Below are positions 1-64,000 of a DNA stretch of 64,000 nt, in pieces. How positions within the stretch are numbered: the stretch's first letter is position 1; every line of letters begins with the position of its first letter. The translations under genes and the position numbers were made by a program. Source of the DNA: an uncultured Flavobacteriales bacterium. Lineage in GTDB: Bacteria > Bacteroidota > Bacteroidia > Flavobacteriales_D > Sanyastnellaceae. Under the pieces are notes generated by a model. That model was not told the origin of the DNA and ran no database searches. It saw only the letters and a program-made list of their open reading frames with translations. The stretch lies in NCBI GenBank assembly GCA_905478325.1, contig CAJQIB010000008.1:1-64000 (forward strand), read 5' to 3'.

Positions 1-310
1 CGCAGTCGTAGCCCGCATCAGCATAGGTGCAGGAGTCGTCGGAGTCTGTCGCGTCAGCGTCATAGTTGCAAGCCGTTGCATCCTGGCAACCGGCTACTTC
101 AAATTCGTCGCATACACCGTCGCCGTCTGCATCCAAAACACATTCGCCTGCGCAGTCTAAACCATTTTCAGCATACGTACATGAGTCGTCGGAGTCTGTC
201 GCATCCGCATTGTAGTTGCAAGCCGTTGCGTCTTGGCAACCGGCCAATTCAAATTCATCACACACGCCGTCACCATCGGTATCGGCAATGCAATTCCCAT
301 CGCAATCATA
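1..310 (-). repeat. 150-bp coding tandem repeat (TSP3-like plus DDSC unit)
   Basis: The string GAGTCGTCGGAGTCTGTCGC occurs at 33-52 and again at 183-202, exactly 150 bp apart, inside two near-identical 50-codon units. Each unit encodes a DxDGDGVCDE calcium-type loop followed by GCQDATACNY and DSDDSCTYA. A more diverged unit precedes them (about 310-460). The array continues past the window edge. Confidence 0.8.
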
Positions 311-1897
311 CCCCACAGCAACATAGCTACACGAACCGTCGTCCGTATTGGCCAAAGCATCATAATTGCACGCCACCTCGTCCATACATCCTTCAATCAC
401 ATCGATGCAACTTCCGTCATCATAATCAGCCTCTGGATCAAAATTAATAGCTTCCGGATCCATGCATCCACATGCATTGGAAACACCGGCCGCATCAGGA
501 GAATACACTCCTGTCCCCTCGAAGCTAAACGCACCACGAACATCATTCGTGCCATCACCATTTACAAAAACCTGCGTATTTAGCGTGCCACTGATGTCTC
601 CTGCAGTCGACACCTGCAAAATCAGCACTCGGTTGTTCATTGGGTCTGGGAGGCCATTGGGAGTGCCATTCAACACATACCAAGCTCCGCCCGTTTGGTC
701 GTCAATCACAATGTCCTGTCCATCAATTGCGCTGGCAGCAGCGAAGGCTCCAACCCATGGCTGGTCTGCGCTTTCTACCGTGCTGATTGAACTCTCACTT
801 CCTTCAGGCTGCGATTCAATCCCGATGGTAACCCAACTATCCGCTGCCAAGTCAGGGAAAAAAGCTAAAAACGCAGGATTCACTCCTCCTGCCGTCGTCG
901 CACCAAACTGGCTGTTGTAAAAGCCCGTCGTTGTCGACAAAAACAAGGGGTCTGTATCGTTGCCGTAAACCGAGCTTAAGAAGTCATCCTCATTCGCCAT
1001 GTTCATGTAAAACCGGTACGTCGTCATACCGGGAATAATATCTACTGCATGCTCCTCAACCGTCATGGTATAATCCATCGTCACCATGCCTGCTGTCGCA
1101 CACGAGCAGAAGTCGCACGAACCATCATCATTGTTCGCTGCAGGATCGTAATTGCACGCCAATTCATCCGTGCAACCATCCACAATTTCTTCTGGAGTAA
1201 AAGGCGTGAACGGAATGACTCCGCGCCATTCTTCCTCCGATGTTCCATTGCTGAAAACTTGAATTTGCATTTGCCCCGTCAACTCGCCTTCAGTCGTGAT
1301 TTGTCCCACCAAAACACGCAAATCCTCACCCGCAAAAGAAGGATGGTTCCAATCGCACGTTGAAAGATCATAGGGGTCACATGGAAAAAGCGTAAACAAC
1401 GCTGAACCTGTGGCATCATTGATGAGGACGTTGTCCCCTGAATTGAATTGATCGAACAAGCTAATTTCTCCCTCTGCTGTCGAAACATCAATGGCATCGG
1501 CAACGCTTTCTCCACCAATCGTTAACCAACTGTCAAAGGCCAATTGAGGAAAGAAACCAAAGAAGCCCGGGTTGCTTTCTGCCCCTATATCCGCACCCAA
1601 ATCCAAATCATTGAACCAGGCCATTTCGGACGTCGAGTTGATCATCATCGGATTGTCTGCCTCACCAGAAATCGCCGATAAAAAATCAGACTCATTCACC
1701 ATGTTGAGGTAAATGCGATAGGTTGTATACCCAGTCAAATCAGTCGTTCCAACCATTCCATCGTGGTCCGCGTAGGCGACAACTTCAAGCCAATATCCAT
1801 CCGGAACAGAAGGTGAAGGAGAAGAAGTGGGTTCCTGAGCTTGCGCATTCCAAAGCATGGAAGACGCAGCTATGATGAGGCATAGCAGTTTACGCAT
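1..1897 (-). CDS. Secreted repeat protein, truncated by the window edge
   Basis: The reading frame is open from an ATG at 1895-1897 to base 1, so about 632 N-terminal residues are visible and the C-terminus lies outside. A signal peptide is clear: MRK, a hydrophobic stretch, then a cut after NAQAQ. Two homologous domains of roughly 190-200 residues follow; both contain a YRxYxNMxNExDFLS motif, later an FFPxLAxDSW motif, and a strand like GxLxGxxxxQVFxNG. After them come Cys-rich units (GCxDxxACNYDxxAxxDDGSC) and then 50-residue units carrying a thrombospondin-3-like DxDGDGVCDEFE loop. The last two units are nearly identical in DNA (150 bp period). This architecture is common in marine Flavobacteriales surface proteins exported by T9SS. 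The function is unknown. A sorting domain would be expected beyond the window but cannot be seen. Confidence 0.85.
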   Translation of the reverse strand, partial: MRKLLCLIIAASSMLWNAQAQEPTSSPSPSVPDGYWLEVVAYADHDGMVGTTDLTGYTTYRIYLNMVNESDFLSAISGEADNPMMINSTSEMAWFNDLDLGADIGAESNPGFFGFFPQLAFDSWLTIGGESVADAIDVSTAEGEISLFDQFNSGDNVLINDATGSALFTLFPCDPYDLSTCDWNHPSFAGEDLRVLVGQITTEGELTGQMQIQVFSNGTSEEEWRGVIPFTPFTPEEIVDGCTDELACNYDPAANNDDGSCDFCSCATAGMVTMDYTMTVEEHAVDIIPGMTTYRFYMNMANEDDFLSSVYGNDTDPLFLSTTTGFYNSQFGATTAGGVNPAFLAFFPDLAADSWVTIGIESQPEGSESSISTVESADQPWVGAFAAASAIDGQDIVIDDQTGGAWYVLNGTPNGLPDPMNNRVLILQVSTAGDISGTLNTQVFVNGDGTNDVRGAFSFEGTGVYSPDAAGVSNACGCMDPEAINFDPEADYDDGSCIDVIEGCMDEVACNYDALANTDDGSCSYVAVGYDCDGNCIADTDGDGVCDEFELAGCQDATACNYNADATDSDDSCTYAENGLDCAGECVLDADGDGVCDEFEVAGCQDATACNYDADATDSDDSCTYADAGYDC

Positions 1898-2150
1898 GAC
1901 GCGACGAATTTGGTTAACAGTTCATTCAACAACACGTGAGCGAAACATTCTTCAATGACAACGCACACGGAGCGAATGTAACGGGAACTCTGTCAAATTG
2001 CAAGATCCCTATTGTTATTCGTCTAATTTTTACGAATACTTATCGACATTTCAGTTGAATTCAACGCATTACCCGCTCTTTAAAATATTTCAATTAAAAT
2101 CTGATAAAAACAACTTGTTCAGGTCGCATGAAATTCAAGAAAGTTTAGGC

Positions 2151-2158
2151 TATCTTTG
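2151..2158 (+). promoter_or_regulatory. -7 promoter box (TATCTTTG) for tRNA-Phe
   Basis: This is a perfect match to the Bacteroidetes TAnnTTTG -7 element, ending 12 nt before the mature tRNA 5' end. I see no good TTTG -33 element at the usual 17-23 nt spacing. The 273 bp between the repeat protein and the tRNA hold nothing else I can support. Confidence 0.6.
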
Positions 2159-2170
2159 GCGACCCTTAAT

Positions 2171-2243
<73 letters not shown>

Positions 2244-2245
2244 CA

Positions 2246-2272
2246 AAAAGCCAGTTCACGCTGGCTTTTTTT
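2246..2272 (+). terminator. Intrinsic terminator after tRNA-Phe
   Basis: A 7-bp stem AAGCCAG / CTGGCTT with loop TTCACG is followed by a run of T. It lies directly behind the tRNA. Confidence 0.85.
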
Positions 2273-2339
2273 GTTTCTATACTTTCGTAACGCGCTAACT
2301 TCGCTCAAGCTCTAATCACTTCATCGAATCTCCGGTTCT

Positions 2340-3419
2340 GTGCATCAAAACATCCAGTTCAATCAACCCGACCAAAACCAGCACTTGGAATTGCCTTGGA
2401 TCCAGTGGATTCAATCGGATGGATTTCGAATTCTGGCGGACGAACGATTCCGAGAGTTGCCCGTTTTTGGACCGCTGACGCACGTCTGGAATACGAGTCC
2501 GAAATGTTTCATTTCCGCTGGAGAGGATTCCAAATCCATCAAATCGGCTGAACGTATTTGGTCTTGGTTGGATCAGGAAAATACAGATCGCGGACATGTT
2601 TTGCTGATTGTCGGGGGTGGAACCATCAGTGACCTTGGTGGGTTTGTGGCCTCGACGTTCAAACGAGGCATACCATTTGTTTTGGTACCGACCACCCTTG
2701 TCGGTATGATTGATGCCGCCATTGGGGGAAAGAATGGCCTCAACTATTCCGATTATAAAAATCAAATTGGAACATTTCAATTGCCCGACTTGACCTACAT
2801 CGATGTCAACTTCATCTCTTCGTTAGATGCCCTTGAGCGGACAAACGGCTGGATGGAGCTCGTTAAGCACAGCTTGATTTCCGATCGGACATTGTGGAAT
2901 GAAATTCAGAACGTTGACATTCATCTTCCGGGAGCCATAGCGCCTTGGGTCCCGCGTGCTGCTGAAATAAAGAAGCACATCGTTGCTCAAGACTTCCTAG
3001 ACGAATCGCTTCGGAAATCCTTGAATTTCGGACACACCGTTGCCCACGCTCTTGAATGGAAAGCACAGCAAGACGATGTGCAACTCAGTCATGGTGTAGC
3101 CGTCGGTTGGGGAATGCTGTGGTCACTGGCATGGAGCAATTCCCTGCTACAAAGAGACTCTACAGACTTTGAATTGGCCAGCCGAAGCATTCGGATGTGG
3201 CTCGACACAATCCCCGCACACCATCAATCGCATTGGCTGAGCGCTTTGGACCCTGCAGAATTGTGGCCCGCCATGCTGAAGGACAAAAAAAACCTCGACG
3301 GAGCCGTGCTTGATGTTGCATTGACGCAGATTGGAGAGGCCATTTGGAACCAGCCCGTAACGTTGAATAAATTCACAAGCATTTGGAAACAAGTCTTCCT
3401 TTCCTTGGAGACCAATTGA
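2340..3419 (+). CDS. aroB: 3-dehydroquinate synthase
   Basis: This enzyme (359 aa) converts DAHP to 3-dehydroquinate, step two of the shikimate pathway, in the cytoplasm using NAD and a divalent metal. The NAD-binding glycine motif GGGTISDLGGF sits near residue 95. VPTTLVGMIDAAIGGKNGLN is the active-site signature, and NFGHTVAHALE carries metal-binding histidines. The length is typical. The start is a GTG at 2340; no in-frame ATG precedes the conserved region. Two weak promoter-like boxes, TACTTTCG (2280-2287) and TAACTTCG (2296-2303), lie upstream. lpxD begins 23 bp downstream on the same strand, so aroB may open the lipid A gene run, although lpxD has its own candidate box. Confidence 0.93.
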   Translation: MHQNIQFNQPDQNQHLELPWIQWIQSDGFRILADERFRELPVFGPLTHVWNTSPKCFISAGEDSKSIKSAERIWSWLDQENTDRGHVLLIVGGGTISDLGGFVASTFKRGIPFVLVPTTLVGMIDAAIGGKNGLNYSDYKNQIGTFQLPDLTYIDVNFISSLDALERTNGWMELVKHSLISDRTLWNEIQNVDIHLPGAIAPWVPRAAEIKKHIVAQDFLDESLRKSLNFGHTVAHALEWKAQQDDVQLSHGVAVGWGMLWSLAWSNSLLQRDSTDFELASRSIRMWLDTIPAHHQSHWLSALDPAELWPAMLKDKKNLDGAVLDVALTQIGEAIWNQPVTLNKFTSIWKQVFLSLETN

Positions 3420-3430
3420 TTCCCCTCCCT

Positions 3431-3438
3431 TAGCTTTA
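3431..3438 (+). promoter_or_regulatory. Weak -7-like box (TAGCTTTA) before lpxD
   Basis: It matches TAnnTTTG except for the last base and ends 4 nt before the lpxD ATG, the same geometry as other start-proximal boxes in this window. Confidence 0.3.
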
Positions 3439-3442
3439 CCCC

Positions 3443-4495
3443 ATGCAACATACAGCAGGCGATCTCGCCGACATGTTGAAAGGTCTCGTAGAAGGAGACT
3501 CCCAAGTCATTGTCAATCAATTGTCGAAAATTGAGTTGGCGTCTTCTGGGTCACTTACTTTTTTATCCAATCCGGATTATGAAGGGTACTTGTACACAAC
3601 AGGCGCATCAGTGGCTATTGTTCCCACAACGTTTACTGCTACGCAGCCATTGCCAGCAACATTGACTTTAATTCGAGTTACCGACTCGTATGCCGCATTT
3701 GCACAACTCTTGGAGTTCGCGTCAACAGCTATGGCCCTTCCGCGCACCGTCCATCCGGCTGCTGTCATTAGTGAATCGGCTCAAATCCACCAGAACATAC
3801 ACATTGGAGCCCTCGCTGTCATTGAAGACGGCGCCACCATTGGTGAGGGGTGTGAAATCCATGCCCATGTTACAGTCGGTCGCAATGTGCGCATCGGAGC
3901 CAATTCAAAACTGCACAGTGGAGTGCAGGTATTGGACAATTGCATCATTGGAAGCGGGTGTACCATTCAAGCAGGTGCGATCATTGGATCCGATGGCTTT
4001 GGATTTGCTCCTCAGGCCGGTGATGGATACAAAAAGATTCCTCAAACAGGCAATGTCATCCTCCATGACAACTGTGAAGTCGGTGCTGCCACGACCATTG
4101 ATCGTGCCACTTTGGGCTCAACGATTATCGAGGAGGGGGTGAAGTTGGACAACCAAATTCAGGTCGCGCACAACTGCACCATTGGAGCTCACACGGTCAT
4201 TGCCGCGCAAACAGGAATTGCTGGATCGACCGCCATTGGAAGCCGATGCATGATTGGTGGGCAAGTTGGATTCGCAGGACATCTCAAAATAGCAGACGGC
4301 GTTAAAATCGCAGCGCAATCCGGAGTTACGATAAGTATCAAAGAGCCAGACTCAGTTTGGCAAGGGACGCCAGCAACGCCTATCAAAGATTATCGAAAAC
4401 GTCAAATTGCCCTGCGCAATTTATCACGCCATCGCCTCATGGATCGCTTGGAAGAGCTTGAAAAAATCCAGCAGGACAAGCGCACCTCTTCATGA
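3443..4495 (+). CDS. lpxD: UDP-3-O-(3-hydroxyacyl)glucosamine N-acyltransferase
   Basis: LpxD (350 aa) adds the second 3-hydroxyacyl chain from acyl-ACP to UDP-3-O-acyl-glucosamine in lipid A synthesis. Residues 1-100 form the uridine-binding N-domain, with the conserved run TLIRVTDSYAAFAQLLEF. From about residue 105 the protein is a left-handed beta-helix of hexapeptide repeats (IGEGCEIHAHVTVG, IGSGCTIQAG). The DGFGFAP and VAHNCTIGAHTVIAAQTGIAG stretches carry the family's catalytic histidine region. Its TGA overlaps the ATG of lpxC-fabZ by 4 bp (ATGA), indicating translational coupling. Confidence 0.96.
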   Translation: MQHTAGDLADMLKGLVEGDSQVIVNQLSKIELASSGSLTFLSNPDYEGYLYTTGASVAIVPTTFTATQPLPATLTLIRVTDSYAAFAQLLEFASTAMALPRTVHPAAVISESAQIHQNIHIGALAVIEDGATIGEGCEIHAHVTVGRNVRIGANSKLHSGVQVLDNCIIGSGCTIQAGAIIGSDGFGFAPQAGDGYKKIPQTGNVILHDNCEVGAATTIDRATLGSTIIEEGVKLDNQIQVAHNCTIGAHTVIAAQTGIAGSTAIGSRCMIGGQVGFAGHLKIADGVKIAAQSGVTISIKEPDSVWQGTPATPIKDYRKRQIALRNLSRHRLMDRLEELEKIQQDKRTSS

Positions 4496-5889
4496 CAAAA
4501 AAGCAGAGAACCATTCGTAAATCCATCTCATTCTCTGGGATTGGATTGCATACCGGTCAACAAACAACCATGACTCTGCATCCCGCTGACGCGAATCATG
4601 GATACAAGTTTCAGCGGTCAGACCTCCCTGATTGCCCTATTATTGACGCCGACGTAGACCGTGTCGTCAGCACCCAAAGAGGAACGACACTTGAGCAGAA
4701 TGGTGCACAGGTCAACACCACAGAGCACATTCTAGCGGCTCTATACGGTTGCGAAGTCGATAATGCTCTGATCGAATTGACCGGTCCTGAAATCCCGATC
4801 ATGGATGGCAGTTCAATCGAGTTCGTGGAGGCCTTAGAAACCGCAGGCTACCAAGATCAGGAAGCCAACCGGAAGTACTTCAAGTTGAATTCAAATGTCT
4901 GGTACGAAAACAAGGAAAAGGGTGTTGAGATGCTCGCTGTACCCGAGCCACAAGATGAATTCCGGATTACGGTCATGGTGGATTACCGCAGCCCTATTCT
5001 CGGCACCCAACATGCGAGTATGTACAAGATTTCGGAATTCAAAGACGAAATCGCTCGCTCCCGGACCTTCGTTTTCTTGCGTGAAGTCAAGCAACTTGCG
5101 AATGAAGGCTTGATTAAAGGAGGTGATCTGAATAACGCTGTTGTACTCATCGAACGCATCTATTCGGATGAAGAGCTGCACACCATCGCACAATTGCTCG
5201 GAAAGGACGACCTCAAGTCCCGTGGCGACGTTCCTGGAGTTCTCAATACGTCTCCCCTCCGTTATCAAAACGAACCTGCACGGCACAAGTTATTGGACAT
5301 CATGGGAGACCTCGCCCTCATGGGGTGCTTTTTACAAGCGCACATTTTGGCAGCCCGGCCAGGCCATGCTGGCAACACCTCATTTGCAAAAATCCTCAAG
5401 AAGATGATGATAGAAGAAAAGAAGACACCCAATCTGAGTACTGATCGCCCATCCATCCTTGACATCAACCAAATTAGCGCGATGCTTCCGCACCGCTACC
5501 CCTTTCTATTGGTTGATCGGATTCTGGAAATCAATGAAGACAGCATCATTGGCTTGAAAAATGTCACCTTCAATGAACCCTATTTCCAAGGTCATTTTCC
5601 CGGAAATCCCGTGATGCCTGGCGTATTGCAAGTGGAGGCCATGGCTCAAGTTGGTGGCATCTTCGCCCTGAATACTGTCCCAGACCCCGAGCACTACACC
5701 ACCTACTTTATGAAAATTGACAATGTCAAATTCAAACAGAAGGTGCTCCCAGGAGATACGTTGGTCTTTCATCTAGAATTGATGTCTCCGATACGACGAG
5801 GCTTGGTTAACATGAAAGGAAGAGGATATGTCCGTGGCCAATTGGCCTCAGAAGCAGAGATGCTTGCGAAGATTGTAAAAGACAAGTGA
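4492..5889 (+). CDS. lpxC-fabZ: Bifunctional LpxC deacetylase / FabZ dehydratase
   Basis: This is a natural fusion (465 aa) characteristic of Bacteroidetes. Residues 1-310 are LpxC, the zinc-dependent UDP-3-O-acyl-GlcNAc deacetylase that commits to lipid A; TEHILAALYG and the zinc motif HKLLDIMGDLALMG are visible. Residues 320-465 are FabZ, 3-hydroxyacyl-ACP dehydratase of fatty-acid elongation, with HRYPFLLVDRIL and the hot-dog active-site run GHFPGNPVMPGVLQVEAMAQ. Joining the two ties lipid A and phospholipid supply in one polypeptide; both draw on 3-hydroxyacyl-ACP. The start overlaps the lpxD stop. lpxA follows after 27 bp. Confidence 0.97.
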   Translation: MTKKQRTIRKSISFSGIGLHTGQQTTMTLHPADANHGYKFQRSDLPDCPIIDADVDRVVSTQRGTTLEQNGAQVNTTEHILAALYGCEVDNALIELTGPEIPIMDGSSIEFVEALETAGYQDQEANRKYFKLNSNVWYENKEKGVEMLAVPEPQDEFRITVMVDYRSPILGTQHASMYKISEFKDEIARSRTFVFLREVKQLANEGLIKGGDLNNAVVLIERIYSDEELHTIAQLLGKDDLKSRGDVPGVLNTSPLRYQNEPARHKLLDIMGDLALMGCFLQAHILAARPGHAGNTSFAKILKKMMIEEKKTPNLSTDRPSILDINQISAMLPHRYPFLLVDRILEINEDSIIGLKNVTFNEPYFQGHFPGNPVMPGVLQVEAMAQVGGIFALNTVPDPEHYTTYFMKIDNVKFKQKVLPGDTLVFHLELMSPIRRGLVNMKGRGYVRGQLASEAEMLAKIVKDK

Positions 5890-5916
5890 GCGGAAATTAC
5901 TGAAACCAACGATCAA

Positions 5917-6699
5917 GTGAGTCAGATTTCACCCCAAGCCTATGTGAGCTCCAAGGCGCGTATTGGAGAAGGAGCCATTATTGAGCCCTTCGCATTCATC
6001 GAAGACGATGTTCAAATCGGTCCAGGAACCTGGATCGGTCCGAATGCAATCATCATGAATGGCTCACGCATAGGAAAGGACTGTAAAATTTTTCCTGGTG
6101 CTGTGATCGGAGCCGTGCCACAGGATCTCAAATATGCGGGAGAGTCCTCAACGGCTGAAGTTGGTGACCGCACTGTGATTCGCGAATGCGTGACCATCAA
6201 CCGGGGCACCACAGACCGCATGCGAACCGCCGTAGGAACGGATTGCTTGCTGATGGCATACACCCACCTCGCTCATGACGTTTTGGTCGGCGACCACGTC
6301 ATCATCGCGAACTCAGGGAACATCGCAGGCCATGTGACCATTGAAGATTGGGCGATTCTCGAAGGAATGGTCGGCGTGCAACAATTTGTCACCATTGGCA
6401 TGCATGCATTTGTTGCGGGAGGATCACTCGTGCGTAAGAACATTCCACCCTATATCAAGGCCGCCCGTGAACCACTCTCATACATTGGTGTAAATAGCAT
6501 TGGACTGCGACGCAGAGGATATGACAATGAACGCATCTTGAACATCGAGGACATCTACCGCATGCTCTATGTTCAAAACGGCAACTTATCTCAAGCGCTG
6601 CGCGCTGCTGAAACTGAATTGCCGGCAACCCAGGACAAGAGCATTATCCTTGACTTCATCAATGCCTCGGACAAAGGAATCATCCGCGGACCATTTTGA
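5917..6699 (+). CDS. lpxA: UDP-N-acetylglucosamine acyltransferase
   Basis: LpxA (260 aa, family-typical) transfers 3-hydroxyacyl from ACP to the 3-OH of UDP-GlcNAc, the first lipid A step. It is a hexapeptide beta-helix (IGEGAIIEPFAFIEDDVQIG, TWIGPNAIIMNG), with the family landmarks RECVTINRGT and LLMAYTHLAHDVLVGDH, which contains the catalytic His region. The C-terminal third is helical. The start is a GTG at 5917, giving MSQISPQAYVS, the usual LpxA beginning. It lies in the same direction as lpxD and lpxC-fabZ, and the ABC ATPase follows 10 bp after its stop. Confidence 0.96.
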   Translation: MSQISPQAYVSSKARIGEGAIIEPFAFIEDDVQIGPGTWIGPNAIIMNGSRIGKDCKIFPGAVIGAVPQDLKYAGESSTAEVGDRTVIRECVTINRGTTDRMRTAVGTDCLLMAYTHLAHDVLVGDHVIIANSGNIAGHVTIEDWAILEGMVGVQQFVTIGMHAFVAGGSLVRKNIPPYIKAAREPLSYIGVNSIGLRRRGYDNERILNIEDIYRMLYVQNGNLSQALRAAETELPATQDKSIILDFINASDKGIIRGPF

Positions 6700-6709
6700 A
6701 AACGACTCC

Positions 6710-7360
6710 ATGGAATTGAATCCTGCCATTCCGTGTTCTGTATCCTTAAGTGACTTAGGACATCGCTTCGGAAAGCAGGAGGTACTAAAAGGCCTTCAAG
6801 CCACGGTCCATGCTCGAGAGCATGTGGTGATTCAAGGAAGCAATGGAAGTGGCAAGTCCACGTTAGGACAAATCATCGCAGGACATTTGACGTGCTCATC
6901 AGGGGAAATCCTATGGAAACAACAGGATTCAAAGGGAGAAAACGCGGCGTCACATCTTGACGACATTGCGTTGCAAACGATGCTCATGGCACCTGCGAGC
7001 ACATTGCACCCTTTGCTCACTATCCATGAACTGATTGCGTTCCATGGTACGTTCAGAAGCTGGTGGCCTGGATTGAATCCACACACTTGGATCGAAGACA
7101 GTGGCCTTTCAAACCATTTGCAGTCTTCCTATTCCGCGCTGAGTTCTGGCATGCAGCAGCGCGTTAAGCTCGTCCTAGCCCTCGCAACTCAAAGTGCACT
7201 ATTGGTTTTAGATGAGCCCTGCGTCAATCTCGATGCCAGTGGAATCGCCTGGTACCAGGATTGCTTGAAGTGGATGAGTCCACAGTGCACCGTGGTGGTG
7301 TGTTCCAACAACCGAGAAGAGGACCATTTAGCTGCTACACAGACCATTGTGCTTGATTAG
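6710..7360 (+). CDS. ABC transporter ATP-binding protein
   Basis: This small ATPase (216 aa from the ATG at 6710) has Walker A GSNGSGKST near residue 45, the signature SALSSGMQQRVKL near residue 150 and Walker B LLVLDEP. The signature is LSSGMQQR rather than LSGGQ, and the Q-loop is not obvious. It is a stand-alone nucleotide-binding domain with no permease gene next to it. The frame opens further upstream inside lpxA, but the conserved domain begins near SVSLSDLGHRFG, so 6710 is the sensible start. Its position behind lpxA suggests a link to envelope lipid export, but that is only context. The substrate is unknown. Confidence 0.85.
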   Translation: MELNPAIPCSVSLSDLGHRFGKQEVLKGLQATVHAREHVVIQGSNGSGKSTLGQIIAGHLTCSSGEILWKQQDSKGENAASHLDDIALQTMLMAPASTLHPLLTIHELIAFHGTFRSWWPGLNPHTWIEDSGLSNHLQSSYSALSSGMQQRVKLVLALATQSALLVLDEPCVNLDASGIAWYQDCLKWMSPQCTVVVCSNNREEDHLAATQTIVLD

Positions 7361-7505
7361 AGTGGGGCTGACTCTTGTTTATTTTCATTATTAACTAGCT
7401 GTTTTAAAGCAAGTTAAGAGTAATCACAATCGAAAACGTAACCTTTATTGAGACATTGGAGTAAATGAAGTTTGACTATCAATACGAAACTTTAATTCCT
7501 CTCTC

Positions 7506-8360
7506 ATGAAACTCAAGCAGTTTTACACCCTTGCAGCCGCTACGTTCTTTTTTGGAGCAATTGTAGCCAACGCTCAAACAGCCTCTTTCAGTTCAACCCC
7601 TGGTCCTTTTGCCAACTTGCCGCACGATTGCGTGTCCAAGACTCCTTCTGGATCTCAGGTACTGTTCTTAAACGACACAGATGTCGTAACTCAGTCTTTC
7701 ACTGCATGCACAGACGGCGATGCTCGAAAAGTGTATGTTAAGGTCAAGCAAACTTCAGGTGATGGTCAATTGACCATGTCCATTCTAGACAGCCGCGGAG
7801 AATTGTTGGATAAAATCAAGGTTACCATCAAAGACGGCTTCTCAGGCGTTGCTATTGGTAAATTGAGCGCGAAAGTAGAAAATGGCGTGCGATACAACTT
7901 GAAGTTGGATGCTGCCGGTGTTGACTTGATCATTGAAGGTCGCTACACTCGCATTCCAGGCAATGACTTGTACTTAAACGGATGGAAATTGGACGGATCA
8001 ATCTCTACAGCGATTGGGTTCAAGCACATCAACGAAATTGACGCTGTTCAAGCCACTCGTGACGACTCGTACACCGAGCAGATCGACATGCGAGGAACCG
8101 AGCTGGCCTCAACGTTCTCTACGTACCCTAATCCTTTCTCTAACGAGTTCACTGTTGAATTCGAAAAGGATTTGAAAGGCGAAACAAGCGTTGTCTTGTT
8201 GGACTTGACAGGCAATGTTCTTCACCGTGAAATTCGAACCAACGTTCGTTCAGGTGATCGAATCAACATCAACCCACGTTACTTCTTGAACCCTGGAGCG
8301 TATGCCGTTCGAGTGATCAACGAGCAACGTATGTTCAACACAACGATCATGAAGCACTGA
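7506..8360 (+). CDS. Secreted protein with type A T9SS C-terminal sorting domain
   Basis: The protein is 284 aa. A signal peptide (MKLKQFYTLAAATFFFGAI, cut near NAQT) is followed by a roughly 170-residue beta-rich region with paired cysteines (HDCVSK, TACTDGD) that I do not recognise. The last 80 residues are a Por-type sorting domain: TYPNPFSNEFTVEF, then LLDLTGNVLHRE and a terminal GAYAVRVINEQRMFNTTIMKH. T9SS would move it across the outer membrane and remove this domain. It stands alone in a 145-bp AT-rich promoter region, where TTTG at about 7471 followed 18 nt later by TAATTCCT is a poor promoter candidate. A strong terminator follows. Confidence 0.88.
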   Translation: MKLKQFYTLAAATFFFGAIVANAQTASFSSTPGPFANLPHDCVSKTPSGSQVLFLNDTDVVTQSFTACTDGDARKVYVKVKQTSGDGQLTMSILDSRGELLDKIKVTIKDGFSGVAIGKLSAKVENGVRYNLKLDAAGVDLIIEGRYTRIPGNDLYLNGWKLDGSISTAIGFKHINEIDAVQATRDDSYTEQIDMRGTELASTFSTYPNPFSNEFTVEFEKDLKGETSVVLLDLTGNVLHREIRTNVRSGDRININPRYFLNPGAYAVRVINEQRMFNTTIMKH

Positions 8361-8389
8361 TTGAATCACCGATTCTCTCTAGCGTTCAA

Positions 8390-8418
8390 GGGCCATCCGA
8401 AAGGGTGGCCCTTTTTTA
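8390..8418 (+). terminator. Intrinsic terminator
   Basis: A 10-bp stem AGGGCCATCC / GGGTGGCCCT (one G-T pair) with a GAAA tetraloop is followed by TTTTTT. It ends the T9SS cargo gene. The convergent DUF4301 gene stops inside its T-run. Confidence 0.9.
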
Positions 8419-9813
8419 TTTCCACCGACTTTCATCCATCAAATCCAAGACCGATTTGACCGGGGCAAATGTATCCGCAGGGACCTCGATGAATCGCGTG
8501 AGCCAATTGGCCATCGCCCCGTTCCAAAGACCGGGTCTCTCTAGGATTCGAATGCTTGATCCATTCCAATCCTTCGTGGCTGTGAAAAACAAGTCATGGG
8601 CTGCGAACTGATTCAAATCATAGGGCTTCCCGCTGGCATCCATCAAACTGCAACAGATATCAACCGGGTTGAAGTGGGTCCCTTGACCCAGCATTCCGCC
8701 TTTCAATTCAGCTCCTTCGACAATCGCAGGAACGGCATTCCCTTCCTTCAAGCGAATCCAAAACGGTCCACCGCCTGCCTTGCCTTCATTTGGAACCATT
8801 CCGGCAACACGAATCGGTCGATCTAAGGCTTCTAAAAGCTGGTCACGCGTCAATGTTCGGGTGTCTTTAGAGAATCCATCAAGCCATGCAGCGGCGTCAT
8901 CCAATGCCTCCTGACCTCCTTGATTGACCGCACTGACTAGCGCATCCCTCTCTTTCGTCAGACGATACGCCTCACCACCCATCCAATGCTGGACCTCATT
9001 GCGCGCCGCCATCCGGTGCTTCGGAACCACATTATCGATGTTGCGTATGAACACAAAATCCGTTTGCACTTCATTCAAATTGTGCAACAACGCACCGTGG
9101 CCTCCTGGACGAAATAACAATTTGCCTTGCGCATCGCGGGCCAACTGCTTCGACTCTAAATCCAAAGCCACGGTGTCCGTCTGAGCGGACTGAACGGAAA
9201 AATCAACCCGGTCAAACCCCTTTTCTTTCAAAAGACTCCGAATCTGACCACGGTATTTTGAAGGAACGGTAAAATGCAGTCGGTGTCCTGGAGCGAGCGA
9301 CTCCCACTCATGGGCATGCTCCTCAAATGGCGTGCGGACGTCTCCCGCAGGATACCGATGAAATGGAACGAGTCCTTTTGGCAAAGTAGACCAACCCAGA
9401 TCCGGGGATAACAAGTCCTTCGCCATGGTCATGGCACGATCCGTCGCAGACAGCCCAACGTATTGATTCTGTTGAAACATCGGCAAACGGTGACCGTTCG
9501 TTGCCAAAGCACGGACGACAGCTTCAGCCATTTCTCCGCGCAACGGAGCAAACATTCTCGAGGCTGCACCTGAAGCGGGGACAAAACGAGCAAGCGTCAG
9601 GTTGGAAGCGAGTAGTTCCGCAAACGCCTCCACTGCACGACGTTTGTCTTCGTCTGTCAAAACGAAAATGCCATCTCCTTGGATACATGGTGCTACAGCG
9701 TCGACAGGGATGCCTCCTTGAACCAGTTGTTCTTGTTGTCTTTCAGCCTCTTCAACGGGCCATTGGCGCAAATCAAATGCGCGCACATCTCCCTCATTCC
9801 ATGGGTTGTCCAT
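8416..9813 (-). CDS. DUF4301 family protein
   Basis: The protein is 465 aa and cytoplasmic, with no signal peptide. It shows the conserved blocks of DUF4301, a Bacteroidetes family of unknown function: RFVPASGAASRMF, LPKGLVPFHRY, TPFEEHAHE, SVQSAQTDTVALD, LLFRPGGHGALLHNLNE and VFIRNIDNVVP. The GAASRMF and GHGALL motifs resemble nucleotide-sugar pyrophosphorylase-like folds, so a nucleotidyltransferase-type activity is possible but is only inference. A perfect -7 box lies 4 nt before the ATG at 9813, implying a leaderless mRNA. Confidence 0.85.
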   Translation of the reverse strand: MDNPWNEGDVRAFDLRQWPVEEAERQQEQLVQGGIPVDAVAPCIQGDGIFVLTDEDKRRAVEAFAELLASNLTLARFVPASGAASRMFAPLRGEMAEAVVRALATNGHRLPMFQQNQYVGLSATDRAMTMAKDLLSPDLGWSTLPKGLVPFHRYPAGDVRTPFEEHAHEWESLAPGHRLHFTVPSKYRGQIRSLLKEKGFDRVDFSVQSAQTDTVALDLESKQLARDAQGKLLFRPGGHGALLHNLNEVQTDFVFIRNIDNVVPKHRMAARNEVQHWMGGEAYRLTKERDALVSAVNQGGQEALDDAAAWLDGFSKDTRTLTRDQLLEALDRPIRVAGMVPNEGKAGGGPFWIRLKEGNAVPAIVEGAELKGGMLGQGTHFNPVDICCSLMDASGKPYDLNQFAAHDLFFTATKDWNGSSIRILERPGLWNGAMANWLTRFIEVPADTFAPVKSVLDLMDESRWK

Positions 9814-9817
9814 GAAA

Positions 9818-9825
9818 CAAATTTA
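9818..9825 (-). promoter_or_regulatory. -7 promoter box (TAAATTTG) 4 nt before DUF4301 start
   Basis: This is a perfect TAnnTTTG. The spacer to the ATG is only TTTC. A TTTT tract lies 19 nt upstream, at the -33 position. The predicted transcription start falls at the start codon. Confidence 0.65.
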
Positions 9826-9858
9826 AGTCCTAGAAAATGGGTGTAAAACGAAACGCCT

Positions 9859-10197
9859 TCAGAGAGATTCTCTCAATTGCTGGCACGCACCAAGGAGGGC
9901 TGTTTCCAGCGCTTGCAATTCCGGTTCCAACTCTGAAGCGGGCTTTCCAGATCGCAGTGCAGCTCCAATAGATTCCACCTGATTGCGAATGTCAGGGAAC
10001 CCCAACACACGCAAGTTTGACTTCAGTCGAAACGAAACCCCGTGAAATTCATTCACTCGACTTTCGCGGACCAGGGTCAAAAACTCAGAAAGTAACTTCG
10101 GCGTGTGCTCAAGAAAAAGCACGACCAAGCCCTCGACCAAGGGTTGATTTCCTTGGAACATCTCCACAAGATGACCGAGTCGCTGAGGGCTTTTCAT
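9859..10197 (-). CDS. HPt-like protein lacking the phospho-histidine
   Basis: This small all-helical protein (112 aa) has the histidine-phosphotransfer pattern: LVEMFQGNQPLVEGLVVLFL, HTPKLLSEFLTLV, then FRLKSNLRVLGFPDI and a final helix pair. In active HPt domains the motif is HxLK[GS]; here it reads FRLKS, with Phe56 in place of the phosphorylated His. The DNA shows TTT at that codon. It may be a non-phosphorylated binding module or antagonist in a phosphorelay, or a member of a structurally similar family. No kinase or response regulator is adjacent; galE starts about 80 bp away on the other strand. Confidence 0.6.
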   Translation of the reverse strand: MKSPQRLGHLVEMFQGNQPLVEGLVVLFLEHTPKLLSEFLTLVRESRVNEFHGVSFRLKSNLRVLGFPDIRNQVESIGAALRSGKPASELEPELQALETALLGACQQLRESL

Positions 10198-10261
10198 ATC
10201 TATCCTTACGGGATTGAGTGCAAAATGTTACAGTGGTCTATGAGGCGATGAATGCCATGGT

Positions 10262-10269
10262 TAACTTTG
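10262..10269 (+). promoter_or_regulatory. -7 promoter box (TAACTTTG) 5 nt before galE start
   Basis: This is a perfect TAnnTTTG, with spacer AAACA and then the ATG at 10275. It supports that start and a leaderless transcript; any longer N-terminus would place the promoter inside the gene. Confidence 0.6.
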
Positions 10270-10274
10270 AAACA

Positions 10275-11309
10275 ATGAAGTCGCAACAGGTTATCGTCAC
10301 AGGAGGTGCAGGGTACATCGGATCACATACCGTCGTGGAACTCGTAGGCGCCGGTTTCGAGCCCATTATCGTCGACAATTTCTCCAATTCTCACCCCCGT
10401 GTTTTGGATGGTTTGGAGCGAATTTTGAATCGAAAAATTCAACTTTTCGATGTCGATTGCTGTGATGAATCTGCTTTAAACGGCGTTTTTGAATCCTGTT
10501 TGAAGCGTGGAAATATCACGGGCGTGATTCATTTTGCTGCGTTCAAAGCTGTTGGTGAGAGCACTGCTGAACCGCTGAAGTATTTCAGCAACAACATTGG
10601 TTCCACGGCGGCACTGTTGGCCACGATGCATCGGCATGGCGTTGGGTCCTTTGTCTTCTCGAGTAGCTGCACTGTTTACGGTCAACCCGAGCAAATACCG
10701 GTTGACGAGACGGCCCCCTTTCTTCCCGCAGAATCTCCTTACGGCTATACCAAGCAAGCCTGCGAGCGGCTAATTTCAGATGCCCATTCAGCACACGCTG
10801 AATTGAATGTGACCTTGCTCCGTTATTTCAATCCAATCGGAGCGCACCCTTCTGGAGACATCGGCGAACTGCCATTGGGTCACCCCAACAACCTCATTCC
10901 TTTTCTGACGCAAGCTACCGCAGGCTTAAGAGATCCATTGACCGTATTTGGGAACGACTACCCAACACCCGATGGAACGTGTGTCCGTGATTACATCCAC
11001 GTGATCGATTTGGCAAGGGCTCATGTCGCTGCGCTGAATTGGTTGAAAGACCAAAATCATGCGTGTGAAGCGTTGAACTTGGGTACTGGAAACGGGAGCA
11101 GTGTCCTGCAAGTCATCGAAGCCTTCGAATCAGCCAATGGCATCTCGGTTCCCCACACCATTGGACCGCGCAGACCAGGGGATGTGACAGCCATCTTTGC
11201 CGATGCCAAAAAAGCGAAGGATTTATTGGGATGGGAATGCGAGCATTCTCTGCAAGAGGCCTTGAAAGATTCGTGGAATTGGCAGAAGAAGCTCGAGCAG
11301 ACAAGCTAG
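10275..11309 (+). CDS. galE: UDP-glucose 4-epimerase
   Basis: GalE (344 aa from the ATG at 10275) interconverts UDP-glucose and UDP-galactose with tightly bound NAD. The Rossmann motif VTGGAGYIGSHT is at the N-terminus. The catalytic SSSCTVYG and YGYTKQACE (Tyr-x3-Lys) follow, and the C-terminal substrate domain has FGNDYPTPDGTCVRDYIHV. The frame is open further upstream, but the known N-terminus of the family starts just before VTGGAG. It supplies sugar nucleotides for LPS and O-antigen, in keeping with the polysaccharide genes later in the window. Confidence 0.95.
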   Translation: MKSQQVIVTGGAGYIGSHTVVELVGAGFEPIIVDNFSNSHPRVLDGLERILNRKIQLFDVDCCDESALNGVFESCLKRGNITGVIHFAAFKAVGESTAEPLKYFSNNIGSTAALLATMHRHGVGSFVFSSSCTVYGQPEQIPVDETAPFLPAESPYGYTKQACERLISDAHSAHAELNVTLLRYFNPIGAHPSGDIGELPLGHPNNLIPFLTQATAGLRDPLTVFGNDYPTPDGTCVRDYIHVIDLARAHVAALNWLKDQNHACEALNLGTGNGSSVLQVIEAFESANGISVPHTIGPRRPGDVTAIFADAKKAKDLLGWECEHSLQEALKDSWNWQKKLEQTS

Positions 11310-11327
11310 CTGAACCCCGCCAGCGCC

Positions 11328-11969
11328 TTATCCACCCCACCCCATTAGGACGGTTAAGAAACACACGCCGAAGCCGAGCAGATAACCACTGTAAACTTCA
11401 ATGTGCCGGTGAACTCCCAGTCGAATGCGTGCCCAACCCAATGCTCCAGCAAGAATAAATAGGATGGCATTGAGCTCAAAATGAGACTCAAAATGAATGT
11501 TTTGCACCGCCATAAGCGTTCCTAAAGCCCCGCCCTGCCCCAGCATGTGCATGCTGATTTTAAATCGCTTGGTAATCAGAAGAGCCAACGCAATCGAGAC
11601 GATCAGCCCCATCCACGTCGACAAATAAACCGATGGAATGTACATGGTGTCGCCGGTCACCAAGAGCACGTAAGTCAAGATGAAATAGGCCAGTACAATG
11701 AGGAAAGGCAAAGCCCGTTCTGAGCGATTGGCGATTTCCAAGTCGCTGAGCACCCCCTTTCGATACAGGACGAACAACGAAATTGCTGGCGCTACCGTGT
11801 TGACCACGACCACCAACATTAAATAGACGAATACACCGGGCATGGTCCTCAGATACGGATCGAACGCAAACAAAAGGATCAGCGTGAGCAGGGGCATGAC
11901 CAACGGATGAAGCACCGTTGAAAGAATCCTTGCCCACCAAGGCCTATCCGTTGCCATTGATTGCCCCAT
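11328..11969 (-). CDS. PAP2-like integral membrane protein
   Basis: The protein is 213 aa with about six membrane segments. Three blocks resemble the phosphatidic-acid-phosphatase 2 motifs: NRSERALPF (for KxxxxxxRP), ISMHML (for PSGH) and ARIRLGVHRHIEVYSG (for SRxxxxxHxxxD). The two key histidines and the Arg are kept; Asp is replaced by Glu. It could hydrolyse a lipid or prenyl phosphate in the inner membrane, perhaps undecaprenyl pyrophosphate, but divergence leaves this open. Its ATG overlaps the rpoN TAA by one base, so it belongs to the asnS-rpoN unit. Confidence 0.7.
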   Translation of the reverse strand: MGQSMATDRPWWARILSTVLHPLVMPLLTLILLFAFDPYLRTMPGVFVYLMLVVVVNTVAPAISLFVLYRKGVLSDLEIANRSERALPFLIVLAYFILTYVLLVTGDTMYIPSVYLSTWMGLIVSIALALLITKRFKISMHMLGQGGALGTLMAVQNIHFESHFELNAILFILAGALGWARIRLGVHRHIEVYSGYLLGFGVCFLTVLMGWGG

Positions 11970-13450
11970 TAGAGTTGCTTCCGAAGTCGAGCCACCGGGA
12001 TTCCCAATTGCTCGCGGTACTTGGCAACCGTTCTGCGGGCGATATTGTACCCCTTATCATTCAGGAGTTTACCGAGCTTTTCATCTGCCAACGGTTTGCG
12101 CTTATCCTCCGCTTCTATGGCCTCGAGTAAGATCTTCTTGACCTCTCGAGAACTGACTTCTTCCCCTGTTTCCGTGGTCATGCTTTCACTAAAAAAAGAC
12201 TTCAACAGAAACGTGCCATACGGCGTTTGGATGTATTTGCTATTCGCAACGCGTGAAATCGTACTGATATCCATACCGACAACATCCGCAATGTCTTTGA
12301 GAATCATTGGACGCAAGTCCACCTCATCCCCACTGAAGAAATACGCCTTTTGATGATCAATGATCGCCTGCATGGTGATGGTCAGGGTATGCTGACGTTG
12401 CCGCACCGCGTCAACAAACCACTTCGCCGAATCGAGTTTTTGCTTTACAAAAGCAAGCGCATCCTTTTGTTGCGAATTGGGTTTTGAGCCACTCGCATAG
12501 GTCTGCATCATTTCCTTGTACATCGGACTGATGCGCAATTCAGGAGCATTGCGTTGGTTGAGTTGCAACCTCAATTCATCGTCCTCAACGGCCAATAAAA
12601 AGTCAGGAACCACATGCACCGCACCGCCTCGATTGGACTCACTACCGGAGTTCCCCGGCTTCGGATTCAAAGCGGTAATTTCATCCAAGGCATCCTTCAG
12701 AGCTTCCTCATCAATGTCCATCCCCTTTTGAATCCGGGTGTAGTGCTTTTTTGAAAAGGCATCAAAATGATGTTCCAAAATTTCCAAGGCGATGCGTTGG
12801 GACAGCTTGCGAGCCAGTTGGTGTTTTTGTGCGGAAGCCTCTTCAAACTTTCGTTTCAACTGCAACTGCAAACACTCTCGAAGGTCACGGGCGCCCACTC
12901 CAGCAGGATCCAATCGTTGGACGACCTCCAACGCGGATTCAACCACCGAACGTTCCACAACCAGTCCTTCTGTGAAGGCCAAATCGTTCACAATACTATC
13001 CAAGTCACGCCTCAAATATCCCGCATCGTCCAAATTGCCAATAACATGCCCAGCCATGGATCGGGTTTTGTCATCCACATCCAACAAGCCCAGCTGAGCT
13101 AAAAGCAATTCAAAAAAGGTTGCCCCTCCCGAATACGGTACAGACCGATCCTCCTCATCCATTCCTTGGTTGCGGATGCTCAGTCGGTAATCGGGCGTTT
13201 CATCATCCAAGTACTCTTGGAAATCAAACTCCGACATGGCCTCTGTCTCATCACCATCCTCCTGCTCCTCTTTCCGCTCTTCATCCCAAGCCTCCTCTTC
13301 AGCCCCCTCTTCAAGCGCTGGATTGGCCTCAAGCTCCTCTTTGATTCGGACCTCTAACTCCATTGTTGGAAGCTGCAATAATTTCATCAACTGAATCTGC
13401 TGAGGAGACAGTTTTTGAAGCAGTTTCTGTTGGAGTGATTGCCTTAGCAT
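11969..13450 (-). CDS. rpoN: RNA polymerase sigma-54 factor
   Basis: Sigma-54 (493 aa) directs RNA polymerase to -24/-12 promoters and needs an AAA+ activator. Residues 1-45 are the Gln/Leu-rich activator-interaction region (QSLQQKLLQKLSPQQIQL). An acidic linker (EEGAEEEAWDEERKEEQED) follows, then the core-binding domain, the helix-turn-helix, and the C-terminal RpoN box ARRTVAKYRE at about residue 470. It starts 15 bp after the asnS stop and overlaps the next gene, giving an asnS-rpoN-PAP2 operon. I did not find a convincing -24/-12 promoter in the window. Confidence 0.97.
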   Translation of the reverse strand: MLRQSLQQKLLQKLSPQQIQLMKLLQLPTMELEVRIKEELEANPALEEGAEEEAWDEERKEEQEDGDETEAMSEFDFQEYLDDETPDYRLSIRNQGMDEEDRSVPYSGGATFFELLLAQLGLLDVDDKTRSMAGHVIGNLDDAGYLRRDLDSIVNDLAFTEGLVVERSVVESALEVVQRLDPAGVGARDLRECLQLQLKRKFEEASAQKHQLARKLSQRIALEILEHHFDAFSKKHYTRIQKGMDIDEEALKDALDEITALNPKPGNSGSESNRGGAVHVVPDFLLAVEDDELRLQLNQRNAPELRISPMYKEMMQTYASGSKPNSQQKDALAFVKQKLDSAKWFVDAVRQRQHTLTITMQAIIDHQKAYFFSGDEVDLRPMILKDIADVVGMDISTISRVANSKYIQTPYGTFLLKSFFSESMTTETGEEVSSREVKKILLEAIEAEDKRKPLADEKLGKLLNDKGYNIARRTVAKYREQLGIPVARLRKQL

Positions 13451-13465
13451 GGGGATAATAGGGGG

Positions 13466-14896
13466 TTAAAACTCTGCGTTTTGGGGTGTTCTAGGAAATG
13501 GAATAACGTCCCGGATGTTGGTCATTCCCGTCACGTACATCACCAACCTTTCAAAACCCATGCCAAAACCGCTGTGGACCGCTGATCCAAATCTTCTTGT
13601 GTCCAAGTACCACCAAACATGTTCCTCTGGGATGTCAAATTCAGCGCATTTCGCTTGAAGACGTTCCAGGCGTTCTTCGCGCTGGCTCCCTCCGATCAAT
13701 TCGCCAATGCCCGGAACCAACACATCCATAGCTGCCACTGTTTTGCCGTCTTCATTGGAACGCATGTAAAAGGCTTTGATGCCTGCTGGATAATCCGTGA
13801 TGATGACAGGACCATTGAAATGCTTCTCTACCAGCCAACGTTCGTGCTCGCTTTGCAAATCCACACCCCATTCTACCGGGTACTTGAATTTTTTCTTCTT
13901 GAACGGCTTCGAATTCCGCAACAAATCAATGGCTTCGGTATACGTCACATGCTGGAAAGGAGCATCCACTACCGCTTGCAAGCGATTGCGCAGAGGCTGG
14001 CCTTGGCGTTGATCTTGAGGCAATGATTTCTCAGCATTTGCCTCCCTTTCTTCGAGAAACGCCAAGTCTTCATCACATTGCTTCAAGACGTCACCCAACA
14101 CACTTTTCAAACACGCTTCTGCCAACGCCATATTGTCAGACAAATCAGCAAAGGCTACCTCCGGCTCAACCATCCAAAATTCCGCAAGATGGCGAGAGGT
14201 ATTTGAATTCTCGGCCCGGAAAGTCGGCCCAAACGTATACACCTGGCCCAATGCCATGGCACCCAACTCAGCTTCCAACTGACCACTCACCGTCAAATTC
14301 GATGCCTTACCAAAAAAGTCTTCCGAGAAATCAACAGAACCCGCTTCATTCCTTGGTGGCGCATTCAGATCCAACGTAGTTACTTGAAACATTTCACCGG
14401 CTCCTTCCGCGTCACTCCCCGTAATAATGGGGGTATGCATCTGGAAAAAACCACCGTCCGTAAAAAACTTATGGATTGCAAAATTCAATGCGTGACGCAC
14501 TCTGAACACAGCACCAAATGTGCTTGTTCTAAACCGCAAATGTGCTTTTTCTCTTAAGAAATCAAGGGAATGGCGCTTCATTTGGATCGGGTACACCTCC
14601 GGGTCTGCATCGCCGAGCACCTCCAATTCCACCACTTTCAATTCTGTCAACTGGCCTTGACCTTGAGATTTTTCAAGCAAGCCCTTCGCTCGAATCGAAG
14701 CCCCGGTGGTCAGGCGTTTTTGGGTCGCTTCTGGAATGCTTTCACGGTCAATGACGAGTTGTAAATTCCCCAAGCATGAGCCATCGTTGAGCGCGATAAA
14801 TTGATTGTTTCGAAATGTTCGAACCCAACCACAAACGGTCAATTCCTCTCCAATATGCGCTTCATCGCGCAAGTTCACAATGCGTTCGCGTTGCAT
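13466..14896 (-). CDS. asnS: Asparagine-tRNA ligase
   Basis: This class II aminoacyl-tRNA synthetase (476 aa) charges tRNA-Asn. The N-terminal OB-fold anticodon-binding domain (TVCGWVRTFRNNQFIALNDG) is followed by motif 2 (FRAENSNTSRHLAEFWMVEPE) and motif 3 (GSAVHSGFGMGFERLVMYVTG). The length matches the bacterial enzyme. The sequence just upstream of the ATG, TAAGATAG plus 5 nt, only loosely resembles the promoter boxes seen at neighbouring genes. It is the first gene of the asnS-rpoN-PAP2 unit. Confidence 0.97.
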   Translation of the reverse strand: MQRERIVNLRDEAHIGEELTVCGWVRTFRNNQFIALNDGSCLGNLQLVIDRESIPEATQKRLTTGASIRAKGLLEKSQGQGQLTELKVVELEVLGDADPEVYPIQMKRHSLDFLREKAHLRFRTSTFGAVFRVRHALNFAIHKFFTDGGFFQMHTPIITGSDAEGAGEMFQVTTLDLNAPPRNEAGSVDFSEDFFGKASNLTVSGQLEAELGAMALGQVYTFGPTFRAENSNTSRHLAEFWMVEPEVAFADLSDNMALAEACLKSVLGDVLKQCDEDLAFLEEREANAEKSLPQDQRQGQPLRNRLQAVVDAPFQHVTYTEAIDLLRNSKPFKKKKFKYPVEWGVDLQSEHERWLVEKHFNGPVIITDYPAGIKAFYMRSNEDGKTVAAMDVLVPGIGELIGGSQREERLERLQAKCAEFDIPEEHVWWYLDTRRFGSAVHSGFGMGFERLVMYVTGMTNIRDVIPFPRTPQNAEF

Positions 14897-15013
14897 GAAT
14901 TCTATCTTAATTGAAAACGACTCGTGTCGCCTTCCACAAAGAAACGGCAGGAACGGCAGAACCTTGCTTCACAACATTCCAGAAATCAACAAAGCACCCG
15001 GTACGGAATTGAA

Positions 15014-15688
15014 TTAGCTCAGGTCCAGTTTACCATCGCGTAAACGAACCACACGCTTGGCACATGCTGCAATGTCTTCTTCATGCGTGACCAGGATGAC
15101 AGTGTTTCCCGCTTCTTGGATTTCCTGAAACAACGCCATGATCTCCATGGAGGTCGCAGTGTCCAAGTTTCCTGTTGGCTCATCCGCCAAAATGATGGAA
15201 GGTCGGTTGACCAGAGCACGTGCCACCGCAACCCGCTGGCGCTGCCCACCACTCAATTCATTGGGGCGATGGCTCATGCGGTCTGCCAGGCCAACTTGGG
15301 CGAGTACTTCCTTGGCTCTTTCTTCTCGGCTTTCACGGTCCAAACCGGCATAAATCAATGGCAAAGCCACGTTTTCAAGCGCAGTATACCGCGGCAATAA
15401 ATTGAATGTCTGAAAGACAAACCCAATTTCACGATTGCGAATTTCCGCCAACTGATCTTCATTGAGATGGGCCACATCCTGCTGATTCAGCGTGTAATTC
15501 CCTTGAGTTGGTGAATCCAAGCATCCGAGAATGTTCATCAACGTAGACTTACCGCTTCCAGAAGGCCCCATGAGTGCAACGTACTCATTCCTGTCAATCT
15601 GAAGGTCCAAGCCATCCAGTGCATGCACCACCTGTGTTCCAATGGTATACGTCTTGCGCAACCCTTGCAAGGAAATGAGCGTTTTCAT
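15014..15688 (-). CDS. ABC transporter ATP-binding protein, LolD/MacB type
   Basis: This ATPase (224 aa) has Walker [11 protein letters not shown]-loop [10 protein letters not shown], signature [15 protein letters not shown], Walker [13 protein letters not shown] and the H-loop VTHEED. The TGNLD extension and length place it with the LolD/MacB/FtsE-like ATPases that drive lipoprotein release or periplasmic efflux. No permease partner is adjacent. I chose the ATG at 15688, giving [10 protein letters not shown], because a TAnnTTnG box ends 4 nt before it; an in-frame ATG 33 bp upstream would read through that box. Confidence 0.9.
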
Positions 15689-15692
15689 GGTG

Positions 15693-15700
15693 CTAAGGTA
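15693..15700 (-). promoter_or_regulatory. -7-like box (TACCTTAG) 4 nt before the ABC ATPase start
   Basis: It matches TAnnTTTG except at the seventh base. The spacer is CACC, then ATG. The same TTAG variant precedes murF, the glycosyltransferase gene and efp. Confidence 0.45.
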
Positions 15701-15768
15701 TTGACGAAATTCAAGGTCCACTGTTAGCAGTCCAATTCAATGACACGAACTGCAATCACAATAGAACG

Positions 15769-15776
15769 TATGTTTG
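15769..15776 (+). promoter_or_regulatory. -7 promoter box (TATGTTTG) for the choice-of-anchor L protein
   Basis: This is a perfect TAnnTTTG, 26 nt before the ATG at 15803. It argues for 15803 as the start, because the upstream in-frame ATG at 15740 would lie before the promoter. Confidence 0.5.
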
Positions 15777-15802
15777 GTAGCACACTTGTCGCATTCAGAT
15801 TC

Positions 15803-18100
15803 ATGAAACAGTCCATTCTCACACCCCGTATTAGCGATCTTTCTTCAGAGCATCGCTCCCTGTTGGACGAAGTTGGAAATCGTCACCGCGGCAGATCATG
15901 GGCTGAATTCGTTTTTCTCGGATTGGCTGTTTTTTGCTGGAGTGCCGCAACGGGGCAGATTCAGGTGGATCAAACCCTCACCCCGGAAGAGTATGTCAAC
16001 ACCGTGCTTCTTGGTGAAGGTGTTGAAGCGTTCAACGTGACGTATACGGGTGGACTCTCACAATTGGGCTATTTAACCCAAGGGGAAGATTCCTTTTCCA
16101 TCGCTTCAGGATTGGTTCTGAGCACGGATGCTTCAGAAAACCTCGAATGCTCCATCAACACCTGCGACGACTGTCTCGGAGCCGCCTTCGCTGATCCAGA
16201 CTTGCTGGACATCGCCAATTCTGTTCCACCGATGATCGGCCAAAACTTCACCGTAACTTCGGTCAACGATGGATGTGTCTTAGAGTTTGATTTTGTCTCC
16301 GGCGGGGATTCAATTAATTTCAATTACGTCTTCGGATCAGACGAGTACGAGACGTGGATCAATACCCAATACAACGATGTCTTCGCTTTTTTCTTGAGCG
16401 GACCAGGGATTACGGGTCCATTCGATAGCCCAGCTGGATTTCCCGATGGAGCGGTCAACATTGCCGGTGTCCCCGATACCGATCCCATTTTACCCATCAC
16501 CATCTCTTCAGTCAACTCGGGCACAAACGCTGTTTACTACGAAGACAATCAAGGCGGAACCGATGTTTGCATCAACGGCTACACGGTACCGTTTACGGCA
16601 GAATACGCGGTCCAATGCGGCGCAACGTATCACATCAAGCTCGCCATTGCTGACGGCAGTGACACCGCTTTGGAGTCCATCGTGGTTTTAGAAGAAGGCA
16701 GCTTTTCTTCCAATGCCTTTGACCTGGTGGCGAGCGCATCTGTTTCTGGAAATCAGATCTTCCTGGGAGACACGACGGTGGTAGAAAGGTGCAACAATGC
16801 CATCTTCAAAATCATTCGTCCAAGCGCAACGACAGAAGACACGTTGAATGTGACCATCTCAGGTACAGCGACAAACGGTGTCGATTACGAAACCATCGAT
16901 CCGGAAGTGATCATGTTGGTGGGACAATACATCTATGATTTGCCGTTGAATGTTTACGATGATGCAGAAGCAGAAGCTCCCGAAACCGTGACCATCGAGT
17001 ACCTGTACACCAATCTGTGCGGCGACTCCGTCTTGCGATCGGCCACCCTGGTGATACAAGATTTCGAACCTACCGTGCTTGACTTTGAATCTCCTGTGCT
17101 CATTTGTCAGGGAGAAGCCGTTTTGGAAGTCAATCCGATTAGCGGTTACGGACCGTTTACCTATTCTTGGACTACCGGGCCAAATGACACCTTAGCAGTC
17201 AACATTATTAGTACCGATGTTGCCGGCCAAGAAACGGTTACCGTGACTGATGTTTGCGGCATACCGGTGGAGGCTTTACTCATGTATGCGGAACCGCCTG
17301 AATGGGACTTCATTATCAGCCAAAACCCTAGTCCTGTTATTTGTGCAGGGGACAACGTTTACTTGCAGGCAAATACCGCCGAAGATTTGGGACCCCTGGA
17401 ATATGTCTGGTCCACAGGCGGAGATGTGCAAACGGAATTGGTCAATCTGGATACCACCACGACGGTCGTACTGACGGTAACGGACGCATGCGGAACGGAA
17501 AACATCGACAGTTTGTATATCGAAATCCCCGTTTATGATCCCATTACGGTGTATGAAGACGATGTCTGCGTGGGACTTCAGGCCCGGCTCGATCTGGAAG
17601 GAGGTTCAGGCATCTACACCTTCTTTACCTGGCAATATTCAAATTTCGATGCGAATCAGAATCCACAAGATTCCATTTGGTTGCCTGTCGACCAATCCTT
17701 AGACAGCCTCGTCACATTCAACAGTCAGTTTGGCGATTATCAATCAACGACAGAACCAGGCACTATGGAGGTTTGGGCAATCGACCAGTGCGATAGCAGG
17801 GTATCGTTCATGATCAGCCTCATAGTGTGCGACACGGAAATCCCCAATGTCTTCTCTCCAAACAACGACACCTACAATGACTTTTTCAGAATTCCGGGCA
17901 TCGAAGGCTTTCCCAACTCAAGCGTTGAGATTTTCAATCGATGGGGCAATCTGGTCTTTCAGGATAATGACTACAAAGGCGGCTGGGATGGCCGGATGAA
18001 TGGAGACCCCGTTTCTGATGGGACGTACTATTACGTATTGAGGCGGTCGGATGGCGAAACCTTTTATGGCCCGCTCACGATTCTACGCAAGCGCCAGTAA
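15803..18100 (+). CDS. Choice-of-anchor L surface protein with type B T9SS sorting domain
   Basis: The protein is 765 aa. A long N-terminal signal region ends in the hydrophobic stretch FVFLGLAVFCWSAATGQIQ. Residues about 60-330 form a choice-of-anchor L domain: NVTYTGGLSQLGYL, GLVLSTD, FNYVFGSDEYETW, FAFFLSGPGITGP and KLAIADGSDTALES. Repeated immunoglobulin-like strands follow (SVSGNQIFLGDTTVVE and later SWTTGPNDT-type units). The final 85 residues are the gliding-associated type B sorting domain, with IPNVFSPNNDTYNDFF, VEIFNRWGNLVF and GWDGRMNG. T9SS would export it to the surface, where such proteins often act as adhesins. An alternative start exists at 15740. Confidence 0.9.
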   Translation: MKQSILTPRISDLSSEHRSLLDEVGNRHRGRSWAEFVFLGLAVFCWSAATGQIQVDQTLTPEEYVNTVLLGEGVEAFNVTYTGGLSQLGYLTQGEDSFSIASGLVLSTDASENLECSINTCDDCLGAAFADPDLLDIANSVPPMIGQNFTVTSVNDGCVLEFDFVSGGDSINFNYVFGSDEYETWINTQYNDVFAFFLSGPGITGPFDSPAGFPDGAVNIAGVPDTDPILPITISSVNSGTNAVYYEDNQGGTDVCINGYTVPFTAEYAVQCGATYHIKLAIADGSDTALESIVVLEEGSFSSNAFDLVASASVSGNQIFLGDTTVVERCNNAIFKIIRPSATTEDTLNVTISGTATNGVDYETIDPEVIMLVGQYIYDLPLNVYDDAEAEAPETVTIEYLYTNLCGDSVLRSATLVIQDFEPTVLDFESPVLICQGEAVLEVNPISGYGPFTYSWTTGPNDTLAVNIISTDVAGQETVTVTDVCGIPVEALLMYAEPPEWDFIISQNPSPVICAGDNVYLQANTAEDLGPLEYVWSTGGDVQTELVNLDTTTTVVLTVTDACGTENIDSLYIEIPVYDPITVYEDDVCVGLQARLDLEGGSGIYTFFTWQYSNFDANQNPQDSIWLPVDQSLDSLVTFNSQFGDYQSTTEPGTMEVWAIDQCDSRVSFMISLIVCDTEIPNVFSPNNDTYNDFFRIPGIEGFPNSSVEIFNRWGNLVFQDNDYKGGWDGRMNGDPVSDGTYYYVLRRSDGETFYGPLTILRKRQ

Positions 18101-18121
18101 ACGTGCAAGCACGTTGAAACC

Positions 18122-19024
18122 CTAACTCTGCTTGTAAAATAAGTGCATAACCACGGCATGCGGCAGCGTGATGGTCGAGATAATGATCAAGGCCAACAAC
18201 GGAATGGACACCGGTATGAAATCAATCCAGGAAAGCCAAAACGTGACCATTGTGAAAAATACGCTCAACAGAGAATAAGGCATCAAGAGTCTTAGAAAGT
18301 CACGCAAGGAAAACGCATCCTCCTCCTTTTTCAAAAACTGAAATTCTTGACTCATCACGCGCAGTGAATGCAACACCACAAAATACATGGTGAAGCCAAT
18401 GATGAACGGAAACAAGAAGAACGTCAGATGGATCAGAGCCAGGAGGAAGAGTTCTCCACCCAGCCGATTCCAATCAAAGGAGCCCCTCTGAATAAAGACG
18501 AAGAGCATACCCACTGTCAAGGCATTCAACGCGATGAACGCTTCAGATAGAAATGCATGTTGATATACAGCCTGAAAAACTGCGGTATCCTTGAAAAACT
18601 CGGTATACCCTATCAGCTCCTCTGTATTGTAATAAATAAGCGTCAGCAGCAACGTCAGCCCCCAAGTCAGAAACAAAAAAGGACGTAGAAATGATCGTTT
18701 CAGCTTCAGGTCATTGAGTTGACTTTCTCCAAAATGAAACGCTGAAAGCACTAGAAAAAAGACAAAACTCCACAAGGGCTCAACAAGCCAGCCGACTAAA
18801 AACAAGAGAATCAGTCCGAGATAAGCCCCGTAAAACTTCAGTTGGGATGCGGTATTCTTTTTAAAGAACAATACGTGATCAATGGCCCCATGCGGGATTC
18901 CAAAGGCCAGAATCAACACTGATGCAACGGCAAGTTGCTGTTCAATACTGATATCAGTATAGGCCTCAAATACATGGTACAGCGCATACAGGCAAACCAC
19001 AAAAATGAAGGTGAACCAATTCAT
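18122..19024 (-). CDS. blh: Brp/Blh family beta-carotene 15,15'-dioxygenase
   Basis: This polytopic membrane protein (300 aa) has the histidine pattern of the Brp/Blh family, which cleaves beta-carotene into two retinals: GIPHGAIDH (His45, His50), SAFHFGE (His97), VVLHS (His219) and TLPHAVVMH (His289, His294). These residues bind the catalytic iron. Retinal is normally made for a microbial rhodopsin, but no rhodopsin or carotenoid gene lies in this window, so the partner must be elsewhere. A -7-like box ends 4 nt before the ATG. It converges on the adhesin gene, 21 bp away, with no T-tailed terminator. Confidence 0.88.
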   Translation of the reverse strand: MNWFTFIFVVCLYALYHVFEAYTDISIEQQLAVASVLILAFGIPHGAIDHVLFFKKNTASQLKFYGAYLGLILLFLVGWLVEPLWSFVFFLVLSAFHFGESQLNDLKLKRSFLRPFLFLTWGLTLLLTLIYYNTEELIGYTEFFKDTAVFQAVYQHAFLSEAFIALNALTVGMLFVFIQRGSFDWNRLGGELFLLALIHLTFFLFPFIIGFTMYFVVLHSLRVMSQEFQFLKKEEDAFSLRDFLRLLMPYSLLSVFFTMVTFWLSWIDFIPVSIPLLALIIISTITLPHAVVMHLFYKQS

Positions 19025-19028
19025 CTGA

Positions 19029-19036
19029 CGAAAATA
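19029..19036 (-). promoter_or_regulatory. -7-like box (TATTTTCG) 4 nt before blh
   Basis: It matches TAnnTTTG except for C at the seventh base. The spacer is TCAG, then ATG at 19024. Confidence 0.45.
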
Positions 19037-19072
19037 GAGTCAAGACTTGAACGACCTTCATTTCAAGGGCTC

Positions 19073-19116
19073 AAAAAAAAAACGGAACCAATCTCGAAGT
19101 GAGAAAGATTCCGTTT
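19073..19116 (-). terminator. Intrinsic terminator after tRNA-Val
   Basis: On the minus strand, AAACGGAA pairs with TTCCGTTT around a 21-nt loop and is followed by a run of ten T, immediately behind the tRNA. Confidence 0.75.
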
Positions 19117-19119
19117 TGG

Positions 19120-19194
19120 TGGGCGATGAGAGACTCGAACTCCCGACCCCCTCGGTGTAAACGAGGTGCTCTGAACCAACTGAGCTAATCGCCC
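19120..19194 (-). tRNA. tRNA-Val (UAC)
   Basis: The cloverleaf is 75 nt. The acceptor GGGCGAT pairs with ATCGCCC, the anticodon stem CCTCG/CGAGG encloses loop TTTACAC (anticodon TAC), and the T loop is TTCGAGT. CCA is encoded at 19117-19119, unlike the tRNA-Phe in this window. Confidence 0.97.
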
Positions 19195-19237
19195 TAAGGG
19201 GTGCAAAGATAATCCAAATTTCACGTTCTCTGCATTG

Positions 19238-19245
19238 TACTTTTG
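19238..19245 (+). promoter_or_regulatory. -7 promoter box (TACTTTTG) 5 nt before the methyltransferase start
   Basis: This is a perfect TAnnTTTG, with spacer GTAAG and then GTG at 19251. The distance predicts that transcription starts at or next to the start codon. Confidence 0.55.
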
Positions 19246-19250
19246 GTAAG

Positions 19251-20033
19251 GTGAAAAATATTTGGCTACATCGCATTCAAAGTTGGTTTAAATGGCTCAA
19301 GGAATCCAATTCTTGGAGGGCCGTTCATCCCCCATGGTTGTTTGGTGTGTTGCAAACAATGCACCAAATGGAAGGGCACAATCCTGCGATTGAAACCCTT
19401 CGAAAAAAATTACGCGCCGACACTACCCCCATTCAACGCTTGGACTTTGGCGCGGGATCGCAATCACATTCAGAAACAGTGGGAGATGTCGCGCGAAACT
19501 CCCTCAAACGCCCCCGCCATGCGGTTGCGTTAGGAAACCTATCCCGAAGCATACAGGCAGAGCATATCCTTGAATTGGGAACCTCCCTCGGCTTGACGAC
19601 TGCATACCTCGCCAATCAATCGAACACGGTCACCACGTGTGAGGGAGATCCAGCCATTGCTGCGTTGGCAAAAGCACAATGGGATGCACTTGGGCTCACC
19701 AACATCACCCTTCACGAAGGTCGATTTTCCGACACGCTTCCTCTGCTCATGGCACAATGGAAGAAATCCAACCATCCCGGTTTTGACCTGATTTTCATCG
19801 ATGGCCATCATATCGGGAGCGCATTGTTAGCGTATGTCGACGTTTTGAAACCATGGCTTCGCCCGAGAGGCGTGCTCGTTTGCGATGACATCCACTGGTC
19901 ACCTGACATGGAAAATGCATGGCTGGAGTTGACCCACGACCCGCATTGGACCAATGGTGCGGACTTCTATGAGTGGGGGCTATTGACCGCCAATCCTGAT
20001 TTATCCAAAGAAATCCGGAGCATCCGGCTTTAA
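19251..20033 (+). CDS. Class I SAM-dependent methyltransferase
   Basis: The protein is 260 aa. The SAM-binding glycine motif ILELGTSLGLTTAYLA is near residue 105. An acidic ribose-binding residue (VTTCEGDPAIAALA), FDLIFIDGHH and GVLVCDDIHW follow, as in catechol-type O-methyltransferases. The N-terminal VHPPWLFGVLQTM region corresponds to a HSPF-type segment seen in many Bacteroidetes homologues. The start is GTG at 19251, supported by the adjoining promoter box; the substrate is unknown. The sensor kinase gene begins 48 bp downstream with its own box. Confidence 0.85.
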   Translation: MKNIWLHRIQSWFKWLKESNSWRAVHPPWLFGVLQTMHQMEGHNPAIETLRKKLRADTTPIQRLDFGAGSQSHSETVGDVARNSLKRPRHAVALGNLSRSIQAEHILELGTSLGLTTAYLANQSNTVTTCEGDPAIAALAKAQWDALGLTNITLHEGRFSDTLPLLMAQWKKSNHPGFDLIFIDGHHIGSALLAYVDVLKPWLRPRGVLVCDDIHWSPDMENAWLELTHDPHWTNGADFYEWGLLTANPDLSKEIRSIRL

Positions 20034-20069
20034 CGTCCTCTTCTGACACACGGCCATGCTCTTGTGCAG

Positions 20070-20077
20070 TAATTTCG
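20070..20077 (+). promoter_or_regulatory. -7-like box (TAATTTCG) 4 nt before the sensor kinase start
   Basis: It matches TAnnTTTG except at the seventh base. The spacer is CAGC, then ATG at 20082. Confidence 0.45.
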
Positions 20078-20081
20078 CAGC

Positions 20082-21017
20082 ATGTTGATGAAGCGATTTG
20101 GCGCTAAACAGAGAGTTTGGTTGACCGCATTCTTGGGAGCCTACATTCTATTGCAATTCAGTTGGTGGGCGTGGCTACTCATTTCGTTACAGGATGAAGC
20201 GGTCTCCATCGCAGCAGGAAATGCTCCGCAGCTGCGCGCGCGATCAACCCATATGATCCTCGGAGAAGGGTTGGTCTTTTTACTCATCCTCGCACTGGGG
20301 TTTCGGGTTATTTGGAAAGGCCTCCGGCGAGACCAACAGCGCGCTGAAAAAGAACGAAATTTCCTACTGGCCGTCACCCACGAACTGAAAACACCCATTG
20401 CGGCCATTCGCCTCGCCTTGGACACGTTGCAAAAACACCGGGTCGACGCAGAAACCTCAACCGAGCTCTTGAACGAAGCCCAAATAGGAACGCAACGACT
20501 CGAGCAGCGCGTAGAAAACATTTTGCAAAGCAATCGATTGGTTTTCGGGAAGCACTTGAGCAGCGAGGCCTATGATGCCGAAGAAATTCTATCCGAAGCC
20601 ATTCGACGCAACCGCATCGGCCAATTTCGAAATCGAGAAGTCCTGTTCACGCAGGAAGGAAGTCCTCAAGGGTTGCTCGAAGGGGATCCTGATGCGCTCA
20701 CCCTCGCATGGGGAAACTTGATTGAAAACGCACTGAAATACAGCCCAGAAGGGGAACCTCTCCGCATTCACATGGCATGGAAAAACAACGCCATGCTCTG
20801 TCAGATCGATGATGGAGGCTCAGGCATTCCAGCGGCAATGCGCAAACACGTGTTGCAACAATTCAAACGGGTCGAAAGCCAAAGCAATATTGAAGGGACT
20901 GGTCTCGGTTTGTACCTAGCCAACCAAATCATTGACATGCACCACGGCAAACTATCCATTGAAACCAGTCAAAGAGGAGGCTGTCTCGTCACCACTACCA
21001 TACCATTCAACCCATGA
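20082..21017 (+). CDS. Sensor histidine kinase
   Basis: The protein is 311 aa. Two membrane segments (about 13-36 and 58-78) bracket a very short periplasmic loop of about 20 residues, so it may sense the membrane itself. The H-box LLAVTHELKTPIAAI carries His100. The N-box GNLIENALKYS, G1 box QIDDGGSGIP and G2 box GTGLGLYLA form the ATPase domain. No response regulator is adjacent. Its TGA overlaps the gpmI ATG by 4 bp (ATGA), so kinase and glycolytic enzyme are translationally coupled. Confidence 0.92.
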   Translation: MLMKRFGAKQRVWLTAFLGAYILLQFSWWAWLLISLQDEAVSIAAGNAPQLRARSTHMILGEGLVFLLILALGFRVIWKGLRRDQQRAEKERNFLLAVTHELKTPIAAIRLALDTLQKHRVDAETSTELLNEAQIGTQRLEQRVENILQSNRLVFGKHLSSEAYDAEEILSEAIRRNRIGQFRNREVLFTQEGSPQGLLEGDPDALTLAWGNLIENALKYSPEGEPLRIHMAWKNNAMLCQIDDGGSGIPAAMRKHVLQQFKRVESQSNIEGTGLGLYLANQIIDMHHGKLSIETSQRGGCLVTTTIPFNP

Positions 21018-22528
21018 ACCCGACCAATTCTTCCCGATGTGCCTTGATCATTCTTGATGGTTGGGGCATTGGAAACAATGACGACTCCAATGCCATCGCG
21101 GCAGCCAACACGCCTTTTATGGACCGTTTGCTTTGCAACACGCCCAACGCCACCTTGAGGACGGACAGTGAGCATGTGGGCCTGCCAGAAGGACAGATGG
21201 GCAACAGCGAAGTGGGGCACATGAACATTGGAGCGGGACGCATCGTGTACCAAGACTTGTTGCGCATTGATCGGGCTGTAGCAGATGGGTCCTTCGAGCA
21301 AGAAGCCTCGTTGCAGCGTGCGTTCGAAGTAGCCAGCGCACCGGGTGTCCGATTGCATCTCATGGGATTGGTTTCCAAGGGAGGGGTTCACGCCCAACAA
21401 GCCCACCTCAATGCGCTGTGTAGGGCCGCAAAAAAGGCGGATGTCGGCGATTTTGTCGTGCATGCGTTTACCGATGGCCGCGATACAGCACCCCGAACAG
21501 GCCGAGGATACATTGCGGAACTCGAAGAAGTCTTGAAAGAAACGGGCGGACGCATTGCCAGTGTCCACGGGCGCTACTTCAGCATGGATCGCGACAACCG
21601 CTGGGAACGAATCAGTCGGTCATATGCCACCTTAATTCGAGGAGAAGGAGATGTCTTTGCCACAGCCGACGCAGGCATCGCCTCGCACTATAACGCGGGC
21701 ACCACCGATGAATTCATACCGCCATTTGTGATTGGAGAAGCCACTCCGATTGCACCCAACGATGTCGTCATCTGCTTCAATTTTCGGACAGACCGTTGCC
21801 GTGAAATCACATCGGCATTGACCCAAAAGCCCTATCCAGAATTTGGCATGTCACCCTTGGCGTTGCACTACGTGACGATGACCAATTACGATGACACATT
21901 TACCGGTGTTCACACCATTTACGACAAGCCCAATCTCGAGCATACGCTGGGCGAAACATTGGCGTTGGTAGGAAAATCGCAAATCCGCATTGCCGAAACA
22001 GAAAAGTATCCGCATGTTACCTTCTTTTTCAATGGAGGCCGCGAACAGCCCTTCGAAGGGGAATCGCGGATGATGGCGCACAGTCCCAAAGTGGCCACCT
22101 ATGACCTGCAACCCGAAATGTCCGCGCATGAGATCGTCGCTTCCATCGTCCCAGAATTGGAAGCCGGAAGACCAGACTTCGTCTGTCTCAACTTTGCCAA
22201 CCCAGACATGGTCGGTCACACCGGTGTCTTTGACGCCATTGTCAAGGCAGTTGAAACCACCGATTCCTGTTTGAAACAAATTGTGGAAGCCGGGGCACAT
22301 CAAGGCTACAACTTCATCATCATCGCGGACCATGGAAATGCGGACTATGCGCGAAACCCAGACGGATCTCCACACACAGCTCACACGACGAATCCGGTAC
22401 CCGTTTTGATTTTATCCGACCAGGTGACCGAAGCTCACGACGGAATCCTTGCTGATGTGGCCCCCACGGTATTGAAACTGATGGGAGTCGTGCAACCGGA
22501 AGCGATGACAGGCTCGGCGCTTTATTGA
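21014..22528 (+). CDS. gpmI: 2,3-bisphosphoglycerate-independent phosphoglycerate mutase
   Basis: The enzyme (504 aa) interconverts 3- and 2-phosphoglycerate in glycolysis using two manganese ions. The alkaline-phosphatase fold is plain: LIILDGWGIG with metal Asp15, GQMGNSEVGHMNIGAGR with the nucleophile Ser65, HAFTDGRDTAP, and C-terminal metal ligands in NPDMVGHTG and IIADHGNADYA. It is the second gene of the sensor-kinase unit. Its 3' end overlaps the convergent folC gene by 7 bp. Confidence 0.97.
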   Translation: MNPTNSSRCALIILDGWGIGNNDDSNAIAAANTPFMDRLLCNTPNATLRTDSEHVGLPEGQMGNSEVGHMNIGAGRIVYQDLLRIDRAVADGSFEQEASLQRAFEVASAPGVRLHLMGLVSKGGVHAQQAHLNALCRAAKKADVGDFVVHAFTDGRDTAPRTGRGYIAELEEVLKETGGRIASVHGRYFSMDRDNRWERISRSYATLIRGEGDVFATADAGIASHYNAGTTDEFIPPFVIGEATPIAPNDVVICFNFRTDRCREITSALTQKPYPEFGMSPLALHYVTMTNYDDTFTGVHTIYDKPNLEHTLGETLALVGKSQIRIAETEKYPHVTFFFNGGREQPFEGESRMMAHSPKVATYDLQPEMSAHEIVASIVPELEAGRPDFVCLNFANPDMVGHTGVFDAIVKAVETTDSCLKQIVEAGAHQGYNFIIIADHGNADYARNPDGSPHTAHTTNPVPVLILSDQVTEAHDGILADVAPTVLKLMGVVQPEAMTGSALY

Positions 22529-23748
22529 AGCACCTTTAACGCCTCTGCTGCGACAAAGATGCTTCCCATCACCACGACGAGGTCCTCGGCTTCTGCCTGG
22601 TCGCAGGCCACAGTTATAGCATTTTCAACGGAAGAGTGAGCAGTCCCCCTGCGATCTACCGCATGCGCTGCCGCCTGTAATGTCGAGGCATCCATAGAAC
22701 GCGGGATGTCGGCTGCGCAGAAGAAATACTCGGCTTCGTTAGGCAGTAACGACCAGAATCCGCTCAAATCTTTGTCTGCTACCGTGCCCATTACAATCAA
22801 CAGGCGGGCACGTTGAATCGTCTTTATCGCGTCCGTAAATCGTTCCAAACCGTCGACATTGTGCGCGCAATCCACCAAAACTCGCGCCCCAGAATCCAAC
22901 GGAGCCATCCATTCCCAACGCCCTCGATGGCCTGTCGGATGGACCGATGAAGGGCGGACCCAACTCCTCCATCCCGGCTGATCTCCGAGTACTTCCAGTA
23001 TCTTATTTGCAGTCGCTTCATTTTCAGGCCAAAAAGGACCTGACTCGATGGAAGCTGGATTCGACGGGTTGGCATAGTACACTTCACTTCCTGAACGCAA
23101 CGCCGCAGCTAAAATGACCGACTGTGCTTCAGGCCGCATGCGTCCCAACACCACCGGAACACCGTCCTTTAAAATTCCCGCCTTCTCCGCAGCGATGCTT
23201 CGAATGTCATTCCCTAAAAATTGCTGGTGGTCCCATCCAATATTGGTGACTGCTGTAACCAGAGGCGTTGGAAAAATATTCGTGCTGTCCAAACGGCCTC
23301 CCATTCCGGTTTCCAACACCACGACATCCACCTGCTCCTCCACAAACCAGAGCAACGCCAATCCAAAGGTCCATTCAAAAAAAGAGGGCTGATATGACCA
23401 GGTTGGCAACTCTTCTCGGAAACGATTCACACGCTCGGCGACCCAGGATTCCGGCGGCATTTCACCGCACACCTGCATGCGTTCTCTAAAATCATTGAGG
23501 TGTGGTGAAGTGAAGAGTCCCACACGATAGCCCGTTTCAGTCAAGGCATTGGAAACCGCTGTACAGACCGACCCTTTGCCATTGGTGCCTGCGACATGGA
23601 TGACGCCTTCCAAGTGTAAATCAGGACGGCCCATCCTCTCCAAAACATACCTCGTTCCATCCAGATTGGCTTTGTACGCCGCCGGGCCTTGTCGTTGAAA
23701 CATAGGCAGCTGCTGGAACAGCCAATCCGTTGCTTCCAAGTTCGTCAT
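22522..23748 (-). CDS. folC: Folylpolyglutamate synthase / dihydrofolate synthase
   Basis: FolC (408 aa) adds glutamate to dihydropteroate and folates, using ATP, in the cytoplasm. It is Mur-ligase-like: P-loop HVAGTNGKGSV near residue 50, the omega-loop and TSPHLNDFRERM segment, then VVLETGMGGRLDSTN and GWDHQQFLG. The C-terminal domain has LVDCAHNVDGL. Its ATG overlaps the tonB stop by 4 bp, making it the last gene of exbB-exbD-tonB-folC. Confidence 0.95.
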   Translation of the reverse strand: MTNLEATDWLFQQLPMFQRQGPAAYKANLDGTRYVLERMGRPDLHLEGVIHVAGTNGKGSVCTAVSNALTETGYRVGLFTSPHLNDFRERMQVCGEMPPESWVAERVNRFREELPTWSYQPSFFEWTFGLALLWFVEEQVDVVVLETGMGGRLDSTNIFPTPLVTAVTNIGWDHQQFLGNDIRSIAAEKAGILKDGVPVVLGRMRPEAQSVILAAALRSGSEVYYANPSNPASIESGPFWPENEATANKILEVLGDQPGWRSWVRPSSVHPTGHRGRWEWMAPLDSGARVLVDCAHNVDGLERFTDAIKTIQRARLLIVMGTVADKDLSGFWSLLPNEAEYFFCAADIPRSMDASTLQAAAHAVDRRGTAHSSVENAITVACDQAEAEDLVVVMGSIFVAAEALKVLQ

Positions 23749-24551
23749 TCGAGCTCGAAGCGAATGTTCAAATATCCCCTGCGCACTGGCTTGGCTGGAT
23801 CCGCCGTGAACTTGGCCGTTTTCGCCGCGCGAATGGCCAATTCAACGTGATGCGACTCGGAGAATGTTGAATTCACACGATCAAACGTTGCTGAGGTCAC
23901 GGCACCTGATTTATCAACGATAATATTCACCCGAATCACCCCTTCTTGTTGGGGTTTTTCGTCCAACATGGGCTTCCCTATTCTTCGTCCACCCTCAAGT
24001 GCCCAGTCTCCATTGTCACCACTGACCAATCCCTTTCCGTCAATCTTTCCGGTTTCATTGCCTTCATTGCCTGCCCCTTGCTCACTCGCCCCTTGCGAAC
24101 CTCCGCCGCCTGAGGTGGTCAATGAACTGAATGCATTTGAAAGTGCCGATGACACCGTTCGTTCAGGCTCAGGCTCAACGGGCTCAGGTTTCTCTTCAAC
24201 CGGCTCAGGTTCCGTTGGAACAGCCATTTCAGATGCTGATTGGGTTGCGATGGGATCGACTGCGGGGGACTCCTCCGAAACAGATTGGGATTCTGCCGAT
24301 TGGACAGCCTCCTGAATGGTTTCTGACGGAACCTCCGATTCCACATCCCCGGAAGCTTCCTCCGCGTCGCCAAGATCGGCAAACCCGACGGCCACATATT
24401 GTTCACCTGGAGGAGGATTCGAAATGGTAAACGCCGTGATGAAAAAACAGCCAATGACACCCAGAATAAACAACAGCGCTGTCACCCCAGCAGCTTTCCG
24501 CTGGTTCTTCTTTTCCACCGCTTGTCGGCGTATTTCCATGGGAGCGCTCAT
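23745..24551 (-). CDS. tonB: TonB family energy transducer
   Basis: The protein is 268 aa. A cytoplasmic N-terminus (about 20 residues) leads into one membrane anchor (VTALLFILGVIGCFFITAF). A periplasmic linker rich in Glu, Ser and Pro (EPEPVEEKPEPVEPEPE) and a Gly-rich stretch follow. The C-terminal domain, GVIRVNIIVDKSGAVTSATF to YLNIRFELE, resembles the TonB receptor-contact fold. It would carry proton-motive energy from ExbB-ExbD to outer-membrane receptors; a TolA-like role is possible. It lies just after exbD and overlaps folC by 4 bp. Confidence 0.85.
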   Translation of the reverse strand: MSAPMEIRRQAVEKKNQRKAAGVTALLFILGVIGCFFITAFTISNPPPGEQYVAVGFADLGDAEEASGDVESEVPSETIQEAVQSAESQSVSEESPAVDPIATQSASEMAVPTEPEPVEEKPEPVEPEPERTVSSALSNAFSSLTTSGGGGSQGASEQGAGNEGNETGKIDGKGLVSGDNGDWALEGGRRIGKPMLDEKPQQEGVIRVNIIVDKSGAVTSATFDRVNSTFSESHHVELAIRAAKTAKFTADPAKPVRRGYLNIRFELE

Positions 24552-24555
24552 CCGC

Positions 24556-24948
24556 TTACTTCTTGGGAGTTGCGCCCAACATTATTTTCCATTCGTTGGC
24601 TTTCGCCATGCCAATGACCTCGACCGTTTGCCCTGTTGGCACAGCCGCATCCACCTGCAAATAGATCACGGGATCGGCTGTATCAGCCATGCGAATGCGA
24701 ATGAGCGATTCCAAATCATCTGAGTCGACTTGGCCTCCATTGAGATAATACGTCCCATTAGGCTTGATGCTCACCGTCATTTTGGACGTTACCGAATTGG
24801 TTCCCTTGGCTTGTGGCAATTCCACATTGACACCGTTGCTTACGAGCGTTGACAAAATGATGAAGAAAATCAACAGCAAGAAAACCAAGTCCGTCATAGA
24901 GGACATGTTTCCCGTCACACTGATTTTATTGCGTTGACCTAGATTCAT
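24556..24948 (-). CDS. exbD: ExbD/TolR family biopolymer transport protein
   Basis: ExbD (130 aa) has one membrane segment, SMTDLVFLLLIFFIILSTLV, with the proton-channel aspartate in its first part, and a small periplasmic domain (MTVSIKPNGTYYLNGGQVD). It works with ExbB as a proton-driven stator. The gene overlaps exbB by 4 bp and is followed by tonB. Confidence 0.92.
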   Translation of the reverse strand: MNLGQRNKISVTGNMSSMTDLVFLLLIFFIILSTLVSNGVNVELPQAKGTNSVTSKMTVSIKPNGTYYLNGGQVDSDDLESLIRIRMADTADPVIYLQVDAAVPTGQTVEVIGMAKANEWKIMLGATPKK

Positions 24949-25661
24949 GAGGCTGGCTCTTCGAGGATATCGATAAACTCAATGCTCGTGGCCTCCATTT
25001 GGTGAACCACTTTGGAGACTTTGCTCACGAGGTGGTTGTATGCCATGAAAGCGATAATCCCAACAATCAAACCGACAATCGTCGTGATCATGGCTTGCTT
25101 TGTGCCGCTTGATATATCCTCAACACGGACTGTTCCCGCTTGTTCCATGTCCAAAAAGACATTGACCATTCCAATCACCGTCCCCAAGAATCCCACCATG
25201 GGTGCAGCGCCGGAAACGGTCGCCAACGAACTGAGGTTTTTTTCCAAATTGTAGATCTCGAGTTTCCCGATATTCTCAATGGAAACACTGATGTCCTTCA
25301 AGTCTTTTCCGATCCGACTGATCCCCTTGTCCAGCATCCGAGCCATCGGAGTATCGGATTGTTGACACAAATTTCGTGCGCTTTCAAAGCTACCCTGGCC
25401 AATGTAATCACGCAGTTTATTCATGAAATCAGGGGTGACGCGCTCTGCCTTCCGAATGGCCAAACTCCTTTCAAAAAAAACATAGATGGCCATGATTGAC
25501 ATGAGCGCCAATGGCGTCATGATGTACCATCCACCTTCCATCAATAAATCCAATAGGCTCACATCCACTTGCTGAATCACGTCAGCAGCCACTTCGGGGA
25601 CTGCGCTTTCGCTGGTTCCTGCACCAGTTGTTAAGGTTTGAAGAAGAAGGGATGTCCACAT
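24945..25661 (-). CDS. exbB: MotA/TolQ/ExbB proton channel family protein
   Basis: The protein is 238 aa from the ATG at 25661. A first membrane segment (GGWYIMTPLALMSIMAIYVFF) is followed by a cytoplasmic loop and two further segments, SGAAPMVGFLGTVIGMVNVF and AMITTIVGLIVGIIAFMAYN, the conserved ExbB/TolQ channel region. The frame extends 51 bp upstream to a TTG, but the ATG gives a normal N-terminus. It leads exbB-exbD-tonB-folC; I see no good promoter box directly upstream. Confidence 0.93.
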   Translation of the reverse strand: MWTSLLLQTLTTGAGTSESAVPEVAADVIQQVDVSLLDLLMEGGWYIMTPLALMSIMAIYVFFERSLAIRKAERVTPDFMNKLRDYIGQGSFESARNLCQQSDTPMARMLDKGISRIGKDLKDISVSIENIGKLEIYNLEKNLSSLATVSGAAPMVGFLGTVIGMVNVFLDMEQAGTVRVEDISSGTKQAMITTIVGLIVGIIAFMAYNHLVSKVSKVVHQMEATSIEFIDILEEPAS

Positions 25662-25779
25662 GGGTAGATTGCTAGAAGGTAACCGTTGTATTGAACGGGA
25701 AAGTTCTTGCAATTATTGGACAGTCAGTTGTGACCCAAGGACAATTTTCGACGGCTCAACGTTCGTAAACCTCTAATAA

Positions 25780-25794
25780 TCCTAGCCGCTAGGA
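25780..25794. repeat. 15-bp inverted repeat after nhaD
   Basis: TCCTAGC-C-GCTAGGA is a perfect 7-bp inverted repeat, 3 bp beyond the nhaD stop. As RNA it could form a small hairpin but lacks a clean U-tract, so it is at best a weak terminator. Confidence 0.35.
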
Positions 25795-25797
25795 AGC

Positions 25798-27180
25798 TCA
25801 ACGATACATCAACCAAAAGACCAAAGCTCCTGATAAATATCCCACGATGGCCAGCAAACTGATTTTACGGATGTACCACATAAAGTCAATCTTTTCCAGC
25901 CCCATAACCGCCACTCCCGAAGCTGACCCAATGATCAACGCTGACCCTCCAGTACCCGCACAGTATGCTAAGAACTGCCAGAATATGCCGTCTTTTACGA
26001 AGTGACTCTCCCAACTTCCGGCAACCACTTCAGCTGTTGCAGGCGTGATGTCGTACATGCCCATTGAAGCGGCTACCAGAGGAACATTGTCCACGATAGC
26101 CGACAAAAACCCGATGGTCACATTGATGGCATACACATTCCCCAAGCTATCACGAAGCCACGAGGCCGCAGCCAGCAAATGTCCAATTTCCTGCAAGGCT
26201 GCTACCGCTAGTAGTATCCCCAAAAAGAACAGGACCGATGCAGAATCAATCTTCCTCAAAACACCAATGACCGACAAATGGTCTCGCTGTTCGTGATTTT
26301 TTGACCGGTGGATGATTTCAGTCACGACCCACATCATACCGAGGGAAAGCATCATGCCCATAAACGGCGGTAGATGCGTAACCGTTTTGAAGACGGGAAC
26401 GAACAGAAGTCCAGCAACACCTAGGATAAACACCAAGTTGCGCTCGCCTTGAGAAGTCGGGTCCACTCGGTCTTTATTGTCCAAATTGGGCCGATCAACC
26501 TCGCCCTTCATCGTAAAAGAAAGAATGGCCAAAGGAGCCACCAAGCATGCCATTGACGGGAGAAATAAATGTGAAATAATCACACCCGACGACAGTTGAT
26601 TGCCAATCCAAAGCATGGTCGTCGTGATGTCACCAATGGGTGACCACGCACCACCAGCATTGGCAGAAATGATCACGATCCCTGCGTACAGCCAGCGCGT
26701 TTCTTTGTCGGCGATGAGCTTTCTCAAAAGAGAAACCATGACAATCGACGTGGTTAGATTGTCCAAAACAGCCGAGAAAAAGAAAGTCAGCAGCGCCAAA
26801 ATCCACATCAAAATGACCTTGTTATTGGTTTTGATCCGGTCGGTAATCACCGAGAAACCCTCATGGGCATCGACCAATTCGACAATGGTCATTGCTCCCA
26901 AGAGGAAGAATAAAATCGACGAGATATCCTCCATATGATGAAGAAGACGGTGCTCAAAAAAGGTATGCAAAGCCAAATTCGAATCCCCAAGAAAACTCAA
27001 TTTAAACGATGCGAAATCCTCCGCTAAGTGCGCCGGAATTTCATGAATTCCCGTGACGAACAAACCCCAGCAAATGGTCCCGGTCAACAGAGCACTGGCC
27101 GCTTTGTCCACCTTGAAATTGTGTTCAAGCGCAATAAATACGTAGCCCAACACGAAAACAACTAGAATCAAGTATTCCAT
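25798..27180 (-). CDS. nhaD: Na+/H+ antiporter NhaD
   Basis: This inner-membrane protein (460 aa) has about 12 predicted segments. The conserved NhaD regions include FLLGAMTIVELVDAHEGF, FFFSAVLDNLTTSIVM, ISANAGGAWSPIGDITTTML and FLSAIVDNVPLVAASMGMY, holding the two re-entrant Asp/Asn motifs of the ion-transporter superfamily. It exports sodium in exchange for protons, as expected for a marine cell. It stands alone, with about 70 bp to the neighbouring dehydrogenase gene upstream. Confidence 0.93.
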   Translation of the reverse strand: MEYLILVVFVLGYVFIALEHNFKVDKAASALLTGTICWGLFVTGIHEIPAHLAEDFASFKLSFLGDSNLALHTFFEHRLLHHMEDISSILFFLLGAMTIVELVDAHEGFSVITDRIKTNNKVILMWILALLTFFFSAVLDNLTTSIVMVSLLRKLIADKETRWLYAGIVIISANAGGAWSPIGDITTTMLWIGNQLSSGVIISHLFLPSMACLVAPLAILSFTMKGEVDRPNLDNKDRVDPTSQGERNLVFILGVAGLLFVPVFKTVTHLPPFMGMMLSLGMMWVVTEIIHRSKNHEQRDHLSVIGVLRKIDSASVLFFLGILLAVAALQEIGHLLAAASWLRDSLGNVYAINVTIGFLSAIVDNVPLVAASMGMYDITPATAEVVAGSWESHFVKDGIFWQFLAYCAGTGGSALIIGSASGVAVMGLEKIDFMWYIRKISLLAIVGYLSGALVFWLMYR

Positions 27181-27253
27181 AAGCTCAGTTCATTTGACGC
27201 TCAATTTGCAGCGCAAATTGAGCAAGCACACCCGTTGTAAGGGAAGTTTTAAT

Positions 27254-28498
27254 TCAAACATTGTTCATCAGCCGGGCCAAAGCAATCTCAAATGCCGTCG
27301 CTGATAGCATCGTCGTTGATGGATTCATCGCATGCGTCGCCCGCAAAGCGGATAAAATGGTGGCCGAAGTATCCTCAAAGATGCCTTCATCGGACATATC
27401 TACTTGGGCGTCGCTCATCAAGTAAGCGAAGACCCGGGCCATGCCGCAATTCGCAATGAAATCGGGAATCACAGCAACGGTGACGTCCGCTTTCTCAGCA
27501 ATGGATCCATAGAAAATCTCATCATCTGCAAACGGAACGTTCGCCCCACTTGAGATCACACTCAAGCCAGCCAACACCATCCTATTCACCTGATCCTCCT
27601 GAACCAAACGCGATGCTGCACATGGCAAAAAAACATCACATGGAACATCCCAAATGCGCGCATTCACCTCATCAAAAGACAAGAGATTATCGGCCTTCAA
27701 GCTATTTCCATCCTTCTTTTCGAACAATTCGGTCACCTCTTCCTTGGTGAATCCCTCTTCTTTGATCAATCCTCCAGCCCGGTCGATCACACCAACCAGC
27801 ACGGCTCCTTCTTGGGCGAGGTAATACGCTGCAGCAGCGCCTACATTTCCCCATCCTTGAACCACGACACGCTTTCCTTTGACATCACCACCGTACACGC
27901 TAAAAAAGTGACGAACCGATTCGCTCACTCCATATCCGGTAATCAAATCAGCAACTCGAAACTTTCGAGCGACGGATGGCGTGTAATTTGAATTCTCGAC
28001 AACTTGCGAAACGCCTTGACGCAAGTGGCCAATGCGCTTTACTTTCTCTGCTGTCTTGGTATTGAAGTGGCCATTGAATACCCCTTCTTGTGGATGCCAA
28101 ATGCCACAATCTTCAGTGATCGGTATGACCTCGTGGATTTCGTCCACATTCATATCCCCTCCGGTGCCATAATAGTGCCGTAGCAAGGGTGTTACCGCAT
28201 GATACCACCTGCGCAAAACCCCTTCCTTTCTCGGGTCATTCGGATCAAACGCAATGCCTGATTTAGCGCCTCCTATTTGAGGGCCGCTCACCGTGAATTT
28301 GATTTCCATCGTCTTTGCCAGGCTGACAACTTCGCGGCGATCCAATCGCGGATGCATTCGTGTTCCACCACCGGCAGCTCCGCCTCTCAACGAATTGATA
28401 ACAACCCACCCCTTGGCGGCCGTTTCGGCGTCATTCCACTCGAAAACAATTTCGGGTTCTCGCTTGGCGTAAGCCTTGAGCATCTCTTTCATGATCAT
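27254..28498 (-). CDS. Glu/Leu/Phe/Val dehydrogenase family protein
   Basis: This NAD(P)-dependent amino-acid dehydrogenase (414 aa) deaminates an L-amino acid to the 2-oxo acid. The substrate domain has GGAAGGGTRMHP and GPQIGGAKSGIAFD, whose Lys is catalytic. TGGDMNVDE follows, and the Rossmann motif is VVQGWGNVGAAAAYYLA. The sequence does not settle glutamate versus leucine specificity. Two close ATGs exist (28498 and 28492). No promoter box is evident. It is followed by nhaD and preceded by anmK, all on the minus strand. Confidence 0.9.
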   Translation of the reverse strand: MIMKEMLKAYAKREPEIVFEWNDAETAAKGWVVINSLRGGAAGGGTRMHPRLDRREVVSLAKTMEIKFTVSGPQIGGAKSGIAFDPNDPRKEGVLRRWYHAVTPLLRHYYGTGGDMNVDEIHEVIPITEDCGIWHPQEGVFNGHFNTKTAEKVKRIGHLRQGVSQVVENSNYTPSVARKFRVADLITGYGVSESVRHFFSVYGGDVKGKRVVVQGWGNVGAAAAYYLAQEGAVLVGVIDRAGGLIKEEGFTKEEVTELFEKKDGNSLKADNLLSFDEVNARIWDVPCDVFLPCAASRLVQEDQVNRMVLAGLSVISSGANVPFADDEIFYGSIAEKADVTVAVIPDFIANCGMARVFAYLMSDAQVDMSDEGIFEDTSATILSALRATHAMNPSTTMLSATAFEIALARLMNNV

Positions 28499-28537
28499 TG
28501 TATGATGGATTTTTCGGCGAGGACAAAGATAAGCTGT

Positions 28538-29692
28538 TCACCGGCGAAGAAAACGCGGCGTGCCCCAAAGTGCTCCTCCAGAACTGGCTTGTCGAGATCC
28601 AGTGACTGAGGGCAATGCATTCGGTTCCCCCAAAACACGGAGCAATCCCAAAAATGCAAAGGCGTGAGCCTCCTTGCCTTCAACTTGTATTTCCTGCGGA
28701 ATAACCACATCCACTGGCAATCCACGGATGGCGCTGCTGTTCGACTTCAAGGCATCAATCAACGCACCATTATACGCTCCGCCGCCTGTCACCAAGGTGT
28801 GTTTTCCCTCTGCGGCCAAGCGAACAACCGATGCAATGTAGGCGACCGCTGTCGCCATGAGGTCCTCAACAGAAGCATCCGGCTCCAAATCAAGCAAGGG
28901 CAATACCTCATCCTCTATCCATTCCCTTCCGATGCTTTTGGGGAGAGGCATCGCATGAAACTCCAGTGCTAGAAAGCGTTCAAACAACGCTGGAAGCACA
29001 TGACCCTTTGCAGCGATGTGGCCATTTTCATCGAAAACGTGTCCAACCCGTGCAGCCAGATGATTCAAAAGCAGATTGCACGGGCCAATGTCCCACGCCA
29101 CCCGATTTCCTGTCTCCTCATCGACACAACTGAAGTTTGCAATACCTCCGAGATTCAAACATCCCTCAAATGCTGCGTAGAGGTGTTCCTCGACAACGGG
29201 CACCAGCGGTGCCCCTTGCCCATGGTACGCCACATCCAAAGACCGTAAATCGCAGACGACGGGCACACCATTCAAGGCCGCATGCAAATGTGCTCCTGAA
29301 CCCAATTGTCCTGTCCATCCTTCATGCGGGCGGTGAAAAACCGTTTGCCCATGAAAAACCACCAAGTCCACCTCTGAAATCCAACCCGTTGCAAGGATCT
29401 GATCCGCACACCATTGGGTCCATTCTATGCTTGTGACGAACCAATTTTCGGCAGATGCCGCAGGCAATTCCTTTAACCGATTACGCCAAGACTCCGGAAA
29501 AGGAATGCTCACAAAGCACTCCAAGATTCCGGACCAACTACCTTGTTCTTCAGATCTTTGGAAGACCGAAACTCCAATGTCCAAGCCATCCAATGAGGTG
29601 CCACTCATCAACCCCATAACATGGAAAGTAGCGGGTTCCGGGTTTGAAGAAACATGCGAAAGGCGTGAGGGAGATTTCAACGGAGGAGACAT
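28538..29692 (-). CDS. anmK: Anhydro-N-acetylmuramic acid kinase
   Basis: AnmK (384 aa) phosphorylates and opens 1,6-anhydro-MurNAc to give MurNAc-6-phosphate in cell-wall recycling. The ATP-binding signature VMGLMSGTSLDGLDIG lies at about residue 25. VVCDLRSLDVAYHGQGAPLVP, GGIANFS and VAWDIGPCN follow, and VTGGGAYNGALI is near the C-terminus. The extra 24 N-terminal residues before the signature are unusual and may not be translated. It is divergent from the acyl-CoA dehydrogenase, whose promoter lies between them. Confidence 0.93.
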   Translation of the reverse strand: MSPPLKSPSRLSHVSSNPEPATFHVMGLMSGTSLDGLDIGVSVFQRSEEQGSWSGILECFVSIPFPESWRNRLKELPAASAENWFVTSIEWTQWCADQILATGWISEVDLVVFHGQTVFHRPHEGWTGQLGSGAHLHAALNGVPVVCDLRSLDVAYHGQGAPLVPVVEEHLYAAFEGCLNLGGIANFSCVDEETGNRVAWDIGPCNLLLNHLAARVGHVFDENGHIAAKGHVLPALFERFLALEFHAMPLPKSIGREWIEDEVLPLLDLEPDASVEDLMATAVAYIASVVRLAAEGKHTLVTGGGAYNGALIDALKSNSSAIRGLPVDVVIPQEIQVEGKEAHAFAFLGLLRVLGEPNALPSVTGSRQASSGGALWGTPRFLRR

Positions 29693-29695
29693 GTG

Positions 29696-29703
29696 TATCT
29701 TTG
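29696..29703 (+). promoter_or_regulatory. -7 promoter box (TATCTTTG) for acyl-CoA dehydrogenase
   Basis: This is a perfect TAnnTTTG, with TTTC 17 nt upstream as a near-consensus -33 element (29675-29678). The predicted start near 29708 leaves a leader of about 55 nt before the ATG at 29765. Confidence 0.6.
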
Positions 29704-29764
29704 TGGGACGAAAGATGGAGTAATTTCTCCATTTCTGATTGGATATCCGAAAGCAAGCCAGGAA

Positions 29765-30907
29765 ATGAACCTAGACCTCAAGGAAGAACACATTGCTGTG
29801 CGTGACGCAGCCCGTGACTTTGCACAAAATGTACTGAAGCCCACCATCATCGCACGCGACAACGCGCAACAATTTGCGACAGAAGAAATTCGGCAGTTGG
29901 GTGAGTTGGGGTTCATGGGCATGATGGTGGACGAACAATACGGAGGAAGCGGCATGGATACCGTCAGCTATGCGCTGGCAATGGAAGAAATCAGTAAAGT
30001 TGATGCGTCTGTTTCCGTTTGCATGAGTGTCAACAATTCCTTGGTCTGTTATGGGTTACAGGAATTCGGAAGCGACTTTCAAAAGAAAAAATACCTCCAC
30101 CCTTTGGCCTCGGGCCAAAAAATCGGGGCCTTCTGCTTGTCAGAGCCAGAAGCCGGTTCCGATGCGACCTCTCAGTCCACGACGGCTATCGATTGCGGCG
30201 ATCACTACGTGATCAACGGAACGAAGAACTGGGTCACCAATGGCAACAGTGCTTCTACCTATTTGGTCATTGCCCAAACAGATCCCGAAAAAGGGCACCA
30301 CGGGATCAACGCGCTCATCGTGGAACGCGACATGCCTGGATTCATTGTTGGTGCGAAAGAAGATAAGTTGGGCATCCGCGGTTCGGACACCCATACGTTG
30401 ATGTTCCAAGATGTCAAAGTGCCCAAAGAAAACCGAATCGGTGCGGATGGCTTTGGATTCAAATTTGCCATGAAGACATTGGCCGGGGGACGAATTGGCA
30501 TCGCTGCACAGGCTCTTGGCATTGCTTCGGGAGCGTTAGAGTTGTCTCTGGCATACTCCAAGGAGCGCACAACTTTCGGCAAACCCATTCACCAACATCA
30601 GGCCATCGCATTCAAGTTAGCGGACATGGCGACCCATGTGGAAGCCGCTCGCCTCATGGTCCTCAAAGCGGCAGCTCTCAAAGATGCCGGTGAAGAGTAT
30701 GACCTCGCTTCCAGTATGGCCAAGTTGTACGCATCAGACATTGCCATGCGGCATGCCATTGAAGCCGTTCAAATTCATGGTGGATATGGGTTCGTCAAAG
30801 AATACCACGTGGAGCGTTTGATGCGGGATGCGAAAATCACCCAGATATACGAGGGCACCTCTGAAGTTCAGAAAATCGTGATCAGCCGATCAATCCTCAA
30901 GGACTGA
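29765..30907 (+). CDS. Acyl-CoA dehydrogenase, short-chain type
   Basis: This FAD enzyme (380 aa) introduces the 2,3-double bond in an acyl-CoA in beta-oxidation or amino-acid breakdown. LGFMGMMVDEQYGGSGMD, the FAD-binding FCLSEPEAGSDA and NGTKNWVTNG, the substrate-side RTTFGKPIHQHQAI and HGGYGFVKEYHVERLMRDAK are all present. The catalytic Glu is in IYEGTSEVQKIVI, as in butyryl-CoA dehydrogenases. I start at 29765; the frame is open 72 bp further but runs into the promoter. Its end overlaps the convergent gene by 11 bp. Confidence 0.94.
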   Translation: MNLDLKEEHIAVRDAARDFAQNVLKPTIIARDNAQQFATEEIRQLGELGFMGMMVDEQYGGSGMDTVSYALAMEEISKVDASVSVCMSVNNSLVCYGLQEFGSDFQKKKYLHPLASGQKIGAFCLSEPEAGSDATSQSTTAIDCGDHYVINGTKNWVTNGNSASTYLVIAQTDPEKGHHGINALIVERDMPGFIVGAKEDKLGIRGSDTHTLMFQDVKVPKENRIGADGFGFKFAMKTLAGGRIGIAAQALGIASGALELSLAYSKERTTFGKPIHQHQAIAFKLADMATHVEAARLMVLKAAALKDAGEEYDLASSMAKLYASDIAMRHAIEAVQIHGGYGFVKEYHVERLMRDAKITQIYEGTSEVQKIVISRSILKD

Positions 30908-32681
30908 TCCGCTCGTTGCGGGCATTCCAGACTTCCTCGCCGTCGACCGTCTGCACAATCACTTCTTCAATCCCGTCGGAATCTCGGTCTTCCATCGAAA
31001 CGGATAGCCCACGTGTCATGCGGCTCATCCCTACAGCCTCGTTGGTCCCAAATGTTCGTTCTTGAATCCAGCCTTGTTCGTCCGAATAAAGCACCGTCGA
31101 TGACGCAATGGATTGGGACAGTCGGAAGCACGGTGTCTGCTCTGGAGGAACGGACACGGGCGAGTCAAAGCGATCCCCTCCTGAACGCTTCAACAATCGG
31201 ATGCTTCCATCATCTTGACCCGCATACAGGTAATCACGGTTGCCTACACGCAAGTGATGTATTTGAACGATTACACGCCCAGCCTGCGGCTTAAAGTCCC
31301 ATCCTGGCGTGCGGGCTCCTTCCTCCCGATAGTTCAACAAATCACCATCCCCCGATCCAATCAAGATTCGATACTTTCTGTTGCGGTCATAATCGACCAC
31401 CGCCGCTGCAGAAATCCCACTTGAAGGCACAATCGGATAGCCTCGGACTTCTCTTCCGAGCACATCGACAACATGAAATGCAACTTCATTGGCCAGTGCC
31501 ACTTGGAACTTCGCATTTCGATATACATCCACTTCCCACACTTGCGGCGTTCGGACCCCGTCCAACTTCAATTTCCAAACCGATGCATTGTTGTGGGTCG
31601 CTTTCACTAACGGTGACTCCCAAACAACGGCCATGTCCGTCTTCAACCGGTGATTCCGGACCCACCCAAGGGGCTCAGTCAGTTCGTTCTGATCGGCTTC
31701 AAGGACTGCAGGAATTTGAACATACGATGCCTCACGCTGCGCTTGATCCCCTTTCACAATCCACGCCACGCGTTGGTTGGATTTCACCTGACCCAGTCGG
31801 GTTTGATCCGAAGTCCACTCTACAGCGTCCCAAAGTAGTGTCGTTGGCTTCGCGTCATGGAGCATCCGATCAAATGCAGTCCATGATCCGGGTTTTCGAT
31901 TGCCTTCCCATCGGTACAAACCATCGCGGTGGACTTCTCCCACTCCTTGTGAATCGTATCCTGTGCTATCAGACCAACCCCAAATTTCCAACACTTCCCC
32001 AGACTGCCATTTCCAGCTCGACCACGTTCCATTCCAAACAGAAAGCAATGACGAATCAGGAAGACCTCCATGTGGAGTTCCCCAACGGGCCATTTGACAT
32101 GCTACCAAATCCTGCTTGCCTGACTTCATGCTTTGCCATGCGGATAGCCATTCACTAGCTAATGGCGAAGCGCTTATTTCAGTTGATGCGGACAACCACG
32201 TTGTTTCTGTCATAACGGCATCGCTAGACGCTCCCCGAAATCGAGAATAATACATGCCCTCTGGCCGACGCTCCAGTCGAATCGCCCCATCCGCTCGTGG
32301 ATGCCATTTCGAGACCATTTCTTCTGGATTCTCCTCCCATTCCTCTAAGGCTGCCGGGAGCCCTAGCAACCAACCGCCACGCCATGACTGTGCTGACCAC
32401 CCGTCAGGAAGCGTCATTGGAAGGGCATACGCATGGCACACATTCAAATCCGACCGCTCGTTCACTTGAAAGAAGGTGACGATCTCATCTTGCAAAGAAT
32501 CTGCAAAAACCAACCCGTCAGGCAACAACGAAGTTTGCTCCCACACGTCATATTTATCTGACGCAAAATTAGTTGGGTCCGCCAGCTCGGAAGAATTCCG
32601 TTGGATTGAAATCAACGATAACGCGCTGCCACATGCCAACGCTAACGTCAAAATCACGGCCCATATGTGTGGAGATCGCAT
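30897..32681 (-). CDS. Exported protein with beta-propeller-like C-terminal half
   Basis: I do not recognise this 594-aa protein. An N-terminal hydrophobic segment (IWAVILTLALACGSALSL) is a signal peptide or anchor. The middle is Trp-rich, in keeping with beta structure. From about residue 400, repeats like VVDYDRNRKYRILIGSGDGD, YLYAGQDDGSIRLLKR and DRDSDGIEEVIVQTVDGE resemble PQQ/FG-GAP-type propeller blades. No lipobox or sorting domain is seen. The start at 32681 lies 12 bp after the recG stop; an upstream ATG at 32711 would overlap recG. It is probably co-transcribed with recG. Confidence 0.7.
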   Translation of the reverse strand: MRSPHIWAVILTLALACGSALSLISIQRNSSELADPTNFASDKYDVWEQTSLLPDGLVFADSLQDEIVTFFQVNERSDLNVCHAYALPMTLPDGWSAQSWRGGWLLGLPAALEEWEENPEEMVSKWHPRADGAIRLERRPEGMYYSRFRGASSDAVMTETTWLSASTEISASPLASEWLSAWQSMKSGKQDLVACQMARWGTPHGGLPDSSLLSVWNGTWSSWKWQSGEVLEIWGWSDSTGYDSQGVGEVHRDGLYRWEGNRKPGSWTAFDRMLHDAKPTTLLWDAVEWTSDQTRLGQVKSNQRVAWIVKGDQAQREASYVQIPAVLEADQNELTEPLGWVRNHRLKTDMAVVWESPLVKATHNNASVWKLKLDGVRTPQVWEVDVYRNAKFQVALANEVAFHVVDVLGREVRGYPIVPSSGISAAAVVDYDRNRKYRILIGSGDGDLLNYREEGARTPGWDFKPQAGRVIVQIHHLRVGNRDYLYAGQDDGSIRLLKRSGGDRFDSPVSVPPEQTPCFRLSQSIASSTVLYSDEQGWIQERTFGTNEAVGMSRMTRGLSVSMEDRDSDGIEEVIVQTVDGEEVWNARNERISP

Positions 32682-32692
32682 GGAGGACAAGT

Positions 32693-34798
32693 TCAGGATA
32701 TCTGGCTCCAATCTGGCCTTCCCAATTGAACACGTTTCAACGTTGAATTGAGGATAGCATACTTGGGGTCTGATAAATTGGGATCCTCCTCTAGAATTCG
32801 TGAAGCGATGTAACGTGCCGTGGTCAGTAGCTCTCGATCACGCAACAAATCGGCCATTTTCAAATCGGGAACGCCCGATTGCTGTGTCCCCATTAAATCT
32901 CCAGGGCCACGCAAGGCCATGTCCACTTCTGCGATTTCAAAGCCGTCGTTGGTGCGGCACATGGTTTCCATGCGCAAAGCTGCATCCTTGGACAACTCGT
33001 CTGAGGTCATTAAAATGCAATAACTCTGGTCTCCTCCGCGGCCCACTCGTCCTCGTAGCTGATGCAATTGAGCCAACCCAAATCGTTCAGCACTCTCGAT
33101 GACCATGACGGAAGCATTGGGAACGTTCACCCCGACTTCAATCACCGTTGTCGCAACCAAAATCTGACTAACCCCTTTGATAAACCGCTCCATCTCAATG
33201 TCCTTGTCCTGGGACTTCATACGACCGTGGACGATGCCCAAGCGGTATTCGGGAAGCGGGAATCGTCTCGAAATACTTTCATACCCATCCATCAGGTCCT
33301 TGTAATCCAAGGTAGAACTCTCTTCAATCAAAGGGTATACCACATAGATTTGGCGGCCTTTTTTGACCTCCTCTTCCATGAATTGAAAGACCGGTAATCT
33401 CGCTGCATCTGACCGATGGACCGTTTTGATGAGTTTCCTTCCGGGAGGCATCTCGTCGATCACACTCACATCCAAATCTCCGTATGCCGTCATGGCCAAG
33501 GTCCTTGGAATCGGCGTTGCGGTCATGACAAGCACGTGAGGTGGTGGATCGGCCTTGGCCCACAACTTGCTCCGCTGGGCAACCCCAAATCGGTGTTGCT
33601 CATCAATAATCGCAAGCCCCAGATTTTTGAAAATCACTTTGGGTTCGATGAGTGCATGGGTCCCAATGAGAATGTTCACTTCACCAGATTGCAACCCTTC
33701 TAAAATTGGCTTCCTGTCGGACTTTTTCACAGACCCCGTCAGCAACTCAATGCGAATGGGCAACCCTTCCAATGCTTCTTTGAATGAAACCAAATGTTGG
33801 TTCGCCAGTATCTCCGTTGGGGCCATCACACACGCCTGATAACCGTTGTCCAAGGCCAAAAGCGCAGTTAGCAAGGCCACCATCGTCTTCCCACTTCCTA
33901 CATCACCCTGAAGCAAGCGGTTCATATGCCACCCGGTATTGACATCGATCCGAATTTCCCGCATCACCCGTTTTTGTGCTCCTGTCAATTCAAACGTCAA
34001 ATGGTTGGCGTAGAACGTATTGAACAATAAACCGACGTCGGAAAACCGAACCCCAGGAACATCCTTCGTTTGTTCCTTCTTTCGTTGCAACAGGGAAAGC
34101 TGCAGAAAGAGCAATTCCTCAAACTTTAGACGGTTCCTTGCAGCATCCGCCTCTTCGGGCGATTTCGGTGCATGAACCTTGCAAAAAGCAGCTTCACGGC
34201 CCGGCATCTTGAGCTCATTCAACAATTCTTGAGGAAGGACCTCTGCAACCGTGAATTCAGGATGTCCAATCCAGCTTCGAATCAACCGTGCGATTCCCGC
34301 TGAAGACATGCCACGATTGGTCAATTTTTCGGTTGTGCGATACACCGGCTGCAATCCCAAACCTTGGCGGCGTTCAAAAGCAGACTCCAGCTCCACTTCA
34401 GGATGCGAAATATTCCATTTCCCTTGATACGCTGTTGGCTTCCCAAAAACCACCACTTTTTGTTGCACTGGAATCTGCGATGCAATCCACTTGGCTCCTT
34501 TGAACCACACCAATTCCAACGATCCGCTTTCGTCTTGAAAACGTGCCACTAAACGTGATCCGCGTTTGGAGCCCACCTGCTGAATGCCTGTTATGACTCC
34601 TTTAAACTGCAGCGATGCAACATCCGAAACGATTTCAGAGACTTTCGCAAACTTTGATCGATCCTCATAGCGAAAAGGGAGGTATTCCAGCAAATCACCT
34701 GCAGCATGAATGCCCAACTCCACGCGCAACCATTCGGCGCGCTTGGGGCCCACTCCTTTGACATATTCAATGGGGGTTTCGAGGGTCAGTACCTGCAT
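32693..34798 (-). CDS. recG: ATP-dependent DNA helicase RecG
   Basis: RecG (701 aa) remodels stalled replication forks and Holliday junctions. The N-terminal wedge/OB domain (residues 60-160) is followed by the helicase core: motif I GDVGSGKTMVALLT, motif Ia MAPTEILANQH, motif II IIDEQHRFGV (DEQH), motif III VMTATPIPRTL, motif V VATTVIEVGVNVPNA and motif VI QLRGRVGRG. The length is typical. The exported protein gene follows 12 bp downstream. Confidence 0.97.
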   Translation of the reverse strand: MQVLTLETPIEYVKGVGPKRAEWLRVELGIHAAGDLLEYLPFRYEDRSKFAKVSEIVSDVASLQFKGVITGIQQVGSKRGSRLVARFQDESGSLELVWFKGAKWIASQIPVQQKVVVFGKPTAYQGKWNISHPEVELESAFERRQGLGLQPVYRTTEKLTNRGMSSAGIARLIRSWIGHPEFTVAEVLPQELLNELKMPGREAAFCKVHAPKSPEEADAARNRLKFEELLFLQLSLLQRKKEQTKDVPGVRFSDVGLLFNTFYANHLTFELTGAQKRVMREIRIDVNTGWHMNRLLQGDVGSGKTMVALLTALLALDNGYQACVMAPTEILANQHLVSFKEALEGLPIRIELLTGSVKKSDRKPILEGLQSGEVNILIGTHALIEPKVIFKNLGLAIIDEQHRFGVAQRSKLWAKADPPPHVLVMTATPIPRTLAMTAYGDLDVSVIDEMPPGRKLIKTVHRSDAARLPVFQFMEEEVKKGRQIYVVYPLIEESSTLDYKDLMDGYESISRRFPLPEYRLGIVHGRMKSQDKDIEMERFIKGVSQILVATTVIEVGVNVPNASVMVIESAERFGLAQLHQLRGRVGRGGDQSYCILMTSDELSKDAALRMETMCRTNDGFEIAEVDMALRGPGDLMGTQQSGVPDLKMADLLRDRELLTTARYIASRILEEDPNLSDPKYAILNSTLKRVQLGRPDWSQIS

Positions 34799-34845
34799 GA
34801 TCTGATGAACAAATGAACCGACAACAAGGTCGGGTGGCTCAGGGG

Positions 34846-34879
34846 GAAAAACAACAAAGCCCTCCGAAGAGGGCTTTGT
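34846..34879 (-). terminator. Intrinsic terminator of the pdhA-pdhC unit
   Basis: A perfect 11-bp stem ACAAAGCCCTC / GAGGGCTTTGT with a TTCG tetraloop (minus strand) is followed by TGTTTTT. It lies 25 bp beyond the E2 stop codon. Confidence 0.88.
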
Positions 34880-34903
34880 AATGTCTTAGCGCTGCACGAA
34901 AGC

Positions 34904-36151
34904 TCAATAACCGTTGGCTAACATCCGTACAGGATTCTCTAAAAATGCTTTGAAGTCTTGTAAGAAAGAAGCCCCTGAAGCTCCATCCACAACACGGTGG
35001 TCACAACTGAGCGTGACTTTCATGACATGGCCTGGAACAACCGCTCCATCTCGCACAACGGGCACAGCGTTGATTCCACCAATGGCTAAAATGCACGCAT
35101 CTGGAGCGTTGATGATTGCCGTAAACTCATCAATACCAAACATGCCCAAGTTCGAAATGGTAAAGGTGTTTCCTTCCCAGTCGCTTGGCTGCAGTTTTTT
35201 ATCCTTGGCTTTGCCCGCAAAATCCCGGACCTCTGCCCCAATTTGAGACAAGCGTTTTCCGTCTGCATGTCGCACAACGGGCACGAGCAATCCGTCTTCT
35301 ACAGCAACGGCCACACCGATATGAACATGCTCGTTGTATCGAATGCGATCTTCCAACCAGCTACTATTCACAGCGGGGTGTTTTTTCAACGCAAGTGCAG
35401 CCGCTTTCACGACCATGTCATTGAAACTGATTTTGACCTCTCCCGCGTCATTGATTGACTTACGAGCATCCATGGCTGTATCCATTTCGATGCTCACCGT
35501 CAGATAAAAGTGAGGCGCCGAAAACTTGCTCTCCGCCAAACGGCGTGCAATGGTTTTCCGCATTTGACTGACTCCCACCTCTGTGAATCGTTCTACCCCT
35601 GGCGCCGCTGTATTCGAGCCATTAAAGCCTTCCACATCACGCTTGACAATCCGACCGGCATCTCCTGACCCGGGGATTTGAGAGACATTAATGCCTCGCT
35701 CTTCCGCCAACTTTCGAGCCAATGGCGACGCTTTTAAACGACCCGTATTGGCAGAAACTGGAGCTGGAGCGGCAACAGGGGTTACGCTCGCGGCAACAGG
35801 AGCCACTGGCGCGGGTGCCGGTTTTGGCGCGGGTGCCGGAGCAGGTGCCGACTTTTCTTCAGCGACTGGAGCTGCCTCAAGGGCAGACTCGAGCAATGCA
35901 GAGATGTCTTCTCCTTTCTCGCCCAAAATGCACAGCAAGCTGTCCACTGGAGCCGCTCCACCCTGTTCTACTCCGATGTGCAATAACACACCATCGAAGA
36001 AGGACTCGAATTCCATGGTCGCTTTATCGGTCTCAATCTCGGCGAGAAGCTCCCCGTTTTCGACCTCATCTCCTACTTTTTTCAGCCATGAAGCGACGAC
36101 CCCCTCGGTCATCGTGTCGCTCAATTTCGGCATGCGTATAATCTCAGCCAT
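34904..36151 (-). CDS. pdhC: Pyruvate dehydrogenase E2, dihydrolipoamide acetyltransferase
   Basis: E2 (415 aa) passes the acetyl group from E1 to CoA. Residues 1-76 form one lipoyl domain (MPKLSDTMTEG, lipoylated Lys in EIETDKATMEFES). An Ala-Pro linker spans about 95-140. The peripheral-subunit-binding domain is SPLARKLAEERGINVSQIPG to GRIVKRDVEGF. The catalytic domain from about residue 190 ends with the active-site motif CDHRVVDGASGASFL. It follows the E1 alpha gene by 30 bp. The E1 beta and E3 genes are not in the window. Confidence 0.95.
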   Translation of the reverse strand: MAEIIRMPKLSDTMTEGVVASWLKKVGDEVENGELLAEIETDKATMEFESFFDGVLLHIGVEQGGAAPVDSLLCILGEKGEDISALLESALEAAPVAEEKSAPAPAPAPKPAPAPVAPVAASVTPVAAPAPVSANTGRLKASPLARKLAEERGINVSQIPGSGDAGRIVKRDVEGFNGSNTAAPGVERFTEVGVSQMRKTIARRLAESKFSAPHFYLTVSIEMDTAMDARKSINDAGEVKISFNDMVVKAAALALKKHPAVNSSWLEDRIRYNEHVHIGVAVAVEDGLLVPVVRHADGKRLSQIGAEVRDFAGKAKDKKLQPSDWEGNTFTISNLGMFGIDEFTAIINAPDACILAIGGINAVPVVRDGAVVPGHVMKVTLSCDHRVVDGASGASFLQDFKAFLENPVRMLANGY

Positions 36152-36181
36152 GGTTCCGAGTGATTCGTTGTAATTCGCTGG

Positions 36182-37267
36182 TCAATCTTTTACGAAAGGA
36201 TAATCCTCCGTCTTGTAAACGTCCTCGTACAATTCGTGCGCTTCAGGATAAGGACTCTCCTCTGCGAAAACGATCGCCTCTTCAACTTGAGCTTTCACCT
36301 CCTTCTCCACTTGTTTCAGTTCCTCTTCAGAGTTCCATCCCCGCTCGAGCAATGTGTTGCGCACATGAAGAATGGGATCTTTGTCCTGGTATTCATGCAA
36401 TTCATCCTTCGTTCGATACTTCTGTGGATCGGACATAGAGTGCCCCTTGTATCGATAGGTTTGGATATCCAACAGCGTTGGACCCTCCCCTGCTCGGCCT
36501 CGGTCTGCGGCTCGCTTTACGGCAGCACAAACCAGTTCTGGGCTCATCCCATCTACTGTTTCCGCTGGCATGCGGTAACTCGCGCCGAGCATCTCCAATT
36601 CCGTCACGTTCGTTGTACGCTCAACAGATGTGCCCATGGCATATTTGTTGTTCTCGACAATAAAGATGACGGGGAGTTTCCAAAGCATCGCCATGTTGAA
36701 CGTTTCGTGCAATATCCCTTGCCGAGCGGCACCGTCTCCAAAGAAGCACATGGTGACGTGATCTTCGTTGCGGTATTTGTCCGCGAAGGCAATGCCTGCT
36801 CCGAGTCCAATCTGTCCTCCTACAATGCCATGTCCTCCGAAAAGATTCCGCTCTTTATCGAACATGTGCATGGACCCCCCTTTTCCCTTGCTCGTTCCGG
36901 TTTTCCTACCGTAAAGCTCAGCCATCACAAACTTGGGGTCCGTTCCAAGAGACAATGGATGCGCATGATCGCGATAAGCTGTGACCATGCGATCACTTGG
37001 ACGAACCGCTTCTGAGATTCCAGCTAGGATAGCCTCTTGTCCAATGTACAAATGGCAAAATCCTCCAAATTTTTGTTGGATATACAGCTGTCCGCAACGT
37101 TCCTCAAACTTCCGCATGAGATACATATCGCGAAACCAGCGCTGATATACTTCCTTGTTGTGCTCAATAGCACCACCGTTTGAGGCACCTTCTCCGTCCT
37201 TCTTCTTCGTGGAATTCTTGGGAGAAACCGCCTTGCTTGGTCGCTTTGCTTGCGTTGTAATGGCCAT
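36182..37267 (-). CDS. pdhA: Pyruvate dehydrogenase E1 component, alpha subunit
   Basis: E1 alpha (361 aa) decarboxylates pyruvate with thiamine diphosphate together with a beta subunit encoded elsewhere. RKFEERCGQLYIQQKFGGF, YRDHAHPLSLG, the TPP motif FGDGAARQGILHETFNMA to VENNKYAMGTS, and the phosphorylation-loop equivalent YRYKGHSMSDPQKYR are visible. A basic, low-complexity N-terminus of about 30 residues (Lys/Ser-rich) precedes the domain. A perfect -7 box lies 21 bp before the ATG. It leads a two-gene unit with pdhC. Confidence 0.95.
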   Translation of the reverse strand: MAITTQAKRPSKAVSPKNSTKKKDGEGASNGGAIEHNKEVYQRWFRDMYLMRKFEERCGQLYIQQKFGGFCHLYIGQEAILAGISEAVRPSDRMVTAYRDHAHPLSLGTDPKFVMAELYGRKTGTSKGKGGSMHMFDKERNLFGGHGIVGGQIGLGAGIAFADKYRNEDHVTMCFFGDGAARQGILHETFNMAMLWKLPVIFIVENNKYAMGTSVERTTNVTELEMLGASYRMPAETVDGMSPELVCAAVKRAADRGRAGEGPTLLDIQTYRYKGHSMSDPQKYRTKDELHEYQDKDPILHVRNTLLERGWNSEEELKQVEKEVKAQVEEAIVFAEESPYPEAHELYEDVYKTEDYPFVKD

Positions 37268-37288
37268 GACTAGTCAATTCTGTAACAA

Positions 37289-37296
37289 CAAATATA
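37289..37296 (-). promoter_or_regulatory. -7 promoter box (TATATTTG) for pdhA-pdhC
   Basis: This is a perfect TAnnTTTG, 21 nt before the pdhA ATG, predicting a leader of about 15 nt. Confidence 0.6.
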
Positions 37297-37355
37297 GCGG
37301 GCGATTTTAGATGAATCATCCGAATAGAATAGCAAACCGCAAGAAACATCTCGCG

Positions 37356-37374
37356 TCGTGTATTTATGACACGA
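37356..37374. repeat. Inverted repeat between pdhA and the VTC gene
   Basis: TCGTGT and ACACGA flank a 7-nt AT-rich spacer in the 203-bp divergent intergenic region. It may be an operator for either gene; no regulator can be named. Six-base arms can arise by chance. Confidence 0.3.
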
Positions 37375-37470
37375 AATCACGGCTAAATCGCAGTCTCAAA
37401 TTCACCTGCAATTATCCAACTCTTGGCACTATGTTAAACCAATTATAGACAGCGGCTCATTCAATTGAGA

Positions 37471-38274
37471 ATGGTTAACTTTACCTCCTTGAACCTGCCC
37501 GAAACTCTTTCGAAATTGAACCCCATTGGCTTGGAAGCTATGGACGGTGCTGAGCTAATGAACCGACTGGATCAAAAGTTCCTCGTGCTTGCGGATTGGA
37601 TTCCATCGTTGGTCGAACAGTGTAGCGAGCATTACTCGATTTTGGAGGTCAATGGCGAACGGATTACCCAATACGAGAATCAATTTATAGAAACTCCAGG
37701 GCGTGACTCGTTTGAGAATCATGTTCGAGGGAGAAAGAATCGGTTCAAAGCGCGCATTCGTCGCTACGGATCGAACGGAATCTCGTTTCTCGAAGTCAAG
37801 CACAAGACGGTTCATGGTCGAACCTTGAAAGATCGCGTTCTCCGCCCAAAGGAACAGCCTTGGAATGCGGCCTTGAATGCCAACGAGCGAAGCTTTTTGA
37901 ATGAGCATTACCCTTACGACAGGGGAGAATTGACTGCCATGCAGTGCACTTTTAATCGGTGCACTTTGGTCTCTATTGAACGCCAAGAACGCGTCACGAT
38001 TGATTCGAACATTCAATTCCATTCGAAAGAAACGCGTGAGGAACTCCGAGGGCTAGCCATTTTGGAGGTGAAACAAATGCGCATTGACCGACTGTCACCC
38101 ATTCATTCGGCTCTCAAAAGCTTCATTGGACACCCGCCACCTTTAGGCCGGTCAACGAGTCTATCTAAGTTTGTCATTGGTATGCTACTTTTGAACCCCG
38201 AGTTACCAACCCGAACCTATCGTTCCGTATTGCGGAGTATTCGGGGACTAATTGATTATAAAGCCACGAGATGA
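37471..38274 (+). CDS. VTC-domain (polyphosphate polymerase-like) protein
   Basis: This 267-aa cytoplasmic protein belongs to the VTC/CYTH tunnel-fold superfamily. NRLDQKFLVLADWI, TQYENQFIETPG, KNRFKARIRRYG and FLEVKHKTVHGRTLKDR provide the basic residues that line the tunnel, with ILEVKQ near the end. Eukaryotic VTC4 uses this fold to make polyphosphate. Bacterial copies paired with DUF4956 are uncharacterised, so polyphosphate or triphosphate chemistry is inference. I chose the ATG at 37471 over a TTG six bases earlier. Its stop overlaps the next ATG by 4 bp. Confidence 0.82.
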   Translation: MVNFTSLNLPETLSKLNPIGLEAMDGAELMNRLDQKFLVLADWIPSLVEQCSEHYSILEVNGERITQYENQFIETPGRDSFENHVRGRKNRFKARIRRYGSNGISFLEVKHKTVHGRTLKDRVLRPKEQPWNAALNANERSFLNEHYPYDRGELTAMQCTFNRCTLVSIERQERVTIDSNIQFHSKETREELRGLAILEVKQMRIDRLSPIHSALKSFIGHPPPLGRSTSLSKFVIGMLLLNPELPTRTYRSVLRSIRGLIDYKATR

Positions 38275-38885
38275 ACGAAATGCTCTCTTCTTTTTTGATT
38301 GCCTTTGGAGGCAACCTACTTTCCAGCCTTGTGCTCATATTGGGCATTTACCATCAAGTGTCCAAGCGGCGAGATTACGTATTCACGTTCATTTTGGTGA
38401 GCACAGCAATCTTCTTGCTTTGCAATTTGCTGATGGGGGTCAAAATCGACTTAGCTTTTGCGCTGGGCTTGTTTGCCATCTTTGGAATCATCCGCTACCG
38501 GACAGATGCCATTCCAATTCGAGAGATGACCTATCTCTTTGTTGTCATTGCCTTGGCTGTTCTCAATGCCTTGGCGCCCGGCTCTACGTCATTCCTGCTG
38601 ATTGTCACCGCAAATATCCTAGTGTGGATTTTAACGCTGGTTCTAGACCGTATTTGGTCCATTCGCCATGTTGCTAACAAAGTTGTTGTTTACGATCGCG
38701 TAGACTTGCTACATGAAGGGAAACGCGCTGAATTAATCCGCGATCTCGAGACACGAACTGGCGTTGAAGTCGTGCGCATTGAGATTGGGAAAGTGGATCT
38801 CTTGCGCGATACAGCGGTCATCAAAGTCCACTTCGACGGGGACAAGCAGCCCGGCCATTTTGAAGGCGGAGCGAGTGAAGGATAA
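38271..38885 (+). CDS. DUF4956 membrane protein
   Basis: The protein is 204 aa. Four hydrophobic segments in the first 125 residues include SSLVLILGIYHQV, FTFILVSTAIFLLCNLLMG, DLAFALGLFAIFGIIRYR and TSFLLIVTANILVWILTL. A cytoplasmic alpha/beta tail follows (RDLETRTGVEVVRIEIGKVD). The FGIIRYRTDAIPIREM run is a DUF4956 hallmark. These proteins are regularly encoded next to VTC-domain proteins and probably form a membrane complex with them. Overlap with the upstream gene (ATGA) supports tight co-expression. Confidence 0.85.
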   Translation: MNEMLSSFLIAFGGNLLSSLVLILGIYHQVSKRRDYVFTFILVSTAIFLLCNLLMGVKIDLAFALGLFAIFGIIRYRTDAIPIREMTYLFVVIALAVLNALAPGSTSFLLIVTANILVWILTLVLDRIWSIRHVANKVVVYDRVDLLHEGKRAELIRDLETRTGVEVVRIEIGKVDLLRDTAVIKVHFDGDKQPGHFEGGASEG

Positions 38886-38906
38886 GAAGGGCTGCAACCT
38901 CAATCC

Positions 38907-39392
38907 CTAAGACTCAATCTTCTGAATCAAGACTACAGCGTGCGCGCTCACGCCTTCTTCAGTCCCAACAAAACCGAGCTTTTCGGTTGTCGTAGCCTTG
39001 ATGCTGACTTGGTGCATTTCGACCCCTAATAAACCCGAAATGCACTGCCTCATCTCCTCGATGTGAGGAGACACTTTTGGAAGTTGCAAACACAACGTGC
39101 AATCCAAATTCCCCAGCTCCCAACCGCGATCCGTAATCAAATCATAGGTTCTTTGAAGCAGCTTCTTAGAGTCGATGCCTTTGTATGCCGGGTCTGTGTC
39201 TGGAAAGTGATACCCTATGTCTCGTAAGGCGAGTGCGCCCAACAAGGCATCACATATTACATGCAATACCACGTCCGCATCACTATGGCCATGCGCCCCT
39301 TTCGTATGTGGAACTTGGATTCCTCCCAACCAGAAGGGGTGGCCTTCTTTTAGCTCGTGTACGTCATATCCGTAACCGATTCGAAATGCCAT
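38907..39392 (-). CDS. ispF: 2-C-methyl-D-erythritol 2,4-cyclodiphosphate synthase
   Basis: IspF (161 aa) cyclises CDP-methylerythritol 2-phosphate in the MEP isoprenoid pathway. The metal motif GYDVHE is at the N-terminus, [21 protein letters not shown] carries further ligands, and [15 protein letters not shown] and [12 protein letters not shown] are conserved. The homotrimer binds zinc. The gene follows porV by 18 bp and is probably read through with porU-porV, although the pathways are unrelated. MEP isoprenoids feed the carotene that Blh cleaves. Confidence 0.96.
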
Positions 39393-39410
39393 GATCCTGC
39401 GCTGCTTGAC

Positions 39411-40760
39411 TTAATCCTCCGAGTCTCCGCTGGAATTGACCAGGTCACGGAACTGCAAACGCAGCGTGAAGCGCAGCGTATTGGCAAGCGGATTTTGCTG
39501 ACGCGTTGAAATGAGGTAACTCAAGTCCACTGTAAACACCGTGTACTTGATCCCAGCACCCAATGTGATGAATTGACGTGCACCTTTTGAACGATGCTCA
39601 TTGAAGAACCCTGTTCGGAATGCAAAAACATCGTTGTAGAGATACTCAATTCCTCCGCCGATGTTCCATTCTCTGATCTCTTCCCTCAAAATACTTCCTT
39701 CCTCGACGATGTACTCGTCCGCTGCATTGATAATTTGGTCCCCATTTCTATCTAAATCAATATCATTTACGACACCATCGCCATTGACATCGGATGTGAC
39801 AGGGCCAACGAAATATGCCCTGCCCGGTGCATCAAAGAAACTTTGCAACATGCCCGTGGCAACTCCAACGTTAGGATCATATCCACTTACAATGATATCT
39901 CTGTCCTCTTGGGCATAAATTGGAGAGGTTGGCACCAATAATTTATTTGCATCAGCCGTGAAAGTCAGGCTATTGTAATCATCCAACTTCATCGTCAACG
40001 CCGATCCTAGCTTCAAATTTGTGGGAATGAAGTCCCGATCCGCTGATTCTGAATAGCTCATCTTAGCGCCTATGTTCGAAATATTCACTCCCCAATTGAA
40101 CGCCGCATCACGGCCTGCAAATTTGGTTCGAGGATTGGAATAAAATGCGCTGATGTCAACGGCAACAGAACGTCCTGGCTTGGAGTTCGCACCCAAGACA
40201 TTTGTTCCTCCTGTCAAATTCGAATTGATGAATCTTCCCGCAATTCCGCCGCTGAATTTATCACTCAGTTTCTGACTGTATCCTACATCCAAGCTAAACT
40301 CAGCAGGCTGAAAGTCCCGAATGGTCGTTCCTGACTCGTCTGTAAAGGTGATGTTACCCAAGCTAAAGTAACGAAGAGCAGCACCCCACGCTTGTCGCTT
40401 GTTGATGCGTTTGACACCCGAGAGATAGGCCAAATTCATGTCGTCCACAAGAGCACGCAGCCAAGGCGCATAGCTCAAGCTGAATTCCACTTCATTCTCA
40501 CTGAAAGCCATTTTTGCTGGATTCCAATGCAGGCTATTCGCGTCCGGCGATAGCGCTACACCAGCATCTCCCAAGGCTCCAGAACGCGAATCCGGCCCAA
40601 TCATTAGGAACGGAACAGCCGTTGTTATGGTATTGAGCTGCACTTGTTGAGACACCTCTCCCGGGGTCAATTGAGCTTGAAGGCCCGAAAAACTAAAGGA
40701 AAGCAGAACAGCAACTACAGCTGCGCGGCGGGAAAAAGACAACGTGTTGTTCAATCGCAT
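39411..40760 (-). CDS. porV: T9SS outer membrane protein PorV (LptO)
   Basis: PorV (449 aa) is a FadL-like beta-barrel that carries T9SS cargo from the translocon to the attachment complex with PorU. A signal peptide (RRAAVVAVLLSFSFSGLQAQ) is followed by the PorV signature TAVPFLMIGPDSRSGALGDAG and SLHWNPAKMAF. The end, FITLGAGIKYTVFTVDLSYL, is also typical. Between residues about 318 and 357, where most PorV proteins go straight from SFFDAPG to EEL, there is an extra segment with two dockerin-like calcium loops (DVNGDGVVNDID and DRNGDQIINAAD). An ATG at 40799 overlapping the porU stop is an alternative start. Confidence 0.93.
   Translation of the reverse strand: MRLNNTLSFSRRAAVVAVLLSFSFSGLQAQLTPGEVSQQVQLNTITTAVPFLMIGPDSRSGALGDAGVALSPDANSLHWNPAKMAFSENEVEFSLSYAPWLRALVDDMNLAYLSGVKRINKRQAWGAALRYFSLGNITFTDESGTTIRDFQPAEFSLDVGYSQKLSDKFSGGIAGRFINSNLTGGTNVLGANSKPGRSVAVDISAFYSNPRTKFAGRDAAFNWGVNISNIGAKMSYSESADRDFIPTNLKLGSALTMKLDDYNSLTFTADANKLLVPTSPIYAQEDRDIIVSGYDPNVGVATGMLQSFFDAPGRAYFVGPVTSDVNGDGVVNDIDLDRNGDQIINAADEYIVEEGSILREEIREWNIGGGIEYLYNDVFAFRTGFFNEHRSKGARQFITLGAGIKYTVFTVDLSYLISTRQQNPLANTLRFTLRLQFRDLVNSSGDSED
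39700..39800 (-). other. Dockerin-like calcium-loop insertion in porV
   Basis: Two adjacent 12-residue loops follow the D-x-N-x-D-x-x-[VI]-x-x-x-D pattern of dockerin/EF-hand sites. They sit in what should be a surface loop of the barrel. Confidence 0.65.
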
Positions 40761-40798
40761 GGCGACGTGAAAGGTAAAGCGCAAAATTAAAAAATCCA

Positions 40799-43700
40799 TT
40801 ATGGTCGCAGAACGATGATTTGGTCGGCATATTGCACGATTCCCCCTGTTTCTGTATTGACGGTCAAACGGAATACATAGACCCCTGCAGGCACGGATTG
40901 ACCATCAGTTCCTCCCGCAGAATTCCAACGCAACGACTCGGTGCGAAATCCTTCTTGCTCCCAAGGCTGTTCCGATCGATAAACCAATTGTCCCGCGTTC
41001 GAGAAGACCTCCAAGGTCGCAACACCCGACTGGCAGGCTTGATTGTGTTCAAGAGAAAACTGAAAGACGTCTGTTGAGGGGTTCGGATAAGCCACAACCT
41101 GGCCAAGCGCCGATTCAAAATCGTCGTACACCTCGAATTCAATCTCCGCTTTGCCTTTGTTATTTTGAACATCCCACACCACCAACTCCAATTGATGGGG
41201 CCCTGATTCTAAATCTTCAAACGGATAGCGAACCGTTCCGCGGATGTACGTATTCAAATCGGCCATGTAGAATCCGTTCAAAACGACACTTTCGCTTGAC
41301 TCCCCATCGAGCGTGGCCTTGATATCGTGACCAATTCCGACACCTGCCGCATTGATCCCCCCCTCGTCAAAAATCCGTGCCAAGAGCATGGGATGGCTAT
41401 GGGTGATGCCCCCGGTGCGAAACAGCGTATCGTTCAGGAAAAGCGAAACAGTCGGGGGAGTTTCATCAAGGGTGAATTCATCATTGACGCCCCCAATAAT
41501 AAAAGCTTGAGAAGCTCCGTGTGCATCCGTACTATCGGAAACAGCATAGCAACTAATTCGGCCTTCAGCAAAAGAAAAATCGATGTCCCTTGGGACGATA
41601 AATTCCAAGGCAAAGACACCGGCCTCAACGCTCGCCACCCCTTGGTGCAAGATGTTTCGGAATACTTCAAAAACATGTGGATTGGGGCCATTGTCGTTGT
41701 TAAGCGACATGACTTGAGACGGTTTGTCAAAAACCTTAACATAAACCAATCCGTCAAATTCAGGCATTAAAGCTCCAACCTCATCGCGAACCGTTCCTTC
41801 CACCAAAACAACATCCAGTGCTTTTATGGTGTCTGGCAGGGATTCTATCACCACGTTTTTACGCGGGTAGTTCAACCGAAGCGCAACATCTCCTAACAGG
41901 GTGAAGTTCCGTTTATTCGAGGTATTCGAGACTTGGGGGTCGTTTTTCGTGACACGCGCTATATCTCCTAACCTCAACGGCTCAGATTCCGTGTCTTGCA
42001 GCGCAATGTCATAAAACGCACGATTTAACTGCTGATTCGAACCACTGAACACAACGCGTGTGGTCGTGAGCATGGCGATGGCACCTCCAAGAGGGTTCAT
42101 AACCATCATTTCACCAGCAGATTCGACACCTGGGTCATCAAACCGAGCCAATTCACAGGTCGCCGTCATGAATAGCGGCATATTGGTTTTGTTCTCCCAC
42201 TCTTGGATCGTTGTCGTATTGAGAACACGCTCATGAGACCACCCCCGCGAACCACCATGACCGATGTAATTCATGATCAACGCCCCCTCGTTGACCTGGC
42301 GATCAATGAATTCCTGGGCATCCGGATACCGCTCCCCACCGGGGGTACTCCATTGCGGATATGCGTCTAAGTATATTTTATTGACATCGTATTCCGGGTG
42401 ATTCTGAGCCAGGGTATTTGCATGCTCATCCGAATTCACCATGTGCTCATCTTCGGTCGGCCCACCATTGCCATCCATGTCATCCGCAACAAAACAAATG
42501 ATATTCCTCCAGGAGCCTGAAGAGCTGGCGTTCACATCTTCGCAATCCAGTCCCGGCAAGACTGGTTGGGAACGCTTCATATACGCTTCGACTTTGGATA
42601 CCATTGCATCCGCTTCAGCAGCGCTAGAGCACGGGATGCGACCGACACCAATGGCCATCTTATCGCCAATGCCCTCACCGTATTCATCTTCCAAAAAACC
42701 AAAGAAATCATCACTCACATAGCTTCCTGTTGGGCTCAAGGAGTTTTCGCTTTGATACGTGATTACAAACGGGGATTGCATCAAGTTTACCCGATTCGCA
42801 AACGTTCCATCCCCCATGATCTGCAAATACTTCGGCGGGGCTACACCATTTTGAAGCGCTCGGTCACGCAACATCATCATCAACATTTTCACTGCGGTTG
42901 GATCTGTGTTCCCGCTTGAAAACGCATCGAATACAGCGCGTTGGGTGGTAACCAAAACACTCAACCCCTCTTCTGCATGCAGTTCTGCCAAACGCTCAGC
43001 TGCGGGTAAATAATTGGCCCGCGTGATGACAACCAAATCCGCTTGCTCCACTCCGTGCAGATCCAACGGTTTAACAGGTCCATGGAAATCAGGCGTCTTA
43101 AAATTGTACCCCTTGAACAATGCAAAGCGCCTTGGCTCATCCGCCAGAGAGCGGAAGACCGCTTCGCCAGACTCGGTATCGTCCCAAGTCACTCGTTTAG
43201 GTTGATTGTGCTTTGAAACATCCCAAATACCCAAGAGACTCTCCGCATTCAAGACAGCATATGCTACCACTGCACCCTCTTCCACTGCGTCCGCGTCAAA
43301 CTCCAACTGCGATTGGGCCATGCGCAATGAGCATTCCTGAGAGATTCGGAGGTAATCAAGCCAACCAATGGCGGTTGGCACAGCTGGGTCAAAAGAAACC
43401 TGAACTTGATGCTGCGCGGTCACACCACTGCCAGTAGGCTGTCCCAAATCAAAGTTTCCACTTGCTAGATTAGCGACATTGCTCACAGAGCCGTCGCTTG
43501 TGTAGGAGGGCGATGCCACCGCTTCGACCCCATTCACGTTGAAATTAAATATGCTCGAAGAGCCCATGGATTGGGCCGCCACCTTAAAATCCAATCGACC
43601 GGGCGTCATCGTGGCAAATGGGACATCAAAATTCACCACCCGAGAGCTGGTGTTCTGAAAGGACTCTCCAAACCACTCGCGCCCTGAACGATTGGGGCTT

Positions 43701-44746
43701 GCCACTTCCAATTCATGAAATGAGCGCATCCAAAAGGTCTCAATCACCGTATCCGGAGTCGCAGAGATTTCTCCACGATCCTGGATACGCGCTAAGGAAT
43801 CCACGGAGTCGCTGTTCACTTCTAAAAAATACCAAGCGGAGTCACTGTACGTGTGCCGGTCATGTTTCCATGTGCGTGCATTTGTACCTTGTATCCAAGT
43901 GTTTGGACCCTTCCCATAAAAAAACAGTGCGTCGTCTACATTCCAAACACCGTCGTCTTCTCCCTCAAACCAAATGGCCGCAGCCTCCACTCCCAATGGA
44001 CGATCAACGTCGTTGTTCATCGGAAGCATCTCCCCGCCGTTGCCCCACAACCGAATCGCTCTTGGATCCAAGGTATCGGGATCAAAGCCCGCTGCGATCA
44101 TCCAATTGCGATCAATTCGAAAGACACCGTCTTCAGCTATGGACAAGCGATACATATTGTCTTTCCCTAAGGGACCCTCCAACGGCCATTGTCTCTCCCG
44201 CTGCGCTCGTGGCGTGGATTCGATCGAAGAGCCCATGGCCCAATCAACCTTAACCAACCGTTCAAATACATCACGCGCCTCGACAAACCTGAAAAGCGGA
44301 GATTCAAACTGAGTGATTTTTATCGTTTCATTCAAAAAACGCCAGTGCGGTGCTGCGGTCTCCTTTTTCAAAACCGCTTGTTGACGGGCAGTCAATTCGT
44401 CCGCCGGCACTTCAATCCACGTTTCTGAATCGACTAGCCGCTCCATCCCTTCCTCAAATCCAGGCAGTTCCGCCTCCCACACAACCCAAGGAATCTCGTC
44501 AAGCCAAAACCCATCACGAGGAGCCCACTTGCCCACAGGAGCATCGGCCGATCCCATCGGCAACCAATCCACCTCCCAAACGCCTTCAACCACATTGCTT
44601 TGACCCAAATTCTGCGCACAAACGGTGCCCATTCCAATACTCAAAGCGACCAGAAAGCACCCAAACCCAGCTAAAACAGACTTTAAAAGCACGTCTATTC
44701 CACGAACGGGCATTCTAAAAAAAACTGCCATTTTTATTGATTTCAT
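40799..44746 (-). CDS. porU: T9SS sortase-like protease PorU
   Basis: PorU (1315 aa) is the gingipain-type (C25) peptidase on the cell surface that removes C-terminal sorting domains and attaches cargo to A-LPS. A signal anchor (LAGFGCFLVALSIGMGTVCAQ) is followed by a large N-terminal domain. The catalytic domain has His830 in MNYIGHGGSRGW and Cys864 in FMTATCELARFDDP. Ig-like domains follow, and the C-terminus is itself a sorting-like domain (VAYPNPSTDVFQFSL to QYADQIIVLRP). Its stop lies at the porV start. An imperfect box, CAACTTTG (44756-44763), ends 9 bp before the ATG. Confidence 0.95.
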   Translation of the reverse strand: MKSIKMAVFFRMPVRGIDVLLKSVLAGFGCFLVALSIGMGTVCAQNLGQSNVVEGVWEVDWLPMGSADAPVGKWAPRDGFWLDEIPWVVWEAELPGFEEGMERLVDSETWIEVPADELTARQQAVLKKETAAPHWRFLNETIKITQFESPLFRFVEARDVFERLVKVDWAMGSSIESTPRAQRERQWPLEGPLGKDNMYRLSIAEDGVFRIDRNWMIAAGFDPDTLDPRAIRLWGNGGEMLPMNNDVDRPLGVEAAAIWFEGEDDGVWNVDDALFFYGKGPNTWIQGTNARTWKHDRHTYSDSAWYFLEVNSDSVDSLARIQDRGEISATPDTVIETFWMRSFHELEVASPNRSGREWFGESFQNTSSRVVNFDVPFATMTPGRLDFKVAAQSMGSSSIFNFNVNGVEAVASPSYTSDGSVSNVANLASGNFDLGQPTGSGVTAQHQVQVSFDPAVPTAIGWLDYLRISQECSLRMAQSQLEFDADAVEEGAVVAYAVLNAESLLGIWDVSKHNQPKRVTWDDTESGEAVFRSLADEPRRFALFKGYNFKTPDFHGPVKPLDLHGVEQADLVVITRANYLPAAERLAELHAEEGLSVLVTTQRAVFDAFSSGNTDPTAVKMLMMMLRDRALQNGVAPPKYLQIMGDGTFANRVNLMQSPFVITYQSENSLSPTGSYVSDDFFGFLEDEYGEGIGDKMAIGVGRIPCSSAAEADAMVSKVEAYMKRSQPVLPGLDCEDVNASSSGSWRNIICFVADDMDGNGGPTEDEHMVNSDEHANTLAQNHPEYDVNKIYLDAYPQWSTPGGERYPDAQEFIDRQVNEGALIMNYIGHGGSRGWSHERVLNTTTIQEWENKTNMPLFMTATCELARFDDPGVESAGEMMVMNPLGGAIAMLTTTRVVFSGSNQQLNRAFYDIALQDTESEPLRLGDIARVTKNDPQVSNTSNKRNFTLLGDVALRLNYPRKNVVIESLPDTIKALDVVLVEGTVRDEVGALMPEFDGLVYVKVFDKPSQVMSLNNDNGPNPHVFEVFRNILHQGVASVEAGVFALEFIVPRDIDFSFAEGRISCYAVSDSTDAHGASQAFIIGGVNDEFTLDETPPTVSLFLNDTLFRTGGITHSHPMLLARIFDEGGINAAGVGIGHDIKATLDGESSESVVLNGFYMADLNTYIRGTVRYPFEDLESGPHQLELVVWDVQNNKGKAEIEFEVYDDFESALGQVVAYPNPSTDVFQFSLEHNQACQSGVATLEVFSNAGQLVYRSEQPWEQEGFRTESLRWNSAGGTDGQSVPAGVYVFRLTVNTETGGIVQYADQIIVLRP

Positions 44747-44755
44747 TCAGTGCAG

Positions 44756-44763
44756 CAAAGTTG
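44756..44763 (-). promoter_or_regulatory. -7-like box (CAACTTTG) before porU
   Basis: It has one mismatch to TAnnTTTG and ends 9 nt before the porU ATG. TTG lies 15 nt upstream. Confidence 0.35.
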
Positions 44764-44830
44764 GTTAAAAAAAAGATGCAACGTAAAGGACAAAACGTGC
44801 GTTAAAGAGAAAACGTATGCTCGAAATGCA

Positions 44831-44843
44831 ATCTCAGTGAGAT
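44831..44843. repeat. Palindrome ATCTCA-G-TGAGAT between porU and porP/sprF
   Basis: This is a perfect 6-bp inverted repeat in the 156-bp divergent region of the T9SS cluster, 30 bp upstream of the porP/sprF box. It could be an operator; coincidence is not excluded. Confidence 0.3.
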
Positions 44844-44872
44844 GATTTTCGGGTAGGCATTGGTTTTTTTCT

Positions 44873-44880
44873 TATTCTTG
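44873..44880 (+). promoter_or_regulatory. -7-like box (TATTCTTG) for porP/sprF
   Basis: It matches TAnnTTTG except at the fifth base and ends 22 nt before the ATG. The same octamer occurs before the flippase gene. Confidence 0.4.
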
Positions 44881-44902
44881 TGAATTCATTGGGTCCCTCT
44901 AC

Positions 44903-45901
44903 ATGAAGCAACTACTGACTATCCCCACCATTGGCATCCTGCTAATGGCGTCATTTTTGACACTGCAATCGAATACTGCGCAAGCTCAAGACCCTGAGTT
45001 TACGCAGTACTTTGCCAATCCGCTCTATCTCAATCCTGCTTTTGCGGGATCTGCTCGTTGCCCGCGTCTGACGATGTCGTACCGCAACCAGTGGCCCGCT
45101 ATGAGTGGATCCTTTGTCACTACAGCTGCTGCTTATGACCAGCATGTCGAAACACTTTCCGGTGGTTTGGGCTTTATTGTGATGAACGACCAAGCGGGAC
45201 GTGGCACGCTCAGCACGACTACCGCTAGTGGTATTTATAGTTACCAGCAAGCTGTTACGCGGAAACTCTCCATCAAAGCAGCCATGCAGGTCACCTACAT
45301 GCAGAAATCTTTGGACTGGGACCGCTTGACTTTTGGGGACATGATTGACCCACGACGTGGATTCATCTACGAGACCCAAGACATCCCCCGCGGAGGAATG
45401 GTCCGAACAGTGGATTTTAGCTCTGGCATCATTGGATTTACGGATCGTTTTTACTTCGGAGGTGCCGTGCACCATCTGAATGAGCCCAATGAATCTTTGG
45501 TAGTCGGAACAAGTCGTTTGCCCATGAAGTACACCTTCCATGCAGGTGCCGTGCTTCCGTTACAACGCTCGGTTACCGGAGTAGAGTCTACCATTTCTCC
45601 GAACATTTTTTACCGGAAACAAGGAGAGTTTGAACAGCTCAATGTTGGTCTCTACGTCAACAAAGGCCCACTCGTGGGTGGCATTTGGTACCGAGGCATC
45701 ATGTTCACGGATTATCGGGATGCCTTTATTGTGACACTCGGGATCAAAACTGATGTTGTCCAATTTGGCTACAGCTATGATTTAACGATTTCTGAATTGA
45801 CCCCTTCAACCGGGGGAGCGCACGAAATCAGCATGACGATACAGTTTGACTGCCGTGGTAAGCGTTCTAAGTTTAGAACAATAAACTGCCCGTCATTCTA
45901 G
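44903..45901 (+). CDS. PorP/SprF family T9SS outer membrane protein
   Basis: The protein is 332 aa. The signal peptide ends at SNTAQAQ. The family opening DPEFTQYFANPLYLNPAFAGSARCPRL is present, and alternating strands run to the C-terminus (HEISMTIQFDCRG). It is an outer-membrane barrel. PorP homologues sit in the PorK/L/M/N translocon, while SprF homologues help export SprB-like adhesins; the sequence alone does not say which. It is divergent from porU and precedes gldJ by 92 bp. Confidence 0.92.
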   Translation: MKQLLTIPTIGILLMASFLTLQSNTAQAQDPEFTQYFANPLYLNPAFAGSARCPRLTMSYRNQWPAMSGSFVTTAAAYDQHVETLSGGLGFIVMNDQAGRGTLSTTTASGIYSYQQAVTRKLSIKAAMQVTYMQKSLDWDRLTFGDMIDPRRGFIYETQDIPRGGMVRTVDFSSGIIGFTDRFYFGGAVHHLNEPNESLVVGTSRLPMKYTFHAGAVLPLQRSVTGVESTISPNIFYRKQGEFEQLNVGLYVNKGPLVGGIWYRGIMFTDYRDAFIVTLGIKTDVVQFGYSYDLTISELTPSTGGAHEISMTIQFDCRGKRSKFRTINCPSF

Positions 45902-45993
45902 TTTTAAAAACACATGTCACGGATCTATTCTCACATTGGATCCAAGCATTTGCCCTACATTACTGCAAGAAACCCATTGGAACCTCATAAAAA

Positions 45994-47730
45994 ATGAATT
46001 GGAAGTTCACAGCCCCCATGATGTTCTTTGGTGCACTCCTCCTCACAGGATGCATCGGAGACCGTTCCGGCGCCACAGGATGGGCCTACAACGATCCTAC
46101 TAACGGAGGATTTGAACGGCAACCTTTCTTTGAGCAAGAAACGGCCCCTGGATTGGTCTTTATTGAAGGAGGAACCTTCACGATGGGCCAAGTCGAAGAT
46201 GACTTGACCTACAATTGGGACAACATTCCTCGGCGCGTCACAGTCCCATCCTTTTACATGGATGAAACCGAAGTCACCAACTATTATTGGTTGGAGTACC
46301 TCTCTTGGTTGCAACGCGTTTATGGTAGCAGCTATCCTGAAGTCGTTCGTCGTGCCCTTCCAGACACATTGGTCTGGAGAGAAAAATTGGCATTTAACGA
46401 GCCTCACGTAGATTACTACTTGCGTCATCCAGCTTACAGAGACTACCCTGTTGTAGGTATCTCATGGAATCAAGCGAACGACTTTTGCAAGTGGCGCACG
46501 GACCGAGTCAATGAACAATTGCTTATTCGGGAAGGCCTTATCGCCCACAACCCCGATGGCCAAATTGACGAAGATCACTTTACTACAGAAGCCTATCTCA
46601 ATGGACAATACCAAGGAGAGGGTGTAGCAGAGGGACTTCGTGATCTCAGACCTGGCAGTTCAGGGTACCGAAATGTCTCCTATGAAGACGGACTGCTCCA
46701 ACCAGCCTATCGCTTGCCGACTGAAGCAGAATGGGAATTTGCAGCATTGGGCCTCATTGGCAACAGTTATGCGGAACTGATTACAGACCGTCGGACCTAT
46801 CCTTGGGATGGACACTACACGCGTAATGACAACGGTCGCGATCGCTCTTACGGCAATATGAATGCCAATTTCGCACGTGGACGTGGTGACTACATGGGTG
46901 TTGCTGGAAGTTTGAATGACGGCGCTGCAGCGACTGCGGCTGTGTATCAATACGCCCCCAACGACTATGGCCTGTACAACATGTCCGGCAACGTCAACGA
47001 ATGGTGTCTCGACGTATACCGTCCTTTGAGCGCCATGGATGCCGAAGAATTTCGTCCTTATCGAGGAAACGTATACAGGACAAAGCAACTCAATTCTGAG
47101 GGGCAAATTGCAGATAAGTTCGATTACGTCGTCTATGATATCGATGCAGTCGACGCAGACTTAAAAGCCTACCAAAAGGCTGCTGCTAAAAACTTCATAG
47201 ACGAAGAGCAGAATCTCGTTGACAATGTGTTCACATACATTGAATCAGCCAAGGCCGACCGGAAGCTGAAGCGAAACGAAGAGTCACAGGAGCAAATGGC
47301 TGAAGGGCAAGAAATCATTCTCGACAGCGACCTGCTTGTTGCTCCTGACTTGCTCAAGATTTTCACGTCGAATATTTCTTCTAATCCCGGTGAATTGCGT
47401 TACCGAGATGTTACAGTTGAAGAAAGCTTAGAACGTGACAATTACCGGGAAGCCGATAACATCGATTACCGCGATGGAGACTTTGAATCCAGCATTTACT
47501 ACGGTGATGAAGGATTTGAAGCTGAAGGAAGCCGCATGTATGGGTATGGCACAACCACCATGATCAACAATCGCTCACGTGTATACAAAGGCGGAGCGTG
47601 GAATGATCGGAGCTATTGGTTGAGCCCTGGAACGAGAAGGTTCTTGGACGAAGACAAGGCCTCCGCTGCCATTGGCTTCCGTTGCGCTATGGACCGAATG
47701 GGATCTCAAGTGCTTGCCGGTCCTCGTTGA
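45994..47730 (+). CDS. gldJ: Gliding motility lipoprotein GldJ
   Basis: GldJ (578 aa) is an outer-membrane-associated lipoprotein needed for gliding and T9SS stability. The lipobox is LLLTGC with Cys20. Residues 50-560 are a formylglycine-generating-enzyme (sulfatase-modifying) fold: FIEGGTFTMG, FYMDETEVTNYYW, YPVVGISWNQANDFCKW, YRLPTEAEWEFAALG, NMSGNVNEWCLDVY and AAIGFRCAMD. A charged insert at about 370-450 splits the fold, as in GldJ rather than GldK. Its position beside porU/porV and murF matches gldJ in other Bacteroidetes. Confidence 0.93.
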   Translation: MNWKFTAPMMFFGALLLTGCIGDRSGATGWAYNDPTNGGFERQPFFEQETAPGLVFIEGGTFTMGQVEDDLTYNWDNIPRRVTVPSFYMDETEVTNYYWLEYLSWLQRVYGSSYPEVVRRALPDTLVWREKLAFNEPHVDYYLRHPAYRDYPVVGISWNQANDFCKWRTDRVNEQLLIREGLIAHNPDGQIDEDHFTTEAYLNGQYQGEGVAEGLRDLRPGSSGYRNVSYEDGLLQPAYRLPTEAEWEFAALGLIGNSYAELITDRRTYPWDGHYTRNDNGRDRSYGNMNANFARGRGDYMGVAGSLNDGAAATAAVYQYAPNDYGLYNMSGNVNEWCLDVYRPLSAMDAEEFRPYRGNVYRTKQLNSEGQIADKFDYVVYDIDAVDADLKAYQKAAAKNFIDEEQNLVDNVFTYIESAKADRKLKRNEESQEQMAEGQEIILDSDLLVAPDLLKIFTSNISSNPGELRYRDVTVEESLERDNYREADNIDYRDGDFESSIYYGDEGFEAEGSRMYGYGTTTMINNRSRVYKGGAWNDRSYWLSPGTRRFLDEDKASAAIGFRCAMDRMGSQVLAGPR

Positions 47731-47754
47731 TCACTCGCTAGTGACCGAATTAGA

Positions 47755-47784
47755 AAAGGCTCCTACTTAAGGGGCCTTTTTCTT
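47755..47784 (+). terminator. Intrinsic terminator after gldJ
   Basis: The stem AAAGGCTCC / GGGGCCTTT (one G-T pair) with a 7-nt loop is followed by TTCTTTTC. Confidence 0.75.
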
Positions 47785-47816
47785 TTCTTAAATAGGCTCC
47801 ATGACAACCTAAAACG

Positions 47817-47824
47817 TAAATTAG
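47817..47824 (+). promoter_or_regulatory. -7-like box (TAAATTAG) 4 nt before murF
   Basis: It is a TAnnTTnG match; the spacer is CCGC, then ATG at 47829. It lies just after the gldJ terminator, where a new promoter is needed. Confidence 0.5.
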
Positions 47825-47828
47825 CCGC

Positions 47829-49166
47829 ATGCTCATGGATGCCACCAATTCTATTTTAACCCAAATAGATTCAGCCTTCCAAAAATCCAGTGGGGTCACT
47901 ACCGACACCCGCATGGCAGAACAAGGCAAACTGTTTTTTGCTTTAAAAGGAGAGCGGTTCGACGGAAATGAGTTTGCATTGCAAGCGTTGAGCGCTGGAT
48001 GTATTCTCGCCATCGTCGATGATCCAATCATTGCTGAACAATCCGACTTGTGCCTCGAAGTGCCCGATGTGCTAATTGCTCTGCAATCACTTGCGCATCT
48101 GCATCGGTCCCGTTGGAAATTCCCCGTCATTGGCCTGACCGGCAGCAATGGAAAGACGACGACCAAGGAGCTGCTCCATGCAGTCCTGAAAACCACATTT
48201 TCCAAAACTTTCGCAACGCGTGGAAACCTCAACAATCACATTGGAGTCCCTTTGACGTTGCTGGAAATTCCGGAAGATGCCGATATGGCCATCGTGGAGA
48301 TGGGAGCAAATGCCCAAGGAGAAATTGCGGAGCTAGCCAAAATCGCAGAGCCCACACATGGAGTGATTCTCAACATTGGAGAAGCTCATTTAGAGGGGTT
48401 TGGCGGAATCCAAGGTGTCTTAAAGGGCAAGCGCGAGCTGTTTCGGTATTTCGAACAGCCACATTCACGCGGAGTTGAAGTTTTTGTTCATGCAGGTCAA
48501 CCGGACCTCATTGAAATATCCAATTCGCTGAAAAGAACACTCTATGGAACAACAGAGCACCCTCCGTTCATTCAGGAGTCTAAATCACAAGATCATGAGT
48601 TGACCTGGCAAGGGCATGAAAATCAAATCTGGGGACCTTTAAAGCCAAAAATAACGGGTCAACACAACCATGAAAACATGATGACAGCGGTCGCCATTGG
48701 CCGTTATTTCGGCGTTAGCCCATCCGCATGTTCTCTTGCCATCGAAAGCTACAATCCCAATAACAACCGATCTCAATGGCATCAAACGGAGCGAAATTTG
48801 CTTCTTTTGGACGCATACAATGCGAACCCAAGTAGCATGTCAACTGCATTAAGACATTTTGCCAGCACACTTGAGACCGCTGAGACTCCTGGCATTTGCA
48901 TTTTGGGTGACATGGGAGAATTGGGAGTTTTTGCGACGGAGGCACACGAGCGACTCCTGCATGCGGCTGTTGATTTGAATTTGGTGGTGTGGACTGTAGG
49001 CCCCCTCTTCGCGACGGCGGCCGGCGAAAACAATCAAAACGTTCGCGCCTTTCAAGACATCGAAAGCGCCCGCATTGCCATAAGCCAAGAAACGTGGAAC
49101 GAACGGCATGTTTTATTGAAAGGTTCTCGCTCCATTGGGTTGGAAAGGCTCGTGAACGAACTCTAA
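47829..49166 (+). CDS. murF: UDP-MurNAc-tripeptide D-alanyl-D-alanine ligase
   Basis: MurF (445 aa) adds D-Ala-D-Ala to the UDP-MurNAc peptide in the cytoplasm. The N-terminal substrate domain has GVTTDTRMAEQGKLFFALKG. The P-loop is GLTGSNGKTTTKELL, followed by TRGNLNNHIGVPLTLL and VEMGANAQGEI. The C-terminal domain has LLLDAYNANPSSM and ILGDMGELG. A second ATG lies three codons in. A terminator and a start-proximal promoter box mark it as the first gene of its own unit, with tyrS 50 bp downstream. Confidence 0.96.
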   Translation: MLMDATNSILTQIDSAFQKSSGVTTDTRMAEQGKLFFALKGERFDGNEFALQALSAGCILAIVDDPIIAEQSDLCLEVPDVLIALQSLAHLHRSRWKFPVIGLTGSNGKTTTKELLHAVLKTTFSKTFATRGNLNNHIGVPLTLLEIPEDADMAIVEMGANAQGEIAELAKIAEPTHGVILNIGEAHLEGFGGIQGVLKGKRELFRYFEQPHSRGVEVFVHAGQPDLIEISNSLKRTLYGTTEHPPFIQESKSQDHELTWQGHENQIWGPLKPKITGQHNHENMMTAVAIGRYFGVSPSACSLAIESYNPNNNRSQWHQTERNLLLLDAYNANPSSMSTALRHFASTLETAETPGICILGDMGELGVFATEAHERLLHAAVDLNLVVWTVGPLFATAAGENNQNVRAFQDIESARIAISQETWNERHVLLKGSRSIGLERLVNEL

Positions 49167-49202
49167 TCATCGTCTCCTCTATCAAGCGTCCTTTCATCAC
49201 CG

Positions 49203-49210
49203 TACCTTTG
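49203..49210 (+). promoter_or_regulatory. -7 promoter box (TACCTTTG) 6 nt before tyrS
   Basis: This is a perfect TAnnTTTG, with spacer ACATCC and then ATG at 49217, the start expected from the protein family. Confidence 0.6.
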
Positions 49211-49216
49211 ACATCC

Positions 49217-50488
49217 ATGGATTTTATTTCGGAATTGCGCTGGCGTGGCATGCTCCACGACATGACCCCCGGGTTGGAAGAACAACTGGCCCAAGGTCCT
49301 ACCAAGGGCTACGTAGGGTTTGACCCCACGGCAGACTCACTTCATATTGGGAATCTCGTTCCTGTCATGATGCTGGTTCACTGGCAACGGGCCGGGCACC
49401 ATCCTATAGCACTTGTGGGTGGCGCTACGGGCATGGTTGGCGATCCTAGCGGGAAATCCGCTGAACGTCAACTTCTAGATGTAGATGCCATTCAACACAA
49501 TTTGAAATGCCAGCAGGCTCAACTCGAACGATTCCTTGAATTCAAGGGCTCAAATGCTGCCGAGGTGGTCAACAATGCGGATTGGTTTAAAGAATTTCGG
49601 TTTTTGGACTTCATTCGAGATGTGGGAAAGCACATTACGATCAACTACATGACCTCGAAGGATAGTGTGAAAAAACGCTTGGACTCGGGAATGAGTTTTA
49701 CCGAATTCTCTTATCAGCTCGTCCAGGGATACGATTTTTTTCACCTTTGGAAAAACAAAGACGTACGGGTCCAATTTGGAGGGTCTGACCAATGGGGAAA
49801 CATCACGACTGGGACGGAATTGATTCGAAGGATGGGAAGTGGTCAAGCCTTTGCCGTTACTGCTCCGTTGATTACAAAAGCGGACGGTTCGAAGTTTGGT
49901 AAGTCTGAAGGAGGCAATGTCTGGATCGATAAAAAACGGACCTCAGCCTATCGCTTTTATCAATACTGGATCAATGCCGCCGATGAAGACGTCAGCCGGT
50001 ATATCCGCATCTTCACACTCAAGACGCAAGCGGAAATCGAGCGATTGGAGGCGCAGCATGCTGAAGATCCTGGAAAGCGACTGTTGCAACGAGAGTTGGC
50101 CGAAGACATTACACGGACCGTGCATAGCGAAGAGGATTTGCAGACAGCCATTGCGGCTTCCAAGCTTCTGTTTGGACAAAGCACGAAATCCGAAATCGAA
50201 GCCTTACCTGAAACCGAATTTCTGAGCGTCTTCGAAGGCGTGCCACAAGCAGAAGTCAGCGCACAATTGATTCAGGACGGCATTTCAGTGATCGATTTTA
50301 TTTCTGAAGCAACCGGCTTCCTCTCTTCAAAAGGAGATGCACGTCGCGCGCTCAAAGAGAATTCAATTGGCATCAACAAGTGCAAAGTGAACGATTCGTA
50401 TGTGATTACTCAAGATGACCTCATTGGAGGCAAACACGTGCTCGTGCAACGGGGAAAGAAAAACTACTTCCTCGCACGGATTTCCTAA
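49217..50488 (+). CDS. tyrS: Tyrosine-tRNA ligase
   Basis: TyrRS (423 aa) is a class I synthetase. YVGFDPTADSLHIGNL contains the HIGH-type motif (HIGN), and KFGKSEGGNVW the KMSKS-type motif. GGSDQWGNITTG binds tyrosine. A C-terminal S4-like RNA-binding domain (SKGDARRALKENSIGINKCK) completes it. The frame is open 228 bp upstream into murF, but the family N-terminus and the adjoining box place the start at 49217. Confidence 0.97.
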   Translation: MDFISELRWRGMLHDMTPGLEEQLAQGPTKGYVGFDPTADSLHIGNLVPVMMLVHWQRAGHHPIALVGGATGMVGDPSGKSAERQLLDVDAIQHNLKCQQAQLERFLEFKGSNAAEVVNNADWFKEFRFLDFIRDVGKHITINYMTSKDSVKKRLDSGMSFTEFSYQLVQGYDFFHLWKNKDVRVQFGGSDQWGNITTGTELIRRMGSGQAFAVTAPLITKADGSKFGKSEGGNVWIDKKRTSAYRFYQYWINAADEDVSRYIRIFTLKTQAEIERLEAQHAEDPGKRLLQRELAEDITRTVHSEEDLQTAIAASKLLFGQSTKSEIEALPETEFLSVFEGVPQAEVSAQLIQDGISVIDFISEATGFLSSKGDARRALKENSIGINKCKVNDSYVITQDDLIGGKHVLVQRGKKNYFLARIS

Positions 50489-50499
50489 AACATCTTGAA

Positions 50500-51585
50500 C
50501 TAGAGGTCGAACGCCATGAGATTGCACCCGCGAACCTCTGCGTGGTCGTAGCGACCCAACACTTCGAAAGTCCCGTCTTCATAGACCCTGCCGATGTCGC
50601 CTGACGCCAAAAATGCACATGACGCAATGTTGGCCAAATCAATGATGTGCAGCCGCCCTTGTTGTCTACTTACTTTCCATTCTCTAGGGTCATCCAATGA
50701 ACCGACAAGTACGTGCATCCAAGATGGCGCTTTAAACAGCCCATTTCCTTTGGACCATGCCTGCGACAACAATTCGGTCATCCCGTATTCGCTGCAAATG
50801 CCCTGATTGGACACGAGTTTACCCAGGCGATCATGTACCTCAGAGCGCACCAGCTCAGGTCCTTGCCCCTTCATTCCTCCCGTTTCAACCACGTGTAGAT
50901 TCAACGTTGACCAATGACGCGCGGCGGCAACGTCCAAAGCCTCCACCCACTGAAGCAGCGCGTGGGTGACACCGATGAGATAGACATCGTTTTGCGAGTT
51001 TGATTCCACCAGTCGGTTGAGTCGACTTTCCAAACCAGGCCAATCGCGCATAAAAAATGACGTCTCCGGACTTGACTCTCCAGAGGTCAACATGAAATGA
51101 CGCACCATATCGACCAAAGACGAGTCATTTCTCTCGAGATAACCCGGAAGCAACCCTAAAAACACACTCGAATGCGCCTTTCCAAAAAACAATTCAAAGC
51201 CTTTTAAGGCCATCTCGTGATACCAATCCACATCATCCACATGGTGAACAGAAGGACGGCTCCCCGATGTGCCAGAGCTCCTAAATTGCAGCGGCGACCT
51301 CCATTCTGGAGCATACACATGTACCGCGTGGGACTGAAACGTCTCCACAGGTATAAAAGGGATCTCCGCAACCGATCGCACCGCTTCCGGATCCACACCA
51401 CGTAACTGAACATACTGTCCGTACACCACGTTGTGTATCGCCTGGAATCGAAACAGCCTGAGCGCGAATGCTTCCCATTTTGCCCCCCCATACGTCTCAC
51501 CGGCATGAATCAGTTCTCTCAGTTCACCCCGCAAGGCTTTCACCTTGCTTTCAGCCTTAGATTGATTGGAACCTTGCCTATCCAT
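50500..51585 (-). CDS. LuxE/PaaK-like acyl-protein synthetase
   Basis: The protein is 361 aa from the ATG at 51585. It matches the LuxE branch of adenylate-forming enzymes: IPFIPVETFQSHAV, the nucleotide-loop RSSGTSGSRPSVHH, GLLPGYLERNDSSLVDM, a HVVETGGMKGQ block and CSEYGMTELLSQAW. LuxE activates fatty acids for luciferase, but non-luminous Bacteroidetes carry such genes too, and no lux genes are here. The acyl substrate is unknown. The longer frame to 51693 would overlap the divergent lipoprotein gene, and a box resembling TAnnTTCG ends 5 nt before 51585. Confidence 0.8.
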   Translation of the reverse strand: MDRQGSNQSKAESKVKALRGELRELIHAGETYGGAKWEAFALRLFRFQAIHNVVYGQYVQLRGVDPEAVRSVAEIPFIPVETFQSHAVHVYAPEWRSPLQFRSSGTSGSRPSVHHVDDVDWYHEMALKGFELFFGKAHSSVFLGLLPGYLERNDSSLVDMVRHFMLTSGESSPETSFFMRDWPGLESRLNRLVESNSQNDVYLIGVTHALLQWVEALDVAAARHWSTLNLHVVETGGMKGQGPELVRSEVHDRLGKLVSNQGICSEYGMTELLSQAWSKGNGLFKAPSWMHVLVGSLDDPREWKVSRQQGRLHIIDLANIASCAFLASGDIGRVYEDGTFEVLGRYDHAEVRGCNLMAFDL

Positions 51586-51590
51586 AGCCA

Positions 51591-51598
51591 CGAAGGTG
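51591..51598 (-). promoter_or_regulatory. Weak -7-like box (CACCTTCG) before the LuxE-like gene
   Basis: It has two mismatches to TAnnTTTG, with spacer TGGCT and then ATG. It is listed because its position matches the other start-proximal boxes. Confidence 0.25.
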
Positions 51599-51641
51599 GG
51601 GATTCCGTAGCTTTGAATCCAACCTTTGGACAATTTTTCAC

Positions 51642-52151
51642 ATGCGATTCCAGATATCTCCTTCGTTCGGATTGCTTCTTTCAGGTGTTGCAATGGCCTT
51701 CACAGGCTGCTTGCCAGATTCCGCATATCCCGACGAGCCCGAAATTCGTTTTGTATCCATCGAATCGCAGAGCAACGGAAGTCGTGAATTGGTCATCCAT
51801 TTTTCAGATGGTGATGGCGATCTGGGATTGAGTCAAGCGGACACGATGCCTCCATTTTGTTCTTCCTGTGCTTACCACCAGAACTTGCACTGTGATTATC
51901 AAGAATGGCGAGACGGCGATTGGTTCGAGATTGCACTCGACCCCAACGCAGGACAGATTCCATTCTATTACCGCGTGCCCGTGGCAGAGCCTAGCGGCCA
52001 AAACCCCGCGTTGAATGGTACCATTGCGGTTACGATGTCAACGTGGTATTTGAACAGTCCGTATGACTCCGTTCGCTTTCGGATCACCCTCTTTGATCGC
52101 TCATTAAATGCGTCAAACGAGGCCTTTACTCCCGCTTTACTCAAGCCATAA
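51642..52151 (+). CDS. Putative lipoprotein
   Basis: The protein is 169 aa. The signal sequence ends in a lipobox, MAFTGC, with Cys23 as the lipidation site. The mature part has VIHFSDGDGDLGLSQADT and a CSSCAYHQNLHCDYQEW cluster with four cysteines, then a beta-rich end (TMSTWYLNSPYDSVRFRITLFDRSLN). The DGDGDLG segment recurs in many Bacteroidetes lipoproteins of unknown role. It is divergent from the LuxE-like gene and ends at a strong bidirectional terminator. Confidence 0.8.
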   Translation: MRFQISPSFGLLLSGVAMAFTGCLPDSAYPDEPEIRFVSIESQSNGSRELVIHFSDGDGDLGLSQADTMPPFCSSCAYHQNLHCDYQEWRDGDWFEIALDPNAGQIPFYYRVPVAEPSGQNPALNGTIAVTMSTWYLNSPYDSVRFRITLFDRSLNASNEAFTPALLKP

Positions 52152-52164
52152 TTCAGGCAAATAA

Positions 52165-52191
52165 AAAGGGGCACCCATTGGGTGCCCCTTT
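52165..52191. terminator. Bidirectional intrinsic terminator
   Basis: A 12-bp perfect stem AAAGGGGCACCC / GGGTGCCCCTTT has a 3-nt loop. It gives TTTC on the plus strand and TTTTTATTT on the minus strand, serving the two convergent genes. Confidence 0.9.
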
Positions 52192-52209
52192 CAATTCAAA
52201 TCGCTGTCC

Positions 52210-55200
52210 TTATTCTGGGCAACCTGCACCGAACGAAGCCAAGAACTGAAGCAAATCAGACGTTGTTACAACGCCGTCTTCATTCAAGTCAGCAGGGCAG
52301 TAGTCCGTAAAGTCAAACTCGCACAAGCCGCTGTCCATTGTCGCCATGTCGTCATAGTTCTCTGCGTCTACATACGTGCAGCCGTAGCAACTAAAGTCGC
52401 ATGAACCGTCGTCAAAGAAGGCACCTGCTGCGTAGTTGCAAGCCGTTCCGTCTGTACAACCGAAGGCTGACGAGTTAGGAGCTCCAGGAGTTCCGTTGTC
52501 AACCCAACTCGCTTGCCAGTTGTCTGGATCGTCATTGTTCAAATCTGTTTGAACCAATTCCAATGTCGAGCAACCACCGTCAGGGCTTTGGATCAAAACA
52601 TTGCCCAAAACAGCGACCGTTTGCGAAGGCCAAGCGCCACCGTCATCGTACGTCACGGCATCGATCATGTTGCCAAATCCGTCTTCGATGCTCACCGCTT
52701 CACCACTGTTGGAGAAGTTCCCCAAATCCATCTGGAACACCTGCACACCCAAACCACTATAGTTTGCTGTACCTGCTTCCGAAACGGTCATCAAGAAATA
52801 TTCACCTGGCTGCACTGTCGTTCCTTCTGGGAAGACATAGCCCAATTGTGGAGCGCCACTCGCTGAATTGTAGAATTCAAAACCACCCATATCAATGGCC
52901 ATGTCATTGGACACATAGATTTCAACGAACTCAAAGTCAAAATCATCGCCTTGCGCACTGCAAGGGTTGTAATGAATTTCGTTGATCACCATGTTTGGCA
53001 ATGTGAAGTAGCAGGTTTCGTTGGTCGCATTTGTAACCCCCTCCTCGTAATTCAATGCAGCAGGGTCATTACAACCGCTGATGACACACGAGCCGTCGTC
53101 TATCGTCGCCATGGCGTCGTAGTTGTCCGCATCAGGATTCATACAACCCGGTGAATCGATACACGAACCATCGTCTTCCTGCGCATACGCATCGTAGTTG
53201 CTGAAGGTCACATCGGTGCAACCCAAACGAACGACGTCTAAGTTGTCACGAGGCAACAATTTCCAAGCACCATAGGCATAGAAATTCGGTCCAGTGACAC
53301 GGTAATCACGGCCTTGCTCCAACAAAGGAACATAGCTCGTACCGTCATTCGTCAACGAGTCGTCAATGGCATCGTACCCAATGTCATCAATCACTCCAAC
53401 ACCTGTTCCGTCATCGAGGTGCCATTCGCCGTAGCCTGCGTCCGCGTTAACACATTCTCCTGTCATTGCGATGAGAACACATTCCCATTGCTCGTCATTG
53501 ATTGCATTCGGCGACAACATTTCAGCTGCAGGCAACGTGTTGCCTGAAGACAGAATCTCAAAACTACCTCCTTGGATCTGACGCAAGCCATACACTTCAG
53601 ACACGTTGCCCAATACGGAGATTTCATCCCCAATGGCGACGCCGTTCCCAATCACCCAAATGGCCGACTGAGCACCGGTTCCGTCCTGAATAACAAAGGA
53701 AGGCTGACCACCTAAAGAACCTTCATCACCATAGACCGCAGTGACAATTCCTGATGTCTGCATCTGTCCTGAGAGGGCTCCAGATTGGATTTCTTGAATG
53801 GTGTAATTCGAGATGTAAACACAAGACTCATCATCTTCCGTTGCGTTTTCATCATAGTTCACAGCAAAAGGATCTGTGCAACCTGCAGTCGATGCAGAAC
53901 ATCCTCCAGAGAAGGTGTGCATTGCCAAGTCTGTAAAGTCATTCTGGTCCAAAACTATCCATTCGGAATCGATTGCATTGGTACCTGCAGACATCGCCCA
54001 GTCACCACCGTTACCGGCATACACCCATTCCTTACGCACCACCGTGTGGTTCTGTGTGGCATTGGTCGTTCCTGCAATTTCCCAGCCTGACCCGGGGTCT
54101 GCACCGATTTCTCCAATCAGGTCAACCATCAAGGTGTCTGTTGCTGTTAATTCGAACAATCCAAACGTATCATCTCCATTTGACAAATAGGTATAGGTCA
54201 TATCCGCAACACTCAAAATAGTAGAGTCAGCAGAACCATGGGCAACGATGTACGTTCCTCCCGGTGCAATCGTCGCATCAAAAGGGAAGTTGAACGTGAA
54301 GTAATCAAATTGGTTTGACACGAAGGGATCATCCGGCGTATCGCAACCGTTGGAGCAATTGCCCAACGTGTATTGGCTCAAGAAGACTGCAGATGCTGTA
54401 GGGTTGTAAATTTCCAAGTACTTGTTATTTCCTGATCCTTCTGAAAACTCAGAAAAGAAGATGGAGCAAGCCTCGCCAGTATATTCACATGTTCCATTGT
54501 CAATGCCGGCGACAGCATTGTAATTGGCCGCGCCGGAGTTGGTACAGCCATAAAGCAAAGCATCCGCTTCTGAACGAGGCTGAATCTTAAACGCCCCGTA
54601 GGCATAGTCCAAAGGACCTGTTACCTGCCATGTGTTGCCCATCAAAACAAACCCTGTAGCGATGGCATCGTACCCACGATCGTCAACCACGCATTGGCCT
54701 GAAGTATCATCCATCCCCCATTCGCCATAACCCAGATCTTCGTTGCTCACATCTCCTGTGACTTGGACCAAAACGCCTTCCCAAACCTCATCAGAAACCG
54801 TTCCGCTCGTCAGCACTTCCGCTGTTGGCAATGCTGCATTCTGTGCTTCAATGAGAATGGAAACTCCCGTCAACTGTGTCAATCCGTTGTATTCAGATAC
54901 CGTTCCAGTGACCTCAACTTGATCTCCAACAGCTACAGGCACATTTGGACCATACATCCAAATACCTGAATACTGGCCTTGACCGTCCTGCATGCTCACC
55001 AAGCTTCCGAAGACAGCCGTGATGACACCGTTGGTTACAACCGTCACGCCTGTGTAAACATCCGTGAGCTGACCTTCTTGAATCGTTGCGATCGGCGTTG
55101 CCGTCACTTCCAAGCATGTTCCGTCGTTGTAATCTGCTGCTTCGTTGTAGTTCGGAGCCGCTGGTTCTGTGCAGCCTCCTTGGCCTACAGTAATTGTTGC

Positions 55201-56199
55201 GACCATGCCGTTTGCGGCGTGGCTTCCAACACTGCAATCGTAGGTATAAAAGCCCGGCACGTTGAACGTGTGGCTACCAATGCAAACTCCCTCTGCACTA
55301 CCTACAACTGAACTAAAGTAAAAATCTTCTGGGTTCATAAATGATTCACCCGTCTGTGTATCTGTCGTTCCATTGGCATTGTGCGTTCCTCCAACATTTT
55401 CCCACACGACCGTCGTTCCGGGTTCGATGCTGAGATCCGCTGGGCTGAAATAGAGAGAACCCGTCGTGACGACCACTCCTTCTACGTTGCATGCATTGTC
55501 AAATGTGCAAGAGCCATCATCCTCAGTCGCTGCACCATTATAATTGGTTGCATTCTCATTGGTGCAACCCAAAACGGCAGCGCCACAAGTTCCTGTCCAC
55601 ACATGGCTTCCCAAGTAAGACCACTCGTTTTGGTCGTAAACAATCCACTGCGAGTCATCAGCATCCGTTCCTGCTGCAGAAGCCCAGTCGTATCCGACTC
55701 CGGCATTCACACCGCCTTTACGCACCAACGTGTGGTTTGCCGTCGCATTCGATGTTCCTGCCACCTCCCATCCAGTTCCTGGATCGCCTTCAAAGTTTCC
55801 TACAATGTCGATGAACGTATAGTCCTCTTCAGTTCCGAAGACCAAGGCATAACCGTCATCACCATTGAAGTAAGCATTCCCCGTTTGGTCGGTTTCAGCT
55901 ATGATTTCTGCCCCTGAGCCTCCGTTCGCCCAAACGTAAACATCGCCTGCTGCAATGGTAGCTCCGTCGGAAAATGTGTTCCAATATTCATGGACACCGA
56001 GTGTCGTTGGAGCATTCCCTACCGACGCTATCGCGTAATCAGAAAGCGCAATGGCCTCCGAAGTCGGATTGTAGATTTCCAAGTATTTATTATTTGAAGA
56101 GCCCTCTGCATATTCAGAGAAAAACAGCCCACATTGGGCAGAAGCAACGGTCGCTGTAAGAACGAATAGCGTTGCAAATAAGAAGGATAATGAGCGCAT
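52210..56199 (-). CDS. Mosaic secreted protein: lamin-tail, cupredoxin, OB-fold and dockerin-like parts
   Basis: The protein is 1329 aa. After a signal peptide (TLFVLTATVASAQ) come, in order: a lamin-tail domain (FFSEYAEGSSNNKYLEIYNP, about 22-205); a GCT-NY-DDGSC repeat; a cupredoxin domain (about 235-343) with His273, Cys322, His327 and Met332; a YhcR/DUF5689-like OB-fold (about 360-540); a second lamin-tail (about 575-760); a second OB-fold (about 785-975); three more Cys repeats; a third lamin-tail (MVINEIHYNPCSAQGDDFDF); two more Cys repeats; and a final dockerin-like loop, DLNEDGVVTTSDLLQF. No standard T9SS sorting domain is seen. Such mosaics resemble surface nucleases and adhesins, but no catalytic domain is recognisable. 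Confidence 0.88.
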   Translation of the reverse strand: MRSLSFLFATLFVLTATVASAQCGLFFSEYAEGSSNNKYLEIYNPTSEAIALSDYAIASVGNAPTTLGVHEYWNTFSDGATIAAGDVYVWANGGSGAEIIAETDQTGNAYFNGDDGYALVFGTEEDYTFIDIVGNFEGDPGTGWEVAGTSNATANHTLVRKGGVNAGVGYDWASAAGTDADDSQWIVYDQNEWSYLGSHVWTGTCGAAVLGCTNENATNYNGAATEDDGSCTFDNACNVEGVVVTTGSLYFSPADLSIEPGTTVVWENVGGTHNANGTTDTQTGESFMNPEDFYFSSVVGSAEGVCIGSHTFNVPGFYTYDCSVGSHAANGMVATITVGQGGCTEPAAPNYNEAADYNDGTCLEVTATPIATIQEGQLTDVYTGVTVVTNGVITAVFGSLVSMQDGQGQYSGIWMYGPNVPVAVGDQVEVTGTVSEYNGLTQLTGVSILIEAQNAALPTAEVLTSGTVSDEVWEGVLVQVTGDVSNEDLGYGEWGMDDTSGQCVVDDRGYDAIATGFVLMGNTWQVTGPLDYAYGAFKIQPRSEADALLYGCTNSGAANYNAVAGIDNGTCEYTGEACSIFFSEFSEGSGNNKYLEIYNPTASAVFLSQYTLGNCSNGCDTPDDPFVSNQFDYFTFNFPFDATIAPGGTYIVAHGSADSTILSVADMTYTYLSNGDDTFGLFELTATDTLMVDLIGEIGADPGSGWEIAGTTNATQNHTVVRKEWVYAGNGGDWAMSAGTNAIDSEWIVLDQNDFTDLAMHTFSGGCSASTAGCTDPFAVNYDENATEDDESCVYISNYTIQEIQSGALSGQMQTSGIVTAVYGDEGSLGGQPSFVIQDGTGAQSAIWVIGNGVAIGDEISVLGNVSEVYGLRQIQGGSFEILSSGNTLPAAEMLSPNAINDEQWECVLIAMTGECVNADAGYGEWHLDDGTGVGVIDDIGYDAIDDSLTNDGTSYVPLLEQGRDYRVTGPNFYAYGAWKLLPRDNLDVVRLGCTDVTFSNYDAYAQEDDGSCIDSPGCMNPDADNYDAMATIDDGSCVISGCNDPAALNYEEGVTNATNETCYFTLPNMVINEIHYNPCSAQGDDFDFEFVEIYVSNDMAIDMGGFEFYNSASGAPQLGYVFPEGTTVQPGEYFLMTVSEAGTANYSGLGVQVFQMDLGNFSNSGEAVSIEDGFGNMIDAVTYDDGGAWPSQTVAVLGNVLIQSPDGGCSTLELVQTDLNNDDPDNWQASWVDNGTPGAPNSSAFGCTDGTACNYAAGAFFDDGSCDFSCYGCTYVDAENYDDMATMDSGLCEFDFTDYCPADLNEDGVVTTSDLLQFLASFGAGCPE
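55164..55494 (-). other. Cupredoxin-like domain with type-1 copper ligands
   Basis: LSIEPGTTVVWENVGGTHNA supplies His273. The later CSVGSHAANGM supplies Cys322, His327 and Met332 (C-x4-H-x4-M). The family is plastocyanin-like, and a Cys-x(n)-His-x4-Met order is typical of blue copper sites. Confidence 0.7.
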
Positions 56200-56345
56200 G
56201 TCGTGGGTTTTAGTTCGACAAAATGGTGCTGCAATCTAGCAAATTATCCATCAAAAATTAGACTTATTGAAAACTTATTTAATCGCCCAACAAATTGAAA
56301 AATTCGTTGAACGACATAAAAACACGCTTAACATTTATGATCGTG

Positions 56346-56972
56346 TCAGCGCCCTCCAAATAAATGTTCGGCTTCGGGCAATTGACGAAAGCTTCGACGA
56401 TGGTAAGAGGTCACCCCCATTTTCCGAATGGCATCGCGGTGAGCGCGCGTGGGATACCCGGCATTCGTCTCCCAACCATAGCCCGGGCATTCCAACGACA
56501 GAGCACGCATCCTTTCGTCACGATGTGTTTTAGCCAAAACGCTCGCTGCCGCAATCGACGCAAAGCGCGCGTCTCCTTTTACGTAACATTCAAAAGGAGG
56601 CAATCCCTCTTCTGTGCGAAAGCGGTTGCCGTCGATGAGTATGAAATCCGGAAGGCCATTGAGCTTTTTTACCGCTCGCCGCATCGCAGCAAAGGAAGCC
56701 TGCAAGATGTTGATCTCATCAATTTCCACGGAATCCACAAAGCATACAGCCCAGGATTTTGCCTCCGATTCAATTCGTATGCGGAGTGCATCGCGGTTTT
56801 TCTCAGACAACTGCTTGCTATCATTTAACACCCCTTCCTCGCACAATGCATTCGCCAAGTCAGGGCCCAATACGACCGCACTCGCTGTCACCGGTCCGGC
56901 CAAGCATCCTCTTCCCGCTTCGTCACAGCCAGCTTCCAATCGACCTTGCTCGATCCATGGTTTCAGCTTCAT
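56346..56972 (-). CDS. rnhB: Ribonuclease HII
   Basis: RNase HII (208 aa) removes ribonucleotides and RNA primers from DNA. The N-terminal motif AGCDEAGRGCLAGPVTASAVV holds the Asp-Glu pair, and VKGDARFASIAAASVLAKTHRD holds further catalytic residues. The start at 56972 overlaps the stop of the glycosyltransferase gene by 4 bp (ATGA) and gives a family-typical N-terminus. In-frame ATGs further upstream lie inside that gene. Confidence 0.94.
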   Translation of the reverse strand: MKLKPWIEQGRLEAGCDEAGRGCLAGPVTASAVVLGPDLANALCEEGVLNDSKQLSEKNRDALRIRIESEAKSWAVCFVDSVEIDEINILQASFAAMRRAVKKLNGLPDFILIDGNRFRTEEGLPPFECYVKGDARFASIAAASVLAKTHRDERMRALSLECPGYGWETNAGYPTRAHRDAIRKMGVTSYHRRSFRQLPEAEHLFGGR

Positions 56973-58075
56973 GCCGGCAAGATTTTCAGGATACTTTGCC
57001 ATAGCAAATCGGCCGAGAGATCCCATGTGAAATCCTGAGCGCGATCCAAACCTCTCCTCACACAATCCTGACGAAATGACTCATCTCTGTCAATTCGTGC
57101 CATCCATTCGGCAGCATCCTGCGCATCGTCTGGCGCAACCAACGCCGCTTCAGCTCCACCGCACACTTCGGGAATGGACGTCACGTTGCTCGCGATGACG
57201 GGAATCCCACAGGCGAACGCCTCGACAATGGGGACTCCAAACCCTTCGAACCACGGCAAATACACCAACCCAAGCGCTCCTCCCATGGCCAAAGCCAAAT
57301 CGACTCGATCCAATCTTCCCACCCAATGAACGTCGGCCGAGGCGCGCATCTCTTCTGTCCACATGCTTGATCCGACAACAACCAAGTATGCCTGACCACC
57401 CCCTGCTTTATAAGCGGCAAATGCAGCCAACAGTCCTTCAATGTTTTTTCGAGGATGTAGACTTCCCACGAAAATAAAATAAGGACTCCCCTCAGCCCAT
57501 CGCTTGCGTTGTGACGCTTTCAGTTCTTCATCCAAAATAGCATAGACTGAGGCCGGCGCATTGGGAATGACATCGATCCGATGCTGTTCCAAGCCAAATT
57601 GCTCGACCAAGTCGTTTTGTGAGTACGCAGATACCGTGGCCAATCTTGTCGCAATCGATGCAAACTGAGGAAATCGAGTTCGGTAATAGAGCGCCTCACG
57701 CGGCGGCATCCACTCGGGGTGGTGCATGAAGTTCAAATCGTGCATAACGGCCAATTGAGGAATGCTCGTCCGGCGACTCAGAAAGCCATCCGTCGAAACA
57801 AACACATCGGCATTCCAGTGACGGATAGCCCGTGTCACACTGTAATCAAACCACCAATCATATAACATGGGTCGACGAGCAGGAGGCCAAAGATGCTTGA
57901 CCTCTACATGATCTCCGTAATCAAACATGCTATCTGGACGCCGGTCAAAAAGAAGTAAAAACTGATGCTCCGGATGGGTCGCCGCTATTCTAGAGAAGCA
58001 TTCATGGGTAAACCACCCGATGCCTTCCAATTTATTTGCCACCAGCAAACGAGCGTTTAAAGCAATGCGCGCCAT
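56969..58075 (-). CDS. Glycosyltransferase family 4 protein
   Basis: This GT-B enzyme (368 aa) transfers a nucleotide sugar onto a glycan or lipid carrier. The N-terminal domain has GIGWFTHECFSRI. The C-terminal Rossmann domain has YFIFVGSLHPRKNIEGLLAAF, and the family's EX7E-type motif lies in WFEGFGVPIVEAFACGIPVI, followed by SIPEVCGG. The start at 58075 (MARIALNARL) is supported by a TAnnTTnG box 5 nt upstream. It is transcribed away from the flippase-chain-length-ligase genes and probably serves the same polysaccharide. Confidence 0.92.
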   Translation of the reverse strand: MARIALNARLLVANKLEGIGWFTHECFSRIAATHPEHQFLLLFDRRPDSMFDYGDHVEVKHLWPPARRPMLYDWWFDYSVTRAIRHWNADVFVSTDGFLSRRTSIPQLAVMHDLNFMHHPEWMPPREALYYRTRFPQFASIATRLATVSAYSQNDLVEQFGLEQHRIDVIPNAPASVYAILDEELKASQRKRWAEGSPYFIFVGSLHPRKNIEGLLAAFAAYKAGGGQAYLVVVGSSMWTEEMRASADVHWVGRLDRVDLALAMGGALGLVYLPWFEGFGVPIVEAFACGIPVIASNVTSIPEVCGGAEAALVAPDDAQDAAEWMARIDRDESFRQDCVRRGLDRAQDFTWDLSADLLWQSILKILPA

Positions 58076-58080
58076 GCCTG

Positions 58081-58088
58081 CTAAGATA
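58081..58088 (-). promoter_or_regulatory. -7-like box (TATCTTAG) 5 nt before the glycosyltransferase start
   Basis: The spacer is CAGGC, then ATG at 58075. The identical octamer precedes efp. Confidence 0.5.
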
Positions 58089-58152
58089 GGTTGACAATTC
58101 TCTGTGCCATATACCGTTCTTTGCATGCAAGGTATTCTTGTCCCTTCCCTCC

Positions 58153-59622
58153 ATGAAGCAATTCCTTTCCCATTTGTCTTTGTTGATGTTGCTCAATCTG
58201 CTCATCAAGCCAGTCTATTTGCTTGTGGTGGACACGCGCATTCAAGATGTGCTCGGACCAGAGGAATTTGGAAGGTACTTTCCTCTGTTGAGCTTGAGTA
58301 TTCTACTCAATATTGTTTTGGATGCTGGGTTGTCCAACCACATGACCCGATTGATTTCCAGTCGCCATGCGGGCTGGCAAGCCGCTTATTCAGCAGGGTG
58401 GAAGGCCAAAGGAGTCCTGATCCCTCTTTATTTCATCGTATTGATGGCTACGGGATGGGCGTTAGGCTACCGCGGAGAATCGTTGGAGTGGCTCGCTTGG
58501 GTCGGTTTGAATCAAGTACTCTTGAGCGGAGTACTCTTTATTCGCGCTGGGCTGCAAGGGCTTGGTGCGCACCGCACCGACGCCTGGGTCTCCATCCTTG
58601 ATCGCTCTTTGCTGCTCGTCGGACTCGGGATTTTGCTTGCGATTCAACCCGGCTTTCAGATTGTCTGGTTACTTGGTGGCACATCCATCGCTCTTCTGAT
58701 AGCCGGGTGTCTGGCCCTTTGGCGTCTCCGCATCAATCGTTTGGTTGCAGAAAACACCGCTTCCGAACCCACAAACATCTGGACCCAACTCGCGAAAGGC
58801 TGGCCGTATGCGTTACTCTTTCTGCTGATGATGACCTACCACCGTGTGGATGCTATCATGTTGGAACGATCGGCCACCAACGGAGCCAAAGAAGCCGGTT
58901 GGTATGCGATGAGCTATCGATTATTCGAAGCCGCCAACATGATTGGCTACCTCTTCGCCACCCTATTACTGCCTTACTTTTCTCGCATGCTGGCGAACAA
59001 AACGGATGTCCGCCCTCTGGCCATTGGAGCCAGTCAATTACTGCTCGTTGGCGGTGGCGCTGTCGCTTGGACAGCTTGTTTTTGGCCCGATTCCTTTCTT
59101 CGCTTGTTTTACGACCATGAGATCGCAGAGGCTGCTCCCATTTTACCTTGGCTCATGGTGTCATTCGCCATCTTCGCTCAAGGGTACGTCTTCAGCACAT
59201 TGTTGACAGCGCGAGGCAATTTACGATTACTGAACAGCGTAGCTGCGATCGGCGCATTCGGAAACATTGCACTCAACTTTCTTTGGATCCCTGAATATGG
59301 AGCATTGGGATGCGCAATGGCCAGTGCTTTGACCCAAGCTTTGGTGGTCATTTTACAATGTATCGCATCCGTGCTAAAGCACCCGGGGTCCGCCTGGTGG
59401 AAACTGGTGAAAAGCTTGGCATTGCATTCTCTTCTTTGCGGCGCAATATGTGGCATCGGACTGCGTTGGGATTCCGATGTTTGGTGGATGGTCCCTGTCA
59501 TACTGCTCGCCTGCCTTTTGGCCGGATTCATTCCTGGAATCATGGATGATTCCACCTTACGTTCGCTGCTGTCCACTAAGATGAATACCTTTGCTTCCTC
59601 CAAGTTGAAATCTGATTCATGA
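58153..59622 (+). CDS. Polysaccharide flippase (Wzx-like)
   Basis: This inner-membrane protein (489 aa) has about 12-14 hydrophobic segments and the MOP-superfamily pattern: FLSHLSLLMLLNLLIKPVYL at the start, PYALLFLLMMTYHRVDAIML, GWYAMSYRLFEAANMIGYLF, LLPYFSRMLA and ALGCAMASALTQALVVILQC. It would move undecaprenyl-linked repeat units to the periplasm. I use the ATG at 58153; a TTG at 58138 is possible. TATTCTTG ends 12 nt before the ATG. Its stop overlaps the next start by 4 bp. Confidence 0.87.
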   Translation: MKQFLSHLSLLMLLNLLIKPVYLLVVDTRIQDVLGPEEFGRYFPLLSLSILLNIVLDAGLSNHMTRLISSRHAGWQAAYSAGWKAKGVLIPLYFIVLMATGWALGYRGESLEWLAWVGLNQVLLSGVLFIRAGLQGLGAHRTDAWVSILDRSLLLVGLGILLAIQPGFQIVWLLGGTSIALLIAGCLALWRLRINRLVAENTASEPTNIWTQLAKGWPYALLFLLMMTYHRVDAIMLERSATNGAKEAGWYAMSYRLFEAANMIGYLFATLLLPYFSRMLANKTDVRPLAIGASQLLLVGGGAVAWTACFWPDSFLRLFYDHEIAEAAPILPWLMVSFAIFAQGYVFSTLLTARGNLRLLNSVAAIGAFGNIALNFLWIPEYGALGCAMASALTQALVVILQCIASVLKHPGSAWWKLVKSLALHSLLCGAICGIGLRWDSDVWWMVPVILLACLLAGFIPGIMDDSTLRSLLSTKMNTFASSKLKSDS

Positions 59623-60617
59623 ACGAAAACCAACGCCTCGACTCCAGTCACTTACTGCACTTCATTTTCAATAACCGAAAGAAGTTCTTCCTAATTGGCG
59701 TCGTTACAACCGCTTTTGCTTCGGTCGTCTCTTTGATGATGACGGAACAATTCCAAAGCTCCGTCGTGATGTTCGCAACACCACAGCACTCGATTGGCGA
59801 ACAATTCTATGAAGAAGTCAAGCGGAATGACTTACTCGAATATGGCGAAACAGAGGATGCCGAACGCCTCTTGCAAATTTTGAATTCTGACCGCATTCGA
59901 TCGCGCATCATTGAAAAATATAACCTGTGGCTCCATTACGACATTGAGCGCAGCACACCTGGCGCGCAAGCATTACTCGGAAAAGAATACAACTCCAAAG
60001 TCGATGCACGGCTGACCCGCTATGGGTCCATTGAGGTCAGTGTATTAGACCACGACCCTCAACGTGCTGCCGATATCGCCAATGACATTGCGTTCTTGGC
60101 CGACTCGGTTTCCAATCGATTGAGGAGGGACCGGGCAAGCGTTGCGTTGATCTACGCGACCTCTTCCTTGCTTCAAGTGCAAAATGAGATTCTGGACATG
60201 GAAACGCAACTTGGCAAACTGTATGAGCTTGGGGTGTATAATTTCTATACACAGATTGAAGGATTGAATGAGCAGTATGCCACGGCAATTGCCAAAGGCT
60301 CAACGGGCAATGCTGAAAAAATCCGACTGCAAATGGCGGAAATCTCTCAATATGCCAACACCTTCAATAAGTTCTCTAACCTCATCAGGGCGGCGTATGC
60401 ACAAGAAGCCATTCTCAAGAAACGATACGAATTGATGAAGTTGGATGCAGAAACAGAAATGCCCTCTGCTTTCATTGTAGACTATGCCGCTCCGGCTGAC
60501 AAAAAAGCCAAACCAATTCGTTGGTTGATTGTCGTTATGAGTGTGGCCAGCGTATTGGTCTTTGCAATGCTCGCCTTGTTGGCAGCCGAAAATATAAAGT
60601 CGACCAAGACAGCGTGA
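59619..60617 (+). CDS. Wzz-type chain-length determinant protein
   Basis: The protein is 332 aa. One membrane segment near residues 20-42 (FFLIGVVTTAFASVVSLMM) and one near 300-322 (LIVVMSVASVLVFAMLALLA) flank a mostly helical periplasmic domain with coiled-coil character. PADKKAKPIRWLIV before the second segment is the Pro-rich Wzz signature. It sets polysaccharide chain length. No kinase domain is attached. It overlaps both neighbours (ATGA with the flippase, TGATG with the ligase). Confidence 0.88.
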   Translation: MNENQRLDSSHLLHFIFNNRKKFFLIGVVTTAFASVVSLMMTEQFQSSVVMFATPQHSIGEQFYEEVKRNDLLEYGETEDAERLLQILNSDRIRSRIIEKYNLWLHYDIERSTPGAQALLGKEYNSKVDARLTRYGSIEVSVLDHDPQRAADIANDIAFLADSVSNRLRRDRASVALIYATSSLLQVQNEILDMETQLGKLYELGVYNFYTQIEGLNEQYATAIAKGSTGNAEKIRLQMAEISQYANTFNKFSNLIRAAYAQEAILKKRYELMKLDAETEMPSAFIVDYAAPADKKAKPIRWLIVVMSVASVLVFAMLALLAAENIKSTKTA

Positions 60618-62071
60618 TGGCATCGAATCCGATGCAACGACTGGCTTACTGGGCCATTGGAACCTTCACTGTGGCATTGGCTGCAGCCATTTATTTTGAA
60701 TGGCCTTGGCTGGCCTTTCTTCCCGCCGTCTTGTGGATGGCCTGGATGGCGTTCGCGCGTCTTGACATCCTCATCTTGGTATTGGTGGCTTGCGTTCCGC
60801 TGAGCTTAAGTCTTGAAGATTTAGAACTTGGCGGCATTGGGTTGTACCTGCCCACAGAACCACTTTTAGCCGGATTGTTAGGTCTGTTTATCCTGAGAAT
60901 ATTCAGGGGATGGCCAGTAGATCAGCGCGTTTTACACCATCCATTTTCACGGCTGGTGAGCATTTCATTGGCCTGGATTTTAATCACGTCCATTACGAGC
61001 TCTTTCCCCCTCATTTCTTTCAAGTTCTTCGTGGCTCGCCTTTGGTTCGTTGTTGGCTTTTTGTGGCTTTTGGCGCACTTTTTTGTCCACCAACCAGCAC
61101 ACCGACACAAGTTCATCATGGCCTATGTGTTTCCGCTGTGCATCGTCGTCGTGTATACCGTGATCCGACATGCTGGATTTGGATTTGAAAAAGATGCCGG
61201 TCACTGGGTCATGAAACCGTTTTTTAAAGACCACACATCATATGGAGCCGTATTGGCCATGGTCACTCCGCCCCTTTTCGCTTTGCTCTTTTTCAAACGG
61301 TTCTCCCCCTTTATCAAGGCATTGCTAGCTGGAGCTTTGGCCATCATTGTTGTCGGTCTTATCCTGTCCTATACACGAGCAGCATGGGTTTCACTTGCGG
61401 CGGTTGCAGCACTTTGGGGCCTCATGCGTGCGGGGTTTCAATTGAAAACGCTCCTCTCCATTGGGGCCATTGTGCTCGCGTTCGGATGGATTGCTCGAGA
61501 CACCTTGGTCATTCAGCTTGAACGAAACAGCCAAGACTCTTCGGATGATTTGTCTGAACACGTCGAGTCCATTTCAAACGTCTCCAGCGATGCTTCGAAT
61601 CTAGAGCGTCTCAATCGTTGGAACGCGGCGTTGGCTTTGTTTTCGGAACGTCCAATCGTCGGGTGGGGAGCTGGAACTTACCAATTCGTTTACGCCCCAT
61701 TTCAGCGTTCGAAGGATCGGACCATTATCAGCACAAACAATGCAGATGGAGGAAATGCACACAGTGAATACCTCGGACCATTGGCCGAACAGGGGTTCCC
61801 CGGGTTGCTTTGGGTACTGGGTTTGCTGGGGTTTTGCCTCCATTGGGGATTCCGGTTGCAACGCGTCTTGTCCGAACGAGAAGACCGCCTGCTCGCCATG
61901 GGCGTGTTTTTGGGACTCATGACATACTTCGTTCACGGAGTCCTGAACAACTATTTAGACACCGACAAAGCGAGCGCCCTATTCTGGGGATTTTTTGCGG
62001 TCATGCTCGCTTTGGATTTGAAAGCGTCAAGACCTCGAGAATCAAAAGAAGACGTCCTCGCTTCTACTTGA
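60617..62071 (+). CDS. O-antigen ligase / polymerase family membrane protein
   Basis: The protein is 484 aa with about ten membrane segments. The large periplasmic loop holds the Wzy_C/WaaL-type signature RPIVGWGAGTYQFVYAPF and GGNAHSEYLGPLAEQGFPG, with the conserved His in NAHSEY. It either polymerises repeat units or ligates the polymer to lipid A core; the family name covers both. The start at 60617 overlaps the chain-length gene stop by one base. Its 3' end overlaps the convergent phosphatase gene by 8 bp. Confidence 0.87.
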   Translation: MASNPMQRLAYWAIGTFTVALAAAIYFEWPWLAFLPAVLWMAWMAFARLDILILVLVACVPLSLSLEDLELGGIGLYLPTEPLLAGLLGLFILRIFRGWPVDQRVLHHPFSRLVSISLAWILITSITSSFPLISFKFFVARLWFVVGFLWLLAHFFVHQPAHRHKFIMAYVFPLCIVVVYTVIRHAGFGFEKDAGHWVMKPFFKDHTSYGAVLAMVTPPLFALLFFKRFSPFIKALLAGALAIIVVGLILSYTRAAWVSLAAVAALWGLMRAGFQLKTLLSIGAIVLAFGWIARDTLVIQLERNSQDSSDDLSEHVESISNVSSDASNLERLNRWNAALALFSERPIVGWGAGTYQFVYAPFQRSKDRTIISTNNADGGNAHSEYLGPLAEQGFPGLLWVLGLLGFCLHWGFRLQRVLSEREDRLLAMGVFLGLMTYFVHGVLNNYLDTDKASALFWGFFAVMLALDLKASRPRESKEDVLAST

Positions 62072-63284
62072 AACGGGCGACAAGCAAGGCTGTGTCGTCA
62101 AAACGAGGCTCGTCACCTCTGAATGTCTCAACCTCATCTAACAACGCTGCCTGAATCGTTGTAACCGGCATTCCACGGCGCTCACAGATGATATCTTCCA
62201 TACGCTGCATGCCAAATGGAATCCCCTCTTCATTCTCCTGTTCCACCAAGCCATCGGTGTAACAAACGAGCGTACTTCCCCGCTGCACCTTTTCGACACC
62301 CGATTCAATCGAAGGAATGTCGTGGAACATGCCCAACCCAACAGACCCTAGCATTAGCTGATTTGAAGTGCCATCTGCTGCTGTGAGAACAGGGGGGTTG
62401 TGACCGCAGTTCACATAGCGAAACTCACGGGTGGTCCGATAATAAACCCCTGCGAACATGGTGATGTACTTCTCTCCACGCGCATTCTCCATCACCCGCT
62501 TATTCAACCTCATGACGGTCCCCTCTAAATCGTCCGGTTCATATTGGAAAATCGCTCGAACATTGGCCTGGAAGTTGGACATCAAGAATGCTGCTGCAAT
62601 TCCTTTTCCACTGACATCTGCCATGCAAAATACCAAGCGTTCTTCGTCGACAGAAAACACGTCGTAATAATCACCCCCAACTTCATGGTGAGGCTGGTAG
62701 TAGGCCGTAACATCGACATCCGAATCCGCGGGCCATTCGGTCGGAACAAGCAAAGTCTGCATGTCCGCGGCCAACTCCAACTCTCTGCGTGTCGCTTCTT
62801 GGATAACCCGTTCTTCCTCCAATCGTTTGTTTTGCAACGCAACGACAAGAACATTGGTCAGCGTTTGGATGAAGTTTAAATGCTTCACAACCGGACTAAC
62901 GCCGCGCCCTTCAGAGGTTTCACCTGCGAGTAAATAGGCTAGAGGCATTCCGTCGTGTGTCACAGGAATGACCACATCAAACTGCTGAACTCCTTTTGAA
63001 GAATTGAGAGAAATTCGCCCTTCCTGCTCAAAGAAAGAAGAATCTGTAATCTCTGGAATGTCGCCATCCACGCCTGTTTTCAGCAAGCACCTCCACTCTT
63101 CATCAAACGCGTAAAGAACCAGTCGGTTGATTCCTAGAAATTCCGACAAACTCTCTCGGTACATCTCGAGCAGCTGTTGATCCGTCGCCCGTGAATTGAT
63201 TCCACGCGTAACCTCTAACAAAGCACTGAGCTTGTAGTCCTGAACTTCAAGACGCTGTTCGAGTCGCTGAACGCTATGAGCCAT
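62064..63284 (-). CDS. SpoIIE-family (PP2C) serine phosphatase with GAF domain
   Basis: The protein is 406 aa and soluble. A short coiled coil (residues 1-30) is followed by a GAF-like sensor domain (about 30-165), a linker helix (EATRRELELAADMQTLLVP) and the PPM phosphatase core: HHEVGGDYYDVF, CMADVSGKGIAAAFLMSNFQ, YVNCGHNPPVL, LVCYTDGLVEQEN and PRFDDTALLVARF. The metal-binding aspartates are in place. Such enzymes control anti-sigma or anti-anti-sigma partners, none of which is here. It starts 2 bp after the efp stop, so the two are co-translated. Confidence 0.92.
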   Translation of the reverse strand: MAHSVQRLEQRLEVQDYKLSALLEVTRGINSRATDQQLLEMYRESLSEFLGINRLVLYAFDEEWRCLLKTGVDGDIPEITDSSFFEQEGRISLNSSKGVQQFDVVIPVTHDGMPLAYLLAGETSEGRGVSPVVKHLNFIQTLTNVLVVALQNKRLEEERVIQEATRRELELAADMQTLLVPTEWPADSDVDVTAYYQPHHEVGGDYYDVFSVDEERLVFCMADVSGKGIAAAFLMSNFQANVRAIFQYEPDDLEGTVMRLNKRVMENARGEKYITMFAGVYYRTTREFRYVNCGHNPPVLTAADGTSNQLMLGSVGLGMFHDIPSIESGVEKVQRGSTLVCYTDGLVEQENEEGIPFGMQRMEDIICERRGMPVTTIQAALLDEVETFRGDEPRFDDTALLVARFK

Positions 63285-63286
63285 GG

Positions 63287-63853
63287 TTACTTCTTAACAC
63301 GCTCGACGTACTCCTTTGTTCGCGTATCGACTTTGACCTTGTCCCCTGTATTGATGAACAAAGGCACCCGGATTTCAACACCCGTATCCGTTGTCGCGGG
63401 CTTCATCGTGTTGGTAGCGGTATCTCCTTTGATTCCCGGTTCGGTGTAGGTAATCTCCGTCTCCACGTGCGTCGGCAAATCACAACTCAACACCCGTTCT
63501 TCAGCAGCGTGAAATTGCAATTTGCACACCAGGCCATCTTTCAGGAACTCGGGGGCATTGATCACAATACTCTGAACCGGAATCTGCTCAAAGGTCTCCA
63601 GATTCATGAAGTAAAAGTTGTCATCATCGTTGTAGATGTATTGGTACTCATGTACCTCTATGCGGATGGGCTCAATTTTCACTCCTGAATTGAAGGTGTG
63701 GTCTACCACTTTCCCTGTTGAGAGATTCTTCAGTTTTGTCCGCACAAAAGCGGCTCCTTTTCCAGGTTTCACGTGAAGAAATTCAATGACCTGCCACAAT
63801 CCATGATTGTGATTCATCACCAACCCGTTTTTTATATCGGCAGTCGTAGCCAT
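63287..63853 (-). CDS. efp: Translation elongation factor P
   Basis: EF-P (188 aa) rescues ribosomes stalled at polyproline. The three beta-barrel domains are recognisable. The tip loop of domain I, FLHVKPGKGAAFVRTKLKN, carries the lysine (near residue 32) that is modified in many bacteria. TFNSGVKIEPI and GIKGDTATNTMKPATTDTG follow, the latter being the domain III signature. A TATCTTAG box lies 16 nt before the ATG. It is followed at 2 bp by the SpoIIE-type phosphatase gene. Confidence 0.96.
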   Translation of the reverse strand: MATTADIKNGLVMNHNHGLWQVIEFLHVKPGKGAAFVRTKLKNLSTGKVVDHTFNSGVKIEPIRIEVHEYQYIYNDDDNFYFMNLETFEQIPVQSIVINAPEFLKDGLVCKLQFHAAEERVLSCDLPTHVETEITYTEPGIKGDTATNTMKPATTDTGVEIRVPLFINTGDKVKVDTRTKEYVERVKK

Positions 63854-63869
63854 GGCGTTCTCATTTTCG

Positions 63870-63877
63870 CTAAGATA
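63870..63877 (-). promoter_or_regulatory. -7-like box (TATCTTAG) for efp
   Basis: It is a TAnnTTnG match, 16 nt before the efp ATG, just after the stop of the upstream reading frame. Confidence 0.45.
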
Positions 63878-63880
63878 CCA

Positions 63881-64000
63881 TCACAGCGATACAGTCAGGC
63901 GAAAATCCATTGCTGTTTGCACCGGGCCTTCCGTTGAAAAACCCAAATAGGTATTTGTCAAGCGATCTGACCTCAAAGCACTGTGTCCAGCCCATTGAAC
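63881..64000 (-). CDS. C-terminal fragment of an unidentified gene
   Basis: The minus strand is open from the window edge to a TGA at 63881-63883 and gives 39 residues, ending in QTAMDFRLTVSL. The alternating hydrophobic end could be a terminal beta-strand. This frame reads more like protein than the alternative frame that stops further down inside the efp promoter. It is too short to identify. Confidence 0.4.
   Translation of the reverse strand, partial: VQWAGHSALRSDRLTNTYLGFSTEGPVQTAMDFRLTVSL

Follow-up and report, generated by a model that had tools for sequence, protein, structure and literature searches.

Genes for rhodopsins and for blh are 'often adjacently coded' in Flavobacteriia, according to PMC5932025. 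The blh gene described here lies instead between a gene for a secreted protein and a tRNA gene, with no rhodopsin gene beside it. This arrangement raises two questions: what the cell would use its retinal for, and how the gene came to be where it is. We analysed a stretch of 64,000 nucleotides, hereafter the window, which forms the start of contig C8 (298,750 bases) in an assembly of 2.38 Mb, 59 contigs and 98.87% completeness.

A Brp/Blh gene between a secreted-protein gene and tRNA-Val

The gene and its surroundings comprise the following features, in window coordinates.

15740..18100, plus strand: secreted protein of 786 aa carrying a CHU_C domain for type IX secretion (PF13585, 87.5 bits, cut-off 27); one border of the slot
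18122..19024, minus strand: blh (type A), Brp/Blh beta-carotene 15,15'-dioxygenase, 300 aa, ATG start (TIGR03753 and PF15461)
19025..19045, minus strand: short conserved stretch right upstream of the blh start, a possible promoter (sequence comparison)
19079..19117, minus strand: terminator-like inverted repeat with a T run behind it, between tRNA-Val and blh (17-nt arms, 82% complementary)
19117..19194, minus strand: tRNA-Val(tac), the other border of the slot (ARAGORN)
19251..20033, plus strand: methyltransferase-like gene, a conserved flank of the slot (PF13578, 55.6 bits, cut-off 26.3; synteny)

An earlier note had assigned the 18122-19024 reading frame to Brp/Blh, and the family models bear this out. 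The product matched over its full length and exceeded both curated cut-offs: TIGR03753 of NCBIfam with 144.9 bits against 95.25 (E = 3.2e-42), and the Pfam BCD family PF15461 with 145.7 bits against 28 (E = 2.7e-42). It was the sole PF15461 match in the whole genome, and a search for related solved structures returned none at E up to 1. The same note had counted six histidines typical of the family, a figure that needs correction. The protein contains nine (residues 17, 45, 50, 97, 156, 199, 219, 289 and 294), four of which, His45, His97, His219 and His289, are invariant among relatives (41/41 aligned Blh sequences, and 19/19 in a second alignment). Four histidines serve as iron ligands in the family, and these four would probably hold the iron of this enzyme. 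The parts of PMC4110020 and PMC9227343 that were available give no detail on Blh histidines. Full-length match and invariant histidines liken the protein to the Brp/Blh family (TIGR03753; PF15461), and no difference was seen in the protein itself; what differs is its place in the genome. Judged by its sequence, the window gene encodes an established kind of enzyme, Brp/Blh; what is unusual is its genomic place.

The neighbours had been named as an adhesin gene and a tRNA, and both stand, as the CHU_C-type secreted protein, whose gene is kept across the genus by synteny, and tRNA-Val. The blh gene lies downstream of the tRNA on the same strand, past the terminator-like repeat, and a stretch resembling that repeat is visible in two related genomes, G067 and G068. 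Fifteen bases of the 19025..19045 stretch are identical in G067, G068 and G060 and altered in G063. It is likely that blh has a promoter of its own, for which 19025..19045 is the candidate. No copy of the tRNA-Val 3' end that might mark an attachment site was found beside blh, the 12-nt end occurring once in the window, and the remaining repeats near blh have little length or strength.

The same genome encodes a proteorhodopsin and carotenoid genes

The earlier note described a blh gene without a neighbouring rhodopsin and asked for a search of the rest of the genome. Its description holds at the blh locus; in the genome as a whole, PF01036 gave one match, on contig C17 (G000:C17:19882-20538). 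Among solved structures, this 240-aa protein has its best matches in proteorhodopsins (9jov, 325 bits). Its residues D86, T90, M94, E97 and K225 align with D97, T101, L105, E108 and K231 of green proteorhodopsin. The retinal lysine (K225) and the D-T-E motif (D86, T90, E97) are thus both present. D-T-E is the proton-pump motif of rhodopsins, and L or M at the tuning position corresponds to green absorption. The C17 protein is accordingly predicted to be a proteorhodopsin that acts as a light-driven proton pump.

Carotenoid genes form a single run on contig C29: a CrtI-type desaturase, crtB-like, idi, crtD, cruF-like, crtZ-like and crtYcd. Four products exceeded their cut-offs: the CrtI-type desaturase (687 bits against 640, NCBIfam), CrtD (560 against 500, NCBIfam), the CrtYcd lycopene cyclase (82.5 against 39.4) and IDI (174.6 against 127). 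The crtB-like protein fell below every NCBIfam cut-off (the best was HpnD, 103 of 278.6 bits); its assignment is based on its SQS_PSY match (PF00494, 151.5 bits, cut-off 26) and its position in the gene run. The CruF-like protein also fell below its NCBIfam cut-off. The crtZ-like protein matched no Pfam and no NCBIfam family, and we presume its identity from histidine motifs alone. Two prenyl synthases of PF00348 are encoded on C8, either of which could be CrtE. A CrtY of the PF05834 kind was sought and had no match in this genome; the lycopene cyclase is of the CrtYcd kind. Of the crtEBIY set named in the earlier note, the CrtI-type and CrtYcd proteins exceed curated cut-offs, a putative CrtB is placed by PF00494 and position, and CrtE may be one of the two PF00348 proteins. 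Judging from gene content, the cell could produce both beta-carotene and retinal, and it possesses a rhodopsin that could employ the latter. The earlier proposals, that retinal is made from beta-carotene and that a rhodopsin elsewhere would speak for its usual use, gain support from finding the proteorhodopsin and the carotenoid genes in one genome.

Separation of blh and rhodopsin genes is genus-wide

We surveyed 114 genomes of the family, as grouped by the tool, most of them fragmented assemblies; 70 had a blh match, 74 a rhodopsin match and 64 both. One PF15461 match (G066, E = 9.9e-4, below the cut-off) proved spurious on reading and was dropped from the linkage count, which left 63 genomes. 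Defining linkage as blh no more than 5 kb from a rhodopsin gene, we found a linked pair in 40 of the 48 genomes from other genera and in none of the 15 from the window's genus; in all 15, blh and the rhodopsin gene lie on different contigs. The window's own genome is one of these 15 and has no adjacent pair. There, C8 ends 18 kb from blh, and the nearer end of C17 is 20 kb away from the rhodopsin gene; the separation is at least about 38 kb, provided that the contigs are correct. We conclude that the separation is genus-wide.

Eight genomes of other genera were also unlinked (G016, G035, G043, G048, G095, G101, G104 and G113). G048 (genus g17, assembled in two contigs) has both genes on contig C2, in opposite orientation and with 83 kb between them (L080, L099), a further separation within the family. 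The remaining exceptions may be contig breaks.

The rhodopsin locus of the genus lacks the blh of its relatives

The rhodopsin locus in the window's genus has the order selU-like, selD, proteorhodopsin (PR), maf, guaA. Eighteen genomes of the genus had a rhodopsin match, and all 16 readable loci are without blh beside PR; the other two are G063, whose contig stops there, and G060, whose match is 13 bases from a contig edge. Genus g18 shares this gene order and carries blh between selD and PR in all seven genomes with a rhodopsin match. In genus g20, blh lies between selD and PR in four of the five loci readable beyond blh (G085, G093, G096, G099); in G083 PR and blh are together, with selD out of view.

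A PR tree of 36 rows joined the window's genus and g18 with support of 100/97, and in the best tree the window's genus was not one clade (two changes). The guaA tree, rooted at the midpoint, agreed with it (100/100 for the window's genus and g18), though with three groups and no outgroup guaA alone does not show that the two are sisters. In the pieces compared, sequence identity of guaA in the window's genus is 79-81% to g18 and 68-70% to g20, leaving aside one partial hit at 70%. The Blh proteins of g18 and g20 are sisters (100/99). The rhodopsin locus of the genus is the g18 locus minus blh, and the simplest reading is that an ancestor of the genus lost the blh beside its rhodopsin gene.

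The rhodopsin gene of G068 (L146:16-735) differs from that of the window's genome (L059:9870-10592) by a synonymous difference of 0.15, compared with 0.76 for gpmI. Such closeness could mean that the locus was exchanged recently or that the G068 assembly includes a contig of foreign origin.

Two Blh types occupy two slots in the genus

The 22 genomes of the window's genus contain two Blh types, A and B, both distinct from that of g18. Type A is carried by the window's genome (G000) and by G060, G063, G067 and G068, where it adjoins the CHU_C gene and, wherever the contig extends far enough, has tRNA-Val on the opposite side. Type B occurs in 12 of the 17 other genomes, beside large secreted-protein genes; Pfam was run on one pair of flanks, those of G057, and each of the two proteins carries IgGFc-binding and CHU_C domains. 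The type-B reading frames overlap or nearly touch the secreted-protein genes in an operon-like manner (L060-L071, e.g. L065:2360-10182). Contig breaks account for the seeming lack of blh in G055 and G066, as type-B Blh ends of 30 and 39 residues, respectively, are present at contig edges in these assemblies. The G056 contig stops within the adjacent gene, and neither blh nor rhodopsin was matched in G062 or G065.

Both slots were also read in genomes without the respective type. The interval from the CHU_C gene to tRNA-Val is without blh in all ten relatives that lack type A and have both genes on one contig: six have only a short spacer there (<200 bases), a 243-aa protein is encoded in three, and G051 has an apparent remnant of this protein. 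On C26 of the window's genome, two IgGFc-type genes resembling those that flank type B are separated by about 140 bases with no blh. For each lineage read within the genus, blh is therefore present in a single slot and missing from the others.

Two further observations concern these slots. The type-B slot of G068 holds a 576-aa frame that is a SulP-type anion transporter by Pfam (L191:3861-5591); G063 (L192) and G067 (L193) have 576-aa frames with similar starts. In G060, a 773-aa Big_12/Fib_succ_major protein (L139:3952-7727) adjoins tRNA-Val, and the contig terminates in a partial second tRNA-Val; an insertion with a tRNA copy is possible.

The position of type A beside a secreted-protein gene instead of a rhodopsin, and of type B in other species between two such genes, could suggest that Blh serves something other than rhodopsin, for example a retinoid signal or another apocarotenoid. 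All five type-A genomes nevertheless have a rhodopsin match, and the two genes are linked in 40/48 genomes of other genera. We regard a different use as very unlikely; the usual use of retinal, as rhodopsin chromophore, would be by far the likeliest.

The blh of the window probably belongs to a different subfamily

We compared Blh sequences in two trees. The first covered 41 of the 70 genomes with a blh match; for the second, the very long rows G039 and G040 were removed and 17 rows added (G513 as a shortened frame). Type A groups with g21 (94/92) inside a starred set of 20 rows that includes Blh of g21, g2, g4, g17 and families f58 and f2. Type B groups with a g7 sequence (99/95).

AU tests, for groups chosen after the first tree had been seen and on trees that carry long-branch warnings, rejected clades of type A with g18 (p = 0.0003), type B with g18 (p = 3.5e-5) and types A and B together (p = 5.5e-9). 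A clade of type B, g18 and g20 was weakly rejected (p = 0.017), and one of type A, g18 and g20 stands (p = 0.138 in the first tree, 0.099 in the second). That last result is what would be expected had type A been the former neighbour of the rhodopsin gene, sharing an old common origin with the linked genes, moving within the genome and then diverging fast. The PR tree, however, predicts for such a move that type A should group with g18 alone, the arrangement rejected at p = 0.0003, and the starred set places type A with Blh of quite other genera and families. We consider a move within the genome unlikely.

The window's Blh instead appears to be a replacement of the lost rhodopsin-linked blh by a different subfamily, with horizontal transfer as the inferred source. 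The closest Blh sequences from beyond the genus show 40-43% identity in a sample of 399 genomes of the order, and at most 33% in one of 395 genomes of the phylum. No donor of type A was found among the 399 genomes of the order; at only 40-43% identity, any transfer is old or the donor was not sampled.

Type-A blh is under constraint

Ratios of dN to dS between type-A copies are 0.109 (G000-G067), 0.102 (G000-G068), 0.103 (G067-G068) and 0.123 (G000-G063, with stops skipped), at synonymous distances between copies of 0.19 to 0.83. Ratios of 0.10-0.12 indicate that the gene is under constraint. The reading frame is broken in two assemblies: the G063 copy has two in-frame stops, and in the G060 copy a T run carries 1 nt too many. 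Such breaks would fit a gene that is decaying and out of use; they are either assembly errors or real damage and disuse. Against decay, the frames are intact in G000, G067 and G068, dN/dS is about 0.10 and the four histidines are kept, and we judge it extremely improbable that blh is falling out of use.

Frames with both lycopene cyclase and Blh matches

A single frame of about 650-730 aa matches both CrtY-type lycopene cyclase and Blh in 17 genomes of the family. The example from G043 (L019:178-2226) comes from a Pfam and NCBIfam run on that genome's copy; the others are in G005, G007, G008, G009, G013, G017, G018, G022, G023, G024, G025, G032, G034, G035, G037 and G038. In 14 of these genomes a rhodopsin gene lies no more than 5 kb from the frame. 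The frame likely encodes a bifunctional enzyme that would convert lycopene to retinal. Elsewhere in the order, many of the Blh matches in other families, examined for their Blh part, also lie in frames of similar length. Our searches of open-licence papers showed no report of a CrtY-Blh fusion in bacteria; PMC10016063 describes a CrtI-CrtB-CrtYcd-Blh fusion in a protist.

Discussion

We think it probable, from gene content, synteny and phylogeny, that the Blh of the window feeds retinal to a proteorhodopsin encoded far away, the linked blh having been lost and a blh of another subfamily having come to lie elsewhere. Blh would cleave beta-carotene at its central double bond to give two molecules of retinal, and the retinal would load the cell's own proteorhodopsin, a putative light-driven proton pump encoded elsewhere. 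The ancestral blh between selD and the rhodopsin gene would have been lost in the ancestry of the genus. In the window's lineage, a blh of another subfamily, probably acquired by horizontal transfer, would then have come to sit between the secreted-protein gene and tRNA-Val. The two genes would be apart because the rhodopsin-side blh was lost and the other blh lies in the CHU_C/tRNA-Val slot.

The arrangement shares features with several known systems. As with the PR-blh pair of marine Flavobacteriia, both genes are in one genome, and the rhodopsin locus keeps the gene order of the g18 locus (selU-like, selD, PR, maf, guaA); the difference is that blh is gone from the locus and a different blh lies elsewhere. 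For Rubricoccus and Rubrivirga, PMC5877348 proposes that blh was gained or lost by itself, and there too the flanks of blh are unlike those of the rhodopsin gene. A haloarchaeal source is proposed in that paper, whereas here the nearest Blh sequences are in the same family and order. Prokaryotes that bear rhodopsin and lack blh are also known, as PMC7734400 describes; the likeness is a rhodopsin locus without blh, and the difference is that blh is present elsewhere in the genome here. Our search of open-licence papers gave no report of loss and replacement of blh.

Across the genus and g18, blh is found in three slots: beside rhodopsin (g18), between the CHU_C gene and tRNA-Val (the window's lineage), and flanked by a pair of genes for IgGFc-type secreted proteins (in most of the genus's other species). 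With three Blh lineages in three slots and the rhodopsin gene fixed, blh might behave as a travelling single gene, its place among surface-protein genes freeing retinal supply from rhodopsin expression and tying it to other conditions, for example particle attachment. We offer this tentatively and give it only a small chance of being right.

A blh gene without an adjoining rhodopsin need not imply another use of retinal. Genus g18, with its linked pair, and the window's genus, with two Blh types in two places, provide a comparative case on whether linking the chromophore enzyme to the rhodopsin affects regulation.
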